Made by a program: the position numbers and the translations under genes | Assembly: GCA_016283985.1 (NCBI GenBank) | Contig: JAEENZ010000175.1 | Location: 1-44,187, forward strand | Reading direction: 5' to 3' | Source of the DNA: Bacteroidales bacterium | Lineage (GTDB): Bacteria > Bacteroidota > Bacteroidia > Bacteroidales > UBA932 | Length of the DNA stretch: 44,187 bases | In this document: piece by piece, positions 1 through 44,187 of the stretch | How positions within the stretch are numbered: position 1 is the first letter of the stretch | How the letters are laid out: each line of letters opens with the position of its first letter | Notes under the pieces: model-generated | What the model was told of the DNA's origin: nothing | The model's database searches: none | Seen by the model: the letters and a program-made list of their open reading frames with translations, nothing else

Positions 1-64
1 CCTCTTCTCCGGGTGCTTTTACAAGAAGGTCCTTGACCTTCGTCCGTAGTATTTCTTTTGACAT
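1..64 (-). CDS. 5' end of a gene leaving the window (possibly asparaginyl-tRNA synthetase)
   Basis: An ATG at 64 opens a frame without stops to the window edge, giving 21 residues that begin MSKEILRTKVKDLLVKAPGE. The pattern of a short basic start followed by KVKDLL resembles the N-terminus of Bacteroidota asparagine--tRNA ligases (RTKIKDLL followed by an OB-fold starting VxVKGWVRT), but the OB-fold itself lies outside the window, so this is a guess from memory. It lies downstream of the exb operon terminator, so it has its own transcription start. Confidence 0.35.
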   Translation of the reverse strand, partial: MSKEILRTKVKDLLVKAPGEE

Positions 65-80
65 TCCTTTTATTGGATTT

Positions 81-110
81 TAAAAAGCAGCCCTCATAAA
101 GGGGGCTGCT
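81..110 (-). terminator. Rho-independent terminator of the exbB-exbD operon
   Basis: On the minus strand an 8-bp perfect stem AGCAGCCC/GGGCTGCT (arms 103-110 and 86-93) with a 9-nt loop is followed directly by a run of T residues (86-82). It starts 20 bases after the stop codon of the last exbD gene, the classic position and form of an intrinsic terminator. Confidence 0.9.
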
Positions 111-129
111 CTATAGAAGCTGGGCGGTT

Positions 130-594
130 TTATTCGCCCTTTCTTGCTGAGTACATGATCTTAAGCGCAGAGCAGCGCCGCAGCTCCTGCTTAACATCGG
201 TGATGATACCCATGCGAACGTCCTGGTCAGCCCTGATGCAGATGGTCATGAAGGAACGGTCGGCCTCACTCTTCGAATCACGTTCTGCTGCAACGAAGTC
301 GCGGATGTCGTCCACGGTTTTGAAAGAATCGTTGAGCTGGATACGCGCATCGGTTCCATACTGAGCCTGGAGGCTGCGGATAGGGGTGCCGATGTTGATG
401 TAGGATGAGAGGTCTTTTCGCTCAAGCTTCACAGATTCCGATGCCTGAGGGATCTTGACGACAACCTTGTTTTCGGTTTCCCTCATCTGGGTTGTCACCA
501 TGAAGAAGAACAGGAGCATGAACACAATATCGGAGAGCGAACCGGAAGCGATTCCCGGCATTTCTTTCTTTTCGCCTTTCTTGAACATTGACAT
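130..594 (-). CDS. exbD: ExbD/TolR-family biopolymer transport protein
   Basis: A 154-residue single-span membrane protein of the ExbD/TolR family, which with an ExbB/TolQ-type channel converts the proton gradient into work on outer-membrane systems such as TonB-dependent import. A short basic N-terminus is followed by one transmembrane helix around residues 18-36 containing the conserved aspartate in SLSDIVFMLLFFF; the rest is a periplasmic domain. It is the last gene of a four-gene minus-strand operon and sits 12 bp after the other exbD. ATG at 594 is chosen; a second Met two codons in is an equally possible start. The two ExbD proteins of this operon are divergent paralogues, as usual for Bacteroidota. 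Confidence 0.9.
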   Translation of the reverse strand: MSMFKKGEKKEMPGIASGSLSDIVFMLLFFFMVTTQMRETENKVVVKIPQASESVKLERKDLSSYINIGTPIRSLQAQYGTDARIQLNDSFKTVDDIRDFVAAERDSKSEADRSFMTICIRADQDVRMGIITDVKQELRRCSALKIMYSARKGE

Positions 595-606
595 AGCTAT
601 ATCCTC

Positions 607-1188
607 CTATCTTCTTCTTTTTCCCACATCCTTAGGCTCGGCCTCGGAAATCTGCTGAGGAACGAGTTCCTTGATGGCTTTCTGCTGATTCTCTTCAAGA
701 GCAAGGAACTTCTTACCGAATTCCCTCATGGAGGCTTCGTCGCGGAGTTCGTTCACGGCCTTCACAAGCTCGTTCTGAACGGCGATGTATGCCTGGTAAC
801 TGGTGCCGCGGTCGTTCTGAAGGGAGATGACGCCCTTGGAAACTTTGCGGTTGCCTATGCCTTCGATTTCAGTGGCTTCCATGATAGGAAGGTTGGGATC
901 GTCGGTAGGATTGGTAAGGAAGATCTTGATCTTGTCTTTGAGCTGGCTAACGTCTATGGGCTCACTACCGGCCAAAATTCTGTCGGCGGAGTTAATCTTC
1001 ACAATGATGATATTGCGACGATTAACTTTCTGGTCCTCTACCTTCTGGTTGGGGTCGGGCATAGGAGGCAGACGACGGCTCAGTCCGGTCTGCGTTCCCA
1101 TGGTTGTGGTCATGAGGAAGTAGCAGAGCAGGAGGAAAGCGATGTCGGCCGTTGAACTCGAATTAATCGCGGGTGTTTTCTTTGCCAT
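607..1188 (-). CDS. exbD: ExbD/TolR-family biopolymer transport protein (second paralogue)
   Basis: 193 residues with one N-terminal transmembrane helix (about residues 12-32, STADIAFLLLCYFLMTTTM) carrying the family's essential membrane aspartate. The periplasmic part is longer than in the neighbouring ExbD and ends in a charged tail (KDVGKRRR). It is expected to pair with the ExbB-like channel encoded upstream in the same operon. It begins 6 bp after the stop of the 4-TM protein gene, so translation is probably coupled. Substrate or partner TonB is not encoded here. Confidence 0.9.
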   Translation of the reverse strand: MAKKTPAINSSSTADIAFLLLCYFLMTTTMGTQTGLSRRLPPMPDPNQKVEDQKVNRRNIIIVKINSADRILAGSEPIDVSQLKDKIKIFLTNPTDDPNLPIMEATEIEGIGNRKVSKGVISLQNDRGTSYQAYIAVQNELVKAVNELRDEASMREFGKKFLALEENQQKAIKELVPQQISEAEPKDVGKRRR

Positions 1189-1194
1189 AGTCCG

Positions 1195-1626
1195 TTAACC
1201 TTTTTTGTTCGTGATCGCAAGACGGATTTCACCAACAACGATGGAAAGAACTGCCACGATGCCGGCGAAATATGTCAGGTATAGAATCGTATCGGTAAGT
1301 TTGAGGGTGGCCGCAGAAGGCTGCTCCAGCATTCCCATTGCGGGTGCGCCGGGGGCGATCAGGTATGCGATGAAGCATACCGCGGCCACTGCCACGAGCC
1401 CGAGGCCCAGCTTGACCAGGCTCTTGGGATCGTTGATGGCGCCCACCACGAGGCCTACGATGACAACGGCTGCAAGTGCGAGGCCCACCATGCAGTAGGT
1501 CCAGCCGAGCAGGGTGTCAACGCTGCCCTCTTTCCAGCCGCCGGTGAAGCCCAACACGAGGAGGACCACACTGACGACGATGAGGATCACCATCGCCCAT
1601 TTGAATATCTTGTTATAGCTTTTCAT
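1195..1626 (-). CDS. Four-helix membrane protein of the Bacteroidota exb cluster
   Basis: 143 residues with about four predicted transmembrane helices (near residues 9-28, 42-63, 71-92 and 112-134) and no recognisable catalytic motif. Its start codon overlaps the exbB stop in a TAATG arrangement, and it lies between exbB and exbD, a position where an uncharacterised small membrane protein is commonly found in Bacteroidales. I infer a structural or accessory role in the ExbB/ExbD proton-channel complex; nothing in the sequence proves this. Confidence 0.75.
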   Translation of the reverse strand: MKSYNKIFKWAMVILIVVSVVLLVLGFTGGWKEGSVDTLLGWTYCMVGLALAAVVIVGLVVGAINDPKSLVKLGLGLVAVAAVCFIAYLIAPGAPAMGMLEQPSAATLKLTDTILYLTYFAGIVAVLSIVVGEIRLAITNKKG

Positions 1627-2420
1627 TATTTCTTTCCGTATTTGGTGAGTACATCGATGAGGCTGATGGAGCTGTCTTCCATGTCGATGGTGATGCTCTC
1701 GATCTTAGCAAGGATGTAGTTGTAGAACACCTGAAGGATCATAGCGACGATAAGACCCGCAACGGTGGTGATAAGGGCGACCTTCATACCGCCTGCCACG
1801 ACGTTCGGGCTGATATCGCCTGCTGCCTGGATGGCGTCGAATGCCTGGATCATACCGATAACGGTTCCGAGGAATCCGAGTGAAGGGGCGATTGCGATGA
1901 AGAGGCTGATCCAGCTTAGGCCGCTCTCAAGCTCGCTGTTCTGCACGGAGCCATAGGAGACGATGTTCTTCTCAACCACGTCGATTCCCTGATCGTAGTG
2001 CAGGAGACCCTGATAATAAATGCTTGCAACAGGTCCGCGGGTATTGCGGCATACTTCCTTTGCCTTCTCGATTCCGCCTTCCTCGAGAGCCTTCTCGACT
2101 TCGGCGATGAGCTTCTTGGTGTTGGTCTTGGAGAAGGAGAGATAGAGGATGCGCTCGATTGAAAGGGCGAGACCGATGACAAGGCAGATGATGATGAGGG
2201 ACATGAAGCCGGCACCACCTTCTATGAACTTGGTCTTGAGGGCCTGGGTGAGCGGAACCTCGGGAGCACCGGCGGTAAGGGCTGCCAGATCGTTGGCGGG
2301 AGCCTGTGCTACTTCTTCCGTTGCAGCCTGCTCAGGAGCGGCGGCATCCTGTGCAGAAGCAATGTTGGCAGTGAAAGCCATGAGGGCCATTGCTGCGAGA
2401 ATCATGAAAAACTTTTTCAT
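1626..2420 (-). CDS. exbB: MotA/TolQ/ExbB proton channel family protein
   Basis: 264 residues. A cleavable signal peptide (residues 1-23, ending ANIASAQ) is followed by an Ala/Glu-rich linker and three transmembrane helices: one near residues 70-92 and a C-terminal pair around 165-225 holding the family signature APSLGFLGTVIGMIQAF. The family forms the pentameric channel around an ExbD dimer. The N-terminal signal peptide plus low-complexity periplasmic extension is typical of Bacteroidota ExbB proteins. First gene of the four-gene operon ending at the terminator at 81-110; the upstream AT-rich spacer (2421-2524) separates it from ansA and presumably holds the promoter, though I could not fix an exact TAnnTTTG box there. 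Confidence 0.92.
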   Translation of the reverse strand: MKKFFMILAAMALMAFTANIASAQDAAAPEQAATEEVAQAPANDLAALTAGAPEVPLTQALKTKFIEGGAGFMSLIIICLVIGLALSIERILYLSFSKTNTKKLIAEVEKALEEGGIEKAKEVCRNTRGPVASIYYQGLLHYDQGIDVVEKNIVSYGSVQNSELESGLSWISLFIAIAPSLGFLGTVIGMIQAFDAIQAAGDISPNVVAGGMKVALITTVAGLIVAMILQVFYNYILAKIESITIDMEDSSISLIDVLTKYGKK

Positions 2421-2524
2421 AACTTGTTTTAAGTGATTTAATTGATAATGTTTATTTGATCGATATTTTTTCTCAAATGCATAAAATCAACGCAATTTAG
2501 CAAAAATATTTCATTTGCCAATAC

Positions 2525-3559
2525 TTATTTTGATATTTCCCCCTTGAGGTTTTTCTCCAGAAGACGCTTTACTTTTTCATTATCAGCGCATTCCCCCATC
2601 AGAACAAACAGTTTCGCAAGTCCACCTTCGGTGGTAATGTCGCTGCCTGACACCACTCCCGCTTCCTTCAGGGCCTTGCCGGTGGCATAGAGGTTCATGT
2701 TCACGTCGCCGGCGAGGCACTGGGTAATGTTGAGGAGTATCTTCCCGCTTGCCGCGCTCTCGCGGATGATGTCTGTGAACCAGGGTTTGGAGATGGCGTT
2801 GCCGGAGCCGTAGGTCTCGATGATCACCGCGCGTATGCCGCTGCCCAGCAGCACGTTGCGCGCAACCTGCTCGGTGATCCCCGGATGCACCTTGAGTATG
2901 GCCACGCGGGTGTCCAGATCGGTATGTATGGCCAGGGCGGCATTCTCCGCAGGATAGATTATCTGAGACTTGTTGTAGCGTATGCTGATGCCTGCCTCGG
3001 CCAGAGGCGGGCAGTTGGGGGAGCGGAAGGCGTCGAACGCAGTGGCATTAACCTTGGTGGCCCTGTTTCCGCGCAGCAGCTGGGAGTTGAAGTAGACGGC
3101 CACTTCCGGGACCATCGCCCGCCCGCGGTCATCCTTCGCGGCAGCCACCTCTATGGCGGAAACAAGATTCTCCTTTCCGTCCGTACGGAGGCTACCCACA
3201 GGCAGCTGGCTTCCGGTGAAGATGACGGGTTTGGCAAGGCCGTCGAGCATGAAACTCAGCGCCGAGGCGGAATACGCCATGGTGTCGGTGCCGTGAAGCA
3301 CCACGAACCCGTCGTAATCGTCGTATTTTTCCTTTATCAGCATCGCCAGGTCCTTCCACATTCCCGGCTCCACGTCCGAAGAGTCTATCAGCGGATCGAA
3401 GGTGAAGGAATCTATCTTCAGCGTAAACTTCTGAAGCTCAGGCACTTCATCCAGTATCTGCGAGAAGTCGAAGGGCACCAGGCCGTGCCCGCTTTCTTTC
3501 ATCCCTATGGTTCCTCCGGTGTAGATGAGGAGGATGGCCGATTTGTCGTTTTTGCTCAT
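2525..3559 (-). CDS. ansA: L-asparaginase, type I
   Basis: 344 residues, no signal peptide, consistent with the cytoplasmic type I enzyme that hydrolyses L-asparagine to aspartate and ammonia. Both threonine active-site motifs are present: LLIYTGGTIGM near the N-terminus and VVLHGTDTMAYSASALSFML about residues 85-105, followed by PVIFTGSQLP. The C-terminal domain contains IETYGSGNAI. The ATG at 3559 overlaps the tatD stop by four bases (ATGA), so the two are translationally coupled. Confidence 0.93.
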   Translation of the reverse strand: MSKNDKSAILLIYTGGTIGMKESGHGLVPFDFSQILDEVPELQKFTLKIDSFTFDPLIDSSDVEPGMWKDLAMLIKEKYDDYDGFVVLHGTDTMAYSASALSFMLDGLAKPVIFTGSQLPVGSLRTDGKENLVSAIEVAAAKDDRGRAMVPEVAVYFNSQLLRGNRATKVNATAFDAFRSPNCPPLAEAGISIRYNKSQIIYPAENAALAIHTDLDTRVAILKVHPGITEQVARNVLLGSGIRAVIIETYGSGNAISKPWFTDIIRESAASGKILLNITQCLAGDVNMNLYATGKALKEAGVVSGSDITTEGGLAKLFVLMGECADNEKVKRLLEKNLKGEISK

Positions 3560-4326
3560 AGTGCGAACAGTTTTTCGGCATTTGCAGTCGTGACGGCTGC
3601 AACGGTTTCGATGTCAACCCCTTTCACTTCCGCAACCTTGGCGGCTATGAGGGGAATGTTTGCGCTCTCGTTGCGCGTTCCGCGCAGGGGCGTGGGTGCC
3701 ATGTAGGGGGAGTCGGTTTCCAGGAGTATGCACTCCAGAGGAATCTGGCGCACCGTTTCCGGCAGGGAGGCCTTTTTAAAGGTGATGACCCCGCCTATCC
3801 CCACCGACCAGTCGCCATAGCGGCGGATGCGGCGGAACGTTTCGATGCTGCCGCTGAACGCGTGCAGGTTCCCTCGCAGTCCAAGATGCCGGCAGTCGTC
3901 AAGCACCTTGAAAAAGTCTTCCGTGGCGTCGCGCAGATGGATGTTCACGGGCAGGTTCCACGCCGCGGCCAGTTCGAACTGGACCCGAAGCGCCTCTTTC
4001 TGCTCCTCCTTGAAATCGGCCCCGTAGTGGTAGTCCAGGCCGATTTCCCCAATGGCGACGGCCCCGCGGCCCTTCCAGGCCTCCAGGGCGTCGATCTCGT
4101 CCCTCCAGTTTTTATCCACGGAACCGGGATAAAGGCCCAGCATGGGGTAGAGCACGCCCGGATGCCTCTCCACGGCGGCGTACATGGCATCCCTCTCGCG
4201 GGTGTCGATGTCTGCGAGCAGCATCTTGGAAACCCCGGAGGCGAGGGCCCTTTCCACGAAAAGGTCCTGTTCCGCACCCGGGAAAGCCTCGTCGGTGCAG
4301 TGGGTATGCGTGTCGATGAACACCAT
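3556..4326 (-). CDS. tatD: TatD-family metal-dependent hydrolase
   Basis: 256 residues from the ATG at 4326. The TIM-barrel metallohydrolase motifs are all visible: the N-terminal HTH metal site (VFIDTHTHCTDEAF), IGEIGLDYHYG, PVNIHLRDA, LHAFSGS and LLETDSPYMAP. TatD-family enzymes are DNases or deoxyribonucleases of unknown physiological role. A longer frame begins at 4353, but starting at 4326 places the protein exactly at MVFIDTH, as in family members, and five bases after a -7 promoter box (4332-4339). The gene ends in an ATGA overlap with ansA. Confidence 0.9.
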   Translation of the reverse strand: MVFIDTHTHCTDEAFPGAEQDLFVERALASGVSKMLLADIDTRERDAMYAAVERHPGVLYPMLGLYPGSVDKNWRDEIDALEAWKGRGAVAIGEIGLDYHYGADFKEEQKEALRVQFELAAAWNLPVNIHLRDATEDFFKVLDDCRHLGLRGNLHAFSGSIETFRRIRRYGDWSVGIGGVITFKKASLPETVRQIPLECILLETDSPYMAPTPLRGTRNESANIPLIAAKVAEVKGVDIETVAAVTTANAEKLFAL

Positions 4327-4331
4327 TTCTG

Positions 4332-4339
4332 CAAAGTTA
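4332..4339 (-). promoter_or_regulatory. -7 promoter box TAACTTTG for tatD-ansA, leaderless
   Basis: The minus strand reads TAACTTTG, matching the Bacteroidota sigma consensus TAnnTTTG. Its first three bases are the dprA stop codon, and only five bases separate it from the tatD ATG. Transcription starting about 6-7 nt downstream would begin at or next to the start codon, implying a leaderless tatD mRNA from a promoter embedded in the dprA end. Confidence 0.6.
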
Positions 4340-5506
4340 CGATTTTCTTGCATTGATGGTACACCGCCCGGTCAGGTCCGTGCAGATGAATCCGTCCGAT
4401 TCCAGCAGCACCGCGATGCGGGCGACTTCGTTGTACGGCTTGCCGCTCAGGTAGCACAGTTCTTCGAGGTCGATGCCCCTCTTCCTGGCTATCATGTCCG
4501 CCAGGCTGCAGATGGAATCCAGTTCCGATGCCTCCACGCGCGTGCCGTAGAACTCCGCCACAAGGCTGTGGAAATCCTTTTTCCTGCGCAGGTCGTACCT
4601 TCCAAGCCCGAGCTGTTCCCCGAGTCCCGCGAGGCCGGTTATCGCCTCCGCTGTGCGGGTGCGTATCAGAGCGTTGCACCCTGCCGAGCGGGGGTCGTCC
4701 ACCCGCCCCGGAAGGGCGAAGACGTCACGCCCGTAACTGTCTGCCAACCTGCAAGTTATGAGCCCTCCTCCGTTGGCTTTCGATTCCACTAGCACCGTGC
4801 ATCCGGCGAGCCCTGCGATGATGCGGTTCCGCCGCACGAAGGTGAAAGCCACGGGCGAGGTGCCGGGAGGATAATCGGTTACCAGGGCGCTCCCGGGAGA
4901 TGCCACGATCCTTTCGGCGGCCTTCCTGTGCGCGGTGGGATACAGGTCGTCGATGCCGCATGGCAGCACTGCGATGGTGCCCAGGCCTGAGTCCAGCGCG
5001 GCCAGATGCGCCGTGATATCCACCCCGAAGGCCAGGCCGCTGACGATGACCGGTTTCGCGGGTGCCTGCGAGCATGCGTCCACTATCTTCTTTGTCCAAT
5101 CCCGCCCGTAAGGAGATATGTCCCTGGTGCCCACCACCGCTATCGCCGGCCTGTCGGAGAAGACCTCCTTCGGAGGGGATGAACTCCTGTAATAAAGACC
5201 GGCAGGGCAGTCCGGGCAGTCCCGGAGCAGGGGAGGGAAACCTTCTTCCGTGCATGCGATGAAACGGCATCCCATGCCCTCCAGCCTTTGCAGTTCCCCG
5301 GCCGCTCCGTCAAACGCGGCTCGGTTTATCTTTCCCCTGTATTTGCTGTGCGGGCCCAACACCTCGTCGGCCTCTTTCGGAGAGAGGTCGAAAACCGACG
5401 ATGCGGACCCCAGTTTGGAGATTAGACCGGATACATACAGGGGTTCATATCCGAAAATCCTCCCGAGCGCGGCGGCGCTGATCCTTTCCTTCACGATGTC
5501 TTCCAT
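4337..5506 (-). CDS. dprA: DNA-processing protein DprA
   Basis: 389 residues. An N-terminal helical region (1-75, SAM-like) is followed by the Rossmann-type DprA domain from about residue 105 with AVVGTRDISPYGRDWTKKIV, VSGLAFGVDITAHLAAL, TIAVLPCGIDDLYPTAH, a segment FVRRNRIIAGLAGCTVLVES and NGGGLITCRLADSYGRDVFALPG, all diagnostic. A C-terminal winged-helix-like domain (about 325-389) is retained. DprA loads RecA onto incoming single-stranded DNA in natural transformation; in Bacteroidales it is widespread although competence is rarely shown. The gene is upstream of tatD-ansA on the same strand. Confidence 0.95.
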   Translation of the reverse strand: MEDIVKERISAAALGRIFGYEPLYVSGLISKLGSASSVFDLSPKEADEVLGPHSKYRGKINRAAFDGAAGELQRLEGMGCRFIACTEEGFPPLLRDCPDCPAGLYYRSSSPPKEVFSDRPAIAVVGTRDISPYGRDWTKKIVDACSQAPAKPVIVSGLAFGVDITAHLAALDSGLGTIAVLPCGIDDLYPTAHRKAAERIVASPGSALVTDYPPGTSPVAFTFVRRNRIIAGLAGCTVLVESKANGGGLITCRLADSYGRDVFALPGRVDDPRSAGCNALIRTRTAEAITGLAGLGEQLGLGRYDLRRKKDFHSLVAEFYGTRVEASELDSICSLADMIARKRGIDLEELCYLSGKPYNEVARIAVLLESDGFICTDLTGRCTINARKS

Positions 5507-5521
5507 GCCCGCAAGATATGC

Positions 5522-5557
5522 AGAAAAAAAGAAACCCCCGGGGGTAAGACCGGGGGT
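5522..5557 (-). terminator. Rho-independent terminator after queA
   Basis: On the minus strand ACCCCCGG (5550-5557) pairs with CCGGGGGT (5534-5541) around an 8-nt loop and is followed by TTTCTTTTTTT. It lies between the queA stop (5586) and the dprA start (5506), so it ends queA transcription and isolates dprA. Confidence 0.85.
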
Positions 5558-5585
5558 AAAAACTCAAATAAATGTTTGACCTATG

Positions 5586-6638
5586 CTAATCCACTATCAA
5601 TAAGGCATCTCCGTAAGGACCGAAGCGGTAGCCTTCCTGAAGAGCGACCTCGTAGGCATTCATTACGTTTTTGTAACCTCCGAAAGCGGCGACGCACATC
5701 AGCATCGTCGACTCGGGACGGTGGAAATTGGAAACGAAAGCATCGGGGATGGAATAGGAGTAGGGAGGGAAGATGAACTTGTTGGTCCAGATATCGTTAG
5801 CCTTGACCTCGTTGGTCGTGGTGACGTATGTCTCCAGCGCACGGGCCACGGTGACGCCGACCGCCAGGATCTTGTGCCCCGCCCTCTTGGTGGAATTGAT
5901 TTTCTGGGCAGCCTCTTCCGAGATTATCATGCGCTCCCCGTCCATGCGGTGCTTCGACAGGTCTTCCACGTCGACTTTGCGGAAGTGTCCTATGCCCATG
6001 TGGACGGTGATGAAAGTTTTCTCTATGTCCTTGAGGATCATGCGGTTGAAAAGCTCGCGGCTGAAGTGCAGGCCTGCCGCCGGGGCGGAAACCGCACCCT
6101 CATGCTCTGCGAAGATGGTCTGGAAATTCTCCACGTCTTCGGGTGTGGGATCTTCCTTCACCCATTCGGGAACGGGCGTCTTGCCAAGGGCGAAAAGATT
6201 AGCCTTGAATTCGTCGTACGGTCCGTCGTAGAGGAAGCGAAGGGTGCGCCCGCGGGAAGTGGTGTTGTCGATTACCTCGGCCACCATGCTCTCGTCTTCG
6301 CCGAAGTAGAGTTTGTTGCCTATGCGGATCTTGCGGGCGGGCTCCACTATCACGTCCCAGAGTTTCTGTTCCTTGTTGAGTTCGCGGAGCAGGAAAACCA
6401 TGATGTCGGCTCCGGTTTTCTCCTTCTTTCCAAGAAGCTTTGCGGGGAAGACCTTGGTGTCGTTAAGCACGAAAAGGTCTCCTTTTCCGAAATAATCTAT
6501 GATATCCTTGAAAATCCTGTGCTCGATTTCTCCCGTTTTCCTGTGGAGAACCATCAATTTGCACTCATCCCTCCAGCGTGTAGGCTCGGTTGCAATACGG
6601 TCCTTCGGAAGGTCGAATTTGAATTGCGATAATTTCAT
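5586..6638 (-). CDS. queA: S-adenosylmethionine:tRNA ribosyltransferase-isomerase
   Basis: 350 residues. QueA transfers and isomerises the ribosyl group of SAM onto 7-aminomethyl-7-deazaguanine in tRNA, giving epoxyqueuosine at the wobble position. Family signatures are clear: FKFDLPKDRIATEP at the N-terminus, LFVLNDTKVFPAKLLG, EGAVSAPAAGLHFSREL, HMGIGHFRKV, the SKHRMDGERMII segment, and FHRPESTMLMCVAAFGG near the C-terminus. Length is standard. It is a single-gene unit ended by the terminator at 5522-5557; no other queuosine genes are in the window. Confidence 0.95.
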   Translation of the reverse strand: MKLSQFKFDLPKDRIATEPTRWRDECKLMVLHRKTGEIEHRIFKDIIDYFGKGDLFVLNDTKVFPAKLLGKKEKTGADIMVFLLRELNKEQKLWDVIVEPARKIRIGNKLYFGEDESMVAEVIDNTTSRGRTLRFLYDGPYDEFKANLFALGKTPVPEWVKEDPTPEDVENFQTIFAEHEGAVSAPAAGLHFSRELFNRMILKDIEKTFITVHMGIGHFRKVDVEDLSKHRMDGERMIISEEAAQKINSTKRAGHKILAVGVTVARALETYVTTTNEVKANDIWTNKFIFPPYSYSIPDAFVSNFHRPESTMLMCVAAFGGYKNVMNAYEVALQEGYRFGPYGDALLIVD

Positions 6639-6706
6639 TGTTCAGAAGATAATAGCTTTTATTATACGCCTGAACGATGGTAAAAGTTTCAGTCTTGCAG
6701 CACTTT

Positions 6707-7318
6707 TTACACCCTAGCCTCGCGAAATACTTCCAGAATGGAAGGATAAGTGTCTGCCAGGAAGGGAGGAAGGCTCGATTTGGCCACCCAGCTCGCCTTG
6801 GTAATGTCTTCTTCGCGCTGTGGAGTGAGGTTCACCGGATCGGTATAGAGCATGTCGTACCACCAGGTGTGCTTCAGATGCCAGATGCCGTCCCGCAGGT
6901 AGCAGTGGTCGGTCACGCAGATGAGGTCCCTGAGCTCGAGCTTGTCCACGCCGGTCTCCTCCTGAACCTCGCGCAGGGCCGTCACCTTGATATCCTCGCC
7001 ATCCTCCTGATGTCCCTTCGGCAGGTCCCAGAGGCCGTTCCGTTTGATGAGAAGGTAGTCCCCGCGGCGATTGCTCACAAGCCCTCCGGCGGCATTCACC
7101 TCCTTGAACTCGGCGCATAGGCGGTGGTAGACTTTGTCGGTGTTGGAAGCGGGTATGTAGATGCGGCTCAGCTCCGCGCTGCTCTCGAACATCAGCACCA
7201 GGGTGTGGATGTCGATTTTCTCCCCGAGATGGAACTCCACGGCATTGGGGTCGGAGAGGGCCTGGTCTTCAGGGTCGCAGATGATGATGCAGCGTTTTTC
7301 GAAGTATATCCTGTGCAT
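6707..7318 (-). CDS. Nudix hydrolase
   Basis: 203 residues from the ATG at 7318. The complete Nudix box G-x5-E-x7-REVQEETGV lies about residues 115-137, preceded by LLIKRNGLWDLPKGH, so the catalytic metal-binding residues are intact. An N-terminal region of about 85 residues (MHRIYFEKRCIIICDPED) precedes the Nudix domain, as in several Bacteroidota members; its role is unknown. Substrate cannot be predicted. A longer upstream frame exists but runs through the divergent promoter and gene and is rejected. It is transcribed divergently from the SRPBCC-like gene. Confidence 0.88.
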   Translation of the reverse strand: MHRIYFEKRCIIICDPEDQALSDPNAVEFHLGEKIDIHTLVLMFESSAELSRIYIPASNTDKVYHRLCAEFKEVNAAGGLVSNRRGDYLLIKRNGLWDLPKGHQEDGEDIKVTALREVQEETGVDKLELRDLICVTDHCYLRDGIWHLKHTWWYDMLYTDPVNLTPQREEDITKASWVAKSSLPPFLADTYPSILEVFREARV

Positions 7319-7329
7319 GTAAAAATTGC

Positions 7330-7337
7330 TATCTTTG
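7330..7337 (+). promoter_or_regulatory. -7 promoter box TATCTTTG
   Basis: Matches the Bacteroidota consensus TAnnTTTG exactly and lies 32 bases before the ATG at 7370, in the intergenic space shared with the divergent Nudix gene. No convincing TTTG -33 element was seen at the usual spacing. Confidence 0.55.
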
Positions 7338-7369
7338 TGCCTGATTGCAAATTTAGCAAAATTACTCTT

Positions 7370-7774
7370 ATGAGCGCACAATACAGCAGTAAACACGGCA
7401 TCGTTCCCCGTCCCCAGGCGGAGCTCTACATGGCATTCACCGACATGCGGTCTTTCCTCGCCATGCTTCCCGAAGACAAGAAGGAGGGCGTTACCGCCGA
7501 TTTCGACACCATCTCCGCCACGGTGCAGGGCTTCACCATCGGGGTGAAGGTCACGCGTCGCGAACCTTATAATTATATTGAGTTGCAGGACAACGGCGCC
7601 CCGTTCCACTTCATGGTGTCTCTCCATTTCGACCAGGCCGACGATCCCGGCAAGACGGATTTCCATATCGACCTGCTGGCCGACCTGAACCTGATGATGA
7701 AGATGATGATTGGAAACAAGTTGCAGGAGGCTCTCGACAAGGTGGTGGATGGACTCTGCGGTAACATCGGTTAG
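7370..7774 (+). CDS. SRPBCC-like conserved protein
   Basis: 134 residues, no signal peptide. The sequence pattern (MSAQYSSKHGIV start, a helical segment, alternating strands with FTIGVKVTRREPYNYIEL, and a long C-terminal helix LNLMMKMMIGNKLQEALDKV) fits the START/SRPBCC helix-grip fold found in a small conserved Bacteroidota family. Such proteins bind hydrophobic ligands; no specific function is known. The downstream methyltransferase gene starts within its last 26 bases, suggesting coupled translation. Confidence 0.7.
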   Translation: MSAQYSSKHGIVPRPQAELYMAFTDMRSFLAMLPEDKKEGVTADFDTISATVQGFTIGVKVTRREPYNYIELQDNGAPFHFMVSLHFDQADDPGKTDFHIDLLADLNLMMKMMIGNKLQEALDKVVDGLCGNIG

Positions 7775-8948
7775 GCTCAATCCCTTCAAGGGTTGCGACG
7801 GTCCGGACGGCGCTCCGGTGCCGTGGAACCGCTATGGCCGCATCCTCTCCGAACGCCCCAACTTCACCCTCGACCCCCTCTTCCACGCGGGTTGTTACTA
7901 CGTCCAGGATTCCTCCGCGATGTTCGTCGGACACCTGTTCCGTAAACTTGCACTGGGAGTGTGTGGAACTAATAGGCACGCCTCAGCGTGCCCGGCGGAG
8001 GACGGGACGGAGCCGCAAAGCGGCGATGTCGGTAGTCCGGGAGCCGCGGGGGTCTATCAGGGGGCAGAGCCCCCTCAAATGCATAAAGACAGGCCCGTAA
8101 GGGTCCTGGATTTATGCGCCGCACCTGGCGGAAAGACGACCGACATCGCCGCCTCCTGCCGCGAAGCCCTCGGCGACGCCTTCGAGCTTACGGCCAACGA
8201 AGTCATCAAGTCCCGCGCCTCCGTCCTGGCAGACAACGTGGCCGTCTGGGGCGACCCCAACGTCATCGTCACCAGCGTGGATCCGGCCGTCATCGGCCGC
8301 ATCATGAAAGGCTACTACGACGTGATCGTGGCCGACGTCCCCTGTAGCGGCGAAGGCATGTTCCGAAAGGACCCCCGCGCGGTGGCAGAATGGACCCCGC
8401 AGCTCCCCGGCATCTGCGCCGCGCGCCAGAAACGCATCCTCGCGGACGCCTGGCCGGCCCTGAAGGAAGGCGGCCTCCTGATCTACTCCACCTGCACCTA
8501 CGAAGACTGCGAAAACGACGATAACCTGGAATGGGCCGCACGCGAGCTCGGAGGTGAGATCATCCCTTCGGAAGATGAATTTGCGCAGTACGGCGTACGC
8601 CTCACCCGTCACGGCAGCCTACTGAAGGCCGGCGAAGTGCCAGGGGAAGGCCAGTGGGCCGGAGCCCTCATCAAGACCGCAGAGGCCCCGTCGGCAAAGT
8701 GCAGACCAGCCGACCTGAGGCCGCTGGAAAGCAGGATGCAAAATTTTGACGGCGGCGAGCCCAGAGTGGAACTGGATTTGCAGCAAGCATTGAAATATCT
8801 GCACAGGGACGCGCTGTTCCTGCCGGACGCCCCCCTGGGAATGCTGGTGGTATGCTACCGCTCGCATCCCCTTGGGTTTGTGAAGAATCTCGGCTCGAGA
8901 TGCAACAACCTTTATCCCAAGAGCCGCAGGATACAGATGGACGTATGA
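7749..8948 (+). CDS. rsmF: RsmF/NSUN-type RNA cytosine-C5 methyltransferase with in-frame insertion
   Basis: 399 residues from the ATG at 7749. SAM-dependent 5-methylcytosine methyltransferase acting on rRNA or tRNA: motif I is VRVLDLCAAPGGKTTD, motif IV carries the cysteine in DVPCSGEGMF and motif VI the second catalytic cysteine in LLIYSTCTYE. The C-terminal RsmF-type region ends GFVKNLGSRCNNLYPKSRRI. A stretch of roughly 45 residues between HLFRKLAL and RPVRVLDLC has no counterpart that I know in the family and is rich in hairpin-forming DNA; it keeps the frame open (see 7953-8117). The gene overlaps its upstream neighbour by 26 bp and the downstream TPR gene by ATGA. Confidence 0.88.
   Translation: MDSAVTSVRLNPFKGCDGPDGAPVPWNRYGRILSERPNFTLDPLFHAGCYYVQDSSAMFVGHLFRKLALGVCGTNRHASACPAEDGTEPQSGDVGSPGAAGVYQGAEPPQMHKDRPVRVLDLCAAPGGKTTDIAASCREALGDAFELTANEVIKSRASVLADNVAVWGDPNVIVTSVDPAVIGRIMKGYYDVIVADVPCSGEGMFRKDPRAVAEWTPQLPGICAARQKRILADAWPALKEGGLLIYSTCTYEDCENDDNLEWAARELGGEIIPSEDEFAQYGVRLTRHGSLLKAGEVPGEGQWAGALIKTAEAPSAKCRPADLRPLESRMQNFDGGEPRVELDLQQALKYLHRDALFLPDAPLGMLVVCYRSHPLGFVKNLGSRCNNLYPKSRRIQMDV
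7953..8117 (+). repeat. In-frame palindromic insertion in the methyltransferase gene
   Basis: A cluster of hairpins inside the coding sequence: GGCACGC/GCGTGCC (7975-7981, 7986-7992), GCCGC/GCGGC (8012-8016, 8020-8024), AGGGGGC/GCCCCCT (8059-8065, 8069-8075) and a larger one GCATAAA/TTTATGC (8081-8087, 8111-8117) with inner CAGGCCC paired to GGGtCCTG. The right arm of the last hairpin is the host codons for RVLDLC. It encodes a Gly/Ala/Pro-rich, low-complexity segment just before SAM motif I. The core CGGAGC..AAAGCGG..TCGGT (8008-8033) recurs in the folP insertion in the same coding orientation. Left boundary is approximate. Confidence 0.65.
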
Positions 8949-9763
8949 AAAGACTGATGGCGATAATACTGGCTATGGCGAGCCTGGGTGCAACGGCCCA
9001 GACCGCCGCCCAGTTCAAGGAAAAATACGACCGGCAGGTCCGCAGCGTCGGGGCTGACGGAGTGGGAGTGGAGTACATCCTGGGCAGATGGGCCGCCGCC
9101 TATCCCGACGACACCGACATGCTCGAGGCCCGCTTCAACTACTATCTCGCCAAGTCCCGCACGGAGGAGGTCCAGAAGATAGATGCCACCAAATACCTCG
9201 GTCAGAAACCCGTTCTCTCCCTGAAGGACTCCCTGGGGCGGAAGGTCAATTATTTCACCGTCCCCATGTTCAGCGATTCCCTGTTCCGCCTGAGCCAGAA
9301 AAGCATAGACCGGGCGATAGAACTCGCTCCGGACGCCCTGGTGTACCGCTTCGACAAGATCACGGCGCTCGCGGCTTACGAAAAGGACAGTCCGGACATG
9401 GCGGCCACGGCGATGCTCGACCTGATAGACTACGATGCCGCCAAGCACCCAAAATGGGTTTTCAAAGGCGAGGAGGTGAGCAGGGAAGACTTCGAGTCGG
9501 CGGTCCAGGAATACTGCTATCTGTTCTACAGGACGGGCAGTGCCAACTCCTACGAGTCTTTCCGCATCCTTTCGGAACGCATGCTGAAGGATAATCCGAA
9601 GAGCGTGCTTTTCCTGAACAACCTGGGCGCCTACTGGCAGGTCGCCCGCCACGACGACAAGAAAGCCGCAAAATACTACAAGAAGGCGCTGAAGCTCCAC
9701 CCGGGAGATGAAACCGCCACGGCGAACATGAAGATTATAGAGAAAAACAAATCCAAAAAGTAA
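8945..9763 (+). CDS. Exported TPR-like protein
   Basis: 272 residues. Signal peptide MKRLMAIILAMASLGATAQ (cleavage near residue 19), then a helical protein with TPR-like repeats, clearest at the C-terminus (LFLNNLGAYWQVARHDDKKAAKYYKKALKLHPGDETATANM). TPR proteins mediate protein-protein contacts; partner unknown. Starts in an ATGA overlap with the methyltransferase gene and stops four bases before the M13 peptidase gene, so the three are probably co-transcribed. Confidence 0.75.
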   Translation: MKRLMAIILAMASLGATAQTAAQFKEKYDRQVRSVGADGVGVEYILGRWAAAYPDDTDMLEARFNYYLAKSRTEEVQKIDATKYLGQKPVLSLKDSLGRKVNYFTVPMFSDSLFRLSQKSIDRAIELAPDALVYRFDKITALAAYEKDSPDMAATAMLDLIDYDAAKHPKWVFKGEEVSREDFESAVQEYCYLFYRTGSANSYESFRILSERMLKDNPKSVLFLNNLGAYWQVARHDDKKAAKYYKKALKLHPGDETATANMKIIEKNKSKK

Positions 9764-9767
9764 TAGT

Positions 9768-11780
9768 ATGAAAAAGATCGCATTGTGTATGATCGCACTG
9801 ATGACCCTGGCAGCGTGCCAGAACAAAGGGGAGAAAGTCCCCGCATTCGACCTCGGCAATCTCGACACCTCGGTTGCTCCCGGCGAAGACTTTTATAAAT
9901 ATGCCACCCATGGCTGGCAGGAAAAGAACCCTCTGGGCGCGGAATACAGCCGTTTCGGTTCTTTCGACCAGCTCCGCGAGAACAACGTCACGCGCCTGAA
10001 CGACCTGTTCGCATCGATGGCCACGATGAAAACCAAACCCGGCAGCATCGAACAGAAGATAGTGGACCTCTACAAGCAGGGTCTCGACTCCACCCGCCTG
10101 AATGCCGAAGGTGCGGCTCCGCTTCAGAAGTATATCGCTGAAATCCAGGCGATCGAGGATAAGAAAGGACTCGCTCAGCAGCTTGCCAAGATGCAGTTGG
10201 AAGGCGAAGGCGGATTCTTCGGCGCCTATGTGGAAGCCGACCTCATGGACAGCAACAACCAGATCCTTTACATCGGCCAGGGCGGCCTCGGAATCGGCGA
10301 CAGGGACTACTACGTCAAACCCGAGAACGCGGCCATCAAGGAAGGATACAGGGTGTTCCTCAACAAGGTCCTCACACTCGCAGGTGTGGACAATGCACAG
10401 AAAGTGGCAGACAACACCGTTGCCGTCGAGGATTACCTCGCACAGAATTCATGGACCCGCGAGCAGGAACGCGATATCCCCAAGCTCTACAACCCCATGA
10501 GCACGGACCAGATCGTGGCCGCCTTCCCCGGCTTCGACTTCGCAGCCTACTTCGAGACAGGCGGCATCCCCGCACAGGAAAAGATCGTAGTGGCCGAGCC
10601 TTCCTTCTTCAAGGCGTTCAGCAACTATATCGAAGCTACCGACCTCGAGGTTCTGAAGGATTACCTCGTAGCTCACCTCGTGAGCGGCGGCTGCGGTGCC
10701 CTGAGCGATGATTTCTATGCCGCCAACTTCGACTTCTATTCCCGCCAGATGGCCGGTATCCAGGAGCACAAGCCCCGCTGGAAGAGGGCTATGGCAGTTC
10801 CCAACGGAGTGCTCGGCGAGGCTGTAGGCAAGATGTACGTGCAGCGCTACTTCCCCGAATCTTCCAAAAAGCAGATGCTGAAGCTCGTCAAGAACCTCCA
10901 GGCAGCCCTCGGAGAGCACATCGACTCCCTTGACTGGATGGGCGAAGAGACCAAGGTCAAGGCCCATGAGAAGCTGAACAACTTTACCGTCAAAATCGGT
11001 TATCCCGACAAGTGGAAGGATTACAGCACCCTCGAGGTCGATCCCGAAAAGAGCTACTACGAGAACCTCCGCGCCGCAAGCCGCTGGTACGTGGCCGACA
11101 ATCTCTCCAAGCTCGGCAAGCCCACGGACAAGACCGAATGGGGCATGACTCCCCAGACCGTGAACGCCTACTACAATCCTACCACCAACGAGATCTGCTT
11201 CCCTGCAGCCATCCTCCAGCCTCCGTTCTTCAACCCGGATGCCGATGATGCCATCAATTACGGTGCTATCGGCGTAGTGATAGGCCACGAGATGAGCCAC
11301 GGATTCGACGACCAGGGCCGCCTTTTCGACAAGGACGGCAACATGATCAACTGGTGGACGGACGAGGATGATGCCAAGTTCCGCGCAAAGGCGCAGAAAC
11401 TCGTCGAACAGTTCGATGAGGTCGAGATCCTGCCCGGCGTTCACGCCAACGGCCAGTTCACCCTCGGAGAGAACATCGGCGACCACGGCGGACTCAGCAT
11501 CGCCTACACGGCCATGGAGAATGCCATCAAGGGCAAGAACGTCGGTCTCATCGACGGATTCACCCCCGCACAGCGCTTCTATCTCGGCTATGCCACCGTG
11601 TGGGCACAGAACATCACCGACGAAGAGAAGGCCCGTCTGACCAATCTGGACGTGCACTCGCTGGCAGAGAACCGCGTGAACGTCTCTATCCGCAACTTCG
11701 ACACCTTCTTCGAGGCATTCGGCATCAAGGAAGGCGATCCTATGTTCCGCCCGGAAGAAGAGCGTGTCCACATCTGGTAG
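9768..11780 (+). CDS. M13-family (neprilysin/PepO-like) zinc endopeptidase lipoprotein
   Basis: 670 residues. The signal sequence ends in a lipobox (LMTLAACQ), so a lipid-anchored periplasmic or outer-membrane enzyme is expected. The N-terminal M13 domain begins DTSVAPGEDFYKYATHGW; the catalytic domain has the zinc motif HEMSHGFDD (His507, Glu508, His511), the third ligand in ENIGDHGG, VNAYYNPTTNEICFPAAILQPPFF substrate-binding strand, and the C-terminal VRV-like region ending FRPEEERVHIW. All expected catalytic residues are present, so it should be an active oligopeptidase. Its 3' end overlaps the permease gene by 17 bp. Confidence 0.95.
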   Translation: MKKIALCMIALMTLAACQNKGEKVPAFDLGNLDTSVAPGEDFYKYATHGWQEKNPLGAEYSRFGSFDQLRENNVTRLNDLFASMATMKTKPGSIEQKIVDLYKQGLDSTRLNAEGAAPLQKYIAEIQAIEDKKGLAQQLAKMQLEGEGGFFGAYVEADLMDSNNQILYIGQGGLGIGDRDYYVKPENAAIKEGYRVFLNKVLTLAGVDNAQKVADNTVAVEDYLAQNSWTREQERDIPKLYNPMSTDQIVAAFPGFDFAAYFETGGIPAQEKIVVAEPSFFKAFSNYIEATDLEVLKDYLVAHLVSGGCGALSDDFYAANFDFYSRQMAGIQEHKPRWKRAMAVPNGVLGEAVGKMYVQRYFPESSKKQMLKLVKNLQAALGEHIDSLDWMGEETKVKAHEKLNNFTVKIGYPDKWKDYSTLEVDPEKSYYENLRAASRWYVADNLSKLGKPTDKTEWGMTPQTVNAYYNPTTNEICFPAAILQPPFFNPDADDAINYGAIGVVIGHEMSHGFDDQGRLFDKDGNMINWWTDEDDAKFRAKAQKLVEQFDEVEILPGVHANGQFTLGENIGDHGGLSIAYTAMENAIKGKNVGLIDGFTPAQRFYLGYATVWAQNITDEEKARLTNLDVHSLAENRVNVSIRNFDTFFEAFGIKEGDPMFRPEEERVHIW

Positions 11781-12930
11781 TTTCATAGCTTCCAAACTCC
11801 GTTTCAAGGGGAGGCTGGCAGTGTTTTCCATCGCTGTCAGCTTCCTCGTAATCATCCTTTCCCTCGCCATCTCCGCCGGGTTCCGTAAAGAGATACGCGG
11901 GGGCGTATCCTCCCTGACGGGAGACATCCAGCTCACCTCCCCCTCGTCCAACATCTATGGCAGCGACGTGTGTGTGAACGCGGATTCGACCCTGATGGAG
12001 GGGATTCTCGCCCGGAAGGGCGTCGAGGCGGTCACACCCGCAATCTACCGCGCAGGCATCATCCAGAACGGCGAAGACCTGCAGGGCGTGCTTTTCAAGG
12101 CGGTGCCGTCACGCGACAGCGCATCGCTGCGGATCGGCATCCCCCGGAGCCTCGCCCGCACCCTCCGGCTGAAGGAAGGGGATGCCGTGCGGGGATATTT
12201 CATCGGGGAAAGGGTGCAGGTGCGCAATTTCACCGTGGACGGCATCTACGATGGCCTTGCCGACAATTCCGGCAGTCCGGTTGTGCTGGCATCCTACGAA
12301 GACATCCGCCGTGTGAACGGCTGGGATGAAGGGAAGGCATCCGCGCTGGAGATAACCCTATCCGACCGCTTCAGGGACCGCCGCTCGCAGAAAACCAAAG
12401 CGGTGGAGATAGCAGGATACGCCTACGGGCGCGCCTCGGACGAAGACGATCCCACGCTTGCGATAGCCGCTGCCGACAAGTACTACAACCTCTTCGACTG
12501 GCTGGACCTCATCGATTTCAACGTACTGGTCATCCTAATCCTGATGGTGCTGGTGGCCGGTTTCAACATGATATCCGGGCTCCTCATAATGCTCTTCCGC
12601 AACATCTCCACCATCGGCACCCTGAAGGCGCTGGGGATGAGCGACAGGGGCATATCCGGAGTATTCCTCAGGGTATCCGCCCGCACCGTGCTGAAGGGGA
12701 TGCTGATCGGCAATGCCGCGGCGCTTCTTTTCTGTCTGGTGCAGCATCTCACGCACTTCATCCGCCTGAATCCGGACAACTACTTCGTGTCGTTCGTGCC
12801 GGTGAGCGCGAACTGGATGAGCGTGCTTGCGGTGGATGCGATTGCCTTCGCCGCCATCATGCTCCTGCTGCTGATACCGTCGCTGTTCATAGCGCGCGTG
12901 GATCCCGCGGATACGGTACGTGTGAAATAA
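11764..12930 (+). CDS. ABC transporter permease, LolC/LolE-FtsX type
   Basis: 388 residues, GTG start at 11764 (no ATG nearby; the frame opens inside the end of the peptidase gene). One N-terminal transmembrane helix (about residues 18-38), a large periplasmic domain, and three C-terminal helices (about 255-280, 310-335, 355-380) match the MacB/FtsX permease topology of lipoprotein-releasing systems. The motif MISGLLIMLFRNISTIGTLKALGMSDRGIS is typical of LolC/E. The ATPase is not encoded in this window. In Bacteroidota a single LolC/E-like protein is usual, so this may be part of the lipoprotein export machine. Confidence 0.85.
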   Translation: MSTSGSFIASKLRFKGRLAVFSIAVSFLVIILSLAISAGFRKEIRGGVSSLTGDIQLTSPSSNIYGSDVCVNADSTLMEGILARKGVEAVTPAIYRAGIIQNGEDLQGVLFKAVPSRDSASLRIGIPRSLARTLRLKEGDAVRGYFIGERVQVRNFTVDGIYDGLADNSGSPVVLASYEDIRRVNGWDEGKASALEITLSDRFRDRRSQKTKAVEIAGYAYGRASDEDDPTLAIAAADKYYNLFDWLDLIDFNVLVILILMVLVAGFNMISGLLIMLFRNISTIGTLKALGMSDRGISGVFLRVSARTVLKGMLIGNAAALLFCLVQHLTHFIRLNPDNYFVSFVPVSANWMSVLAVDAIAFAAIMLLLLIPSLFIARVDPADTVRVK

Positions 12931-12934
12931 TTGT

Positions 12935-12942
12935 TAAATTTG
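12935..12942 (+). promoter_or_regulatory. -7 promoter box TAAATTTG for the porin gene, leaderless
   Basis: Consensus TAnnTTTG; the ATG at 12949 follows after exactly six bases (caggct), the same spacing as at tmk. The predicted transcript would start at about the first codon. Confidence 0.55.
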
Positions 12943-12948
12943 CAGGCT

Positions 12949-15612
12949 ATGTCCATGCTCTCCAGAATGTGGTTCCCGACTGCGGTGGTGTCTCTCGCCA
13001 TCGCGGCGACCGTCGCGACCACGGATCCGGTGGAGAGCACGTTCGTAGTCTGCGAGTCTCCGGTGGCCTATCAGGACACCGTCAAATATCCCCTTGGTGC
13101 CTACAAACTGCGCCGCAGGGGCAATTTCTCCGCAGAGAGCCTGCCGGACAGCGTGCTCAAAGCTCTGGGCATAACCCTCTCGTTCGAAGACGAGGACGAT
13201 ACGATTCCCCGCATCTTCGCGAGGGACACCATGGTGGTCCCGGATTCCCTCCGGGAGATAGATCCCTTCCGCTACAAGTATTACGTGGCCCTGATCGACT
13301 CGCTCACCCACCGCATCGTGAGCGATTCCCTGAAAAAGTCGTACGACAGCCTCATGGTCGCGCTGGATACCCTCCACGCCCGACTTGATTCTGCCGACCG
13401 CCACATGCTGGACTCCCTCTACTACCGCGATTCCACAATCCGCGCCCGGGAGGCCTTCCTCGCCTGGTATAACGGCCTCAGCAAGGAGGAGCGCAAGAAA
13501 TACGACTACGAGCAGAAGGTCAAGCGCAAGATGGCCGTGGCCGATTCCCTCGGCAAGATAAAGGAGGAGAAGCAGGCCGTCCGCGACAGCATACGCGAGA
13601 ATACCCCCAGGGTGCTCCTGACCTTCGCCATCCCGGACTCCCTGAAATACAAGCGACTCATCACATGGAACGTGGACCAGGAATTCCACGACGTGAAGGC
13701 GCGGGTGCCGGACACCACCTACAACAACTATTTCTACGACTACGCCTTCCGGCGTGAGGACGTGAACGCCACCTGGCTGGGCGTGGCCGGATCCGCGGTG
13801 CAGCCCTACGACTATTTCAAGCGCAGGGAAGGGGAGAGTCCGGAGTTCTACTCCTGGTATGAACCCTGGACCCAGAGCGCGAAGAACATGCAGATGTTCA
13901 ACACCAAGACCCCCTACACGGAGCTTGCCTACTGGGGGACCCTGATGGCGGGAGACGCCAAGGAATCCGACAACCTGCACATCTTCACCACCAACAACAT
14001 CCTCCCTTCCTGGAACTATTCCATTCTCTACGAGAGATGGGGAGGCGGGGGAATGCTGAACAACGAGACGGTGAAGAACAAGACCCTGGCGCTTGGGACC
14101 AACTTCATCGGCGAGCGCTACCTGATGCATGCCGGGTTTATTTCCAACAGCATCTCGCAGAAAGAAAACGGCGGCATAGTGGACATCACGGAAGTGAGGG
14201 ATACCACGATAGACGCCCGCGAAATGAAGGTTACCCTCGGCAAGGCTTCTTCCGAGATAAAGAAGAAAACCTTCTTCCTAAACCAGCAGTACCGCATTCC
14301 CTTCACCTTCATCAACACTTGGAGGGCCCGCAGGGACTCCACCTTCGTGCCTGATACCACGGAAGACATCACCACAGCCTTCATCGGGCACAGTACGGAA
14401 TGGACCAGATACGGCAGGCTTTACACGGATGCCATTTCCGCTTCCGATGCAGTCGGCCGTGCCCTGTACGATAACGTTTTCAACTACAATCCCACGGCAT
14501 CCGACGATTCTTTGGGGCTTTCTGAACTGGACAACAAGTTCTTCATCCGCCTCCAGCCCTGGTCGGCCGATGCGGCGGTGGCCAAGCTGGATGTCGGGAT
14601 AGGAGACAAGTTCCAGACGTATTTCGACAGTACCGCCACCGGCAACAGGTTCCGCGGCAACTCTGTCTATGCCTATGCAGGGGCTAACGGCCGCCTCTTC
14701 CGCAACATGACCTGGAACGCGCGCGGCCAGTTGTATTTCGCAGGATACCATGCCGGCGACTTCAATATCAGAGCGAACGCGGACTACCGTTTCTATCCTT
14801 TCCGGAAGGCGCGCACCAGCCCCGTGGCGTTCGGCGCCACGTTCAGCACTACGCTGAGCGATCCTGACTATTATCAGCAGAACGTGTATTCCAACCACTA
14901 CAAGTGGAACAACGACTTCGGCAAGGCTTCCGTCACCAAGGTGGGTGGGCACATCGACATCCCTTACTGGAAGTTCTCCGCCGGCCTGAACTATGGCCTG
15001 CTGGCGAACAAGGTCTACTACGATACCCTGAGCATCGCCCGCCAGAACGCCTCTGCGATGAGCGTGCTCTCCGCCAACCTGCGTAAGGATTTCGTAATCG
15101 CGGATTTCCTGCATCTGGACAACCAGGTGCTGTTCCAGGTATCCTCCAACGAAGAGGTACTGCCGCTTCCGCGTCTGGCGCTGAACGGGAAATATTTCAT
15201 ACAGTTCATAGTCCAGCGCGACGCCCTCAAGCAGAAAGTGCTGGAGATGCAGATAGGCGCGAACGTCCTGTATAACACACCGTGGTATTCCCCTGCCTGG
15301 AATCCGGCCCTGGGCGTGTTCCACAATCAGAACAAGGTCCGCTACGAAAACGGTCCCATCATCGACCTCTTCGTGAACGCCCAGTGGAAGCGTGCCTGCA
15401 TCTTCATTAAGATAGAGAATGCGGCCATGCGCTGGTTCGACACGGCGGATTACTTCACCGCCCATCATTACATCAATACCCAGAGAGTTATCAAGTTCGG
15501 CCTCTTCTGGCCGTTCTACACCCAGCCCGGAAAGGGTGGAGGATCGACCAGCTCACAGGGAGAAGGCCGGTCATTACCCGGAGGTGGCAACTTTAGAGGA
15601 ATGGAACAGTGA
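12949..15612 (+). CDS. Porin_10-like putative outer-membrane beta-barrel protein
   Basis: 887 residues from the ATG at 12949. N-terminal hydrophobic signal (residues 1-25, poorly conserved cleavage site), then an Asp/Ser/Leu-rich charged region (about 60-235, repeated DSL motifs, partly helical), and a long C-terminal barrel with alternating strands from about residue 260 (NTKTPYTELAYWGT, NWxYSILYERWGG). The pattern matches the Bacteroidota 'putative porin' family (PF14121). The likely final beta strand RVIKFGLFWPF is followed by an unusual 30-residue Gly/Ser-rich tail. The earlier TTG at 12931 is rejected because it overlaps the promoter box. Confidence 0.75.
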   Translation: MSMLSRMWFPTAVVSLAIAATVATTDPVESTFVVCESPVAYQDTVKYPLGAYKLRRRGNFSAESLPDSVLKALGITLSFEDEDDTIPRIFARDTMVVPDSLREIDPFRYKYYVALIDSLTHRIVSDSLKKSYDSLMVALDTLHARLDSADRHMLDSLYYRDSTIRAREAFLAWYNGLSKEERKKYDYEQKVKRKMAVADSLGKIKEEKQAVRDSIRENTPRVLLTFAIPDSLKYKRLITWNVDQEFHDVKARVPDTTYNNYFYDYAFRREDVNATWLGVAGSAVQPYDYFKRREGESPEFYSWYEPWTQSAKNMQMFNTKTPYTELAYWGTLMAGDAKESDNLHIFTTNNILPSWNYSILYERWGGGGMLNNETVKNKTLALGTNFIGERYLMHAGFISNSISQKENGGIVDITEVRDTTIDAREMKVTLGKASSEIKKKTFFLNQQYRIPFTFINTWRARRDSTFVPDTTEDITTAFIGHSTEWTRYGRLYTDAISASDAVGRALYDNVFNYNPTASDDSLGLSELDNKFFIRLQPWSADAAVAKLDVGIGDKFQTYFDSTATGNRFRGNSVYAYAGANGRLFRNMTWNARGQLYFAGYHAGDFNIRANADYRFYPFRKARTSPVAFGATFSTTLSDPDYYQQNVYSNHYKWNNDFGKASVTKVGGHIDIPYWKFSAGLNYGLLANKVYYDTLSIARQNASAMSVLSANLRKDFVIADFLHLDNQVLFQVSSNEEVLPLPRLALNGKYFIQFIVQRDALKQKVLEMQIGANVLYNTPWYSPAWNPALGVFHNQNKVRYENGPIIDLFVNAQWKRACIFIKIENAAMRWFDTADYFTAHHYINTQRVIKFGLFWPFYTQPGKGGGSTSSQGEGRSLPGGGNFRGMEQ

Positions 15613-16295
15613 GGAAGGAACCACATAGCATAGCGATGATAGTCCTGGTACTGGTACTTACGGTCGGGTCCATCGTTGCTGACGGATATGCCAAAAAGCT
15701 GAGGCTGGCCCGCGCTGAAACCGCAGCCACCGACACCCTCCCGAGGGGAATGTGCGTCAACTACATAATCAGCCCCTACGATTCCCTGATAAAGGTTTAC
15801 TCCGATTCCGCCGGTCTCGACTGGAGGCTGGTCGCCGCGGTTATCTACCACGAATCCAAATTCGACAACGACGTGCGCTCGCACCGCGGAGCCACGGGGC
15901 TGATGCAGATGATGCCCTCCACCGCCGAATGGCTGGGCGCGGGCGATATCTCCGACCCGATCGAAGGCGTGCGTGTTGGGACATTGTATCTGAAGCGCAT
16001 CCACAACGCCTACCGTAACCATACCGACGACCCGGTCGAAAGGCTGAAATTCGCCCTTGCCGCATACAACGCCGGAGTCGGCCGCATCCAGGACTGCATA
16101 AAGTTCGCCGCAATCCGTGGCGTGGATTCCTCCAGCTGGGACAACATAGTCGCGTTGATTCCCGAGATGAACGACGACTCCATCCTGGAAATCGATACTA
16201 TCAAATTCGGCAAGTTCAAAGGCGACGAAACCATCGCCTACGTCGAGAACGTCCTCTCCAAATACGAGCAGTACAAGCGTCGCGCCGCGCGCTAG
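15609..16295 (+). CDS. Lytic transglycosylase (SLT domain)
   Basis: 228 residues, GTG start overlapping the porin stop (GTGA). An N-terminal membrane anchor (about residues 10-25) is followed by a family-23-type transglycosylase domain: VAAVIYHESKFDNDVRSHRGATGLMQMMPSTAEWLG contains the catalytic glutamate, and FALAAYNAGVGRIQD is the other diagnostic motif. It cleaves peptidoglycan glycan strands with formation of 1,6-anhydro ends. Its stop codon forms the CTAG palindrome shared with the convergent ftsB-like gene. Confidence 0.92.
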   Translation: MRKEPHSIAMIVLVLVLTVGSIVADGYAKKLRLARAETAATDTLPRGMCVNYIISPYDSLIKVYSDSAGLDWRLVAAVIYHESKFDNDVRSHRGATGLMQMMPSTAEWLGAGDISDPIEGVRVGTLYLKRIHNAYRNHTDDPVERLKFALAAYNAGVGRIQDCIKFAAIRGVDSSSWDNIVALIPEMNDDSILEIDTIKFGKFKGDETIAYVENVLSKYEQYKRRAAR

Positions 16296-16615
16296 CGCGT
16301 CAGATAGACATCATCCCCCGGCTCAGCGAAGAGATATTGTTCGCGGGCGAGGGTTTCGAGGGTGTCGCGGTCGTTGCTGAGCACACGGATCTGGCGGTCC
16401 AGGTCGTTAATCTGTTTCTGATAGTAGCGCATCTCCTTGTTCTGCCTGTGGATGGTGAATCCGGTGCCTATCAGGCGCACCACACTGTCTTTCTTGACAA
16501 ACAGGATGATGATGCAGATTGCGGTGGAAATAATGAAATAGCGGAGGAAGGAACGCTTCTCGTGGTTGTTCCCATCCTTCTCCCTGTTCCATATATCTTT
16601 GCTGACCTTCGACAT
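16292..16615 (-). CDS. FtsB/DivIC-family septum formation initiator
   Basis: 107 residues. A basic cytoplasmic N-terminus, a single transmembrane helix at about residues 24-41 (RYFIISTAICIIILFV), a coiled coil (about 55-88: NKEMRYYQKQINDLDRQIRVL) and a C-terminal segment LAREQYLFAEPGDDVYLT typical of DivIC/FtsB. These proteins bridge FtsQ and FtsL in the divisome. The gene converges on the transglycosylase gene and both stop codons lie in one CTAG. Confidence 0.85.
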   Translation of the reverse strand: MSKVSKDIWNREKDGNNHEKRSFLRYFIISTAICIIILFVKKDSVVRLIGTGFTIHRQNKEMRYYQKQINDLDRQIRVLSNDRDTLETLAREQYLFAEPGDDVYLTR

Positions 16616-16620
16616 TATCG

Positions 16621-16628
16621 CAAAAATA
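16621..16628 (-). promoter_or_regulatory. -7 promoter box TATTTTTG for the ftsB-like gene, leaderless
   Basis: Minus-strand TATTTTTG fits TAnnTTTG and is separated by five bases from the ATG at 16615. It lies two bases from an oppositely oriented box at 16631-16638, so two start sites are packed back to back. Confidence 0.5.
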
Positions 16629-16630
16629 AT

Positions 16631-16638
16631 TAAATTTG
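16631..16638 (+). promoter_or_regulatory. -7 promoter box TAAATTTG for the nucleotidyltransferase gene
   Basis: Consensus match 22 bases before the ATG at 16661, divergent to and nearly abutting the ftsB-like promoter box. Confidence 0.5.
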
Positions 16639-16660
16639 TAGAGAATAACCAAAAAAGATT

Positions 16661-17593
16661 ATGAAACCTACATTGTTAGTTCTTGCTGCCGGAATGGGCA
16701 GCCGTTATGGCGGACTCAAACAGATGGACGGCCTGGGTCCCTCGGGCGAAACCATCATCGATTATTCCATCTACGATGCCGTGAAGGCAGGATTCGGAAA
16801 GGTGGTCTACATTGTCCGCGAATACTTCCTCGAAGACATGAAAGCCCTTGTGGCCAAGAAATATTCCCACGTCAAGTGCGTGGACGGCACACCCCTGGAG
16901 TTCGTTTTCGTAACCCAGGAACTGGACAAGATTCCTGCCGGCTTCACCCTCAATCCTGAGCGCGTCAAGCCCTGGGGTACCGCCCATGCCGTGCTGATGG
17001 CGAAGGATGTGATCAAAGAACCCTTCATCATCATCAACGGCGACGACTACTACGGAAAGGACTCCTTCAAGGTGGCAGCCGAATGGTGCCGTGCGCATGA
17101 GAACACCACCGGGCAGTATGCCATCATCGGCTTCGAGCTGGACAAGACCCTATCCGAGAGCGGCAGCGTGTCCCGCGGCATCTGCCATTACGATGCCAAG
17201 GGCGTGCTCACCAGCGTTGAGGAGCACCTGAACATAGCCAAGGAGGCCGACGGCAAGATCTACGGAGACAACTCCGTGAACGGCGACACGCACATCGTTC
17301 TGGACGGCAAGGCCCTCTGCTCCATGAACATGTGGGGCTTCACCCCCGATTATTTTGCCAAGAGCGAAGCCATCTTCAACGACTTCTTGAAGGCTAACAT
17401 CACCGAGTTGAAGAAGGAATTCTACATCCCTTACGCCATCGACTGCATGATCAAGGACGGCAGCGCATCCACATCGGTGCTCTCCACCCCCTCCAGTTGG
17501 TTCGGCGTAACTTATAAGGAAGACCGTCCCGGCGTGGTGGCCAAGTTCGCGCAGTTGGTGGCCGATGGCGTTTACCCTTCACCCCTCTATTGA
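16661..17593 (+). CDS. Sugar-phosphate nucleotidyltransferase-like protein
   Basis: 310 residues. The N-terminal signature LVLAAGMGSRYGGLKQMDGLGPSGETIIDYSIYDA is the nucleotide-binding loop of the NTP_transferase family; FIIINGDDYYG provides the metal-binding Asp motif. Such enzymes couple NTP to a sugar 1-phosphate, but this Bacteroidota subfamily has no confirmed substrate. The gene ends one base before the CPBP start codon. Confidence 0.85.
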   Translation: MKPTLLVLAAGMGSRYGGLKQMDGLGPSGETIIDYSIYDAVKAGFGKVVYIVREYFLEDMKALVAKKYSHVKCVDGTPLEFVFVTQELDKIPAGFTLNPERVKPWGTAHAVLMAKDVIKEPFIIINGDDYYGKDSFKVAAEWCRAHENTTGQYAIIGFELDKTLSESGSVSRGICHYDAKGVLTSVEEHLNIAKEADGKIYGDNSVNGDTHIVLDGKALCSMNMWGFTPDYFAKSEAIFNDFLKANITELKKEFYIPYAIDCMIKDGSASTSVLSTPSSWFGVTYKEDRPGVVAKFAQLVADGVYPSPLY

Positions 17594-17594
17594 T

Positions 17595-18488
17595 ATGGCA
17601 CGCCGCGGAAACTTTGATGTGCTGAGCAAGTACGCCTGGTGCATCCCTTCAGGAGGGGATATAATCATCCTTGTCCTGATGTTCCTTCTGGGTGCGTTGA
17701 TCGGCACCGGAGTGGTTTTCATCGTAGCCCTTTTCATGGGCGGGAGTGCCGATACGTTCGCGGCCGAGTATGGAACCCTCATCTCCTATCCCATCATGTT
17801 CATCCCTCCGATGATGTGGGCTGCAGGGCAGAGCCGCCGCAACCGCATGGAGTACAAGGGCCTGGCCCTGGACAACGGCAACGTGGCTCCTCACGGCTGG
17901 CTCCTCTGCGTGCTGATGGTGATGGCGGCCACTCTTGCCGCCGGGATAGTTGGAGACCTGTCCACATCATGGCTGCCGCCCATGCCCGCATGGCTGGAGC
18001 AGGCCCTGAAGGGTCTTACGACCGGCAACTTCTGGATCAACTTCATCTGCGTGAGCCTCTTCGCCCCGTTCTTCGAGGAGTGGCTCTGCCGCGGAATGGT
18101 TGAGCGCGGCCTGCTCGGACGAGGCGTAAAGCCGGTCTGGGCCATAGTACTCTCGGCACTGTTCTTTGCAGTTATCCACCTTAACCCCTGGCAGGCGATT
18201 CCCGCCTTCCTGCTGGGATGCCTGTTCGGATATGTCTACTACAAGACCGGCTCGCTGAAGCTCACCATGCTGATGCACTTCACGAACAATACCTTCGCCC
18301 TGATCATCGGACACGTGGATTCGCTGGAGAATGCCGAGACTTGGATGGACGTGCTCGGCCCCGGCTATTGGTATTGCTTCGCCGCCGCCGTGCTGCTTCT
18401 GGTGCTGGTGGTGATGGCTTTCGCCAAGATTCCTCTGGAAGGCCGCAAGGGAGCCTTCGAGGTGCTGCCTTCGGCGTTCGAAGACTGA
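17595..18488 (+). CDS. CPBP-family intramembrane glutamic endopeptidase
   Basis: 297 residues from the ATG at 17595. About seven or eight transmembrane helices. The three CPBP (Abi) motifs are visible: EEWLCRGMVERGL, FFAVIHLNPWQAIPAFLLG and MHFTNNTFAL, which supply the glutamates, histidine and asparagine of the intramembrane active site (Rce1-like). Substrate unknown. The 139 bases after it, up to the folP stop at 18628, hold only a weak hairpin (CTCTGGT/ACCAGAG) with no T-run. Confidence 0.9.
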   Translation: MARRGNFDVLSKYAWCIPSGGDIIILVLMFLLGALIGTGVVFIVALFMGGSADTFAAEYGTLISYPIMFIPPMMWAAGQSRRNRMEYKGLALDNGNVAPHGWLLCVLMVMAATLAAGIVGDLSTSWLPPMPAWLEQALKGLTTGNFWINFICVSLFAPFFEEWLCRGMVERGLLGRGVKPVWAIVLSALFFAVIHLNPWQAIPAFLLGCLFGYVYYKTGSLKLTMLMHFTNNTFALIIGHVDSLENAETWMDVLGPGYWYCFAAAVLLLVLVVMAFAKIPLEGRKGAFEVLPSAFED

Positions 18489-18627
18489 TTTTGCCGTTGC
18501 CGCGAGATTCTGTCGTTGCTGCCAACCTGCTGGTTTTCAGCACTTTACCATTAGGTCTCTGGTACATTTGCACCAGAGGCTTTCACGTAAGTAGCAGGGT
18601 ATCAGCAGGATAGCGGAAACGCCAAGG

Positions 18628-19476
18628 TTAGTGTATGCGGAGGATGTCCGCTCCGCGTTCGGCGGCGAGGCGTTCTGCGTATTCAGAACTGGTGTATTGC
18701 CCGGGAGCGAAAGGATTGGGCGTATGCGTGAAGCGTTTGTCCGCTACGCCGACGAGGATGGGGCGGCCGAAGTGCCTGAGGGCTGGCAGATTTTCCAGCA
18801 GTTCCCAGTTCTGTTCCGCAGTCTTGGCAAAGCCGAAGCCCGGATCCAGGATCCATTCGTCAATGCCCAGGGCTTCGGCCTTGGCTGCAAACTGTTCGAA
18901 GTATTCATCAACGGCCTTCACGACACCCTGGGGATAGTCGGTCAGGGCATCCATCGAGCGGGGATTGCCGCGTTTGTGCATGGCTATGTAGGGGAGTCCG
19001 AGTTCCGCGACGGTGGGTAGCATCGCCGGGTCGTCTTCGCCTGAAGAGATGTCGTTCACGATGAAGCGCCCGATCCGCCCATATACGCGCCGGACGATCT
19101 CGGCGCTGGTAGTATCTATTGAAACGGCAGGTGTACCCTCACCGACCGCTTCGCTTGCTCCGCCACAGGCCCACGCAAGCTCCGCCCCACCGTTCGCAGA
19201 GCTCACGGTTCCCCCTCTAAGCCGAGGGTGGCGTAGGTCCTGTGAGGGTACACCTGCCGTTTCTACCAGAGCTAGTGCCGGTTCGAGCCGCTGCCATTCG
19301 GTTTCGACGGGGACGTCCGCCGCGCCGGGGCGGGTGGAGACGGCGCCGAAGTCGATGATGCTGCAGCCGCGGCCCAGAAGCGCCTTTACGCGCCGCCTGA
19401 TCGCCGCAGGCGTCATCGCCCGCGTCTCCTCCCGGAATGAATCCGGCGTCAGATTGACAACCCCCATCAGAATCAT
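18628..19476 (-). CDS. folP: Dihydropteroate synthase with in-frame insertion
   Basis: 282 residues from the ATG at 19476. Condenses p-aminobenzoate with the pterin pyrophosphate in folate synthesis. Motifs: MGVVNLTPDSF, STRPGA, VSIDTTSAEIVRRV, VNDISSG, IAMHKRG, ILDPGFGFAKTAEQNWELL and a phosphate-site segment. About 47 residues (approximately 72-119) between ALALVE and SIDTTSAE are extra to the family and are encoded by an inverted-repeat-flanked block (19121-19263). Without it the protein would be about 235 residues, a compact Bacteroidales-type DHPS. The C-terminus stops at GADILRIH, where homologues usually continue with HDV and a final helix. Confidence 0.88.
   Translation of the reverse strand: MILMGVVNLTPDSFREETRAMTPAAIRRRVKALLGRGCSIIDFGAVSTRPGAADVPVETEWQRLEPALALVETAGVPSQDLRHPRLRGGTVSSANGGAELAWACGGASEAVGEGTPAVSIDTTSAEIVRRVYGRIGRFIVNDISSGEDDPAMLPTVAELGLPYIAMHKRGNPRSMDALTDYPQGVVKAVDEYFEQFAAKAEALGIDEWILDPGFGFAKTAEQNWELLENLPALRHFGRPILVGVADKRFTHTPNPFAPGQYTSSEYAERLAAERGADILRIH
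19121..19263 (-). repeat. In-frame palindromic insertion in folP, 22-bp perfect inverted repeat
   Basis: Arms 19121-19142 and 19242-19263 are exact reverse complements over 22 bp and enclose 99 bp. Both arms run into host codons (ETAGVP on one side, GTPAVS on the other), so the uninterrupted target would itself be a near-perfect palindrome. The interior, read in the folP direction, has CGGAGC..AAGCGG..TCGGT (19141-19162), the same core as in the rsmF-like insertion. The block is a multiple of three overall and stop-free in the host frame, the behaviour described for Rickettsia palindromic elements. Confidence 0.75.
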
Positions 19477-19493
19477 AATGCAAATATAATTAT

Positions 19494-19501
19494 TATCTTT
19501 G
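19494..19501 (+). promoter_or_regulatory. -7 promoter box TATCTTTG for tmk, leaderless
   Basis: Consensus box with six bases (taccct) before the ATG at 19508. Using the upstream TTG at 19499 as start would put the start codon inside the box, so the ATG is preferred and the mRNA is predicted leaderless. Confidence 0.6.
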
Positions 19502-19507
19502 TACCCT

Positions 19508-20185
19508 ATGCTGATCGTACTCGAAGGCCTGGATGGGGCCGGAAAATCCACCCAGGTGCGAAAACTCCGCGAATACCTCGGGCAGAAGTGCCCGAAGCTG
19601 GAATACATACATTTCCCGCGCTATGAAGCTCCCGTTTACGGGGGGCTGATAAGCCGGTTCCTGCGTGGGGAATTCGGGCCCATTGACCAGGTGCATCCGC
19701 AGCTGGTGGCTCTTCTTTTTGCGGAAGACCGCCACGGCGCTGCTCCGCAGATCCGCGAGGCCTTGAGCAACGGTTCCACCGTGCTGCTGGATCGCTACGT
19801 CTATTCCAACATTGCCTACCAGTGCGCCAAACTGTCGAATGCGAATGAAGCGGAAGCCCTTCGCGAGTGGATTATCAACACGGAATTCGGCGAGTTCGAC
19901 GAGCCGCGTCCCGACCTTAACATCTTCCTGAACGTGCCCATCAGCTTTGTGGAAAAGAATACCCAGTCTGAGCGCAAGGGCGCCGACAGGGCCTACCTTC
20001 ATCATGCGCAGGACATACACGAAGCGGACATCGAGTTCCAGAAGCGCGTGCGGGCTATGTATCTCCGCCAGGCGGAGGTGGACAAGAGCCTGCAGGTGGT
20101 GGACTGCTCGGACGCCGATGGCGGAATGCTTCCTCCGGACGATATCTTTGCAAAGATCAAAACCCTGGTAGACAGCAGATTATGA
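19508..20185 (+). CDS. tmk: Thymidylate kinase
   Basis: 225 residues. dTMP kinase: P-loop VLEGLDGAGKSTQ at the N-terminus, the DRX motif STVLLDRYVYSNIAYQ about residues 91-106, and a LID-type region KGADRAYLHHAQDIHE. Bacteroidota Tmk proteins of this length and with the RFP-type HFPRYEAPVYGG substrate segment are standard. The stop overlaps the next ATG by four bases. Confidence 0.93.
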   Translation: MLIVLEGLDGAGKSTQVRKLREYLGQKCPKLEYIHFPRYEAPVYGGLISRFLRGEFGPIDQVHPQLVALLFAEDRHGAAPQIREALSNGSTVLLDRYVYSNIAYQCAKLSNANEAEALREWIINTEFGEFDEPRPDLNIFLNVPISFVEKNTQSERKGADRAYLHHAQDIHEADIEFQKRVRAMYLRQAEVDKSLQVVDCSDADGGMLPPDDIFAKIKTLVDSRL

Positions 20186-21201
20186 ACGGATTCAAGAGGA
20201 TATGCGCGGTTATCATAGGGATGGTCCTGCTGGTAGCGGGCATCCTGAAGATGATAGATCCCGTAGGCTCCGGCCTGGTGATGGACGAGTATCTCAAGTT
20301 TTTCCATCTGGGTTTCCTGAAGGGAGGTTCCCGCTTTATCGCATGCGCGCTTGCGCTGGTAGAGAGCCTGCTCGGCGCCGCCCTCATCGCGGGCGTCTGG
20401 CGTAAGGTGATCGCTCTCGCGAGTGGCGGTCTGCTGGCCCTGTTCACCATCCTCACCATCATCCTCTATCTCGCCAAGCCCAACATGGACTGCGGTTGCT
20501 TCGGGGAAATCATCCATCTGAACCATGCGCAGACCCTGCTGAAGAACCTGATACTGGATGCCCTCTGGTGCCTGGCTTTCATTCCCATGGGGAAACTGGG
20601 CCTGCCGCAGCGCGTCAAGTACGTAAGTTTCTCGCTTGCAGCGGTTTCGCTGGTGCTGTTCCTGTTGTTCAGCGCCCTTTCCATACCCCTGCGGGACTAC
20701 ACTGACTACAAGCCGGGGGTGGAACTGGACGAGCAGCCGCTCTTCTTCTACGATGCCAACTACGTGTATGCGGATTCGCTGGCCTTGGAAGGTAACGTGC
20801 TGGTGGTATCGGCCTACGACGCTCTGGAGAAGGCCAAGGCCGACCGCATCGCGGAGTTCGCCCGCGTGGCATCGGAAAACGGCTTTACGACGCTGCTGCT
20901 GATGGCTACTACGCCTGATGAGATCGCGGAGCAGGGGATGAATCCCGCCCTTCTGGCCAGTACCTACTTTGCCGACCGCAAGGAGCTTCTAACGCTGAAC
21001 CGATCCAACGGGGGCGTGACCTACATTGCCGACGGACAGATTATCCGCAAGTGGGCTTTCCGCAATCTTCCGGCTTCCGATGAACTGGCCGCCATCAAGA
21101 AGAAGGCCCCGATGGATGTGCTGCTTGCGCGGCAGAATCGCACCAGGGCCCTGTTCCAGGGGTTCACCCTTTATGTATTCGCAGTATTGATGCTGCTCTA
21201 G
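20182..21201 (+). CDS. DoxX/MauE-family redox-associated membrane protein (BT_3928 type)
   Basis: 339 residues. Four transmembrane helices in the first 170 residues with the signature NMDCGCFGE between helices 3 and 4, typical of MauE/DoxX-like proteins thought to pass reducing equivalents to the periplasm. The C-terminal 160 residues form a domain with a further hydrophobic segment at the very end. This architecture matches the Bacteroidota BT_3928 family; exact partner unknown. Its stop shares a CTAG with the convergent sppA stop. Confidence 0.8.
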   Translation: MNGFKRICAVIIGMVLLVAGILKMIDPVGSGLVMDEYLKFFHLGFLKGGSRFIACALALVESLLGAALIAGVWRKVIALASGGLLALFTILTIILYLAKPNMDCGCFGEIIHLNHAQTLLKNLILDALWCLAFIPMGKLGLPQRVKYVSFSLAAVSLVLFLLFSALSIPLRDYTDYKPGVELDEQPLFFYDANYVYADSLALEGNVLVVSAYDALEKAKADRIAEFARVASENGFTTLLLMATTPDEIAEQGMNPALLASTYFADRKELLTLNRSNGGVTYIADGQIIRKWAFRNLPASDELAAIKKKAPMDVLLARQNRTRALFQGFTLYVFAVLMLL

Positions 21202-22919
21202 TAAACCACTACCTGATAAGGCATTCGCGCTATGACCTGAGGCTCTGCGAGCTTCTGGAATGCCTTTACGTAATCATGCTCGGTGGTCTGCCCGAAGGCG
21301 GCCATCAGGCTTTCCATGGTGGTGAGGGGCTTCGGATACTCCAGCACGCAGACCTCACTTGCGCCGATGGATGATGCTGCGTAGCTTATGGCATCTTCCA
21401 GTGTGCCGATCTCATCAACAAGCCCTATCTGAAGTGCATCCGTTCCGGCCCAGACGCGGCCTTGGCCGATTTCATCCACGCGCTTCTTCTCCAGGCTGCG
21501 GCCTTCGGAAACGATGGTGGTGAACTTGTCGTAGATGGCCTCGATGCTGCGGAGCATATAGTTGTATTCCGCCTGGTCGAAAGGACGGGTGAGGCGGGTC
21601 ATGTCTGCATGTTTGTGGGTTTTTGCTGAATAGATGCCCACGTGAGCAACGTTCTTCAGGGTCTTGCTGGCCTCGGGAATCAGCCCGAATACGCCGATGG
21701 AGCCGGTGAGTGTGGTGGGGTCGGAGAATATCTTGTCGCAATTGTTCGAAATCCAGTATCCGCCCGAAGCGGCCAGTTCGCCGTATGAAGCGATGACAGG
21801 AACCTTCAGCAGGTCAAGCTCATGCTTGATCTTTTCGGATGCCATCACGCTGCCGCCGGGGGAATTCACGCGAAGCACCACGGCCTTGATGCCCTTGTCG
21901 GCGCGGATCTGGTCGATGACCTTGGTAAAGCGGTCTCCAGCAACGTTGTTCAGGTCTTTCCCGTCGACAATCTCACCGTTCGTGTAGAGAACAGCGATCT
22001 TGTCCTTGGCGCGGAAATTGGGGACTACCTTGGCATTGGCATAGTCGGCGAAGGGGATGAATTTCACGTCCCGGAAGTCCTTTTCGACCGCGAGGGCGGC
22101 CAGGCGCTGTTTGAGGGAATCACGGCTGAAAACGCCGTCCACCAGCCCTGCGGCCAGGAAATCCTCAGGCAGGCAGAGTTCCAGATTGTCCACCATCTTG
22201 TTGAGGGCTTCCAAGGATATTCCCCGGCTCTCAGCTATCGTGGCGCCGATGGTCTCCCACATGGCGTTCACCATGCGGTCGTACTGCTCCTTGTTCTCCT
22301 CGCTGGGAGAGTTGCGCACATACATCTCGCCCGCTGATTTATACTTGCCGTGGCGAATGAGCTGCATGTTGAGCCCCGCCTTGTCCAGCAGGTCCTTCAG
22401 GTAGAAGGACTGGGCGCAGAGGCCCACCATCGACACGTTACCTCCCTGATATTCAGATAGATATATCTTGTCGGCCACAGAGTTGAGGTAGAAGTTTCCT
22501 ATGCCGGGATCTTCGGTCCAGGCGATGACGGCCTTGCCGCTGCGGCGGAAATTTTCAAGCGCCTTGCGGAGTTCCCCCATCGTGGAGATGCCGGTGGCGC
22601 CGCCGTCGGCTTTCAGGTAAATGTATTTGACGCCGGGGTCAGCCGCGGCGATGTTGATGGCCTGGATGGCCTTGTAGATGCCCAGCGTTGTCTGCATCTG
22701 CCCCTGCACCATTGCCATGGGGTCGGCAGGGAGTTCCTGCTCGGTGATGGTCACCTCGGACAGGTCTATGGCCAGGACACCGGTTTTAGGAAGCACCGTG
22801 CTTCCCGTGGTTCCGGATGCGGCAGATCCGATTATGCCTGCAAAAATGAGAAACACGAGCAGGTTGACGATCAAAAGGCCGCAAATGACGGCCAGGAGCA
22901 TTTTCCAAAACTGTTTCAT
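21198..22919 (-). CDS. sppA: Signal peptide peptidase SppA, 67K type
   Basis: 573 residues. N-terminal membrane anchor (residues 8-32), then tandem ClpP/crotonase-like domains. The Lys/Ser dyad is present: Lys194 in HGKYKSAGE in the N-terminal domain and Ser385 in YGELAASGGYWIS in the C-terminal domain; RVNSPGGSVMASEKI forms the oxyanion region. It degrades residual signal peptides in the membrane. The ATG at 22919 lies 22 bases after a TATCTTTG box. Confidence 0.94.
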   Translation of the reverse strand: MKQFWKMLLAVICGLLIVNLLVFLIFAGIIGSAASGTTGSTVLPKTGVLAIDLSEVTITEQELPADPMAMVQGQMQTTLGIYKAIQAINIAAADPGVKYIYLKADGGATGISTMGELRKALENFRRSGKAVIAWTEDPGIGNFYLNSVADKIYLSEYQGGNVSMVGLCAQSFYLKDLLDKAGLNMQLIRHGKYKSAGEMYVRNSPSEENKEQYDRMVNAMWETIGATIAESRGISLEALNKMVDNLELCLPEDFLAAGLVDGVFSRDSLKQRLAALAVEKDFRDVKFIPFADYANAKVVPNFRAKDKIAVLYTNGEIVDGKDLNNVAGDRFTKVIDQIRADKGIKAVVLRVNSPGGSVMASEKIKHELDLLKVPVIASYGELAASGGYWISNNCDKIFSDPTTLTGSIGVFGLIPEASKTLKNVAHVGIYSAKTHKHADMTRLTRPFDQAEYNYMLRSIEAIYDKFTTIVSEGRSLEKKRVDEIGQGRVWAGTDALQIGLVDEIGTLEDAISYAASSIGASEVCVLEYPKPLTTMESLMAAFGQTTEHDYVKAFQKLAEPQVIARMPYQVVVY

Positions 22920-22941
22920 GCGTAGCGAATTATCTTTTGTG

Positions 22942-22949
22942 CAAAGATA
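22942..22949 (-). promoter_or_regulatory. -7 promoter box TATCTTTG for sppA
   Basis: Exact TAnnTTTG match on the minus strand, 22 bases before the sppA start, in the spacer shared with the divergent rubrerythrin gene. Confidence 0.55.
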
Positions 22950-22981
22950 GCATTTTCCGAACTGAAACCCGATTATTTTTT

Positions 22982-22989
22982 TAACTTTG
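22982..22989 (+). promoter_or_regulatory. -7 promoter box TAACTTTG for rubrerythrin
   Basis: Exact TAnnTTTG match, 29 bases before the rubrerythrin ATG, preceded by a T-rich tract. Confidence 0.55.
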
Positions 22990-23018
22990 CAAAAAGACTA
23001 AACCAATCATTAAATATT

Positions 23019-23558
23019 ATGGCAAACAAATACGCTGGAACCCAGACCGAGAAGAATCTCCAGGCCGCATTCGCCGGAGAATCTCAGGCACGCAACAAGT
23101 ACACCTATTTCGCATCCGCCGCCAAGAAGGAAGGATTCGAGCAGATCGCAGCCCTGTTCCTGGAGACTGCCGATAACGAAAAAGAGCACGCCAAGATGTG
23201 GTTCAAGGAGCTCGAGGGCATAGGCGACACCGCTGCCAACCTTGCAGCTGCCGCAGAAGGCGAGAACTACGAATGGACCGACATGTACGAAGGCTTTGCC
23301 AAGACGGCCGAGGCTGAAGGCTTCAAGCCCCTTGCAGCCAAGTTCCGCATGGTGGCAGCCATCGAGAAGAGGCATGAGGAGCGTTATCGCGCACTGCTGA
23401 AGAACGTCGAGACCGCACAGGTATTCGAGAAATCAGAGGTTAAGGTATGGGAATGCCGCAACTGCGGCCACATCGTGGTCGGCACCAAAGCTCCCGCCAT
23501 GTGCCCCGTATGCGCACATCCTCAGTCCTATTTCGAGGTTCACAAGGAGAACTACTAA
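23019..23558 (+). CDS. rbr: Rubrerythrin
   Basis: 179 residues, cytoplasmic. The N-terminal ferritin-like domain carries diiron ligands in [36 protein letters not shown] and [11 protein letters not shown]; the C-terminal rubredoxin-like domain has the iron-binding cysteine pairs CRNCGH and CPVCAHP. It reduces hydrogen peroxide in anaerobes, accepting electrons through the rubredoxin centre. Single-gene unit with its own promoter. Confidence 0.96.
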
Positions 23559-23575
23559 TTATTGTAAACGGGCAT

Positions 23576-24700
23576 CTAAACCATGAAGCCCAATCGCGCC
23601 AGGCGGTCGGCCATTTCGGGGGTGCCGCCAAGAAGACGCACGGTGAATGAGGTGAATTCGCGGCGGACGGCATAGTCGCCGCGAATTTTTTCAAAAGCTC
23701 CAAGGTCGGCGCGCAGCGCATCGGAATCCGCGGTAATATCATAAGTATGCAACACGGCTTCGGTCAGTACTTCCTGCACCGTCTTGCCGGCTGCATCTAT
23801 TTTAAAATCAAGCGTTTGCGGAGGATTGGGAATGCCGCTGGCCTTCCAGTCTGTTAAAGGCAGTCCGAGCACGGAGGCAACGGTGCGCACTGCAGCGGTG
23901 GTGCCGTTGGCCTTACCGTCGGCGGAGTAACCTGCGATGTGTGGGGTGCTCAGGTCCAGCATACGCACCAGTTCCGGATCCAGCTCCGGTTCGCCTTCCC
24001 ACACGTCCAGGCATGCGCCGGCAATGCGTCCGTTGGCCAGCGCGGCCTTCAGCGCCTTATTGTCCACCACCGGGCCGCGGGAAGAGTTGACCAGTATCTG
24101 CGAAGGCCGCATCGTGGCCAGCCGGGCCTCGTCGAACAGGTGCCAGGTGGCATCCGGGCCGTCTTTCTGCAGGGGTACGTGGAGGGTGATTATGTCGCTG
24201 TGGGCAACCAGATAATCCAAATCAACGAATGCGGATGGCCCTTCGCGTCGGGCACGCGGCGGATCGTTCAGAAGGACCTTCATCCCCAGGATCGAGGCCG
24301 CCTCGGCCACCTTGCTCCCAACGTTTCCGACACCCACCACGCCCAGCGTCAGGTCCGAAAGCCGGAGCCCCCGGTTCCGCGCGAGCGTCACCAGAAGGGA
24401 GGTTATATACTGCTTCACGCTCCAGCTGTTGCAGCCCGGAGCGTTCCGCCAGATGATGCCGTTGGCCTCGCACCAGGCGGTGTCGATGTGGTCGAAACCT
24501 ATTGTGGCAGTGGCGATTACCTTCACCGCCGACCCCGCCAGCAGGCCCTCGTTGCAGATGGTGCGGGTGCGGGTGATCAGCGCGTCGGCATCCTTCACCA
24601 CCTCCGCTGTCGTCTCCTTTCCGGGGAGATAGACCACGTCCGCGTAGGGCTCCAGGGCCCCGCGCAGGAACGGAATCTTGTTATCGCAGATTATCTTCAT
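23576..24700 (-). CDS. pdxB: 4-phosphoerythronate dehydrogenase
   Basis: 374 residues of the D-isomer 2-hydroxyacid dehydrogenase family. KIICDNKIPFL at the N-terminus, VIATATIGFDHID, NAPGCNSWSV, the nucleotide-binding LGVVGVGNVGSKVAEAA, LVNSSRGPVVDNKAL, CLDVWEGEPELD and the catalytic His in STPHIAGYSADGK, followed by the extra C-terminal PdxB dimerisation domain (about 285-374). It oxidises 4-phospho-D-erythronate in DXP-independent pyridoxal phosphate synthesis. The start overlaps the LarA-like stop by four bases. Confidence 0.93.
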   Translation of the reverse strand: MKIICDNKIPFLRGALEPYADVVYLPGKETTAEVVKDADALITRTRTICNEGLLAGSAVKVIATATIGFDHIDTAWCEANGIIWRNAPGCNSWSVKQYITSLLVTLARNRGLRLSDLTLGVVGVGNVGSKVAEAASILGMKVLLNDPPRARREGPSAFVDLDYLVAHSDIITLHVPLQKDGPDATWHLFDEARLATMRPSQILVNSSRGPVVDNKALKAALANGRIAGACLDVWEGEPELDPELVRMLDLSTPHIAGYSADGKANGTTAAVRTVASVLGLPLTDWKASGIPNPPQTLDFKIDAAGKTVQEVLTEAVLHTYDITADSDALRADLGAFEKIRGDYAVRREFTSFTVRLLGGTPEMADRLARLGFMV

Positions 24701-25974
24701 TTGAACCTGTCAGGATGCGCCCAGAGGCCCAGGGCGGGGTTGGAAATGTAGTAGATCTCTTCGCCGTCCGGCATTATGTTCCAGCCGTCCTTGAGGCTGG
24801 CGATGGGGTAGCGGGCCACCATCTCGTCGTAGCTGCAGTAGCCGAATCCTACACCCTCAATCTCCTCGCGTGTCATGCCCGGGCCGGGGCAGTAGGTTAT
24901 GGAGAAGCGGCCCTCGGACGAGCCGTGGATGAGGTGGGCGGATGCCCCAAGGTTTTCCTGCAGGTCGGCGTTCTCCTCTGTGCACTTCAGCGTGTGCGGA
25001 GTGCCCTTGTAGCCGTACTTGCGGATGAGACCGTCGATGGTCTTGTCTTCGCCGAATTCCTTCAGCGCGGGCGCGAGGATGATCAGTTCCGCCCCGTCGG
25101 CAAGTGCCATGCGGGTGCGGTAGATGGCCTTGTTGCCCAGCCAGGTGCTCTTGAACTCGTCCGGGTCGAGGTAGACCACGCACTTTTTTATGGGATGGTC
25201 CACCATGATGAAGTTGGTCTCCAGCGACAGGTCCGCAGCTTTCTGGAAGCACTCGAAATCGTCCCCGATGAAGAGGCCCTTGAGGTCCATCTTCCCGGTG
25301 GCTTCGTTCTTGGCCAGCACCGTAAGTACGTAGAATATAGGCAGTTGGCTGATGAAATGCTGCCGTGCGTATTCCAGGATGGCACGTACCGGACCGCCTG
25401 CGCGCCCCATGATGCGCTCCATGCCATAGGATGCGCCAACGAAGTGGCTCTTGTTGATGCCTTCGCTTCCACCTGCGCCCACGAATATGTTCTTGGTGTA
25501 GTTGGCCATGCCGATTACCTCGTGGGGCACCACCTGGCCTATGGAGAGGATCAGGTCGAAGGACGGATCCAGCAGTAGCTTGTTTACCTGCGCAGGCCAG
25601 TCGTAGTGCACCTTGCCTTCGGAAACTTCTTCCACGTAGGATGCCGGCACGGTGCCGACGGTCACCACGTCGTTGCGCCAGTCGTGCACGCGGAAGCGGT
25701 CCGCGGGCACATGCCCGAACATTGTCCTGATCTGATCCGGAGTCATGGGGGAGTGCGTGCCCAGGGCGGGCAGCACGTCGGTCAGCGCATCCCCGAAGTA
25801 GTCGTATACCATCTCGGTGATGGGCCCGGCGTAGGAATTGAACCTCGTGAAATCCGGCGGGATCGCGAGCACCCGCTTGCGGGCTCCCATGGAGTCGAAC
25901 ACCTGTTTGAGCACCGCACGCACTTCTTCCGGGCTGATGCAGTCGTTTTTCGAACCTCTGGCGTAATATAGCAT
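24697..25974 (-). CDS. LarA-family (DUF2088) lactate racemase homologue
   Basis: 425 residues from the ATG at 25974. The LarA family binds a nickel-pincer cofactor to racemise or epimerise 2-hydroxyacids. Visible features: IPPDFTRFNSYAG, the LPALGTHSPMT histidine motif, VVPHEVIGMANYTKNIFVGAGGSEGINKSHFVG containing the His and Lys expected to contact the cofactor, and a C-terminal LarA-type domain. No larB, larC or larE homologue is in the window. Translational coupling with pdxB hints at a hydroxyacid role, but this is inference. Confidence 0.82.
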   Translation of the reverse strand: MLYYARGSKNDCISPEEVRAVLKQVFDSMGARKRVLAIPPDFTRFNSYAGPITEMVYDYFGDALTDVLPALGTHSPMTPDQIRTMFGHVPADRFRVHDWRNDVVTVGTVPASYVEEVSEGKVHYDWPAQVNKLLLDPSFDLILSIGQVVPHEVIGMANYTKNIFVGAGGSEGINKSHFVGASYGMERIMGRAGGPVRAILEYARQHFISQLPIFYVLTVLAKNEATGKMDLKGLFIGDDFECFQKAADLSLETNFIMVDHPIKKCVVYLDPDEFKSTWLGNKAIYRTRMALADGAELIILAPALKEFGEDKTIDGLIRKYGYKGTPHTLKCTEENADLQENLGASAHLIHGSSEGRFSITYCPGPGMTREEIEGVGFGYCSYDEMVARYPIASLKDGWNIMPDGEEIYYISNPALGLWAHPDRFK

Positions 25975-25996
25975 TTGAGTAATGTTTCTCTTATTC

Positions 25997-26028
25997 GCAA
26001 AATTAGCAAAAAACGGTGTAATACACAA
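25997..26028 (-). promoter_or_regulatory. Bacteroidota promoter (-33 TTTG, 20 bp, -7 TAATTTTG)
   Basis: On the minus strand TTTG (26025-26028) and TAATTTTG (25997-26004) are 20 bp apart, matching both elements and the spacing of the Bacteroides consensus. The start codon at 25974 follows after 22 bases. Confidence 0.7.
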
Positions 26029-26065
26029 AGTGCAGAAATACTGTTGCGGATTCGGAACAAATCGT

Positions 26066-26073
26066 TATATTTG
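26066..26073 (+). promoter_or_regulatory. -7 promoter box TATATTTG for the AbrB-acyltransferase pair
   Basis: TAnnTTTG match 28 bases upstream of the AbrB-like ATG at 26102, divergent to the larA-like promoter. Confidence 0.5.
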
Positions 26074-26101
26074 TGGGAAATTTCTAACAAGTATAACTTT
26101 T

Positions 26102-26311
26102 ATGACTGAAAACGACGGCAAATACATCTTCGGTGTGGTGAAGGTGGGAGACAAGGGGCAGATCGTGATCCCGCGCGATGCCCGCAAGATCTACGACATC
26201 AAGCCGGGCGATGCCCTGATGGTCCTGGGAGACCAGAGAGGCATGGCCCTGCTCAAGACGGAAATATTTCAATCAGTAATAAACCAGGCCATGGAGGGCC
26301 TTTCCAAATGA
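26102..26311 (+). CDS. AbrB/MazE/SpoVT-type DNA-binding protein
   Basis: 69 residues from the ATG at 26102. The swapped-hairpin AbrB fold is evident in VVKVGDKGQIVIPRDARKIYDIKPGDALMVLGDQRGMALLK. A longer frame begins at 25982 but it crosses the promoter and is rejected. The stop overlaps the acyltransferase ATG by four bases, so the regulator probably controls its own two-gene operon; no MazF-like toxin is present, which argues against a toxin-antitoxin pair. Confidence 0.85.
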   Translation: MTENDGKYIFGVVKVGDKGQIVIPRDARKIYDIKPGDALMVLGDQRGMALLKTEIFQSVINQAMEGLSK

Positions 26312-27438
26312 GAAAGAATTGGTTGGACAACCTGCGTTGGGTAACGGTACTGCTCGTACTGTTCTATCACGTGATCTATTTCTATAACAACAAGGGCGTA
26401 TTCGGCGGCATAGGCGGATTCGGTCCGTATCCGGAATGGCATCAGTATCAGGATGTGGTCATGTACATCCTTTATCCATGGTTCATGCCCCTGCTCTTCA
26501 TACTGGCAGGCATCAGCGCACGCTATGCCCTGGAGAAGCATTCAGGCAAGGAGTGGTTCGGTACCCGCACGCGCAAGCTGCTGGTGCCCGGCACGATAGG
26601 CCTGTTCGTCTTCCAGTGGATGGTGGGTTATTTCAATACCGCCGTGGCCGCAAACGGAGCTCTGGACGGCGTGACGGGATTTGCCCGTCTGATCATGTTG
26701 GCCATCAGCGGCACGGGCCCGCTCTGGTTCATTCAGGATCTGTGGCTCTTCTCGCTGATCCTCCTGATCATCCGTCCTCTGGACAGGAAAAACCGCTTCC
26801 ACGACTGGTGCGGAAGGGTGTTCGGAGGCAAGGCCGGTATAGTCTGGATCATCCTTCTGGGCATACTTTTCTGGGCCGGAGAGCAGCTGATTATCAAGAA
26901 TCCCAGGCCGGAAAGCGCGGACGGGCTGTACAATCTCTACAAGCCCCTGTTCTACTTCATTCCGTTCCTGATGGGATACTTTATCTTTGCGAACGACAGC
27001 GTGCATGAGACCCTCGGCCGCGTGTGGGCGCCGCTTCTCGGCTGCGCAGTGGCGGTCGGTGGAGTGCTGATCGGAACCACCTTCGGACAGGACAACACCA
27101 CGCCTCAGTACCTCGGAAGCCCGCTGAACTGCCTCTACGGCTGGATGGCCTGCCTTGCCATGATGGCTTGGTTCAAGGCCAGGTTCGACCGCACCGGAGC
27201 CTTCGCAGGCTACATGACCCGCTCCAGCTTCGGCCTATATATAGTTCATTATCTGGTGATTGCCAGCCTGGGCTACATGATGAAGGTCTACACCCAGCTG
27301 CCGCCGCTGGCCATGTACGCCATACTCACGGTGGCAGTGTTCACACTGTCCCCGCTGATCTACGAAATCATCAGGCGTATCCCCGTCGTCCGCTGGTGCG
27401 TGCTGGGGGAGAAGAGGACTAAGGCATCCGGGAAATAA
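26308..27438 (+). CDS. Acyltransferase 3 family membrane protein
   Basis: 376 residues with about ten transmembrane helices. The N-terminus RKNWLDNLRWVTVLLVLFYHVIYFYNN has the conserved histidine of the OafA/Acyltransferase_3 family, followed by WFMPLLFILAGISARYAL. Such enzymes acylate surface glycans or lipids. It is coupled to an AbrB-like regulator and overlaps the convergent kinase gene by 20 bp at the 3' end. Confidence 0.85.
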   Translation: MRKNWLDNLRWVTVLLVLFYHVIYFYNNKGVFGGIGGFGPYPEWHQYQDVVMYILYPWFMPLLFILAGISARYALEKHSGKEWFGTRTRKLLVPGTIGLFVFQWMVGYFNTAVAANGALDGVTGFARLIMLAISGTGPLWFIQDLWLFSLILLIIRPLDRKNRFHDWCGRVFGGKAGIVWIILLGILFWAGEQLIIKNPRPESADGLYNLYKPLFYFIPFLMGYFIFANDSVHETLGRVWAPLLGCAVAVGGVLIGTTFGQDNTTPQYLGSPLNCLYGWMACLAMMAWFKARFDRTGAFAGYMTRSSFGLYIVHYLVIASLGYMMKVYTQLPPLAMYAILTVAVFTLSPLIYEIIRRIPVVRWCVLGEKRTKASGK

Positions 27439-28435
27439 TTTCTTCTTCCGTCACCAGGTTGAAGTCTCCCACGATGGAATTCTTCATCATCGCGGCGGCG
27501 GTACTGAAGTCAAGACAACGCTGGGACTGTCCCGGCCATTTCTGTGAGGCGTGGATGTAGGCTGCCACAAAGGCGTCCCCCACGCCCACGGAGTCTATTA
27601 TATCGTTGATGTCGAATATCTTGGTCCGGTAGATGGTGCCCTTGCACCAGAGCAGGGCGGAAAGGGTGTGGTGGCTGGTGGATATCTGGTTTCGAAGGCC
27701 CAGCATCATCTCCCCGCAATGAGGGAACTGGCGGTGCATCTCTTCAAAATACCGGCCGTAGGCCTCCATATCCAGTTGAGTATCTTCGAACATCCCGTCT
27801 TCCGGAATCTTGGGTACGCCCGTGGCCACCTCCCACTCGTCCTGGTCGCCGAAGATGTAGTCGCTGAACTGCATCAGGGCGTTCAGGGTGGTGTGGGCAT
27901 CCGCCCCCTCGTATTTCCAGAGGTTGCGTCGGTAGTTTATGTCGCAGGTGATGCGGAGGCCCATCTCGCGTGCCGTGCGAACCGCCTCGAAGGTGGCGTC
28001 GGCGGCAGATTGGGACACGGCGCAGGTGATGCCGGAGCAGTGGAAAGTGCCGGTGCGGCTGAAGATATCCTTCCAGGGGAACATGCCGGGCGCGGAAGAC
28101 CAGAAGGATGACCCTTCGCGGTCGTACACGACCAGGGCCTTGCGCATGTCAGCCGCCTTTTCGAAGTAGTAGGTGCCCAGGCGTCCTCCGCCGCGTACCA
28201 CGTCCGAAACATCGATGCCGTAGTACCTGAGCGTGCGCAGGCAGGCATCTCCCACCACGTTCTGGGGGATGCGGGAGACGTATCCTACCTCATTGCCGAG
28301 TGTGGCGAGGGATACGGCCACGTTGGCCTCGGAGCCGCCGAACTGGCCCTCCCACATACCTGTCTGTCCTATGCGGTTCGCCCCCGGCGGCGACCACCGC
28401 TGGAGGATCTCCCCGAAAGTAACGGTCTTTCCCAC
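27419..28435 (-). CDS. kdgK: PfkB-family carbohydrate kinase, KdgK-like
   Basis: 338 residues with a GTG start directly after the stop of the upstream gene. The N-terminal FGEILQRWSPPG, GGSEANVAVSLATLG and VGYVSRIPQNVVGDACLRTLRYYGIDV are typical of 2-keto-3-deoxygluconate kinases, as is DINYRRNLW. The catalytic loop reads DSVGVGDAFVAA, where the usual form is D-T-x-GAGD; the catalytic Asp and anion-hole Gly residues are kept but Val replaces Ala. Likely phosphorylates KDG or a related sugar in uronate catabolism. Confidence 0.85.
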   Translation of the reverse strand: MGKTVTFGEILQRWSPPGANRIGQTGMWEGQFGGSEANVAVSLATLGNEVGYVSRIPQNVVGDACLRTLRYYGIDVSDVVRGGGRLGTYYFEKAADMRKALVVYDREGSSFWSSAPGMFPWKDIFSRTGTFHCSGITCAVSQSAADATFEAVRTAREMGLRITCDINYRRNLWKYEGADAHTTLNALMQFSDYIFGDQDEWEVATGVPKIPEDGMFEDTQLDMEAYGRYFEEMHRQFPHCGEMMLGLRNQISTSHHTLSALLWCKGTIYRTKIFDINDIIDSVGVGDAFVAAYIHASQKWPGQSQRCLDFSTAAAMMKNSIVGDFNLVTEEEIISRMP

Positions 28436-28984
28436 TTACTGCTGTTTGGGATGGATCTTCTTGTAGATCTTGAGTGTTGAAAGAAGGCTGCCGAATTCGG
28501 TCTTGCTGATGTGCGTGGCGCGAACTATGCCTTGGCTTCCGGTAGGAAGGCTGAATTCGAGGATCTTGGATGTGAGAAGCCTTCTGGAAGTGACGGTTAT
28601 GGTAACGGGATCCCCGGTAGGGTATGCAACGCTGAAGAGTCCTGTGAGTTCCTTTTCAGTGAGTCTCTCTTCCTTGAACCAGGTTTTGATCTCTTCCATC
28701 TTGGCAATGGCTTCCTTGAGAGTGCCTCCAAGGGGAACGAAAAGCTCGAAAGCGGGATCGAAATCCACCTGTATGATATCGGTGCCGACACCGAGGTGCC
28801 CGAGCGAAAGATAATACATGCGCGGGTCTTCGTCATTCATGTAGAAAACTTCCATTTCGATCGCATCGATCGCGGTATCGTTTTCAAGCTGGGCAATCTC
28901 TATCCTGGGACGGAGAACCTTGTTTTGTGAAAAGCCTGCGATTGCAACGAAGATGAGTGCAAGGGTGAGGAAAAAGCGTTTCAT
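28436..28984 (-). CDS. Small exported protein of unknown function
   Basis: 182 residues from the ATG at 28984. A signal peptide (MKRFFLTLALIFVAIAGFSQ) is followed by a beta-rich domain of no family I recognise. It includes a segment DPAFELFVPLGGTLKEAIAKMEEIKTWFKEE and ends KIYKKIHPKQQ. Its stop abuts the KdgK-like GTG, so the two may be co-transcribed. The promoter at 29013-29042 serves it. Confidence 0.7.
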   Translation of the reverse strand: MKRFFLTLALIFVAIAGFSQNKVLRPRIEIAQLENDTAIDAIEMEVFYMNDEDPRMYYLSLGHLGVGTDIIQVDFDPAFELFVPLGGTLKEAIAKMEEIKTWFKEERLTEKELTGLFSVAYPTGDPVTITVTSRRLLTSKILEFSLPTGSQGIVRATHISKTEFGSLLSTLKIYKKIHPKQQ

Positions 28985-29012
28985 ATTCCGGTCTGTTTCA
29001 ATGTTCAATGTG

Positions 29013-29042
29013 CAAATATACAAATTACGCTCCTAAAACAAA
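29013..29042 (-). promoter_or_regulatory. Bacteroidota promoter (-33 TTTG, 18 bp, -7 TATATTTG)
   Basis: Minus strand TTTG (29039-29042) and TATATTTG (29013-29020), 18 bp apart, 28 bases before the start codon at 28984. Confidence 0.65.
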
Positions 29043-29050
29043 AAAAGTGT

Positions 29051-29058
29051 TATCTTCG
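29051..29058 (+). promoter_or_regulatory. -7-like box TATCTTCG for the outer-membrane protein gene
   Basis: One mismatch from TAnnTTTG, 33 bases before the ATG at 29092 and divergent to the promoter at 29013-29042. Confidence 0.4.
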
Positions 29059-29091
29059 TGCAAGATTCAACGGAATAGGGATTTCCTGAAT

Positions 29092-29715
29092 ATGAAACGA
29101 TTTGTGATCCTTTTGTCAGTACTGATCCTTGCCTTCAGCAACCCGATGGCCGCGCAGGTCAGCGCAGGAGCGGGCTATCTGAAAACACACGTGTCCGGCG
29201 AAAATGACACGTGCTCCGGAGATGGTTTCTATATGGGCCTGTCTTACCGGATTCCCCTTATCGGCAGTTTCTCTTTGGCTCCGGGCCTGTATTTTACAAG
29301 GATAGAAGAATCCGGGGGAGCATTTGTCTTTGATGACACTGTGATCTACAGTGACTATTTCATCGAAAAGGCCCTGGTCGTTCCGCTGAATCTGCAATGG
29401 AGCGTCGACTTCCCGTACGGAATCCGGGGCCTCATCCATGCCGGCCCTTCCGTACAGTACGGGCTTCAATGCCAGTCCCCGTCCGGCTCATACAATGTCC
29501 CTGACAAAGATATCTATGACGAAGACTATGGCTTTGCCCACCGTCGCTGGAACGTCCTGGCAGGTGCGGGTTTAGGGCTGTCTTTCCCTTTCAAAGCCAC
29601 ATCGCGGCTTTTCGTAACCGCCGGTTGGGATTATGGTTTTGTGAACCTGTTCGTGAATCCCAATCTCAATTCCAACCGCTCACTCTGGAAAGTTGGGCTT
29701 GGTTTGGAATTCTAG
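29092..29715 (+). CDS. Small outer-membrane beta-barrel protein
   Basis: 207 residues from the ATG at 29092. Signal peptide MKRFVILLSVLILAFSNPMAAQ, then alternating amphipathic strands (SAGAGYLKTHV, FYMGLSYRIPL, FSLAPGLYFTRIEE, FVTAGWDYGFVNLF) ending in VGLGLEF, a C-terminal aromatic beta-signal. This is the PorT/OmpW-like eight-strand barrel pattern common in Bacteroidota. No further function can be assigned. Confidence 0.8.
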   Translation: MKRFVILLSVLILAFSNPMAAQVSAGAGYLKTHVSGENDTCSGDGFYMGLSYRIPLIGSFSLAPGLYFTRIEESGGAFVFDDTVIYSDYFIEKALVVPLNLQWSVDFPYGIRGLIHAGPSVQYGLQCQSPSGSYNVPDKDIYDEDYGFAHRRWNVLAGAGLGLSFPFKATSRLFVTAGWDYGFVNLFVNPNLNSNRSLWKVGLGLEF

Positions 29716-29781
29716 GCTGCCGGAGTATTGAACCTTTGGCTGTGTTTTGCATCTAATTCATAAACACAGATCCAAACCCTT

Positions 29782-31776
29782 ATGAAATCTCATCCGCTCC
29801 GAACCATTGTTTTAGCATTGGCCTGCTCTTCCTTTTGTCTTGAAATGAATGCCCAGCGCATCGTATGTGACGAAACCTGCAAACTGGCCGATGCTCCGCC
29901 GGCAACAGCGGCTGCTGTTTCCCCTAAACCATCACAGACAAAACCAGCCGCATCCACAAAGAAATCGACCGTTACTGCGGCACCTGTAGTAAAGGAGGAG
30001 CCCGGCTTTGCCGTAGTCAGTCCCGTCGGCCGATCCTCTGTGAAGATGATTCAGCAGGCTCCGAGGCTCCAGACGCTGGACGGAAAGACCATTGCCGTGG
30101 TTGGCGTAAGTTTTATGACAAGAGTTACCCATCCTGAAATCAAACGGCTCATTCTAGAGAATCATCCGTCAGCAAAGGTCATCCTCCTGGATGAAATCGG
30201 CATCGCCGGTCCTTATCCAGCCCCTGGTGTGACACGAAAGGCAAAAGAAGAGTTCCAGGCAAAACTGAAGTCGATGGGAGTAGATGCCGTTATCTCCGGA
30301 AATGGAGGCTGTGGCCTTTGCACCCCCAAGGAGACTGGTTCCTGCATCGCAGCCGAGTATCTTGGCATCCCTTCCGTGATTATCGCGGGACCCGGCTTTG
30401 TGGACCAGGCTAAATATACGGCTCTCAACAACGGCGTTCCCGTGATGCGGGTGGCGCAGTACCCGGGTGCATTCGCAACCCATACGGCCGATGAACTGAT
30501 TAAGAATACGCGCGAAATCCTTTGGCCGCAGATCGTGGAGGCGCTCACCAAGCCCATTAGCGAAGAAGAACGTTCGGCCGGCATTTCCGGAAACAAGGGT
30601 GATATCCGTGACGATGCCTTCTTCGGAACGTTGGATGAAGTCAATGAATACTTTAAGGAAATGAAGTGGTCCGACGGTCTCCCCATCGTTCCGCCAACGT
30701 TCGAGAAAGTGGAGTCTTTCTTGAAATTTGCCGATATGAAGTGGGATGAGACCGTCGCCATTCTCCCCATCGCGCACAGGGACACGAAGGTCTGGCACGT
30801 GGCCGTGAATGCCGTTATGGCTGGCTGCAAACCGGAATACATGCCTATTCTGATTGCGCTGACGAAGGGCCTTGGAGACGGAAATTTCCGCCGAACCCTT
30901 GCCAGTACGCACGCCTGGATTCCCTATAGCTGGCTCAATGGACCGGTGGCACGGCAACTCGGCATAGACAGTGGTCAGGGGCAAATCAACGAGGCTGCCA
31001 ATATGGCCATCGGCCGTTTCATGAATTTGGCTTTGATGAATCTTTGTGGCTATTACGTAAAGCAGGACAGGATGGGCACCTTCGGCTATCCGATGTCCTG
31101 GTGTATGGTGGAGGACGATGCCGCCTGCCTTCGTATCGGCTGGAAGCCATATCACGTCCGCAAAGGATTCGACATCAACGACAATACCATCACCCTGGGT
31201 TCGACGCTGCTTTGGGGCAATAATATGGCACCCTCTACGACCAATCCCCAGAAGGTGATGGAACTCATAGCCTGGGACATCAGCGAGCGCAGTCAGTTCG
31301 CCCTGGGCAGCGGCCGCCAGTTCACCTTCCGCACAATCTTGATGACGGAACCGGTGGCGGCCATTCTTGCTGGGAGATACAGGAGTCCGGAAGCACTGGA
31401 GAAGGTCCTGATTGATGAATCCCGCCGCCCGGTGAAAGAAAGGGCTTTTGCCAACTATTATGCAAATCCGGGCGGAGCCAAAGACGGCGGCCAGCATAAT
31501 CTAAGGCAGTATCAGGGCCATATCCGCAAGGATGAAGGTGGCGAAATGACACCCACCCCGGAATGGTACGATTCTCCCGAAAGCGAGCAGATGACCATCC
31601 CCACCATGAAGCGCGGAATGACAGCCTTCCTCATCACCGGTGATGCGGCCCGCAACAAGGTGCAGACTATGCCTGGAGGTGGATATGCTACTGTCAAGAT
31701 TGAACTGCCCCGTGCCTGGGACAAGCTGATGGCGGAACTTGGGTATCAGCCACTTAAAGAGTATTACATTGATTAG
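29782..31776 (+). CDS. Exported two-domain protein: UGSC-like domain fused to a conserved second domain
   Basis: 664 residues. Signal peptide (ends EMNAQ), a short Cys pair (IVCDETCKL), an Ala/Pro/Lys linker (about 37-72), then domain 1 (about 78-270): LQTLDGKTIAVVGVSF, ISGNGGCGLCTPKETGSC, GIPSVIIAGPGFV, YPGAFATHTADELI. This closely resembles the UGSC (seleno)protein family, with Cys177 (TGT codon) at the selenocysteine position, giving a CGLC motif. Domain 2 (about 285-664) starts MKWSDGLPIVPPTFEKVE and has VNAVMAGCKPEYMPILIALTKGL; I recall such proteins as separate neighbours of UGSC genes, but that is memory, not shown here. A second copy begins at 43432. Periplasmic thiol chemistry is an inference. 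Confidence 0.6.
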   Translation: MKSHPLRTIVLALACSSFCLEMNAQRIVCDETCKLADAPPATAAAVSPKPSQTKPAASTKKSTVTAAPVVKEEPGFAVVSPVGRSSVKMIQQAPRLQTLDGKTIAVVGVSFMTRVTHPEIKRLILENHPSAKVILLDEIGIAGPYPAPGVTRKAKEEFQAKLKSMGVDAVISGNGGCGLCTPKETGSCIAAEYLGIPSVIIAGPGFVDQAKYTALNNGVPVMRVAQYPGAFATHTADELIKNTREILWPQIVEALTKPISEEERSAGISGNKGDIRDDAFFGTLDEVNEYFKEMKWSDGLPIVPPTFEKVESFLKFADMKWDETVAILPIAHRDTKVWHVAVNAVMAGCKPEYMPILIALTKGLGDGNFRRTLASTHAWIPYSWLNGPVARQLGIDSGQGQINEAANMAIGRFMNLALMNLCGYYVKQDRMGTFGYPMSWCMVEDDAACLRIGWKPYHVRKGFDINDNTITLGSTLLWGNNMAPSTTNPQKVMELIAWDISERSQFALGSGRQFTFRTILMTEPVAAILAGRYRSPEALEKVLIDESRRPVKERAFANYYANPGGAKDGGQHNLRQYQGHIRKDEGGEMTPTPEWYDSPESEQMTIPTMKRGMTAFLITGDAARNKVQTMPGGGYATVKIELPRAWDKLMAELGYQPLKEYYID

Positions 31777-31781
31777 AGACT

Positions 31782-32444
31782 GTGAGGAAGGCCCTGTATA
31801 TCGGTAGTTTTCTATTGGCTCTCTCCCTGCAGCTTTCGGCGCAGGAAGTGCTCAGCCCGGCCAGAATTCAGGCAAGGGCAAATCGGAGGCATTTGCCTTC
31901 GCTGGGGCTTCCGATACGGACGGATGGGGGATTTGATGCCATCGTCCGTTACCGGGATGAGCGTTGGGAAGGCTCCGATTCACTTAGGGCAGTCCCATGC
32001 TGGACAATGTGGGAGATGATGCCTGACAGCCCCTCAGTACCTGAGCATCTCGGCGCCATCCTCTCATTATGCCGCAGCTGGGCGGCCGAGAAGCCGAAAG
32101 GGCCTGTCGATATAGTCTATGGGCCATTTAAAGGTGGATGGTTTGTCTCCATGTGCAGGAAAACCCAAAGCCGACTGGGGTGGAAATCCATTGCGTTTTT
32201 GATTCCACCGGACGGAATAGGGGAAGGTAAGAGCACCTACGATTATAGCCACAGCATTAACTGGCTGGAGCATCAGATCAGTTACAATCTGTATCCCAAA
32301 TTGCCAGTATATCTTCAGGAAATCATTGAAGAAATGACAGCCATGGAACTGCTATGTCCTTTCCAGGAATTCGATCCTGCCATGAATGAACGTCCGGAAC
32401 AGGAAATAGACTATGACTGGGAGGCCGATTCCCGAGAACCATAG
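31782..32444 (+). CDS. Exported protein of unknown function
   Basis: 220 residues, GTG start five bases after the stop of the UGSC-like gene, so very likely in the same transcript. A signal peptide MRKALYIGSFLLALSLQLSAQ is evident. The rest contains no motif I recognise: a charged start, WTMWEMMPDSPSVPEHLGAI, VDIVYGPFKGGWFVSMCRK, and an acidic C-terminus. Function unknown; possibly a partner of the upstream protein. Confidence 0.65.
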   Translation: MRKALYIGSFLLALSLQLSAQEVLSPARIQARANRRHLPSLGLPIRTDGGFDAIVRYRDERWEGSDSLRAVPCWTMWEMMPDSPSVPEHLGAILSLCRSWAAEKPKGPVDIVYGPFKGGWFVSMCRKTQSRLGWKSIAFLIPPDGIGEGKSTYDYSHSINWLEHQISYNLYPKLPVYLQEIIEEMTAMELLCPFQEFDPAMNERPEQEIDYDWEADSREP

Positions 32445-32476
32445 ATTCTTTAAATGAGCGCATCAGCGCGAACGGC

Positions 32477-32542
32477 GGAGGCCAGTCCGCAACGGGTAAG
32501 GTCGAATTCTATGCCCGGGACCTTACCGGCATTTCGGCCTCC
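32477..32542. repeat. Interrupted inverted repeat downstream of the 31782-32444 gene
   Basis: GGAGGCC (32477-32483) pairs with GGCCTCC (32536-32542) and GGTAAGGTC (32495-32503) pairs with GACCTTACC (32519-32527), forming a two-part stem. No T-run follows, so an ordinary intrinsic terminator is unlikely. A third partial copy GGGTAAGGT follows at about 32557. It lies in the 443-base stretch without an intact gene (32445-32887). Confidence 0.5.
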
Positions 32543-32709
32543 CAGCCACTTCTGGCGGGTAAGGTGTCGCCCCTAAAAATCGACCTTGCCCAAAACCACG
32601 TCAGGATTTGTGATAGAAGCTGGATGATCTTGCGCAATATGTTGAAAATCAGGGAATACTTTGCAGACGAAAAGAGAACTGTGTTCTATATGCAGACGCT
32701 CAAAGATGA

Positions 32710-32898
32710 CACACGACCACGCGTGACATAGCCCGTGAAGCGGGAATCAACTTGAGCAATCTGTACCACTACGGGCGCTTCATGACTCCCTTGGAAGCCA
32801 AAAAAATAATCGCAACCGGGCCCTGGCAGATTACACCAAAGAGCCCCGGCACACAGGGCACCGGGGCTGACAGAAAGAAAAGAACGGTTATCGTTTAA
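32710..32898 (+). pseudogene. Fragment of a TetR-type regulator (degenerate)
   Basis: The frame from 32710 to the TAA at 32896-32898 reads TTTRDIAREAGINLSNLYHYG, which is the recognition helix region of TetR-family repressors (helix 2-turn-helix 3), then loses similarity. The frame is preceded by an in-frame TGA and lacks the N-terminal helix 1 and the ligand domain. Another frame just upstream (about 32592-32735) reads like the end of a helical protein. The region 32445-32887 therefore looks like decayed regulator sequence. It overlaps the terminator and the 3' end of the gene on the other strand. Confidence 0.45.
32842..32868 (-). terminator. Strong GC-rich hairpin after the M49-like/DASS operon
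   Basis: AGCCCCGG (32861-32868 on the minus strand) pairs with CCGGGGCT (32842-32849) around 11 nt, 19 bases beyond the stop at 32888. The following minus-strand sequence is CTTTGG, only a short U-tract, so terminator efficiency is uncertain. Confidence 0.55.
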
Positions 32899-34492
32899 AC
32901 TCGAACCGTATGTCGGCGGGGATATTCTCAAGAGCCAGGCACCGGCGGTCCGCATCGTAGTCGGCGTTGCGCTTGGAGTATTGGGCTTCAAACTCTTCGG
33001 CAGCCGCTTTGTCCCCGGTGGCCTGAAGCTTGAGCACCAGGGCGGTAAGGTCTGAAAGGGCGGACTCCATCTTCCCCAGATCCAGCGAGTACTGGTTGGA
33101 TGCCTTGCGATTGTAAGCTCCTGCCTGCCCCAGATAGTTGTAGATGATGATATTGGCACGGCCAAGTGCCGAGTTCTCACCGAAGCGTTCGGAGCGGAGA
33201 AGGGAGGCAAAGAAGGTGACAAGGGCGTCTTCCTTGGTAAAGAGGTGATGGATGTCGTAGTGGTTCTGGAGTTTGCACACAAGAAGAACTCCGGCAGCAT
33301 TGGCTTTCACTTCTTCAAGGGTTTGAGCAACATTGCCGAGGGCTTCTTCCACACTGCCCATGCCATTCACGGTTTCTTTCACGCCCAGGCCATGAGCCAC
33401 TTCTCGGAAAGCGATGTTCCATAAGAAAGCGTCCGAAGACAGGTGCTCGGCGGCATCGGATTCCAGCAGTGTTTCACCGGTAGGAGCGACGATATGGTTG
33501 TACTTGGCTCTGATGATGTTTTCCAGCAGGATAGTGCGGGTGCCGCGGTCGCGCTGGACATCCGTATCGAAGGGCAGGTTGAGCGCAATGACTTTCACGC
33601 CGGCATTGGCCTTTCCGGCATAGTAGAGGGCGTCACAGGAGAAGATGTTGGAGCCGGTACCGGGCTGGAAGGTCTTGTAGGCCGGGTCTCCGGGAAGATC
33701 CTCCTGGAATTCACCGATGCGGGAGACATACTGCATCAGTTCCTGGGTGTGGGCCTGGTTCTTCAGCAGGACAAAGGCTTCGTAGGAGCGCTTGATGCCC
33801 AGCAGCTGGTCGTCCGTCACTTCGTTGGGGCCGATGACAAGGTCCATCTTGCTGTCGTACATGTCCAGCCAGGCCAGAGAACTTTCATAGTATTGATCGG
33901 TCTTAAGGGCATCGGCCTTGCTCAGCAGATACTTGGCTACGCTGGGCTTGATGGTGATGTCGGCAGCAGCCTTCAGGTAGTTGCCAATCTTGTCGATATG
34001 CGCTTTGTAGGCGTCGTGGTACCAGACGGCTTCCAGGGAGCCGTCAGAGGTGCGGCGGACGAGGGTGTAAGGGCTGTTCTTGTCGGGATTGTCCCAGGCA
34101 TCGAACTCGTCCTTTGTCATGTCCGCCGGATAGAAACCGGCGCTGGGAAGCGCATCGGCATAACCTTCCACGAAGGATTTACCGGTGGTGCGGTCCCATG
34201 GGCCGTAGTTGATTTCGGCGAAGGTCTTCTGGACAGGGTCTGTGATGCCGTCCAGGAGGACCTGCTTGTCGCCGAAGTACTGTTCCCAGTAGATAGCGTC
34301 CACCTCGTCGGCGGCGAAGCGGTAGAGATTCAGCACCTCCTTGCCGTTGTCGGTGATGCCGCTGAGGTCGGGAGCTTCGATGGGTACCACGGCGTAATCT
34401 GCTACGCTGCGGGTAAACGGGGACTTGGTTTCATTGCAGGAGACCACTGCTATCAATGCGAGAGTGGTCAGGATCAAATTCTTCTTATTCAT
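32888..34492 (-). CDS. M49 (dipeptidyl-peptidase III)-like lipoprotein with altered zinc motif (paralogue B)
   Basis: 534 residues. Lipobox signal MNKKNLILTTLALIAVVSC. Family features include APDLSGITDNGKEVLNLYRFAADEVDAIYWEQYF, DSKMDLVIGPNEVTDDQLLGIKRSYEAFV and LEEVKANAAGVL, matching Bacteroidota M49-type Zn-hydrolases. Where active relatives have H-E-x-x-H followed by GLG, this protein has R363-E364-V-A-H367-GLG, so the first zinc-binding His is Arg. It is therefore probably inactive or altered. Last gene of an operon with a DASS transporter and paralogue A; the terminator lies at 32842-32868. Confidence 0.75.
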   Translation of the reverse strand: MNKKNLILTTLALIAVVSCNETKSPFTRSVADYAVVPIEAPDLSGITDNGKEVLNLYRFAADEVDAIYWEQYFGDKQVLLDGITDPVQKTFAEINYGPWDRTTGKSFVEGYADALPSAGFYPADMTKDEFDAWDNPDKNSPYTLVRRTSDGSLEAVWYHDAYKAHIDKIGNYLKAAADITIKPSVAKYLLSKADALKTDQYYESSLAWLDMYDSKMDLVIGPNEVTDDQLLGIKRSYEAFVLLKNQAHTQELMQYVSRIGEFQEDLPGDPAYKTFQPGTGSNIFSCDALYYAGKANAGVKVIALNLPFDTDVQRDRGTRTILLENIIRAKYNHIVAPTGETLLESDAAEHLSSDAFLWNIAFREVAHGLGVKETVNGMGSVEEALGNVAQTLEEVKANAAGVLLVCKLQNHYDIHHLFTKEDALVTFFASLLRSERFGENSALGRANIIIYNYLGQAGAYNRKASNQYSLDLGKMESALSDLTALVLKLQATGDKAAAEEFEAQYSKRNADYDADRRCLALENIPADIRFEFKR

Positions 34493-34513
34493 TGTATATG
34501 CGTGTTTAATCAG

Positions 34514-36019
34514 TTAGACAATATGCAGTGAACCGGCGGCGAACAGTACCAAGTAACCCAGTACGACGCTGACCATGCCGATGATGATGCCCATGCGGGC
34601 CATGTCTTTCTGCTGGATAAGGTTGGTGGCGTAAGCCAGGGCATTCGGGGGCGTGGAGATGGGCAGGATCATAGCGCTGCTGGAAGCGATGGCTACACCA
34701 ATCAGGACGGTGGAGGTGCCGCCGATGGCTGCAAGTTTATCTCCCATGGCCGTGCAGACCACCACCAGGATGGGCATCAGCAGGGCTGCCGTGGCAGAGT
34801 GCGAAATGAGGTTGGAGAGGCCGTAGCAAAGCAGGCCGGAGAGGATGACTATAAGCAGCGGCGAGAAGTTGCCGAACGGAATGGCGCGGACCACGAGGGC
34901 CGCGAGGCCGGAGCCGTTCATGGCGTAACCCAGGGCGAAGCCGCCGGCGACCATCCAGATGACCGACCAGTTGATTTCTTCCAGGTCGTACTTGCTGATG
35001 ATACCGGCCATGGCAAAGACCGCAAAGGGTATCAGGGCTACCGTGTAAGTATTGATACCGGTGAGTGCGTCCATCATCCACAGGAGGATGGTGATGACCA
35101 TGGTGACGATAACAAGGGTGCTCTTGCGGTCCTTCTTCATTTCGCCGTCAATCTTGAGCTCGATGGTCTTCTGGGTGAAGGGGAAGAACTTCTTCAGGAG
35201 CATCCAGGCAATCAGGATCATCACGATGACAAGCGGCACCATGAAGATCATCCACTGGCCGAAGCCGATGCCGAGGTTCAGGCCTTCCGGGTCGTTCAAA
35301 TACTTGAGTGCGATGGTGTTGGGAGGTGTGCCGATGGGTGTTCCCATACCGCCCAGATTGGCGGCGATGGGGATGCTGAGGGCCATGGCGATGCGTCCCT
35401 TGCCGCCTTCCGGAAGCTGTTTGAATACAGGGGTGAGGAAGGTGAGCATCATGGCGGTGGTGGCCGTGTTGCTGATGAACATGGAGAAAAGGGCCGTCAC
35501 CAGCATGAATCCGAGCAGGATGTTTTCACTTTTCTTTCCGAACGGGGTGAGGAGCACCCGTGCCAGATGGACATCGAGTCCTATTTTGGTGGTGGCAATA
35601 GCCAGGACGAAACCGCCGATGAAAAGCATGACCACCGGGTCGGCGAAGCTGGCCATCACCTGCTTGTAGCTGAGAAGTTGGCCGACGGCGGACGGATTGC
35701 AGATCCATTTGATGCCGGAATCGGAGGCGAACAGGAGCAACAGGACCATGATGCTCACCGATGTTGCCCAGGCGGGAACCAACTCGAACACCCACATCAG
35801 CGTGGCATAGACGAAGATGGCAATAATCCGCTGCTGCACCTGGGTGAGGCCGTCAATTCCGAAGCTCTCCGTCGGCAGGAACCAAAGGACGAGGACGATG
35901 ACGGCGACAAAAAAGAGGCCGATGCTTTTCTTCTTCAATATGTTGGGGTTAAATCTATTGCTCTGACGCAACTTGTGCATCTCGGAAACCAGACTGAAAC
36001 CTGTGAAATTCTTGAACAT
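34514..36019 (-). CDS. DASS/SLC13-family anion:sodium symporter
   Basis: 501 residues with about 11-12 hydrophobic segments. The first SNT signature is ISNTATTAMML, within the longer NLGGMGTPIGTPPNTIAL loop region; the second repeat has the pseudo-symmetric SHSATAALLMPIL, and a further TPPNALAYA near the C-terminus. The family imports di- and tricarboxylates, sulfate or related anions with sodium. A hydrophilic N-terminal 30 residues precede the first helix. It lies between two M49-like lipoprotein genes with gaps of 21 and 26 bp, so a shared transcript is very likely; specificity is unknown. Confidence 0.9.
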   Translation of the reverse strand: MFKNFTGFSLVSEMHKLRQSNRFNPNILKKKSIGLFFVAVIVLVLWFLPTESFGIDGLTQVQQRIIAIFVYATLMWVFELVPAWATSVSIMVLLLLFASDSGIKWICNPSAVGQLLSYKQVMASFADPVVMLFIGGFVLAIATTKIGLDVHLARVLLTPFGKKSENILLGFMLVTALFSMFISNTATTAMMLTFLTPVFKQLPEGGKGRIAMALSIPIAANLGGMGTPIGTPPNTIALKYLNDPEGLNLGIGFGQWMIFMVPLVIVMILIAWMLLKKFFPFTQKTIELKIDGEMKKDRKSTLVIVTMVITILLWMMDALTGINTYTVALIPFAVFAMAGIISKYDLEEINWSVIWMVAGGFALGYAMNGSGLAALVVRAIPFGNFSPLLIVILSGLLCYGLSNLISHSATAALLMPILVVVCTAMGDKLAAIGGTSTVLIGVAIASSSAMILPISTPPNALAYATNLIQQKDMARMGIIIGMVSVVLGYLVLFAAGSLHIV

Positions 36020-36045
36020 GGTATTGACTCGATTGCGTTGACAGA

Positions 36046-37641
36046 TTATTCGTAGGTGAAGCGGATATCCACGGGGATACCGGCATTCTCCAGAACGCGT
36101 TTGTCGGACAGGCTCTCCGGTCCGGCTACACCATACTTCGTGAGGGCAGCGTGGGCAGCCTCAATGTCGCCGTGGGCCTGGATGTCCAGTATCTTGGCGC
36201 CCAGGGTCTCGAGGGCCTGCCAGGTTTTGTCGTAGTCGATGCTGTAGCGGCCTGAAGGGTTCCAGACAATGGCCTTGCTTTCCAGCAGGTAGTTATACAC
36301 GACGATATTGGCGATGCCGGTGGGATCGGCCGCGCCGAAACGGGTGGAACGGATGGTGTTGGTGACGAAGGTGGTGAGCACGTCTTCTTTCTGGAAGAGG
36401 GCGGAGATGTTGTATGCCTCGGCCTCCTGGGCACAGAGCCAGGCACCCAGCACATTGGACTTCGCCTTCTCCAGGGCAAGGGCTTCATTTCCCAGGGCTT
36501 CGGCTACGGTGCCCTTTCCGTTCACGGTCTCTTTCACGCCCAGGCCTTTCGCTATCTCGCGGAAGACGATGAGCCAGTAGAAGGCGCTGGCGTCTACATG
36601 GGGCTGGTGGACTTCCTCAAGGAGGGCTCTGCCCACCGGGTGGACCGTGCGGTTGAACTTCTCGCGGATGATGTTGTCGAAGATGATGGTGCGGGTGCCC
36701 AGTTCCTCCTGTACCTTTGCATCATAAGGGAAGTTGATGCCGATGACTTTATAGCCGGCATTGGTGTAGCCGCTGCAATACAGGACGTTGCAGGAGAAGA
36801 TGTCGGACTCTGCACCGGGGACAAAATTATGATTGGCGGAATCACCCGGAAGCATCTTCTGATACTCCGGCATCCGTGCCGCCAGGGCGTTGAGTTCTTC
36901 GGTGCGCTGGAGGTTTTTCAGGAGGACGTAGGCTCCATAAGAGGCCTTGGTGCCATATAGGCCGTCGTCAACCGTCTCGATGGGACCGAGCACGAGGTCC
37001 ATCTTGCTGTCGTTCATTTCCAGCCAGGCCTTGTTGCTCCCGTAGTAGTCATCGGTCTTGAGACCTTCAATCAAGTGGAGCAGATAATGCCTCACGCTCT
37101 CCTTGATGGTGACGTCGGCGGCACGGCCCAGGTAGCCTTCAATCTTGGCGATGAACTGGGCATAGGCGTCGTGATACCAGACGGTTTTCAGTGCATCTCC
37201 GTCACGTACGACCAAGGTGTAGGGACTCTGCTTGTCAGGGGCGTTAAAGGCGGTATATTCCGCTTCGGTCATATCGGCAGGATAGAATCCGGCACCGGCG
37301 GGTTTGGGGCCATATCCCTTCAGGAAGGCTTTCCCGTCGATGCGGTCCCAGGGGCCGTAGTTGATGGAGGCGTACTGCCTTTCCGCTTCCGTGGAGAGCG
37401 AGGAAAGGAACTCCTCTTTGGGACCGAAATACTGCTGCCAGTAGATTTTGTCCACTTCATCGGCGGCCATCCGGTACAGTTTCAAGACTTCTTTTCCGTT
37501 GTCGGTAATGCCGGTCAGGTCCGGTGCGGGGATGGTTACCTGGGCATAATTCTCTACGAGACGGTTTACATTTACGCGCTCCTGGGTGCAGGAAATGGCA
37601 ACCAGGGCGAGGATTGCCCATACGGTTGTAGCTTTTTTCAT
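36046..37641 (-). CDS. M49 (dipeptidyl-peptidase III)-like lipoprotein lacking both zinc His (paralogue A)
   Basis: 531 residues from the ATG at 37641, giving a lipobox signal MKKATTVWAILALVAISC. An upstream in-frame start at 37686 is rejected because it precedes the promoter box. It aligns along its full length with paralogue B (APDLTGITDNGKEVLKLYRMAADEVDKIYWQQYFG, DSKMDLVLGPIETVDDGLYG). The zinc motif is R361-E362-I-A-K365-GLG, so both His ligands are replaced while the catalytic Glu and the downstream LEKAKSN Glu remain. A metal-free binding protein is likely. First gene of the LysR-divergent operon. Confidence 0.75.
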   Translation of the reverse strand: MKKATTVWAILALVAISCTQERVNVNRLVENYAQVTIPAPDLTGITDNGKEVLKLYRMAADEVDKIYWQQYFGPKEEFLSSLSTEAERQYASINYGPWDRIDGKAFLKGYGPKPAGAGFYPADMTEAEYTAFNAPDKQSPYTLVVRDGDALKTVWYHDAYAQFIAKIEGYLGRAADVTIKESVRHYLLHLIEGLKTDDYYGSNKAWLEMNDSKMDLVLGPIETVDDGLYGTKASYGAYVLLKNLQRTEELNALAARMPEYQKMLPGDSANHNFVPGAESDIFSCNVLYCSGYTNAGYKVIGINFPYDAKVQEELGTRTIIFDNIIREKFNRTVHPVGRALLEEVHQPHVDASAFYWLIVFREIAKGLGVKETVNGKGTVAEALGNEALALEKAKSNVLGAWLCAQEAEAYNISALFQKEDVLTTFVTNTIRSTRFGAADPTGIANIVVYNYLLESKAIVWNPSGRYSIDYDKTWQALETLGAKILDIQAHGDIEAAHAALTKYGVAGPESLSDKRVLENAGIPVDIRFTYE

Positions 37642-37664
37642 AACGTTGTTTTCTTTCTGTCCCG

Positions 37665-37672
37665 CAAAGGTA
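37665..37672 (-). promoter_or_regulatory. -7 promoter box TACCTTTG of the M49-like/DASS operon
   Basis: Exact TAnnTTTG on the minus strand, 23 bases before the start codon at 37641, inside the 137-bp spacer shared with the LysR gene. Confidence 0.6.
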
Positions 37673-37690
37673 GGTATTAAGTGCATCCAC

Positions 37691-37723
37691 TTTTATTGAT
37701 GAATAAGGTTTGTTTCAATAAAA
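37691..37723. promoter_or_regulatory. Candidate LysR operator
   Basis: A perfect 8-bp inverted repeat TTTTATTG (37691-37698) and CAATAAAA (37716-37723) with a 17-bp spacer lies between the two divergent promoters, where LysR regulators bind. Flanking near-repeats TAGGTATTAA (37671-37680) and TAGGTAATAA (37728-37737) may add to it. Confidence 0.45.
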
Positions 37724-37750
37724 TTAATAGGTAATAACGATAAATATGCC

Positions 37751-37758
37751 TATATTCG
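37751..37758 (+). promoter_or_regulatory. -7-like box TATATTCG of the LysR gene
   Basis: One mismatch from TAnnTTTG, 20 bases before the ATG at 37779. Confidence 0.4.
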
Positions 37759-37778
37759 CGGGTAAATCGGTATTGGTT

Positions 37779-38672
37779 ATGGAATTACGGCAGTTGAAAT
37801 ATTTTGTGGAAGTGGGTCGGCTGGGCAGCTTTTCCCTGGCTTCCAAATCGCTTTTTATCACCCAGAGCACCATTTCCCAACAGATCCAGAAACTGGAGGA
37901 AGAACTGGGCGTGGAACTGCTTACCCGGGATACACGTCACGTTACCCTCAGCGATTACGGCGAGCAGTTTCTCCCTTGCGCCGTTCAGGTTTTGGAGGAG
38001 GCCCGGGCCGGTGCGGAACGAATCAAGGATGTGAAAGCCCTGAAAGTAGGGACGCTCAGCGTAGGTGCGACGTATTCTTTCGGCCCGCTGCTCAAACAGA
38101 CCGTCCTGGACTTTTTCAGAAAGTTCCCGCGTATCAGGATGGATCTGGTAATCACATCCAAAGAAGATTTACGGCAGAAGTTGCTGGACAGGGATCTGGA
38201 TGTGGCCCTTACTTATAAATCGCCGCTCGGAGATGACCGTATCGAGTCCCATCTGCTGTTTCAGAGCCGACTTTGCCTGGTCGGGCGTGTCGGAGAGTTG
38301 AAGGGAGTGGGTAAGGAAGTATCGGTCCAGGACCTCTCCCGCTTCCCGCTTGCCTTGCCGTCCAAGGGTCTTCAGGCGCGTGACACGCTGGAGGATGTCC
38401 TGTTTGCTCAGAACGTAAATCTGGACATCCGCTTGGAAATCAACAGTGTCCGTTCCCTCCTTGACCTTGTGGGCAGCAGCCCGCTGGTGACCATCCTGTC
38501 GGAAGAAGCCATCAACCAGGTGCATGGGTTCGAGGCTGTTCCCATAGGCCACCCCGATGGCCGCATGGACGGCTGCTACCACTACCTGAAAGGTAGCTAT
38601 CACAAGAATGCAGCGCAGAAGTTCGTGGAGTTCCTGAAGGAGAACAATTCCTTTAATCAGACTTTGGGGTAA
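37779..38672 (+). CDS. LysR-family transcriptional regulator
   Basis: 297 residues from the ATG at 37779, which places the classic MELRQLKYFVEVGRLGSFSLASKSLFITQSTISQQIQKLEEELGVELLTRD winged-helix domain at the very N-terminus. The effector domain follows (about 90-297; LSVGATYSFGPLLKQTVLDFFRKFP). Divergent from the M49-like/DASS operon with a palindrome in the spacer, so it most likely controls that operon in response to the transported anion or peptide. Confidence 0.92.
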   Translation: MELRQLKYFVEVGRLGSFSLASKSLFITQSTISQQIQKLEEELGVELLTRDTRHVTLSDYGEQFLPCAVQVLEEARAGAERIKDVKALKVGTLSVGATYSFGPLLKQTVLDFFRKFPRIRMDLVITSKEDLRQKLLDRDLDVALTYKSPLGDDRIESHLLFQSRLCLVGRVGELKGVGKEVSVQDLSRFPLALPSKGLQARDTLEDVLFAQNVNLDIRLEINSVRSLLDLVGSSPLVTILSEEAINQVHGFEAVPIGHPDGRMDGCYHYLKGSYHKNAAQKFVEFLKENNSFNQTLG

Positions 38673-38734
38673 AAGTCGCTTCGCTCCCGTAAAAATCGCT
38701 AAAAATGGGGATTTCGCGCGTGCGCGCAATGTCT

Positions 38735-38742
38735 TACCTTTG
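38735..38742 (+). promoter_or_regulatory. -7 promoter box TACCTTTG (distal)
   Basis: Consensus match preceded by a GC-rich alternating tract (cgcgcgtgcgcgc). It lies exactly 100 bases before a second identical box at 38835; no open frame begins directly after it, so it may produce a leader RNA. A small hairpin TCCTGA/TCAGGA follows at about 38763-38783. Confidence 0.4.
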
Positions 38743-38834
38743 TATAATCAATAGGCTTCATATCCTGATTTTCCGTTTCAGGAGCCATTTTAAGCATCAG
38801 CAAAATTGGTAAGTGAAAAGTGAAAAGGAGGTTA

Positions 38835-38842
38835 TACCTTTG
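38835..38842 (+). promoter_or_regulatory. -7 promoter box TACCTTTG (proximal)
   Basis: Consensus match 18 bases before the ATG of the small peptide gene at 38861. Confidence 0.5.
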
Positions 38843-38860
38843 CACCGTAATCACTGTACC

Positions 38861-39007
38861 ATGAAGCAAAAATATCACAGCCCGCAAACCGAGCTCATCC
38901 TAATTCATTCAGAATCGGGGATCCTCGCAGGTTCAATAAATCAAGACAGCAATCCTGTAATCGACGCCGCCGAAGGCGATACCGGTTACTGGGGAGAGTG
39001 GTTTTAA
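38861..39007 (+). CDS. 48-residue peptide of a small Bacteroidota family
   Basis: Starts MKQKYHSPQTELILIHSESG and ends with an acidic aromatic tail (GYWGEWF). Small proteins that begin M-K-x-x-Y-x-x-P and are followed by a fimbrillin-type gene are common in Bacteroidales; function unknown. The promoter box is 18 bases upstream and the lipoprotein gene starts 19 bases after its stop, so the pair is probably co-transcribed. Confidence 0.6.
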   Translation: MKQKYHSPQTELILIHSESGILAGSINQDSNPVIDAAEGDTGYWGEWF

Positions 39008-39026
39008 CGACAAAACTCTACGCGCA

Positions 39027-40607
39027 ATGAAAACAACTCTTGCATACATCACCTTCCTTGCGGCCGTTACCGGCTGCACAACCGGCATTATTCCGGACAT
39101 ACAGGGAAACACATCCATTACCGTAGAACTCCCGGAGACCAAGGCCCTCATTAACGATACGGGCGCCGGTTCCGCATCCTTCTCCTGGGAAAACGGAGAC
39201 GAAATCGGCGTTGTCGTCGACGGCAAGTATTACCGTTTCACACTCTCCGGAAAGACTGGAGGACAGACAGGAACGTTCACCGCAGATCTTCCTTCGGGCA
39301 GCAGCATCGAGGACGGCGCCGCGGTAGCCTTTCCGTATATCGCCGATGATTATAATGAATCGACCGGAGTATTCAGCCTTACATATCCGACCGAATACAC
39401 GTCGACGAAAGACGGCGACTTCCGCCACCGCTGGGCCGGAACGCTCTCAAAAGACGGCAGCGGCAAGTATCACGCCCTGCTCTCGCACCAGACGGCCATC
39501 TTGCGCGTCACATATGACAACGTGCCTGCTGAAGCAACCGCGGTCCGGCTTACCGCAGACAAGAATCTGGCTGGAGAAAGCAAATCCATTACCACCACAT
39601 TTTCGTGGCACCAGAAGACCATGAACTTCTATTTCCCCGTTCCCGAAGGGACTTATCACAGTTTCTCGCTGATACTTTTGAATGGCAACGACGAGATTGA
39701 CGGGACTACAAAAACTCTATCAGGCAGCGATATGGTATTGGAGACAGGCAAAATCTACCGTACCCCCATAGCGGACCGTGGCCCCAAAAAGATTCTGGTG
39801 GCATATTTTTCCTTTACGAACAATACCAAGGCAATCGCCGAGTCGATGGCCGGTGTTCTTGGTGCTGACCTTTATCAGATTACACCCGATGAAGCTTATA
39901 CTTCCGAGAACAACAATTATTACGACTCATCAACCAGGGCTTATCAAGAGCAGTACGGTCCCGCATCCGCCCGTCCTGCAATCAAGACAACGCTGGCAAA
40001 TACCGATTATGACATAGTCCTTTTGGGATTTCCCATTTGGTATGGTAAAGTGCCCCGGCTGATTCTCACATTTCTGGACACATACAACTTCTCCGGCAAG
40101 ACGATTGTTCCATTCTGCACCTCTGGCAGTTCCGGAATCGACGCCTCTCAGACAGAATTACAAAGCACTTTCAGTACCATTAAATGGAAAAAAGGATCCC
40201 GTTTGAACGGCTATTCCGCAGAACAACTGAAATCCTGGCTTGCTGCATTAGGCATAAAGAACTCTCCTATCAGAATCGCCATTGGAAATACAGTATTCTC
40301 TGCCGAGCTGGCCAACAATGCAACAGCCAAGGAGTTTGATGCCTTGCTGCCGATGACGTTAGAAATGACGGAACTGAACGGAAACGAGAAGTACAAGTAT
40401 CTTGATACCACATTACCCTCCAATGCCTCCTGCCCCGGAACTATTAATGCCGGAGACATCCTTCTGTATGGAAACAATTGTGTGGTCGTTTTCTACAAGA
40501 CGTTCAATACCGCCTACAGTTATACAAAGATTGGACGGATAACCGACCCCGGTTCTCTTGCCAGCTCTTTGGGCCCGGGTGACGTGTCGGTTCAGTTCGG
40601 ACACTGA
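39027..40607 (+). CDS. Lipoprotein fusing a fimbrillin-like domain, a flavodoxin and a cyclophilin-like domain
   Basis: 526 residues. Lipobox MKTTLAYITFLAAVTGC. Residues about 25-248 are a fimbrillin-like beta-sandwich (SITVELPETKALIND, SFSWENGDEIGVVVDGKYYRF, LETGKIYRTPI). Residues about 253-408 are a flavodoxin: KKILVAYFSFTNNTKAIAE (FMN phosphate loop), YDIVLLGFPIWYGKVPRLI, KTIVPFCTSGSSGIDAS. Residues about 412-525 match the cyclophilin-like fold family, IRIAIGNTVFSAELANN, PGTINAGDILLYGNN, YTKIGRITD. Flavodoxin plus cyclophilin-like fusions are known; the surface lipoprotein front end is the unusual part. A flavin-dependent role outside the cytoplasm is inferred. Confidence 0.8.
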   Translation: MKTTLAYITFLAAVTGCTTGIIPDIQGNTSITVELPETKALINDTGAGSASFSWENGDEIGVVVDGKYYRFTLSGKTGGQTGTFTADLPSGSSIEDGAAVAFPYIADDYNESTGVFSLTYPTEYTSTKDGDFRHRWAGTLSKDGSGKYHALLSHQTAILRVTYDNVPAEATAVRLTADKNLAGESKSITTTFSWHQKTMNFYFPVPEGTYHSFSLILLNGNDEIDGTTKTLSGSDMVLETGKIYRTPIADRGPKKILVAYFSFTNNTKAIAESMAGVLGADLYQITPDEAYTSENNNYYDSSTRAYQEQYGPASARPAIKTTLANTDYDIVLLGFPIWYGKVPRLILTFLDTYNFSGKTIVPFCTSGSSGIDASQTELQSTFSTIKWKKGSRLNGYSAEQLKSWLAALGIKNSPIRIAIGNTVFSAELANNATAKEFDALLPMTLEMTELNGNEKYKYLDTTLPSNASCPGTINAGDILLYGNNCVVVFYKTFNTAYSYTKIGRITDPGSLASSLGPGDVSVQFGH

Positions 40608-40644
40608 CCTTATTATAAATCGAAATGATTATATTTACAGAGAA

Positions 40645-41547
40645 ATGGAAAAGGATATCATTCAGATAAATAGCATCGACACCTACTGCAAATACTGTGG
40701 GTTCGAAGTGCTGCACCCGTTGGTGACGGTTGTCAATATGGCAGAAGCGGTGAGAAATTACCCGGAATGCAAGCTTAACTTCGGGGTATATTCCATTTGG
40801 CTCAAGCAGGGAGCCGGCTGCAGCATCAAATACGGTCGGCGGGAGTATGACTACCAGGAAGGAACCGTTGTGAGTTTTGCTCCGGGCCAGGTTGTCCAGG
40901 TAGAGCCCAATGATGGTATGAGCAATTCTTCAATAGGCCTCCTGTTCCATCCGGACCTGATTCACGGCACCTCGCTTGGACGAAAGATTGCCCGCTACAC
41001 CTTCTTTTCCTACGATCAGACGGAAGCCCTGCATCTTTCCGAACGCGAGCGGAATCAATATCTGGCAATAATCGACAGCATCAAGGCAGAGTTGGAACAT
41101 GCAATCGACAAACATAGCCGGGAGCTGCTCTGCGACCATATCGAACTATTGCTAGACATTTGCCTTCGATTCTATGACCGCCAGTTTATCACGCGCTATA
41201 AGGTAAACGTCGACATCCTCGCAGATTTCGAACGCATCTTGAACGCCTATTTCAAAGACGGCCTTGCGGAGCAGAAAGGTTTCCCTACAGTAGCCTGGCT
41301 GGCAGATCGGGTACATCTTTCGGCCAGTTATTTCGGCGATTTGATAAAAAAGGAAACCGGACTGACTGCACAGGAATACATCCAGAACAAGATTGTCACC
41401 CTGTCCAAGCAGGAGCTTCTTGGAACGAATTTGCCTGTATCGGAGATTGCCTATAAGCTGGGCTTTGAATATCCCCAGCATTTCACCCGACTGTTCAAAA
41501 AAGTGACCGGGATGTCTCCCTCTGAATATAGATCATCAATCAATTGA
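40645..41547 (+). CDS. AraC-family transcriptional regulator
   Basis: 300 residues from the ATG at 40645. N-terminal cupin-like sensing domain (YGRREYDYQEGTVVSFAPGQV), then the double helix-turn-helix: WLADRVHLSASYFGDLIKKETGLTAQEYIQNKIV and VSEIAYKLGFEYPQHFTRLFKKVTGMSPSEYR. It stands between the flavodoxin fusion and the hydrolase gene on the same strand and is the likely regulator of this block. The start is only 37 bases after the fusion gene stop; a degenerate TATATTTA lies 14 bases upstream of its ATG. Confidence 0.92.
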   Translation: MEKDIIQINSIDTYCKYCGFEVLHPLVTVVNMAEAVRNYPECKLNFGVYSIWLKQGAGCSIKYGRREYDYQEGTVVSFAPGQVVQVEPNDGMSNSSIGLLFHPDLIHGTSLGRKIARYTFFSYDQTEALHLSERERNQYLAIIDSIKAELEHAIDKHSRELLCDHIELLLDICLRFYDRQFITRYKVNVDILADFERILNAYFKDGLAEQKGFPTVAWLADRVHLSASYFGDLIKKETGLTAQEYIQNKIVTLSKQELLGTNLPVSEIAYKLGFEYPQHFTRLFKKVTGMSPSEYRSSIN

Positions 41548-41553
41548 TTAATA

Positions 41554-42597
41554 ATGAAGTATATAGCATTCATTTCAGCCGCCATTTTGGCTTTTGCCTG
41601 CTGTCAAAACAATAACGAGAATATGAGCACATTGACGCTTACTCGGGAATGGGACAAGACCTTCCCCAAGTCCGAACTGGTGAACCACAGCAAGGTCACC
41701 TTCCATAACCGCTACGGCATCGAGCTGGCGGCCGATATGTATGTCCCGAAAAACGCGGAAGGCAAGCTTCCCGCCATCGCCGTGACAGGCCCCTTCGGCG
41801 CCGTGAAGGAACAGACCAGCGGTCTCTATGCCCAGCATATGGCAGAGCGTGGCTTCCTGACCATTGCATTCGATCCGTCCTATACCGGCGAGTCCGGCGG
41901 CGAGCCCCGTCGGATGGCTTCCCCGGACATCAACACCGAGGACTTCCTGGCGGCGGTGGATTTCCTTTCCACTTGCGACCTGGTCGATCCGGAGCGCATC
42001 GGAATCATCGGCATTTGCGGCTTCGGCGGCATGGCCATCAATGCTGCCGCGCTTGATCCGCGCATCAAAGCCACGGTAACGTCTACGATGTACGATATGA
42101 GCAAGGTGAACGTGGAGGGCTATTTCGCCAGTGAGAACACGCCCGCTCAGCGGATGGAGAAACGCAAGGCTATCGCTGCCCAGCGGACGAAGGACTATGC
42201 ATCAGGCACATACGAGCGTGCTGGCGGCGTAGTCGACCCGCTCCCGGAGGATGCGCCCTGGTTCGTCAAGGATTATCACGCCTATTACAAGTGTCCTCGC
42301 GGCTATCACCCCCGCAGCGGCAACTCCACCGACGGCTGGAACGTTATCGGCTGCCAGAGTTTCCTGAACCAACCCCTCTTGGCCTGGGCAGGTGAAATCG
42401 AGAACCCCGTGCTCCTAATTCACGGCGAGAAGGCTCACAGCCGCTATTTCAGCGAGTACGCCTATAGTCTTCTTACCGGTAGCAACAAGGAACTCCTTAT
42501 CATCCCCGGAGCTGTCCATATCGACCTCTATGATGACGTAGCTGGCGTGATCCCTTACGACAAGATTGAATCCTTCTTCAAAGAGAATCTGAAATAA
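41554..42597 (+). CDS. Alpha/beta hydrolase lipoprotein with Cys nucleophile
   Basis: 347 residues, starting 6 bp after the AraC gene. Signal with lipobox-like AFAC followed by C. Alpha/beta hydrolase fold: LPAIAVTGPFGAVKEQ oxyanion region, AFDPSYTGESGG, nucleophile elbow GICGFGG with Cys155 in place of serine, and a C-terminal His in GAVHIDLYDD; the acid is plausibly in PVLLIHGEKAHSRYF. Cys nucleophiles are known in dienelactone hydrolases. Homologues of this kind often accompany flavodoxin-like and FMN reductase genes. Confidence 0.82.
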   Translation: MKYIAFISAAILAFACCQNNNENMSTLTLTREWDKTFPKSELVNHSKVTFHNRYGIELAADMYVPKNAEGKLPAIAVTGPFGAVKEQTSGLYAQHMAERGFLTIAFDPSYTGESGGEPRRMASPDINTEDFLAAVDFLSTCDLVDPERIGIIGICGFGGMAINAAALDPRIKATVTSTMYDMSKVNVEGYFASENTPAQRMEKRKAIAAQRTKDYASGTYERAGGVVDPLPEDAPWFVKDYHAYYKCPRGYHPRSGNSTDGWNVIGCQSFLNQPLLAWAGEIENPVLLIHGEKAHSRYFSEYAYSLLTGSNKELLIIPGAVHIDLYDDVAGVIPYDKIESFFKENLK

Positions 42598-42616
42598 CTT
42601 CACCGTCGTTGTCATT

Positions 42617-43153
42617 ATGAAAAAAGTTGTGGTTATATCAACCAGCCTACGTCCTGGTTCCAACAGCAATGCATTGGCGGAAAGATTTGCAGAAGGAGCA
42701 AAAGCCGCAGGGCATGAAGTGGAGTTCATCTCCCTGCGCGGTAAGGAAATCAAGTTCTGCATTGGCTGCTTGTCCTGCCAAAAGACCGGCGAGTGCGTTT
42801 TCAAGGATGATGTTCCTGCTATCATGGACAAAGTCCTCAATGCTAATGTAATATGCTGGACGACACCCATCTATTACTATGAGATGTCCGGCCAGATGAA
42901 GACGCTCATCGACCGTATGAATGCGATGTACCCCAAAGATTACAAGTTCAGGGACATCTATCTGCTGACCACGGCGGCCGAGGACGAAGAACACACGCCA
43001 AAGCGTGCCGAGAGCGGCCTGCAAGGCTGGATAGACTGCTATGAAAAAGCAACTCTAAAGAGCCACCTCTTCTGCGGCGGTGTCAATGATCCGCGGGAAA
43101 TCTCCGGCAACACTAAACTGGAAGAGGCGTACGAACTTGGGAAAAGCGTTTAG
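42617..43153 (+). CDS. NAD(P)H-dependent FMN reductase/flavodoxin-like protein
   Basis: 178 residues. FMN-binding loop VVVISTSLRPGSNSNALAERFAEGAKAAGHEVEFI, a cysteine cluster KFCIGCLSCQKTGEC typical of iron-sulfur-flavoprotein-like reductases, and TTPIYYYEMSGQMKTLIDRM. It probably transfers electrons from NAD(P)H to flavin or quinones in the cytoplasm. Last gene of the AraC-hydrolase-reductase group, followed by a terminator at 43227-43267. Confidence 0.88.
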   Translation: MKKVVVISTSLRPGSNSNALAERFAEGAKAAGHEVEFISLRGKEIKFCIGCLSCQKTGECVFKDDVPAIMDKVLNANVICWTTPIYYYEMSGQMKTLIDRMNAMYPKDYKFRDIYLLTTAAEDEEHTPKRAESGLQGWIDCYEKATLKSHLFCGGVNDPREISGNTKLEEAYELGKSV

Positions 43154-43226
43154 TTGGTTAATTCGGATTCGGTGTCGTCCTGTCGACACACACACCTCCA
43201 GAATCAACTGGAAACATACAAAAGAT

Positions 43227-43267
43227 AAATGCTAACCGATTTGTAATTAATCAGTTAGCATTTTTAA
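43227..43267 (+). terminator. Rho-independent terminator
   Basis: AAATGCTAAC (43227-43236) pairs perfectly with GTTAGCATTT (43254-43263); an inner GATT/AATC extends the stem, and a T-run followed by AAATAG ends it. It closes the redox block 73 bases after the reductase stop. A smaller hairpin GTGTCG/CGACAC lies at 43172-43189. The remainder of the 278-base spacer to 43432 holds only decayed sequence. Confidence 0.85.
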
Positions 43268-43431
43268 ATAGTAGACCAAACGGGTAAATTCTCGAACCTT
43301 CTGGAGGACCTTCTGAAGGTTGAAAGATTTTCACAATATATTGAAAATCAGGAAAATAATAATATGATAGAAGCGGATTTAACCTTTGCTTGTTTTTTGC
43401 ATCTAATGTTTAGACTCAATTCCAAAACCGT

Positions 43432-44187
43432 ATGAAATCTCATCCGCTTCGAACCATTGTTATAGCATTAGCTTGCTCTTTCTTTTGTCTTGAAATGAAT
43501 GCCCAGCGCATCGTATGTGACGAAACCTGCAAACTGGCTGATGCTCCGCCGGCAACTGCTTCTGCCGTTACCACGAAACCGGCACAGACAAAACCAACTG
43601 CTTCCACAAAGAAAACGACCTCAACTCCGGTATCTGTAGTAAAGGAAGAACCCGGCTTTGCCGTAGTCAGTCCCGTCGGCAGGTCATCTGTAGAACTGAT
43701 TCAACAGGCTCCGAGGCTCCAGACACTGGACGGCAAGACCATTGCTGTGGTTGGTGTGAGCTTTATGACAAGTGTTACCCACCCGGAAATCAAACGGCTC
43801 ATTCTGGCGCATTATCCATCGGCAAAAGTGATCCTGTTGGATGAGATCGGAATCGCCGGACCTTATCCGGCACCTGGCGTCACTCGCAAAGCCAAGGAAG
43901 AGTTTCAAGCCAATCTCAAGGAGATGGGTGTGGATGCCGTGATTTCCGGCAACGGCGGCTGCGGACTTTGCACGCCTAAAGAGACAGGGTCTTGCATCGC
44001 CGCTGAGTATCTGGGTATTCCTTCGGTAATTATCGCCGGCCCCGGCTTCGTGGACCAGGCCAAATATACGGCCCTCAACAATGGTGTTCCCGTGATGCGG
44101 GTGGCGCAGTATCCGGGGGCATTTGCTACTCATACTGCCGATGAACTGATTAAGAATACGCGCGAGATTCTATGGCCGCAGATTGTG
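43432..44187 (+). CDS. Second copy of the UGSC-like two-domain exported protein, cut by the window edge
   Basis: 252 codons without a stop from the ATG at 43432 to the edge. The product is clearly a close paralogue of the protein at 29782-31776: same signal peptide, IVCDETCKL, linker with diverged composition, DGKTIAVVGVSFMT, GNGGCGLCTPKETGSC and the YPGAFATHTADEL end. Many differences are synonymous, so both copies appear to be under selection. The upstream 50 bases are also similar (TTTTTTGCATCTAAT versus TGTTTTGCATCTAAT), so promoter and gene were duplicated together. Confidence 0.7.
   Translation, partial: MKSHPLRTIVIALACSFFCLEMNAQRIVCDETCKLADAPPATASAVTTKPAQTKPTASTKKTTSTPVSVVKEEPGFAVVSPVGRSSVELIQQAPRLQTLDGKTIAVVGVSFMTSVTHPEIKRLILAHYPSAKVILLDEIGIAGPYPAPGVTRKAKEEFQANLKEMGVDAVISGNGGCGLCTPKETGSCIAAEYLGIPSVIIAGPGFVDQAKYTALNNGVPVMRVAQYPGAFATHTADELIKNTREILWPQIV

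Follow-up and report, generated by a model that had tools for sequence, protein, structure and literature searches.

The gene at positions 39027..40607 (+ strand) of a 44,187-nucleotide stretch from a Bacteroidales bacterium, called here the window, encodes a lipoprotein of 526 amino acids that joins a fimbrillin-like domain, a Flavodoxin_4 domain and a Cyclophil_like2 domain, as supported by its reading frame, Pfam and homologues. This architecture recurs in relatives. The protein has a lipobox and conserved FMN-loop sequences and lacks the motif for flavin attachment by ApbE, and its gene lies within a tight run of five. The reading that we favour, at a little less than even chances, is that of a lipoprotein of the cell envelope, probably the outer membrane, that works as a stalked FMN reductase with non-covalently held flavin and belongs to an AraC-linked redox gene set.

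Domain architecture and its recurrence

The protein begins with a lipoprotein signal peptide (39027..39077), the lipobox cysteine being residue 17. Residues 255-406 (39789..40244) match Flavodoxin_4 (PF12682; E 1.2e-41, 142 bits against a cut-off of 24) over profile positions 1-153 of 155 and include the stretches FSFTNNT, GFPIWYGK and TSGSSGI, while residues 417-524 (40275..40598) match Cyclophil_like2 (PF18050; E 4.8e-30, 104 bits against a cut-off of 22.7), with a Foldseek match to 1zx8. Within the first 250 residues no Pfam family scored above its cut-off, and here it is a structure model, with VIA-align and Foldseek, that delimits a fimbrillin-like beta-sandwich stalk at residues 31-250 (39117..39776). 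The three parts named in the first-pass annotation were thus borne out, two by Pfam and the first by the fold model. The full-length model was modest (pLDDT 74, pTM 0.50) and gives no firm guide to how the three domains are arranged relative to one another.

Since flavodoxins made up most of the VIA-align matches to the full-length model, the first domain was modelled separately. Alone it gave a pLDDT of 88.4 and a pTM of 0.83, with VIA-align matches to Bacteroidales fimbrial proteins and weaker matches in Foldseek, and the fold relation to fimbrial proteins proposed earlier is upheld by these model matches. Two features of type V fimbrillins were found, the two-part beta-sandwich fold in the model and a lipoprotein signal in each of the 59 clusters whose first domain is complete. 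When fimbrillin Pfam models were compared with the domain there was no sequence match up to E 1. Compared with the Bacteroidales fimbrial and adhesin lipoproteins 3sy6, 3t2l, 3ufi, 4k4k, 4eps and 4h40, the domain described here is short (about 220 amino acids), lacks a fimbrillin Pfam match and forms the N-terminal part of other proteins. Of 82 relatives of the first domain, 13 have no flavodoxin among their listed domains, and 12 of those 13 are not obvious fragments. Fimbrillin-like domains are therefore used at the N-terminus of lipoproteins that otherwise differ widely, and for this reason 'fimbrillin' labels in Bacteroidales call for care.

A protein search returned 418 matches, and the domain counts rest on the 120 of these that were listed, scored with domain profiles built from a 22-sequence alignment. 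Among the 120, all three domains occurred together in 68 clusters, the flavodoxin and cyclophilin-like domains without the first domain in 34, the first two domains only in six, the first domain only in three and two flavodoxins only in nine. Writing N for the first domain, F for flavodoxin and C for the cyclophilin-like domain, the orders found in the same 120 were N-F-C (66), N-F-F-C (2), F-C (22), C-F (10) and F-F-C-F (2), so that the flavodoxin and cyclophilin-like domains keep company in either order. This pairing is found also in the Erysipelotrichaceae lipoprotein L003; in the window protein the pair sits behind a fimbrillin-like stalk, and a prolyl isomerase role for its Cyclophil_like2 domain is unsupported.

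The contig L001, from a metagenome-assembled genome of Bacteroidales bacterium isolate Tb.RUG.210 (genome G001; we take RUG to stand for rumen genomes), is 99.98% identical to window positions 38554-44187 and identical across the main gene. In a second assembled genome (locus L002, genome G002) the same three domains are joined in a protein that is 67% identical. With the join present in L002 and in 68 three-domain clusters, the possibility of a chimeric assembly could be dismissed. The full-length fusion was found in at least 1 of 199 genomes of the family, at least 1 of 151 of the genus and at least 1 of 395 of the phylum, each time G001, in searches that scored no more than 3 to 9 candidates in each genome and may have missed some. 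The fusion is rare among the sampled genomes, and we rejected a wide spread among species. No description of the stalk-flavodoxin-cyclophilin-like architecture was found in the titles and abstract openings of the open-licence literature. PF12682 goes unmentioned in the accessible portion of PMC8238504, and what the accessible portion of PMC10434189 treats as flavodoxin is FldA and PFOR.

Export and the flavin site

The lipid anchoring claimed at first pass agrees with the signal sequence. Under a loosened rule, a lipobox-like cysteine is present in every cluster with a complete first domain (59 of 59), a stricter version having given 40 of 68; the remaining nine of the 68 three-domain clusters, which are fragments or have odd starts and a first-domain match below 200 amino acids, entered neither this count nor the surface-signal count. 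The cell surface location that had also been suggested did not fare as well. According to the available part of PMC5080379, the surface lipoprotein signal (LES) of Bacteroidota is K-(D/E)2 or Q-A-(D/E)2, and SDDDD in B. fragilis. The core of this signal, a pair of neighbouring acidic residues between +2 and +6, was found in 0 of 59 members, the LES signals being described in other genera than the host's, so that their absence may not bar surface exposure; single acidic residues are common. The lipoprotein is probably anchored in the outer membrane.

The premise that a flavodoxin domain is normally cytoplasmic does not hold for this family. In 53 of 119 genomes of the same bacterial family a Flavodoxin_4 gene was found with an E value of 1e-15 or lower, and of the best 30 such loci (the best matches, not a random sample, one of them the fusion in G001) 29 bear a lipoprotein or ordinary signal peptide, the exception being L111. 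Export was judged by eye, since the scripted lipobox label missed ordinary signal peptides and mislabelled some loci. In other relatives the flavodoxin domain occurs with PF00395 or PF02368 (presumably SLH and Big_2) or behind lipoprotein signals, and from these architectures and the 29 loci we conclude that export is common in this branch of Flavodoxin_4. Twelve of the 29 loci (L099-L110) have an in-frame Met exactly where the flavodoxin domain begins, from which a second, cytosolic form could possibly be made; the window protein has no such Met.

Among solved structures, the flavodoxin part comes closest to the Bacteroides flavoproteins 3klb, 4ici and 4j8p (E 2.7e-35 to 9.5e-34), with which the domain shares 36-40% identity and the same loops; the title of 3klb names an FMN complex. 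The residue numbering of 4ici (32-190) and 4j8p (23-178) suggests that N-terminal signal segments had been removed from these proteins. All three are single-domain chains, whereas the window protein adds the stalk and the cyclophilin-like domain, and its IWYGK sits where they have WW. The intact FMN loop and GFPIWYGKVP motif reported earlier are consistent with what relatives show: FSFTNNT-type loops are retained, all 22 aligned sequences share an unchanged GFPIWYGK, and in three-domain proteins 62 of the 70 flavodoxin matches have YGK or YAK after the Trp, the remaining eight lying outside the pattern used. These similarities suggest that the domain binds FMN.

The accessible part of PMC11334425 describes flavinylated Flavodoxin_4 proteins, mainly from Firmicutes, in which the flavinylation motif lies on a segment inserted between strand 1 and helix 1; extracytosolic flavodoxins show signs of flavinylation there, in contrast to cytosolic ones, and it is argued that flavinylation prevents the loss of flavin outside the cytosol. 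The window protein belongs to the same Pfam family and is likewise exported, but it has neither the insertion nor the motif that those proteins bear (PMC11334425, same part). We searched for the motif D-x-x-[STA]-[GAS]-A-[ST] and found it nowhere in the 68 three-domain proteins among the 120 listed matches. In the fetched loci it was present in 4 of 74 distinct flavodoxin domains when the 60 residues before each match were included, as insertions in the Lachnospiraceae/Eubacterium records L006, L010 and L014 and in a linker before the domain in L058; the profile matches alone gave none, as a match may begin behind the insertion. The insertions in L006, L010 and L014 serve as positive controls, as do DAITGAT or DAISGAT, which the search recovered at three of the five FMN_bind loci in G001 and G002, and DATTSAS, recovered within the insertion-bearing middle flavodoxin of both P0079 and P0081; P0086 has a single chance-like match outside the flavodoxin. 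P0079 and P0081 are themselves unusual in carrying three flavodoxin domains in one polypeptide, only the middle one having the flavinylation-type insertion.

Flavinylation through the first domain was considered on account of an INDSGSGAAS stretch that looks ApbE-like by eye, and was rejected, the strict pattern being absent from all 68 proteins. A looser pattern matched only P0021 and P0056 of these, at other places, and stretches of the INDSGSGAAS type occur also in first-domain relatives lacking flavodoxin.

In this sample, motif-less exported Flavodoxin_4 proteins thus appear from their sequences to be the rule in this bacterial family, contrary to the generalisation in the accessible text of PMC11334425. 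Either they hold FMN in another way or they do a different job, in some cases on fimbrillin-like stalks. They make testable the published view that covalent attachment is what retains the flavin of flavoproteins outside the cytosol.

Gene neighbourhood and possible function

The main gene is second in a run of five + strand genes separated by gaps of 19, 37, 6 and 19 nt. It is preceded by an ORF of 48 amino acids (38861..39007) and followed by a gene for an AraC-family regulator (40645..41547; Pfam HTH_18), one for an alpha/beta hydrolase with the lipoprotein-type signal ILAFACC (41554..42597; Pfam Peptidase_S15/AXE1/DLH), and one for an FMN_red flavin reductase (42617..43153; E 1.6e-23). The last has no evident signal peptide and contains CX2CX2CX5C, which we take to be the motif of iron-sulfur flavoproteins.

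Relatives of the AraC regulator (36-38% identity) adjoin single exported Flavodoxin_4 genes at five of six loci in the genus and family (L129-L133; the exception, L134, is a 5.5-kb contig), and L132 has in addition an 80-residue stretch that is 75% identical to the FMN_red protein of the window. No AraC relative was found at L128, L135 (of the L002 genome), L136 or L137. Eight genes chosen from the AraC-adjoined regions were scanned with Pfam, which identified aldo/keto reductases and amidohydrolases in L131 and L132 and ABM and CMD/cupin domains in L130 and L131; some genes scanned near these loci start with signal peptides, as judged by eye. A CMD-cupin-Flavodoxin_4 fusion with a signal peptide is present in L124. 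From what is generally known of the ABM, CMD/cupin, aldo/keto reductase and amidohydrolase families, these neighbours suggest a chemistry of quinones or aromatic electrophiles. A conserved operon for the fusion itself was rejected, as the neighbours of L002 differ.

Several other arrangements were observed in these loci. L131 (10050-11639) encodes an exported Flavodoxin_4-CMD/cupin fusion with the flavodoxin at the start, where L124 has it at the end. Short aldo/keto-reductase-like stubs precede the Flavodoxin_4 lipoprotein in L130 near 8016 (seen in L033) and in L134 (1079-1840), and a full-length reductase-like ORF occupies that position in L129, L131, L132 and L133, of which L131 and L132 were Pfam-scanned. 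Lipoprotein-like joins of cyclophilin-like, Flavodoxin_4 and PF00248 (aldo/keto reductase) domains occur in P0099, P0101, P0102, P0105-P0107, P0109 and P0110, fusions in which an NADPH-type enzyme is seemingly exported.

Flavin-based electron transfer by the main protein, as first proposed, is plausible from its sequence. In the mechanism that we tentatively favour, the stalk would hold the Flavodoxin_4 and cyclophilin-like domains outside the cytoplasm on a lipid anchor, and the flavodoxin would bind FMN non-covalently and use it to reduce small molecules, most likely quinones or other small aromatic electrophiles. The cyclophilin-like domain may form part of a small-molecule or partner site, and the protein would be made within the AraC-linked redox gene set, presumably under AraC control. 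Electrons might come from periplasmic donors or from reduced flavin crossing the inner membrane. How an exported protein would gain and retain non-covalent FMN is a difficulty for this reading, and L002/L135 speaks against it, since neither an AraC relative nor an evident redox gene turned up in the eight neighbours scanned there. Perhaps there is a wider Bacteroidales envelope pathway of flavin redox chemistry for quinones and aromatic electrophiles, independent of ApbE-linked flavin and formed by exported Flavodoxin_4, ABM, CMD/cupin and hydrolase proteins from AraC-linked gene sets, with the stalked fusion as its membrane-anchored form. We regard this larger proposal as rather doubtful; if true, it would contradict the printed rule that extracytosolic members are flavinylated and unflavinylated ones cytosolic.

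The same Flavodoxin_4 match and conserved loops would also suit an exported electron carrier, shuttling between an inner-membrane donor, such as an Nqr/Rnf FMN_bind protein, and an acceptor at the outer membrane or surface. Candidate partners exist, as G001 and G002 encode FMN_bind proteins with the flavinylation motif (L138, L139 and L142) and have one ApbE match each. However, the five-gene run has no cytochrome, FMN_bind or membrane electron-transfer gene, its members are hydrolase- and reductase-like, and none of the 59 members has the surface signal. On general grounds, the invariant Lys of WYGK would moreover favour a flavin potential higher than that of a low-potential carrier. An FMN reductase suits this neighbourhood better than a pure electron carrier, which we consider unlikely. 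Lower again we rank a lipoprotein that serves uptake or sensing by capturing a small molecule, FMN or some other, at the envelope, with no redox turnover. The absence of a covalent attachment motif fits such capture, for which the available part of PMC6143338 offers a precedent in Bacteroides surface lipoproteins that capture nutrients such as vitamin B12; against it, the run includes a flavin reductase, and no TonB-dependent transporter was seen among the neighbouring genes scanned in the annotated part of the window. Last comes a fimbrial component, in which the first domain would polymerise into or cap a type V fimbria and show the flavodoxin at its tip or base. This idea comes from the first-pass annotation. 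No fimbrial gene was found in the scanned neighbourhoods of the window and L002, and the first-domain relatives that list no flavodoxin also argue against it. A fimbrial tip or base role is not supported, and we hold it to be very improbable. After the FMN reductase, the order is thus electron carrier, ligand capture and fimbrial component.

A small ORF upstream and other genes of the window

The 48-residue ORF that opens the run belongs to a family of peptides encoded directly before lipoprotein genes in the genus. It precedes four genes with the first domain (the window, L002, L034 and L063) and was absent before the seven checked Flavodoxin_4 genes that lack this domain (L025, L033, L062 and L064-L067). 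Similar peptides were found in 38 of 121 genomes of the genus (E 0.01). At 29 of the 30 loci read, the window gene included, a lipobox ORF lies no more than 250 nt downstream, and there is none at L161. With a limit of 60 nt, a lipobox ORF followed 27 of 29 peptides, the window's own excluded, compared with 13 of 322 other small ORFs at the same loci, under a lipobox rule loosened slightly further for these counts. The peptides (window and L144-L172) are about 37-70 amino acids long, with Y.SP..E......L..S near the start and no evident signal peptide. A fimbrillin-like sequence pattern matched only 14 of the 29 proteins encoded downstream, and the open-licence literature yielded no paper on small proteins encoded ahead of fimbrillin genes.

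Elsewhere in the window, two UGSC-family genes with signal peptides (43432-44187 and 29782-31776) lie about 12 kb apart and share 95% protein identity; the former runs out of the window and continues in L001 (4879-6870). Two lipoproteins that appear related by eye (32888-34492 and 36046-37686) flank a DASS-type anion symporter, and the latter has a Peptidase_M49 match of 28 bits.
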